A DNA stretch of 12,269 nt from an uncultured bacterium (GTDB lineage Bacteria > Eisenbacteria > RBG-16-71-46 > CAIMUX01): contig CAMPIC010000030.1 of the NCBI GenBank assembly GCA_946886185.1, positions 1-12,269 on the forward strand, in the 5' to 3' direction. A model generated the notes under the pieces. It worked only from the letters and a program-made list of their open reading frames with translations. It had not been told where the DNA came from and did no database searches. Below, in pieces: positions 1-12,269 of the stretch. Each line of letters opens with the position of its first letter. Position 1 is the stretch's first letter. The translations under genes were made by a program, and so were the position numbers.

Positions 1-195
1 GAGAATCTGACGGGGGCCGAGCAGACAGCGGAGCGGGGCACGTTACGCGAGCAGAAGTCCGCGTCGGAGCGCCGCATCGTGCTCGAGGCGCTGGAAGCGC
101 ATGGGTGGCAGATCACGCGCACCGCCGAAGCTTTGGGGCTCACGGACCACTCCAGCCTGATCAAGATCATGCGCCGGCACGGTCTCAAGCGCTGA
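1..195 (+). CDS. C-terminal end of a Fis-type HTH regulator (probable sigma-54 activator), partial
   Basis: Frame 1 is open from the left edge to a TGA at 193-195, giving the last 64 residues of a protein that begins outside the window. The segment SERRIVLEALEAHGW, followed by ITRTAEALGLTDHSSLIKIM and RRHGLKR at the very end, fits the Fis-type helix-turn-helix that closes NtrC-family sigma-54-dependent activators: a helix with 'I..AL..H', then 'TA..LG', then a recognition helix and a short basic tail. In that family this domain binds enhancer DNA and positions the AAA+ domain that remodels sigma-54 holoenzyme. The AAA+ and receiver parts are not visible, so the activator assignment is inference; the HTH is well supported. 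It converges on the leftward lipoprotein gene, with 63 bp between the stops. Confidence 0.75.
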   Translation, partial: ENLTGAEQTAERGTLREQKSASERRIVLEALEAHGWQITRTAEALGLTDHSSLIKIMRRHGLKR

Positions 196-243
196 CGCGC
201 AGCCCAGGCTCAGCACACGCGATTTCAAGGGTGCGGACCATGC

Positions 244-270
244 CCGCGCCGCTACCGCTCACGGGCGCGG
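244..270. terminator. GC-rich hairpin between convergent genes (weak terminator candidate)
   Basis: CCGCGCC at 244-250 can pair with GGCGCGG at 264-270 across a 13-nt loop. The hairpin spans the TGA of the leftward lipoprotein gene (259-261) and lies downstream of the rightward regulator. There is no T-tract on either side, so an intrinsic terminator is only a possibility. Confidence 0.25.
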
Positions 271-1275
271 ATGGATGACGAATCCGATCGAGTCGACCGC
301 GGCCGAGCCGAACAGTCCGATTCCCCCCTCGATATGAAAGATCGGCCAGGAGAAATCATCGCCCGCGTTTCCGCCGAAGCCAGGCCCGCCCTGGTTGAGC
401 TCGGGAATCGAGCGAGCCGCGTCAAACCAGTTGCGATCCATCGCGAATACTTTGACCACGTACCGCCCTGCGAAAAAGATGGCGAACCAGGGGAGTCGCA
501 AGGTGCCGTCCTCGACCGTGAGCGGCGGCGAGGAGGAAATGCGGTCGAGCTCCTCGAAGTCCTCCTCTTCGAAGAAGTCGGGATCGATCACGAAATCGGA
601 GTCGAGATCGAGGCTGGAGAGGCCCACCTGAAACGCCGGAACCTCAGGGCGATCGATCTGCGCTTGCAGAAATCCGTCGCTGTAATCGATCTGATTGTCA
701 GGAGCGTAGTAGACGCTATCCGCAATCGGCAGGTCGTCGAACCGCCGCAGAGTCTGGCGCAGCGTCTCTCCGTCGTCCTCCAGCACCACCCAATCATCGA
801 CGCGAAACGCCGGCGGAGTCCGGGTGGTGGCGCGGATCTCTTCCCCGGAGAGGAGAACCGCGGTCAGCCGGTACGTCGTTTGCGCCTGCACGTGCGGTAC
901 ATCGTCCCCTTGGGGTAGATAGCGGCCGCTCTTCGGAGCATACGCATATGTGACGCTCTCCGCGGAGTCGAGGTTGTCGATCCGCACGGTCGCGTTCGCG
1001 ATGAGCGCGTTCGCGGTGTCGAACGTGACCCCCGGCTGCACCGTGCGTGTCAGATAGATCTCCGGCATCGGTGAGCCGACCAGGAGCATCGCGTCCACCA
1101 CAGGTACGCCGACCCTGCCGGGCACGAGCAGATCGCGCGGATCGCGCTCCGCCGAACACGCGGCCAGAAGCGGAATCAACACGAGCGCCCGGATGGTTCG
1201 CCGGCTCGCGGCATGCCACCATGCGAAGTCGGCCGTCCCGGGACGCCATCTCGCTCCAGGTGCATCCCGTTTCAT
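259..1275 (-). CDS. DUF4249-like outer-membrane/periplasmic lipoprotein
   Basis: 338 aa, ATG at 1275-1273, TGA at 261-259. I chose this start because it lies 11 bp after the stop of the TonB receptor gene; the frame is open further upstream, but only as antisense-like Arg-rich sequence inside the receptor gene. The hydrophobic stretch ALVLIPLLAAC gives a good lipobox with Cys40, so a lipoprotein is likely. The long n-region leaves room for a later true start. The body is beta-rich: 'MLLVGSPMPEIYLTRTVQPG', 'NATVRIDN' and 'TYRLTAVLLSGEEIRATT' match the Ig-like N-terminal part of DUF4249 proteins, which commonly follow carboxypeptidase-regulatory-like TonB receptors. An acidic patch (DPDFFEEEDFEELD) lies in the second half, a possible cation or surface contact site. 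Its function is unknown; an accessory role for the adjacent receptor is inferred from pairing. No clear Shine-Dalgarno is visible, so coupling to the upstream gene is plausible. Confidence 0.8.
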   Translation of the reverse strand: MKRDAPGARWRPGTADFAWWHAASRRTIRALVLIPLLAACSAERDPRDLLVPGRVGVPVVDAMLLVGSPMPEIYLTRTVQPGVTFDTANALIANATVRIDNLDSAESVTYAYAPKSGRYLPQGDDVPHVQAQTTYRLTAVLLSGEEIRATTRTPPAFRVDDWVVLEDDGETLRQTLRRFDDLPIADSVYYAPDNQIDYSDGFLQAQIDRPEVPAFQVGLSSLDLDSDFVIDPDFFEEEDFEELDRISSSPPLTVEDGTLRLPWFAIFFAGRYVVKVFAMDRNWFDAARSIPELNQGGPGFGGNAGDDFSWPIFHIEGGIGLFGSAAVDSIGFVIHPRP

Positions 1276-1286
1276 GGAGGAGCCGT

Positions 1287-3107
1287 TCAAAGCGCGACCC
1301 GCAGTCCCAGGCTCGGGATGATGGGAAGCATGCGATAGATTTCCGGCTCCGCGGCCAGATGTTCGATTCCGTACTGCACGAACCACTCGTTTCTGCGGCT
1401 GTAGAGATTGAAAACCTGCACCATCCAGGTCGCGTCGCGACCCCACAGGCGGAAGTCCCGCGAGACGCTCACGTCGAGCCGGTGATAGGGAAGAAGCCGG
1501 GCGGAGTTGCGCTCGCCCGGCAGCACGATGACTTCGAACTGCCCGTTGTCTTCCGCGGGATTGCGGATCGCCATGAGCGCGGCAGCGGGGGTGAATGCCT
1601 GCCCGGTGCCGTAGTTGAAGTTGGCCGAGTAGGTCCAGCTGCCGCGCTTCCAAGCGGCGACGGCGCTGAGATCGTTCCGCCGATCGTACTTGGGTGGGAA
1701 CGATCGACCCTCGTTGAGCTCGGCGAAGGTGCGGCGCGTCCAGCCGAGCGTGTAGCCGACCCAGCCGGTGAGATCGCCCGCCCGTTTCTGCGCGAACAAC
1801 TCCAGTCCCGTGGACCATCCGCGTCCGCCGCTATGGAAGAGATCCTCCGCGGACGTGTCATTTTGATCGCCCGGCACCGTGTTATCGAACATCACCACGT
1901 CGCGCAACAGCGTCACATAGCTCTCGATTCCCAGCTGATACGTTCGCTCCGGCTCCCAGTCGATCCCGATCGCCCCCTGGTAGGAACGGCCCGGCCGAGC
2001 GGTCCGATCGATCGGAATGTAGAAGTCGGCCGCGGAGAAGCCTTCCGTGCTCACCAGCTGGATGTACTGATGGTACAGACCGCCCGCGAGTTTGAATCGC
2101 ACCTGGTCGGAGAGGAGCCTGCTGAAGGAGATGCGCGGTTCGAGCAGGAAGCGCCGGCCGTCGGAGAAGTAGCGCGAGCGCACGCCGCTCTGCAGGCGGT
2201 TCTCCTCCCCGGTCCAGTCATCCTGCGCATAGAGCGACAGGTCATGGGGAGACTTGCGATAGAAGATCTGCCGCTCTCGATTGAACTCCTGATCGAACTC
2301 GAACCAGTATCGCGTGCCTTCCCATCCTGCCAGGATCTGGTGGCGCGGGTGCGCTTCCCATCGGGCTTCCACGCCGAAGGTCGCGTCCACTACCCGGTTG
2401 GCGAATGAAGCGGGCGTGGTGAAGAGCTGGAAGGAGCTCTCGCTGCGGTAGTGGCTGATCGCCCCGCGAATGCGGGTGAGGAACCGGGTGCCGGCGATCC
2501 TGGTGTGCGCGATCGAAGCGGCGGTGTTTCCCCAACGCAGGCGCACGAAGGTGTCGTCGTCGAGATCGAAACGCAGGTTGTCGCTGCCTTGATAAACGGT
2601 AGTGAGGGTGCGGGCGCCGTCTCCATGACTCCAGCGATAGCCTCCGTTGAGATCGTAGAAGTAGTAGTGGGGGATGTCGGAGTCGGCTCTGCGCGCGGCG
2701 GAGAGGAACGGTTCGAGGAAGGTACGCCGACCGGCGAGATACCAGGCGCTCTTGCGGTCGCTTCCTGAAGGGCCACTCAAGAGCAGGTGGCTCGTGACCG
2801 TGCCGAGTGCGACCTCTCCTTCGAACTCCTGCGACTTCGGATCGAGACTGCGGACGTCGACCACCGCGCCGAGCCTCCCGGCGAACTGCGCGGGATAAGC
2901 GCTCTTGTACAGGTTCACTTCCTCAACGGCGTCGGCGTTGAAGGTGGAGAAGAATCCGAAGGCGTGGGTCGGGTTGTAGATCGTGATGCCGTCGAGCATG
3001 ACGAGGTTCTGATCGGGCCCGCCACCGCGTACGTAGAGGCCGCTCGAGAAGTCCGAGACCGCCTGCACTCCCGGAAGGAGCTGAAGGCTGCGCAGCGGGT
3101 CGGACTC
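1287..3107 (-). CDS. TonB-dependent receptor, plug and beta-barrel part (downstream of a frameshift)
   Basis: From the frameshift at about 3107 this frame is open for 606 codons to a TGA at 1289-1287. It begins in the plug domain: ESDPLRSLQLLPGVQAVSDF, then SSGLYVRGGGPDQNLVMLDG, then 'YNPTHAFGFFSTFNADAVEEVNLYK' and 'GRLGAVVDVRS'. This is the standard plug pattern of FCB-type receptors. The rest is a long alternating-strand barrel with many aromatic girdle residues, ending in 'PSLGLRVAL' as a terminal strand. The first candidate start codon in this frame is the GTG at 3068, far inside the conserved plug, so an independent gene is unlikely. The family imports substrates across the outer membrane using energy from TonB-ExbBD; the substrate cannot be read from sequence. 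No SusD-like partner is present; the DUF4249-like lipoprotein follows after 11 bp. The barrel shows no stop or decay, so the frame break is either recent or a sequence error. Confidence 0.85.
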   Translation of the reverse strand, partial: ESDPLRSLQLLPGVQAVSDFSSGLYVRGGGPDQNLVMLDGITIYNPTHAFGFFSTFNADAVEEVNLYKSAYPAQFAGRLGAVVDVRSLDPKSQEFEGEVALGTVTSHLLLSGPSGSDRKSAWYLAGRRTFLEPFLSAARRADSDIPHYYFYDLNGGYRWSHGDGARTLTTVYQGSDNLRFDLDDDTFVRLRWGNTAASIAHTRIAGTRFLTRIRGAISHYRSESSFQLFTTPASFANRVVDATFGVEARWEAHPRHQILAGWEGTRYWFEFDQEFNRERQIFYRKSPHDLSLYAQDDWTGEENRLQSGVRSRYFSDGRRFLLEPRISFSRLLSDQVRFKLAGGLYHQYIQLVSTEGFSAADFYIPIDRTARPGRSYQGAIGIDWEPERTYQLGIESYVTLLRDVVMFDNTVPGDQNDTSAEDLFHSGGRGWSTGLELFAQKRAGDLTGWVGYTLGWTRRTFAELNEGRSFPPKYDRRNDLSAVAAWKRGSWTYSANFNYGTGQAFTPAAALMAIRNPAEDNGQFEVIVLPGERNSARLLPYHRLDVSVSRDFRLWGRDATWMVQVFNLYSRRNEWFVQYGIEHLAAEPEIYRMLPIIPSLGLRVAL

Positions 3108-3550
3108 CCGATCGCCGGGAGTCGCCGCAGAATCTCACGGTCGACCAGGGTGAGGCCGGTGTGGATCTGGCGTTTCTCCGCGAATCGATCTCCCAGGACA
3201 TCGACCGGGTCCATCAGCAGCGCGGATTCGACGAGGACGAGATCGAGACGCGCGCCCGGTTCCGCGATCTCGACGGTGTCACGCGCACTCTCGTATCCGA
3301 TCCGGGAAGCGAGCACGGAGTAGCGGCCCGGTTCCAGCCGATCGATCCGGAATCGTCCCTCCCCGTCGCTCGACGTCCCGCGGCGCACGCCGTCCATCCC
3401 GAGACGCGTGACCACGACGTCCACGGTCGACATCGGGCTTCCCGACTCATCGGAGGTGCGACCTTCGATCGAAGCGCCGAACGCGCCGGGGCTCGCCACG
3501 GCTAGCAAGATCGAGCAATAGAGAATCGCGCGAATGAGTCTGTCGACCAC
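2915..3550 (-). CDS. TonB-dependent receptor, N-terminal part (signal peptide, carboxypeptidase-regulatory-like domain, start of plug)
   Basis: GTG start at 3550-3548, supported by GGAGA about 8 nt upstream on this strand. Residues 1-25 form a signal peptide (hydrophobic 'AILYCSILLAVASPGAFG', then A). Residues ~26-105 are a carboxypeptidase-regulatory-like beta-sandwich: 'IEGRTSDESGSPMSTVDVVV', 'SDGEGRFRIDRLEPGRYSV', 'ASRIGYESARDTVEI'. Residues ~110-147 enter the plug ('DPVDVLGDRF', 'LTLVDREILRRLPAIG'). After Gly148 the frame leaves homology: the tail (SPTRCAAFSSFRECRR...) to the TGA at 2915 is Ser/Arg/Pro-rich out-of-frame sequence. Adding one G to the GGG at 3109-3107 restores GESDPLRSLQLLPGVQ and a single 754-aa receptor. 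As written, this product would be a truncated exported protein without a barrel. Confidence 0.8.
   Translation of the reverse strand: MVDRLIRAILYCSILLAVASPGAFGASIEGRTSDESGSPMSTVDVVVTRLGMDGVRRGTSSDGEGRFRIDRLEPGRYSVLASRIGYESARDTVEIAEPGARLDLVLVESALLMDPVDVLGDRFAEKRQIHTGLTLVDREILRRLPAIGSPTRCAAFSSFRECRRSRTSRAASTYAVAGPIRTSSCSTASRSTTRPTPSDSSPPSTPTPLRK
3107..3109 (-). other. Frameshift point in the TonB receptor (one G missing in a G-run)
   Basis: The + strand reads ggactCCCgatcgc. Family logic expects four C (four G on the coding strand), giving atc-ggg-gag-tcc. The N-terminal frame uses codon positions starting at 3550 and the C-terminal frame runs one base out of register. No convincing -1 slippery heptamer is present: a P-site slip of GGG onto CGG would pair badly. 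Confidence 0.8.
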
Positions 3551-3930
3551 GAACTGTCTCCGGAACGTGCTGCAGCGGCCGGTCGGTAACGGTTACCAGG
3601 ATACCACTCCCCTCTCGAGGGGGCTCCGCTCGGGCCAGAAGTTCAAGCGGAGTCCACAATCTTCAATGGGAAACAGTCCGTCGAAGCGCCTCGCAACCAC
3701 GCCGATTGCTCGCGCTGCGCATGCCTTCCGTTCGCCAACCTCTCGCCGCGCCGACTCGATTCCACCATCCATGAGTTTTGTGCGGAGGAGCAGACGTCGG
3801 TTCCATTCAGGTGCAACCACCACCGGCGCATCGTGGTAAGGCACGGACTTTGCCAAGGTACGACCGAACAGTTTGTGTCGGCGCGCGAAGCGGCGAGCTC
3901 ATTTCGGGTTCATCGCAGGAGGATGCCACG
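3551..3930. other. Divergent intergenic region between receptor and Rho_N-like gene
   Basis: About 380 bp separate the leftward receptor start from the rightward 97-aa gene. It holds a perfect odd-length palindrome at 3585-3597 (own entry), a CCCCTC/GAGGGG inverted repeat at 3609-3622, and AGGAGG at 3917-3922, which sets the start of the next gene. An extended -10-like TGGTATCCT lies on the minus strand at 3606-3598, but no matching -35 is clear. Short open frames here have no signal peptide, motif or ribosome site and look like chance. No clear sigma-70 promoter is seen for the rightward genes. Confidence 0.5.
3585..3597. promoter_or_regulatory. Candidate operator palindrome upstream of the TonB receptor
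   Basis: GGTAAC-g-GTTACC is a perfect 6+1+6 inverted repeat, 35 bp upstream of the receptor GTG. It sits just downstream of a minus-strand TGGTATCCT that could act as an extended -10, so a bound repressor would cover the predicted transcription start. The binding protein is unknown. It is the only perfect palindrome of this length I noticed in this intergenic region. Confidence 0.4.
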
Positions 3931-4224
3931 ATGCCTGACAAATGGACCGAAAAAGACGAACGGCAGTACGAGAAGATCAAGCGATCGGCGCGCAGTCGCG
4001 GAATGCCTACCAAGCGGGCCAAGGAGATGGCCGCGCGCACCGTGAACGCGCATCGGCGTGAAGAAGGGCGCACGGAAAACAAAACCACCCGCGGCACCGG
4101 CAATCCGAACCAATCGTACGAGAGCCGATCCAAGACTGAGCTCTACAACATCGCGAAGAGCCGCCACATCAAGGGAAGAAGCGCGATGAGCAAGCAGGAT
4201 CTGATCGAGGCCCTGCGTGCGTGA
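3931..4224 (+). CDS. Small basic protein with Rho_N/SAP-like C-terminal domain
   Basis: 97 aa. The ATG at 3931 is chosen over upstream in-frame codons because AGGAGG lies at 3917-3922, 8 nt before it. Residues 1-45 are charged and helical ('MPDKWTEKDERQYEKIKRSA', 'GMPTKRAKEMAARTVNAHRR'), like the N-terminus of small proteins often annotated 'plasmid stabilization protein'. Residues ~46-62 are a polar linker ('TENKTTRGTGNPNQSYE'). Residues ~63-97 (SRSKTELYNIAKSRHIKGRS, then AMSKQDLIEALRA) match the Rho termination factor N-terminal helical-extension/SAP-like fold: 'K.ELY..AK...I.GRS.MSK..LI.AL'. Those domains bind nucleic acid, so DNA or RNA binding is likely but not shown. The 'plasmid stabilization' label is historical and nothing here suggests a toxin-antitoxin pair. 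The BON-domain protein follows 106 bp later in the same direction, so they may share a message. Confidence 0.75.
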   Translation: MPDKWTEKDERQYEKIKRSARSRGMPTKRAKEMAARTVNAHRREEGRTENKTTRGTGNPNQSYESRSKTELYNIAKSRHIKGRSAMSKQDLIEALRA

Positions 4225-4330
4225 GCACGCCGGGGACCGCACATCCATGGCGGAAATGGCGCATGCGACGGTAGGACGGCGAGTTCACGCTCCTTCCGGC
4301 GAAGAACACAACAGAAGAAAGGGCAAGAGA

Positions 4331-5836
4331 ATGCAATCCCAACGTTCCTACCGCAACTATGACGAAGACGACGATTCGCGCGATTCGCGTGACAACAATC
4401 GCCGCCAGCGCTCCGAGCAGTCGTCGGATTGGGGAGACTGGAGGCAGTCGCGTTCCTCCGCTCAGGGAAACCGAAGAGAATACGCGCGAGAAGGTTCCGA
4501 ATTCGATTACGACCGTGAGCGCTCCGAGCGCGGTCGCGGCAATGCGCGCTGGCGTGATGACGAGGAACAACGTCCCTGGCAGAGCCAGCAGTCCCGCTAC
4601 GAGCGATTCGGAGACGAGGAGTCGGAACGCGGATGGCGCGGAGAGTCGCGCGGCGGCTCCTCGGGTGGATCGCGCGAGGGATACCAGGACCGATACCGCG
4701 GGAGCTCCGGCCGCGGCGCGAGCAACCAGGGAAGGGAAGGTCGCGAGTCGTATGAGCTCGGCGGCCGTTCCTACGGCCAGGGCGGATACCGCGAAGGCGG
4801 GTACGGCCAGGAAGGCTTCGATCGCAGCGGCCGCGAGCACACCGGATACGGCCAGAGCGCGTACGGACAGAGCGGCTACGGCCAGAGCGGCTACGGCCAG
4901 AGCGGCTACGGCGAGGGCTACTACGGTCAAGGCAGGGAGCGGAGCTACGGCCAGGGTGGTTATGGCCAGGGCGGCTACGCGGGCTACGGCCAAGGCAGTT
5001 ACGGCGGAGGCTACGGCGGATACGGCGGTGGACAGTCGGACTACGGTCAAGGCGGCTACGGACAGGGCGGCCAAGGCGGCTACTACCAGCAGCGTCAAGG
5101 CGGTCAGAGCGGCTTCCAGGGCCAAGGTGGCTACGGCGGGCGCGGATATCCCGGCTATCAGCGCGGACAGTACGGCGGTCAGGGCGGATATCAAGGCGGT
5201 TTCCGTTCTGGTGAAGGCTCCGAGGATGAGGGCGGCTATCAGTCTCAAGGAGGAGGCTTCCAGTCATACGAAGAGGGAAGCGGAGGCTATCCCTCGTACG
5301 GACAGGGCGGCTCCTTCTCCAGCTACGAAGACTCCGGATACGGAAGCGGCTCAGGCCTCGAACGCGGATCCTATGGGCGCGGACAGTCGCAAGGGAGCGC
5401 CGGAGGTTGGCGCGGCGAGTACCAGGGCTCCGAGCGCGGCAGCATGCAGGGCCCGTTCATGGGCAAGGGTCCCAAGGGCTACAAGCGCTCCGATGACCGG
5501 GTGAAAGACGAGGTGTGCGATCTGCTCGAGCGCCGGGGAGACATCGACGCGAGCGAGATCGAAGTCACCTGCAAGGAGGGCATCGTCACGTTGAGGGGCA
5601 CGGTTCCGGACCGCAACATGAAGCGCAAGGCGGAGGAGTCGGTCTCCCGGATGTATGGAGTGACCGATGTCATGAACGAGCTCCGTGTGAGCTCCGGGAC
5701 GCAAGGCAGCGAGTCCGAGAAGTCGGGCACCGAGAGGTCCGGCGCTGACAAGTCGGGCAACGACAAGTCGGAGAAGAACTCGGGCTCCGCGGGTAGCGAG
5801 CGGCAGCGAACCACGACCAGCCAGACCAATCGCTGA
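4331..5836 (+). CDS. BON-domain protein with long Tyr/Gly/Gln/Ser-rich low-complexity region
   Basis: 501 aa. The ATG at 4331 is preceded by GAAAGGGCAAGAG; upstream in-frame ATGs at 4217 and beyond lack a ribosome site. There is no signal peptide, so the protein is predicted cytoplasmic. Residues ~1-140 are rich in Arg, Asp/Glu, Ser and Gln ('NYDEDDDSRDSRDNNRRQRS', 'RERSERGRGNARW'). Residues ~140-370 are low complexity, with at least 13 YGQ motifs, tandem YGQSG, and many GGY, GYG and SYG steps. Residues ~384-455 form a BON domain: 'YKRSDDRVKDEVCDLLERRG', 'IDASEIEVTCKEGIVTLRGT', 'VPDRNMKRKAEESVSRMYGV' and 'TDVMNELRV'. Residues ~456-501 are a Ser/Lys/Glu/Thr-rich tail. BON domains are small alpha/beta folds known from OsmY and secretins that bind lipids or partners. 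Similar short glycine-rich BON proteins occur in soil bacteria, usually with a shorter repeat region. A condensate or stress role is inference from composition. Confidence 0.85.
   Translation: MQSQRSYRNYDEDDDSRDSRDNNRRQRSEQSSDWGDWRQSRSSAQGNRREYAREGSEFDYDRERSERGRGNARWRDDEEQRPWQSQQSRYERFGDEESERGWRGESRGGSSGGSREGYQDRYRGSSGRGASNQGREGRESYELGGRSYGQGGYREGGYGQEGFDRSGREHTGYGQSAYGQSGYGQSGYGQSGYGEGYYGQGRERSYGQGGYGQGGYAGYGQGSYGGGYGGYGGGQSDYGQGGYGQGGQGGYYQQRQGGQSGFQGQGGYGGRGYPGYQRGQYGGQGGYQGGFRSGEGSEDEGGYQSQGGGFQSYEEGSGGYPSYGQGGSFSSYEDSGYGSGSGLERGSYGRGQSQGSAGGWRGEYQGSERGSMQGPFMGKGPKGYKRSDDRVKDEVCDLLERRGDIDASEIEVTCKEGIVTLRGTVPDRNMKRKAEESVSRMYGVTDVMNELRVSSGTQGSESEKSGTERSGADKSGNDKSEKNSGSAGSERQRTTTSQTNR
4847..4906 (+). 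repeat. 15-bp tandem repeat encoding YGQSG
   Basis: Four in-frame copies of tacggccagagcggc at 4847, 4862, 4877 and 4892. The first ends gcg instead of ggc and the second has gga for ggc; copies three and four are identical. Near-identity at DNA level points to recent slippage or unequal exchange that lengthens the low-complexity protein region. Looser copies of tacggNcagggcgg continue to about 5070. Confidence 0.85.
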
Positions 5837-5855
5837 TCGTTCCGCGATCAAAGCG
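5831..5855 (+). other. Small hairpin overlapping the BON-gene stop codon
   Basis: TGATCG at 5834-5839, beginning with the TGA stop, pairs with CGATCA at 5845-5850 over a 5-nt loop. CGCT/AGCG can extend the stem across a short A bulge. It precedes the stronger hairpin at 5866-5901, and the two could act together in stopping transcription or protecting the 3' end. Confidence 0.4.
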
Positions 5856-5865
5856 CACATGGAAA

Positions 5866-5901
5866 GACCGCCTCGGTGGGATCGCTCTCACCGAGGCGGT
5901 C
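5866..5901. terminator. Perfect 13-bp stem, probable bidirectional terminator
   Basis: GACCGCCTCGGTG (5866-5878) and CACCGAGGCGGTC (5889-5901) are exact reverse complements with a 10-nt loop. The hairpin lies 30 bp after the rightward BON gene and 51 bp after the leftward secreted-protein gene, where a shared terminator is expected. Read leftward the stem is followed by TTTCC, a short T-run; read rightward it is followed by ACTGTC, so it is probably stronger for the leftward gene. Confidence 0.75.
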
Positions 5902-5951
5902 ACTGTCTGCACTCAGGCTAGCCGTTGGTTGTACGGCCGGCTCGATCGCGA

Positions 5952-6602
5952 CTAGTTGTAGAGCGACTTCACGCCACCCCAGGTGGTCTCGATCACCGGC
6001 GTCGGACCGCCGCTGACTCCAGCGCGGATTCCGTCGTCGAAGCCGTAGGCGTTCGTGTCGTCATACCAGGAGCCGTAGAAGAACGACCACGAGTATCCTG
6101 GATTGGCGTCGTCGAACGCGTAGAACAGAGCGATCACGTCACCCGGGTTGATGGCCGTTCCAACGCCGAAGAGATCTCCGGAGTTGTAGTTCAGTCCATA
6201 ACCGGAGATGTCCACGGTCTGGAAACCAGACGCGCTCGACGGGGGCGTGTAGTTGATCGAGTTGGCCGCCACGCTCAGAGGAGCGGCGCCCAGCGCGCTG
6301 ATGTTCCACACTTCGGCGGGACGGCCGCCACCAGGTCCGTAGGAATACACGTAGTACTGCGCTTCATCCAGCAGCCACGGGCCGCCGGCGGGCGCTTCGA
6401 AGTTCACCACGGTGTTCTGAGTCCATCCGTAGTAACCCCCGAACGATCCGAGGTAGCTCGCGCCACCGTCATACTCCAGCACCACTTCGGAAACGGATTC
6501 CGGCTCGGGCTGGGGAGTTCCGGTGAACGGGAGGAATTCACGCGCGCTGGCTGGCGCGGCCGCGACCGCCGCCAAGGCGAGAATCGTGAGCATTTGCTTC
6601 AT
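5952..6602 (-). CDS. Secreted beta-rich protein of unknown family
   Basis: 216 aa, ATG at 6602-6600, TAG at 5954-5952. The start is fixed by GGAGAGGAAG about 7 nt upstream and by the signal peptide that begins there (MKQMLTILALAAVAAAPASA, then REF). The mature part is rich in Gly, Tyr, Ser, Trp and Asn and looks all-beta: 'VNFEAPAGGPWLLDEAQYYV', 'INYTPPSSASGFQTVDIS', 'INPGDVIALFYAF', 'SWSFFYGSWYDDTNAYGFDD', 'GIRAGV'. The 'SWYDD...GFDDGIRAGV' pattern recalls the closing strand of jelly-roll domains found on surface proteins of anaerobes and FCB bacteria ('...F.IRA.V'). No sorting tail or catalytic motif is seen. It is a single gene with its own promoter at 6714-6685 and a terminator at 5901-5866, which suggests independent, possibly strong expression. 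No function is assigned. Confidence 0.8.
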   Translation of the reverse strand: MKQMLTILALAAVAAAPASAREFLPFTGTPQPEPESVSEVVLEYDGGASYLGSFGGYYGWTQNTVVNFEAPAGGPWLLDEAQYYVYSYGPGGGRPAEVWNISALGAAPLSVAANSINYTPPSSASGFQTVDISGYGLNYNSGDLFGVGTAINPGDVIALFYAFDDANPGYSWSFFYGSWYDDTNAYGFDDGIRAGVSGGPTPVIETTWGGVKSLYN

Positions 6603-6684
6603 GAGACGTCTTCCTCTCCACGATAAGTGTTGTGTCCACCTTCCCGGAAAGCTCCACATGGACCCCCTCGCGAAAGGCGATATG

Positions 6685-6714
6685 ATTTTAGCTAGATCTG
6701 AGGGTAATCGTCAA
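6685..6714 (-). promoter_or_regulatory. Sigma-70-like promoter for the secreted-protein gene
   Basis: On the minus strand, TTGACG (6714-6709) and TAAAAT (6690-6685) are separated by 18 bp, each one base off consensus. The start would fall near 6678, leaving a leader of about 75 nt to the ATG at 6602. It lies in an AT-rich island that contrasts with the GC-rich surroundings. Confidence 0.65.
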
Positions 6715-6717
6715 CGG

Positions 6718-6726
6718 TGATATAAT
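6718..6726 (+). promoter_or_regulatory. Extended -10 promoter for the PPIase/sulfatase-like operon
   Basis: TGaTATAAT is a perfect extended -10 element (TGn before a consensus TATAAT at 6721-6726). No good -35 lies 16-18 bp upstream, which fits extended -10 promoters that can work without one. Transcription would start near 6733 and leave about 150 nt before the GTG at 6882. Its upstream DNA overlaps the -35 of the divergent promoter. Confidence 0.6.
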
Positions 6727-6881
6727 TATGCTACGGCGGAAATCATGATCTATTTGGACGCCATGACTGGCGAATTCCGCGGTCGAGTGCAGAGAGTACG
6801 TCCGCGAGGGGCGACCGTAACCGAGCGATCGAATCGCTTGACCGCGGCCCCACCGTTTTCTAGGCTGGCGAGTTCAAGACC

Positions 6882-8663
6882 GTGGAAACCATTGTAACAA
6901 AACAAGTCCGGCGCTTCGCCGGCGCGCTCCTCCTTCTGCTGGCGGCGGGCGCCGCGGCAAGCTCCCTCCTCCAATGCGCCCCCGAGGCGTCGATGGACGA
7001 TGCGGTGGTCGCACGGACCAACGATGGTTGGGCCCTGACCCGCGATGAGTTGATGGGGGAGTTTGTCAGGGTTAACCCCGAATTGCCGTTCGAGGAGGCT
7101 TCTCCCGAGCTTCGGCAGAAGTTTCTCTCCGACGTGGTGAACGCGCAGCTCCTCCGCGGAGTGGCCGAACGCGCGATTGCGAACCCCAGCTGGGAATCGC
7201 AACGGAGGCTCCTGGTCATGCGGGAAGAGTGGCTCGCCGGGTCGCTCTTTCGGGAGTTTCTGGGCAAGGTCGACCCGACAGAGGCGGACGAGAATCGGAT
7301 GTTGGTACGCCTCGAGCGGGCCGCGCGTCTTCAGAGGATCGTGCCGCCCAACAAACAGCAAGCGGAGCGATGCTACGAGGCGCTCCTGCACGGACTGCCG
7401 TTCGAAGAGGCGTACCAGAGATACGCGATCCAGTCGGACGAGCCGCTCTCCACCCTCGATCTCGGAGCCGTGACCCCGATCAAGCTGCCGCGCGAGGTCG
7501 TCCGAACGATCTTCCTGGCAGAGCTCCGGCCGAATCAGTTCACCGCTCCGATAGCGACCCGCAAGGGGTTTTGGATCGTAAAGTTTCTCGGATTCGAGCA
7601 GGTCGAGCTCGAGCCGGCGCATCGGAGCCGCATCGCGGTCATGGCGCACACGCTCTGCGCGGAAGACAGTGTGGAGGCGCGGCGTGACGCTCTGAGCCGA
7701 GCCGCGGGATATCATCTGTTCGAGGAGAATCTTCCCCTGCTGAGCCGCCGCTTCGACTCCTACTGGGACTCGCTCAGCGCGGAGCAGCCGAAAGCGAACG
7801 AGAAGGTGCTGATGTCCTGGAAGGCGCCGACCTGGCTGCTCGCGCCGGAGGAACGCTCGCTCCCCATTTACGTGTTCTATGGAGATACGGGGACCGCGGC
7901 CGACTTCATGGAGAGCCTCAACGCCGTCAACTCGCTCTCTTGGCCGTCGGGCCCGACCCTGGAGCAACGGGTGGCGGAGATCCGCAGGCGGATCCGCCAT
8001 CTTTTCCTACGAGAAGAGGCGATACGGCGCGGCCTCGAACAACGCCCCGAGCTCGCAGAGCTGCTGTCGCGCCAGGAAGAGGAAGGGTACCTCGACGATT
8101 ACTTCGATCGCGTGGTCGCGCCCGCGATCCAGGTGACACCGGACGAAGCGATCGCGGAATACGAAGCGGCCCCCGAGCGGTACCGGACGCCGGAACGAGT
8201 CGCGTTCGCCTATCTCATCTTTCCCAGGGACCGGCGTGACGCGGCCGCGCGTTTTCTGGAAGAGCATCGCGCGGACGACCTGCGCCCCTGGTTCCAGGCG
8301 GCTGCGAGCCTGGCGGCCCAGGACAGCACCGTGCTCTTTTCCCGGGACACCGGCCTCATCGACCTGTCCTTGCCCCCCCGCGACTCGATGTTGGAGCCGC
8401 TCATTGAAGTCGCATCTACGATGCAGACCGGAGAGCTGGGAAATCTGATCGAGTTGGAGGAGGGAGTCGCGATCCTGCGCTGCAACTATCGCAAGGAGGG
8501 AAAGCTGCTCCCCAGGGAGGCAGCCCTGCCGCTCGCAGAAGGGGAGGTTCGCGCCGACAAGACGGACGCGTTCCTCGAGGGGATTCTCGCGCAAGAGCGC
8601 AAGGCACGCGGACTGGAGCTGTTCCCCGAGCGGCTCGCGCCGCCCGCGTCGGCCGCCTCGTGA
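6882..8663 (+). CDS. Exported parvulin-like peptidyl-prolyl isomerase (SurA/PpiC/PrsA-type)
   Basis: 593 aa from a GTG at 6882, with no strong ribosome site visible. Residues 9-31 form a signal sequence (basic 'KQVRR', then 'ALLLLLAAGAAASSLLQC'). Cys32 could be a lipobox Cys, but Gln at -1 is atypical, so either a lipoprotein or ordinary cleavage is possible. Residues ~37-150 are a helical SurA_N-like part ('TRDELMGEFVRVNPELPF', 'LRQKFLSDVVNAQLL'). Residues ~154-240 are parvulin-like: 'GLPFEEAYQRYAIQSDEPLS', 'LDLGAVTPIKLPREV', 'LRPNQFTAPIATRKGFWIVK'. After a second helical segment, residues ~434-545 look like another, more degenerate parvulin unit ('RVAFAYLIFP', 'DTGLIDLS', 'MQTGELGNLIELEEGVAIL'). 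The family folds envelope proteins in the periplasm. The gene overlaps the next by GTGA, so the two are translationally coupled, and its partner may be the downstream lipoprotein. Isomerase activity of the second unit is doubtful. Confidence 0.8.
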   Translation: METIVTKQVRRFAGALLLLLAAGAAASSLLQCAPEASMDDAVVARTNDGWALTRDELMGEFVRVNPELPFEEASPELRQKFLSDVVNAQLLRGVAERAIANPSWESQRRLLVMREEWLAGSLFREFLGKVDPTEADENRMLVRLERAARLQRIVPPNKQQAERCYEALLHGLPFEEAYQRYAIQSDEPLSTLDLGAVTPIKLPREVVRTIFLAELRPNQFTAPIATRKGFWIVKFLGFEQVELEPAHRSRIAVMAHTLCAEDSVEARRDALSRAAGYHLFEENLPLLSRRFDSYWDSLSAEQPKANEKVLMSWKAPTWLLAPEERSLPIYVFYGDTGTAADFMESLNAVNSLSWPSGPTLEQRVAEIRRRIRHLFLREEAIRRGLEQRPELAELLSRQEEEGYLDDYFDRVVAPAIQVTPDEAIAEYEAAPERYRTPERVAFAYLIFPRDRRDAAARFLEEHRADDLRPWFQAAASLAAQDSTVLFSRDTGLIDLSLPPRDSMLEPLIEVASTMQTGELGNLIELEEGVAILRCNYRKEGKLLPREAALPLAEGEVRADKTDAFLEGILAQERKARGLELFPERLAPPASAAS

Positions 8664-11047
8664 ACACGATCGCGCGACGTCGCATCCTGGCCCGGCATTG
8701 CGCTCGCATCCCCATCCTGGCCCGGCATTGCGCTCGCATCCCCATCCTGGCCCGGCATTGCGCCGGCATCCCCGTCCTGGCCGGCATGCTTCTCATCCTC
8801 GGCTGTGGCAGCCCGGATCGCTCCGAGACGGGCCCCAACTTGATTCTGATCACCCTCGACACGACTCGCGCCGATCGACTCGGGTGCTACGGCTACGAGG
8901 CCGCGATCACTCCAGCACTGGACAGCCTCGCCGCCCGTGGCGTCCTCTTCGAGAACGCGATCGCGTCGGTGCCGATCACCCTCCCGTCGCACTCGACGAT
9001 CCTCACCGGGCTCTCCCCTCTTCGCACCGGAGTGCGCGACAACGGAATGTTCACGCTCGCGCCTCATTTCGAGACGGTCGCCGAACATCTGCTGGCGGCG
9101 GGATATCAAACCGGAGGGTTCGTGAGCGCGTTCGTGCTCGACACGGAGTACGGAACGAGCCAGGGCTTCACGACCTACGATGACCGGCTCCTGGGAGAGC
9201 GTCCCGGACTCCTCACGAGCCGCCGCGCATTGCGCTGGATCGAGTCGCTGGATCAGACCCGTCCCTGGTTCCTGTGGATCCACTATTACGACCCCCATCT
9301 CCCCTGGACTCCGCCGGAGCCGTTCCGGAGCATGGAGGAGCTCAGCCCCTACGATCAGGAGATCGCGGGGCTCGATGCGGCGGTCGGCTGGTTCCTCGGC
9401 GAGCTCCAGAGCCGAGGATTCCTCGATCACACCGGCATCGCGATCACGGGCGACCACGGCGAAGGACTCTTCGATCACGGCGAGCCTCAGCATGGCGTCT
9501 TCCTGTACGACGAGACCATCCACGTGCCGATGATGCTGGTGCTTCCCGACCACCGATGGGCGGGACGCCGCGTCGAGGAGCTGGTGGCGACCGAGGACAT
9601 CACACCGACGCTCCTCGCGATGGCGGGCCTCGCCGTTCCCGACAGTCTCGATGGCCACGATCTGATCCCGATTCTGGCGGGCGACGTCTCCAATCCGCGG
9701 AGCTATGTCTATTCGGAGACGTATTTCCCCGCCTACGATTTCCACTTCAGCCAGATCTTCAGTCTGCGCTCGCAGCGCTGGAAGTACATCCACGCGCCCC
9801 GGCCGGAGCTCTACCACGTGCGTCGCGATCCCGGCGAGACGATCGATCTGCTCCCGACCTATCCCGACACCGGGATCGCGTATCGAGATCGACTGGACGA
9901 GCTGCGCGGTCGCGCCGGAGTGGACGTGGAGAGCGCCCGCGCCATCAGCCAGGAAGAGATCGAGCGACTGCAGAGCCTCGGCTATCTCGGAGGCGGGGAG
10001 TTCGCGGCGGAGATGGATCCGCACGGTGAGTTCAATCTGCCCGATCCGAAGGACCTGAAGCCGTTCCTGCCCGACTTCGATGACGGGCTCACCGCGCTCC
10101 ACGAGGATCGGTTCGCGGATGCGGTGCAGCATCTCGAGCGCGTGATTTCCCATCATCCCGAGAACGTCATCGCGCGGATGAATCTGGCGCGGGGTTACGA
10201 AGAGCTCGAGCAGCCCGAGATGGCGCTCGTCCATCTCGAGGAGGCGGCCAAGCTCGCGCCCAACAGCTCCACCTGCAAGAAGAACGTCGCGATGGTCTAC
10301 CAGGAGCTCGGCCGTTATCCCGAGGCGCTGGAGAAGCTGCGGGAGATCTCGAACGACCCGACGCACGGCGAGTTCGCGATGAAGGAGATCGGGAGGACCC
10401 AGCTCCTCATGCGCCGGCCGGAAGATGCGCTCCTCACCTTTCGCGAGCTGGCCGATCGCGTCGGAGGAACCAACACCTTCTCGCCGCTGGGAGAGCGGGT
10501 CCGCCGTTATCTCGCGGCGCACGATCGGGTGGCCGCCCATCCGAACGATGAAGGTGCGCGCCTGGCGCTGGCGGAAGTGGCGATCGATCTGCGACTCCTC
10601 GAAGAAGCGCGCACGCTGCTCCAATTCGAGGCGTCGAGCTCGAGGATCGAGGGAATTCGGCGGCGCGATCTGGGAAGCGTGGCCGGTGCGAGCGGAGACT
10701 ACGTCACCGCCCTGCGCGAGTTCGAGACTGCGCTGCAGCACCTGCCGGGCGACGTCTACATTCGGGGCCACCTGGTGAGTCTGTACCTCGAGGCCGGCGA
10801 ACTGGAGCGTGCCCTGGCGACAGCCGAAGAGCTGATCCGCGATGGAAATGGTTCCGCCGAGGTCTACTACAACAAGGGGTGCGCTCTCTCACGGAGCGGC
10901 GACGTGGATGGATCGTTCGAAGCGATCCGGCGCGCCATCAGCCGCGGTTATGACGACTTTCTCCAGCTCAACCGCGATCCGGAGCTGGAGGCGCTGCGCA
11001 AGGATCCGAGATTCCCCGAGCTCCTCGAGACCGTGGGCGACTCCTGA
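8660..11047 (+). CDS. Sulfatase-fold (alkaline phosphatase superfamily) lipoprotein with C-terminal TPRs
   Basis: 795 aa from a GTG at 8660, overlapping the PPIase stop by four bases. The N-terminus carries three tandem 10-aa units (ILARHCARIP-like), then 'VLAGMLLILGC' with lipobox Cys49. Residues ~58-430 have the alkaline phosphatase/sulfatase fold: 'NLILITLDTTRADRLGCYGY' (metal-binding Asp67), 'PITLPSHSTILTG' (Thr107 where sulfatases carry the formylglycine Cys/Ser), 'IHYYDPHLPW', 'TGDHGEGLFDHGEPQHGV' (Asp265-His266, second metal site) and 'WKYIHAPRPELYHVRRDPGE'. The Cys/Ser-x-Pro-x-Arg signature is absent. Residues ~470-795 form TPR-like helical pairs ('RFADAVQHLERVISHHPENV', 'EQPEMALVHLEEAAKLAPNS'). 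The substrate is unknown; a phosphodiesterase or phosphotransferase with Thr nucleophile is as likely as a sulfatase. Such sulfatase-TPR fusions are known in Acidobacteria-like and uncultured genomes, so the architecture itself is not new. Confidence 0.85.
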   Translation: MNTIARRRILARHCARIPILARHCARIPILARHCAGIPVLAGMLLILGCGSPDRSETGPNLILITLDTTRADRLGCYGYEAAITPALDSLAARGVLFENAIASVPITLPSHSTILTGLSPLRTGVRDNGMFTLAPHFETVAEHLLAAGYQTGGFVSAFVLDTEYGTSQGFTTYDDRLLGERPGLLTSRRALRWIESLDQTRPWFLWIHYYDPHLPWTPPEPFRSMEELSPYDQEIAGLDAAVGWFLGELQSRGFLDHTGIAITGDHGEGLFDHGEPQHGVFLYDETIHVPMMLVLPDHRWAGRRVEELVATEDITPTLLAMAGLAVPDSLDGHDLIPILAGDVSNPRSYVYSETYFPAYDFHFSQIFSLRSQRWKYIHAPRPELYHVRRDPGETIDLLPTYPDTGIAYRDRLDELRGRAGVDVESARAISQEEIERLQSLGYLGGGEFAAEMDPHGEFNLPDPKDLKPFLPDFDDGLTALHEDRFADAVQHLERVISHHPENVIARMNLARGYEELEQPEMALVHLEEAAKLAPNSSTCKKNVAMVYQELGRYPEALEKLREISNDPTHGEFAMKEIGRTQLLMRRPEDALLTFRELADRVGGTNTFSPLGERVRRYLAAHDRVAAHPNDEGARLALAEVAIDLRLLEEARTLLQFEASSSRIEGIRRRDLGSVAGASGDYVTALREFETALQHLPGDVYIRGHLVSLYLEAGELERALATAEELIRDGNGSAEVYYNKGCALSRSGDVDGSFEAIRRAISRGYDDFLQLNRDPELEALRKDPRFPELLETVGDS
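8683..8788 (+). repeat. 30-bp minisatellite in the signal-peptide region
   Basis: Three head-to-tail 30-bp units start at 8683, 8713 and 8743, followed by a degraded partial unit from 8773. The unit begins catcctggcccggcattg and continues cgctcgcatccc. Units one and two are identical; the third differs by two bases (gccg for gctc). The length is a multiple of three, so the frame is kept and each copy adds ten residues before the hydrophobic core of the lipoprotein signal. Confidence 0.9.
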
Positions 11048-11425
11048 GACGTTCCCGACCGATCGTGACCTGATATCACCCGTCCGCGACCGCGCCTCCC
11101 GGCCCTGATGCGCTTGCGGCTCCCGCCCATCGCTCTCGGACTTCTACGTCTCCCCCGAAGCCCGCGCGCGCGATTCCTGCAAATCCCCGCCGCCGTGACT
11201 GTGACTGCGTGGCGCTCGCGCGGGTCATCCGTTTCTGACTGCTCGGTCCGAGCGGGTGCCCCCTTTGGGAAGCCGTGCTTCCCCGCTTGCCTGGATCGGC
11301 AGTTTCACCGAAACTGTGACTCCCAGTTCGCCACGGAGAGGCGACAGATCCGCACGTCCCCGCAGGATCGGCGCCGCAGGATCTCCATGGCTTCAGCCTC
11401 GGAATGACATCTCCAGGAGGTCTCC
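11048..11425 (+). other. Intergenic region with a cluster of small hairpins
   Basis: About 378 bp between the sulfatase-like gene and the next ATG. The first 190 bp show nothing I can name and no good terminator. From 11241 there are successive short stems: GCTCG-gtc-CGAGC (11241-11253), GGGAAGC-cgt-GCTTCCC (11267-11283), CAGTTTC-acc-GAAACTG (11300-11316), and a CGCC/GGCG pair near 11329-11343. A 10-bp direct repeat CCGCAGGATC lies at 11360-11369 and 11374-11383. The region may be a structured leader of the downstream gene or a degenerate dispersed repeat. No known riboswitch core was recognised. Confidence 0.4.
11380..11409 (-). repeat. Dispersed-repeat-like sequence (TGTCATTCCGAGG type)
   Basis: On the minus strand this reads TGTCATTCCGAGGC, then TGAAGCC, then ATGGAGATC. 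It resembles the TGTCATTCCGAGCGAAGCGAGGAATCT-like intergenic repeats that I recall from many uncultured and FCB-group genomes. Only one copy is in the window, so the repeat status rests on resemblance. Confidence 0.3.
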
Positions 11426-12269
11426 ATGCGCGTCATCCCCATGTTCGTTCTGGCTCTCGCGGTGCCCGTTTCGCTCCAGGCGGGTGAGATCACGGTAGAA
11501 ACAGTCGTGCTGGAAGGGGAAGCGGTCGCGGGAGTGGGCAACGTCACGCGCATCGACAATGTCGCGATCAACTCGAGCGGGACGACCCTCGTCGAAGTCG
11601 ACACCGACTTCGCGGACGGCGACCTCGACGGCGCGATGCTGCGCGACGGCGAGCTCTACCTCCGCGAAGAACATCCGCTGTCCGACCCTCCCGGCTCGAC
11701 GATCGATAGTTTCGATTCCGTGAACCTGAGCGAGGATGGACAGAGCGGCTGGAACCTGTTCCTCAACGGCACCGCCGGCACCAATGACGACACCGGCGTC
11801 TACCTGGACACGACTCTCGTGATCCAGGAAGGAGACGTCTCGACCTCACCGGTGTTCGCGCCGGGGACGCGCTACATCGGATTCTTCGACGTCAAGATCA
11901 ACGCGCTCGATCAGCTCATGATCGTGGCGAGCGTGGAAGACACCACCATCGCCTCCACCGTCGATCGAGCTCTCGTCATCGCCGACGTGGACGAGAATGG
12001 GACCCTCTTGACCGAGACGGTGCTCGCGAAAGAGGGCGACATCCTTCCCGGTCAGAGCAGGCCGATCCTCGATTTCGGCACCGATCCTCACGAGTCGGCT
12101 TTCAACGATCAGGGATCGATCCTCTACCTGGCCGACCTCGACACTCTCTCCACCGCGGACATCGCGCTCTATCTCGACCTGGGGCTCATCGCGCAAGAGG
12201 GCGGCGCCTCACCGCTTGCCGAGCGGAACTACGAGATCCTGAGCGGCCGCGGCAACGACCTCAACAATG
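11426..12269 (+). CDS. Secreted DUF7453-like repeat protein, N-terminal 281 residues (runs off the right edge)
   Basis: ATG at 11426 preceded by AGGAGG at 11415-11420 (5-nt spacing). The frame stays open to the end of the window. Residues 1-19 are a signal peptide (MRVIPMFVLALAVPVSLQAG). The mature part is acidic and beta-rich, with spaced units. Each unit has 'xxEG' or 'REE' followed by a Pro/Gly turn: E30-G31, R80-E81, E135-G136, E203-G204 ('AKEGDILPGQ') and E258-G259 ('AQEGGASPLAE'). Between them run strands with 'N..G' ('FNDQGSILYLADLDT', 'INSSGTTLVEVDT', 'LSEDGQSGWNLFLNGTAG'). The 51-68 residue period and the 'EGD.LPG...FN..G.I.Y.A.L' pattern match the DUF7453/choice-of-anchor secreted proteins, probably propeller-like. 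The anchor or C-terminus is outside the window. Function is unknown; surface or extracellular location is inferred. Confidence 0.75.
   Translation, partial: MRVIPMFVLALAVPVSLQAGEITVETVVLEGEAVAGVGNVTRIDNVAINSSGTTLVEVDTDFADGDLDGAMLRDGELYLREEHPLSDPPGSTIDSFDSVNLSEDGQSGWNLFLNGTAGTNDDTGVYLDTTLVIQEGDVSTSPVFAPGTRYIGFFDVKINALDQLMIVASVEDTTIASTVDRALVIADVDENGTLLTETVLAKEGDILPGQSRPILDFGTDPHESAFNDQGSILYLADLDTLSTADIALYLDLGLIAQEGGASPLAERNYEILSGRGNDLNN

Follow-up and report, generated by a model that had tools for sequence, protein, structure and literature searches.

The window, that is the whole 12,269-nt stretch of DNA analysed here, carries a gene for a 501-aa protein with a BON domain (Table 1). The ORF is a genuine gene: a likely ribosome-binding site lies in front of it, its start is shared with the nearest homologue, P0002 (MPKERSYRNYD versus MQSQRSYRNYD), and its BON domain scores well over the Pfam cut-off. 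From N- to C-terminus the product consists of a disordered arm, the linker GPKGYKRSD, a single BON domain and a short tail.

Table 1. Features of the BON-domain gene and its immediate surroundings (positions in the window)
Feature	Position	Strand	Remark
Upstream gene, basic 97-aa protein with Rho_N-type C-terminus (PF07498)	3931..4224	+	106 nt before the BON gene
Likely ribosome-binding site, AAGG-type	4314..4323	+	Read by eye; ATG at 4331
BON-domain gene	4331..5836	+	501 aa plus stop
Charge-balanced Arg/Asp/Glu/Ser-rich arm block, aa 1–130	4331..4720	+	Composition; pLDDT < 50
Gly/Tyr/Gln/Ser low-complexity region, aa 131–375	4721..5455	+	13 YGQ, evenly spaced aromatics
Tandem array, 15/30-nt, coding some of the YGQ repeats	4843..4926	+	Recent duplication
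GPKGYKRSD linker, aa 380–388	5468..5494	+	Strongly conserved among relatives
BON domain, aa 387–454	5489..5692	+	Pfam PF04972
Ser/Gly/Thr/Lys/Glu disordered tail, aa 455–501	5693..5833	+	Without aromatics
16-bp hairpin between convergent gene ends, candidate terminator without a T run	5866..5901		71-nt stretch, –39.4 kcal/mol, z –6.1

The upstream Rho_N gene is not a conserved companion: a tblastn search of the family loci gave a single partial match to it (L023, 36 aa, E 1.4e–5). A conserved operon was considered and rejected, as the fetched flanks show no gene in a constant position next to the BON gene. Several ORF groups do turn up repeatedly in the flanks: two-component proteins in up to 14 loci, an ABC-transporter-like ATPase (so named by eye) in 12, a short-chain dehydrogenase in 7, BrkB/YihY, CBS and hemerythrin proteins in 5 each, and DUF4142 and DUF6496 proteins in 4 each. 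The Pfam names come from one representative of each group and the counts carry no background control. Elsewhere in the window, a 30-nt tandem array of 3.5 copies (94%) occupies 8683–8787 at the 5′ end of a sulfatase-TPR ORF (8660–11047). Translated in the frame of the ORF, it gives ILARHCARIP-type repeats right before a lipobox-like LLILGC (by eye), and it may be coding or may lie upstream of the true start. The N-terminus of a TonB receptor (CarboxypepD_reg) and the plug-bearing ORF (2915–3550 and 1287–3068, minus strand) overlap in different frames, possibly through a frameshift in the gene or in the assembly. On the minus strand, 5952–6659 encodes a 235-aa secreted-looking protein with a signal-like N-terminus after its second Met (by eye), to which Pfam and NCBIfam gave no match.

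The initial annotation had described an Arg/Asp/Ser-rich N-terminus, a Tyr/Gly/Gln/Ser region with at least 13 YGQ motifs and a C-terminal BON fold, and this description is borne out. Residues 1–130 contain R 21.5%, S 16.2%, E 11.5% and D 10.8% and form a balanced polyampholyte (28 positive versus 29 negative residues), parts of which are conserved in P0002. Within residues 131–375 (G 38%, Y 14.3%, Q 13.5%, S 11.8%) YGQ occurs exactly 13 times, versus a mean of 1.8 and a maximum of 8 in 20,000 shuffles of the same region; there are also 10 matches to [GS]Y[GS]Q, 17 to [GS]Y[GS] and a single RGG. Taken together, aa 1–375 hold 55 aromatics, no Lys, and 44 positive charges, all of them Arg, versus 50 negative ones, with a net charge near zero. 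Tyr and Arg stickers had thus been rightly placed on one chain, and the family-wide arm tests described below strengthen the sticker reading.

As for the BON fold, PF04972 matches at E 3e–15 (56.7 bits versus a cut-off of 27, profile positions 1–68 of 69), and AlphaFold2, run with 27 sequences, predicts the BON core as the only folded part of the protein. A pLDDT of 90 or more is reached at 67 residues; the folded elements span 388–453 in the order H-E-E-H-E with core pLDDT > 90, and pLDDT is below 50 for aa 1–374 and 464–498. The top 10 structural matches of the predicted fold include OsmY, BonA, DolP and Kbp. At E ≤ 0.001 the Pfam search of the protein returned BON alone, with no RRM, zinc finger, LysM or nucleic-acid-binding domain, and no second BON domain was found (Pfam; single stretch).

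A cleaved signal peptide had been named at the outset as a finding that would count against the original reading. We see no sign of one, because the most hydrophobic 19-residue segment in the first 60 aa scores only –1.8 on the hydropathy measure, and the protein is probably cytoplasmic. The alternative is an envelope protein that leaves the cell interior by an unknown route, its BON domain binding phospholipid as DolP does and its arm serving as a flexible spacer or surface coat. For the protein studied here, with no hydrophobic N-terminal segment, we consider an envelope role improbable.

GPKGYxRSD directly before the BON domain together with a disordered R/G/D/Y arm defines what we call the arm-linker-BON subfamily, a grouping made in the present analysis, and the window protein has both. 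At E ≤ 1e–3 a protein search, with 7,990 candidates scored, yielded 968 proteins, a BON domain being present in 120 of the 120 matches listed, and a scan of genome contigs for GPKGYxRSD gave 539 stretches, 515 of which are relatives. The family statistics use the best 80 of these 515 relatives (loci), plus the window. Since the GPKGYxRSD pattern selected the 80 loci, their linkers say nothing on conservation; informative in this respect are the 27 length-aligned proteins, which were gathered without the linker motif and in which G378, G380, P381, K382, R386 and D388 never vary and G383, Y384 and S387 hardly do. Small variants of the linker are present in the second alphaproteobacterial sample introduced below and in plasmid genes. 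Immediately N-terminal to the GPKGY linker, an SWFGD motif is seen in P0119 (aa 207–235, by profile) and in L113 (by eye).

The record titles of the best 80 loci name Planctomycetaceae, Myxococcales, Bdellovibrionaceae, Bacteriovoracaceae, Acidobacteria, Bacteroidetes, Chlorobiota, Cyanobacteria, Oscillochloris and alpha-, beta- and gammaproteobacteria. The earlier remark that short glycine-rich BON proteins are known in soil bacteria understates the family, given 515 relatives, the best 80 titled across many phyla, and a stress-promoter motif in Alphaproteobacteria. Of 72,556 plasmid records, 123 have a linker-BON match, some from Sinorhizobium, Azospirillum and Deinococcus among them, and of 50,697 phage records none has one; both plasmid genes that were read (S. 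meliloti and Deinococcus proteolyticus) have an Arg/Tyr-containing arm. Occurrence is patchy, with the family present in 26 of 99 Caulobacter-family genomes and 8 of 188 from the Nannocystis phylum (centre genome counted), and in at least 6 of 289 evenly drawn Alphaproteobacteria (centre genome counted), the last being a lower bound because at most 19 candidates per genome were scored. More than one linker-BON gene or close match occurs in some genomes (two in L066, three matches in G390, four in G003).

A search for homologues with a YGQ-rich arm beside a BON domain, a check proposed in the initial annotation, found the arm architecture to be common and high YGQ counts to occur in few relatives. 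An arm precedes the linker in each of the best 80 loci and is usually Arg/Gly/Asp/Tyr-rich, and the number of YGQ per arm ranges from 0 to 12. Four or more are found in 8 of the 80 (four Nannocystis plus L011, L024, L071 and L075), so that the FUS-like flavour is seen in separate lineages. P0002 has a shorter arm with 3 YGQ, versus 13 in the window protein, and keeps much of the N-terminal block. The YGQ expansion is lineage-specific and the arm-linker-BON architecture widespread. The YGQ count is owed in part to recent DNA duplication (4843–4926), and tandem arrays within the arm DNA cover 4826–4926, 5041–5103 and 5140–5200. Both the arrays and the difference from the nearest relative would fit a neutral low-complexity expansion, in which slippage lengthened GC-rich repeats and the resulting composition serves no function. 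Against such an origin, the YGQ units outside the recent duplication diverge at synonymous sites, and the behaviour of the arms across the family, to which we now turn, weighs further.

What is new here is a conserved grammar of the arm: Tyr content independent of GC, Arg over Lys, and evenly spaced aromatics. Each of the 80 loci and the window contributed a single arm, read from its first ATG and, for the statistics, cut to at most the 160 residues that precede the linker; these arms are phylogenetically non-independent, with several from Nannocystis, Caulobacter, Aureimonas and Microvirga. Arm Tyr does not follow the GC content of the locus (rho –0.005), compared with a rho of –0.84 for the background in the 77 of 81 loci with enough of it. 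Tyr is higher in the arm than in the background in all 77 loci and Lys lower in 76, and Arg is higher in merely 57; this background consists of crude longest-ORF calls, and it is the control of arm, BON domain and tail within the same proteins that carries the weight. At loci below 50% GC, pooled R/(R+K) in the same 17 proteins is 0.88 for arms, 0.62 for BON domains and 0.31 for tails, and at loci above 50% GC (65 proteins) the values are 0.99, 0.75 and 0.62. Lys is commoner than Arg in the background of genomes below 50% GC. Arg largely replaces Lys in the arms, those of low-GC genomes included; Lys is absent from 56 of 80 arms, and four Bacteriovorax-type arms keep 4–5% of it. Median arm Tyr is 8.3% (range 0 to 15.1%), with none in L047 and less than 4% in 5 of 80.

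Aromatics (Y+F+W) are spaced more evenly than in shuffles at p < 0.05 in 55 of 80 arms (1 of 81 was dropped for too few aromatics), the same measure giving 11/80 for R, 7/79 for D+E, 6/76 for S, 9/77 for Q+N and 14/81 for G. The ORFs around these genes show even aromatics in 10 of 172 cases (114 of 286 were dropped for too few aromatics), a control that required 8 aromatics, versus 5 for the arms, and that may include some wrong-frame ORFs. Tyr alone is weakly even (15/76 arms). Compared with random residues, Phe and Trp sit more evenly in the gaps that Tyr leaves (p < 0.05 in 47 of 74 arms, z < 0 in 67 of 74), so the spaced unit is the aromatic class. Repeats do not cause the evenness, since arms with no more than one YGQ behave alike (53/58 with z < 0 for aromatic evenness). 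In prion-like domains Tyr is described as a stronger sticker than Phe, Lys as destabilising and the effect of Arg as context-dependent, and the patterning of aromatics matters (PMC11820118). The resistance of arm Tyr to GC, the replacement of Lys by Arg in AT-rich genomes and the evenness of arms almost free of YGQ all argue against neutral expansion, which we regard as very unlikely. The best-supported reading is that selection maintains the arm as a chain of stickers, with reversible self-association as the simplest purpose.

We also ranked sequences in a rough coarse-grained chain model (CALVADOS-2 parameters in our own code without outside validation, one run of 40–83 ns per sequence), the output of which is a ranking within the model and not a droplet prediction, so that differences alone were used. 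The apparent Flory exponent ν was 0.495 for the window core (aa 140–295), 0.516 for its Arg-to-Lys variant, 0.544 for its aromatic-to-Ser variant and 0.565 for concatenated family tails. Other arms gave 0.500 (Nannocystis), 0.517 (Bacteroidota) and 0.527 (P0002), and the charged N-block of the window protein 0.530. Within this model the YGQ core of the window protein ranks above its controls in self-attraction. YGQ-rich cores give the strongest signal, because neither the P0002 arm nor the N-block is more compact than the Arg-to-Lys variant of the core.

The expanded N-block would also suit the strongest rival to the sticker reading, a soluble hydrophilin-type protectant, the arm of which keeps water and shields proteins in drying and forms no condensates. 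The whole protein is hydrophilic (GRAVY –1.6) and rich in Gly (123/501, 24.6%), which together with the near-zero net charge and the stress promoter motif of alphaproteobacterial relatives is consistent with such a role. However, the family arms largely exclude Lys and keep evenly spaced aromatics, features that are needless for pure water-keeping, and on balance we think a purely protectant function unlikely.

The EcfG general-stress promoter reads GGAAC-N16-CGTT, and a GGTT variant has been reported (PMC7083833). Scanning for GGAAC-N15-19-CGTT within 350 nt upstream of, or at, the assumed start, with the expectation taken from each locus's own rate, gave candidate sites in 12 of 22 alphaproteobacterial loci (assigned by title; 0.79 expected) and in none of the remaining 58 (0.34 expected); these expected counts are overestimates, because own-locus rates include the sites themselves. 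All 12 sites have spacers of 16 or 17, and in the same region there were none at 13–15 or 18–23 and two at 12. A further 29 sites with 16–17 spacers lie elsewhere in the 22 loci, versus 0–5 for each other spacer, and the neighbours therefore look stress-controlled too. When GGTT is allowed, 16 of the 22 loci have a site (1.15 expected). The second sample, 18 loci (27 less 4 found before and 5 in which no linker could be recognised) among which several of Caulobacter type are close kin of first-sample loci, gave 8/18 with CGTT (0.70 expected) and 13/18 with C/GGTT (1.34 expected). Alphaproteobacterial members, if not every one of them, often carry putative EcfG-type general-stress promoters.

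At the window no EcfG-type site was found in 3401–4331, and its organism need not use EcfG; an AlgU-type promoter was found neither there nor in 10 gamma/beta/unclassed proteobacterial loci. Stress control of the window gene can thus be suggested from its alphaproteobacterial relatives alone, as neither type of site is seen at the window. One of these relatives, on S. meliloti pSymB (L113), has GGAAC-N17-GGTT starting 66 nt upstream of its annotated start, lies near a CBS protein and glgX, and adjoins DNA topoisomerase IB. The EcfG-dependent genes of Sphingomonas include a topoisomerase IB and a glgX, the word 'BON' being absent from the main text of that paper (PMC6599016). BON proteins, whether or not of the armed kind, are reported in the Azotobacter AlgU regulon (PMC10651043), among stress genes up-regulated in a pssA mutant of Rhizobium (PMC9860679) and, with a signal sequence, in Nostoc (PMC7660261).

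The topoisomerase IB beside the S. meliloti gene, the Rho_N gene upstream of the window gene and the preference for Arg over Lys might also be taken to mean that the Arg-rich arm binds RNA, DNA or polyphosphate. The protein would then be a nucleoid- or RNA-associated stress factor and the Rho_N-like neighbour its partner. Yet the charges of aa 1–375 are matched, the Rho_N neighbour is not conserved, and Pfam finds no nucleic-acid-binding domain in the window protein; we believe that this role has little chance of being the right one.

In our opinion the best explanation, which we hold to be about evenly poised between right and wrong, is a cytoplasmic general-stress protein with a sticker arm for reversible self-association and a BON domain for targeting. 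The stickers would be the evenly spaced aromatics and Arg, set, in the window protein, in a near-neutral, mainly Gly/Ser/Gln chain without Lys. Under osmotic stress, drying or in stationary phase the level of the protein would rise and the cytoplasm would become crowded, the arms might then bind one another reversibly, and condensates or a gel could form. The BON domain with the GPKGY linker may act as an address or client-binding module, recognising membrane phospholipid or a protein. A wider proposal, that a general-stress family of many phyla independently evolved the sticker rules of eukaryotic prion-like domains and forms BON-tethered stress condensates, with the window protein as its extreme FUS-like member, is tentative, and we lean slightly against it. 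If it is true, sticker-and-spacer disorder of FUS type would not be a eukaryotic speciality, since the same residue grammar would be at work in a widespread bacterial stress family, whose many natural sequences over a wide GC range would make a ready-made test set. The proposal offers a testable hypothesis for a family so far annotated merely as 'BON domain-containing protein'.

In the open-access literature we found no paper that joins the BON domain with low complexity, phase separation, glycine-rich or condensate, which is no proof of absence because subscription papers lay mostly outside the scope. The same literature gave for SWFGD only papers unrelated by title, and no foci or droplets experiment for any family member. 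Disordered termini of BON proteins are mentioned in a review.

Among known systems, E. coli OsmY and DolP (PF04972) share the BON domain with the window protein. The latter has one BON domain and not two, no signal peptide that we can see, a 375-residue sticker arm, and the strongly conserved GPKGYxRSD linker. Kbp (YgaU) is a cytoplasmic K+-binding BON-LysM protein; unlike it, the window protein has a disordered arm and no LysM that was found. Plasmid linker-BON matches in Paracoccus, Rhizobium, Deinococcus and Azospirillum bear the names 'BON domain-containing' or 'SWFGD domain-containing'. The window protein differs from annotated SWFGD proteins in having no match to the SWFGD profile (NCBIfam NF033157) and a far longer YGQ-rich region.

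Hydrophilins are strongly hydrophilic with Gly over 6%, and typical LEA/hydrophilin chains are rich in Lys and Glu and poor in aromatics and Arg. The window protein resembles them in being hydrophilic, Gly-rich and predicted to be disordered, with stress-linked relatives. It is not Lys- and Glu-rich, however, and the arms of its family are largely without Lys and enriched in evenly spaced aromatics.

FET proteins combine their low-complexity domain with an RRM, a zinc finger and RGG repeats. The compositional part of the FUS/FET likeness proposed in the initial annotation stands: the low-complexity domain is of the [G/S]Y[G/S]Q type, with Tyr set among Gly, Ser and Gln. The FET label does not extend beyond analogy, as Pfam finds BON only, there is one RGG, and the Arg block is balanced in charge, unlike a basic RGG block. 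The Tyr fractions are 35 in 245 residues in the window protein and 24 in 163 in FUS-LC (PMC10643395); Gln, in contrast, is less frequent in the window protein (33 in 245 versus 37 in 163). It also lacks RRM, zinc finger and RGG arrays, its Arg lies in a charge-balanced block, and its partner domain is BON. FET homology was rejected, a search of solved structures with the low-complexity region giving weak matches (7wkk chain I, E 0.028; synaptophysin, E 0.79). With no shared domains found, the comparison is best taken as an analogy, in which two kinds of protein would appear to use a similar sticker grammar.
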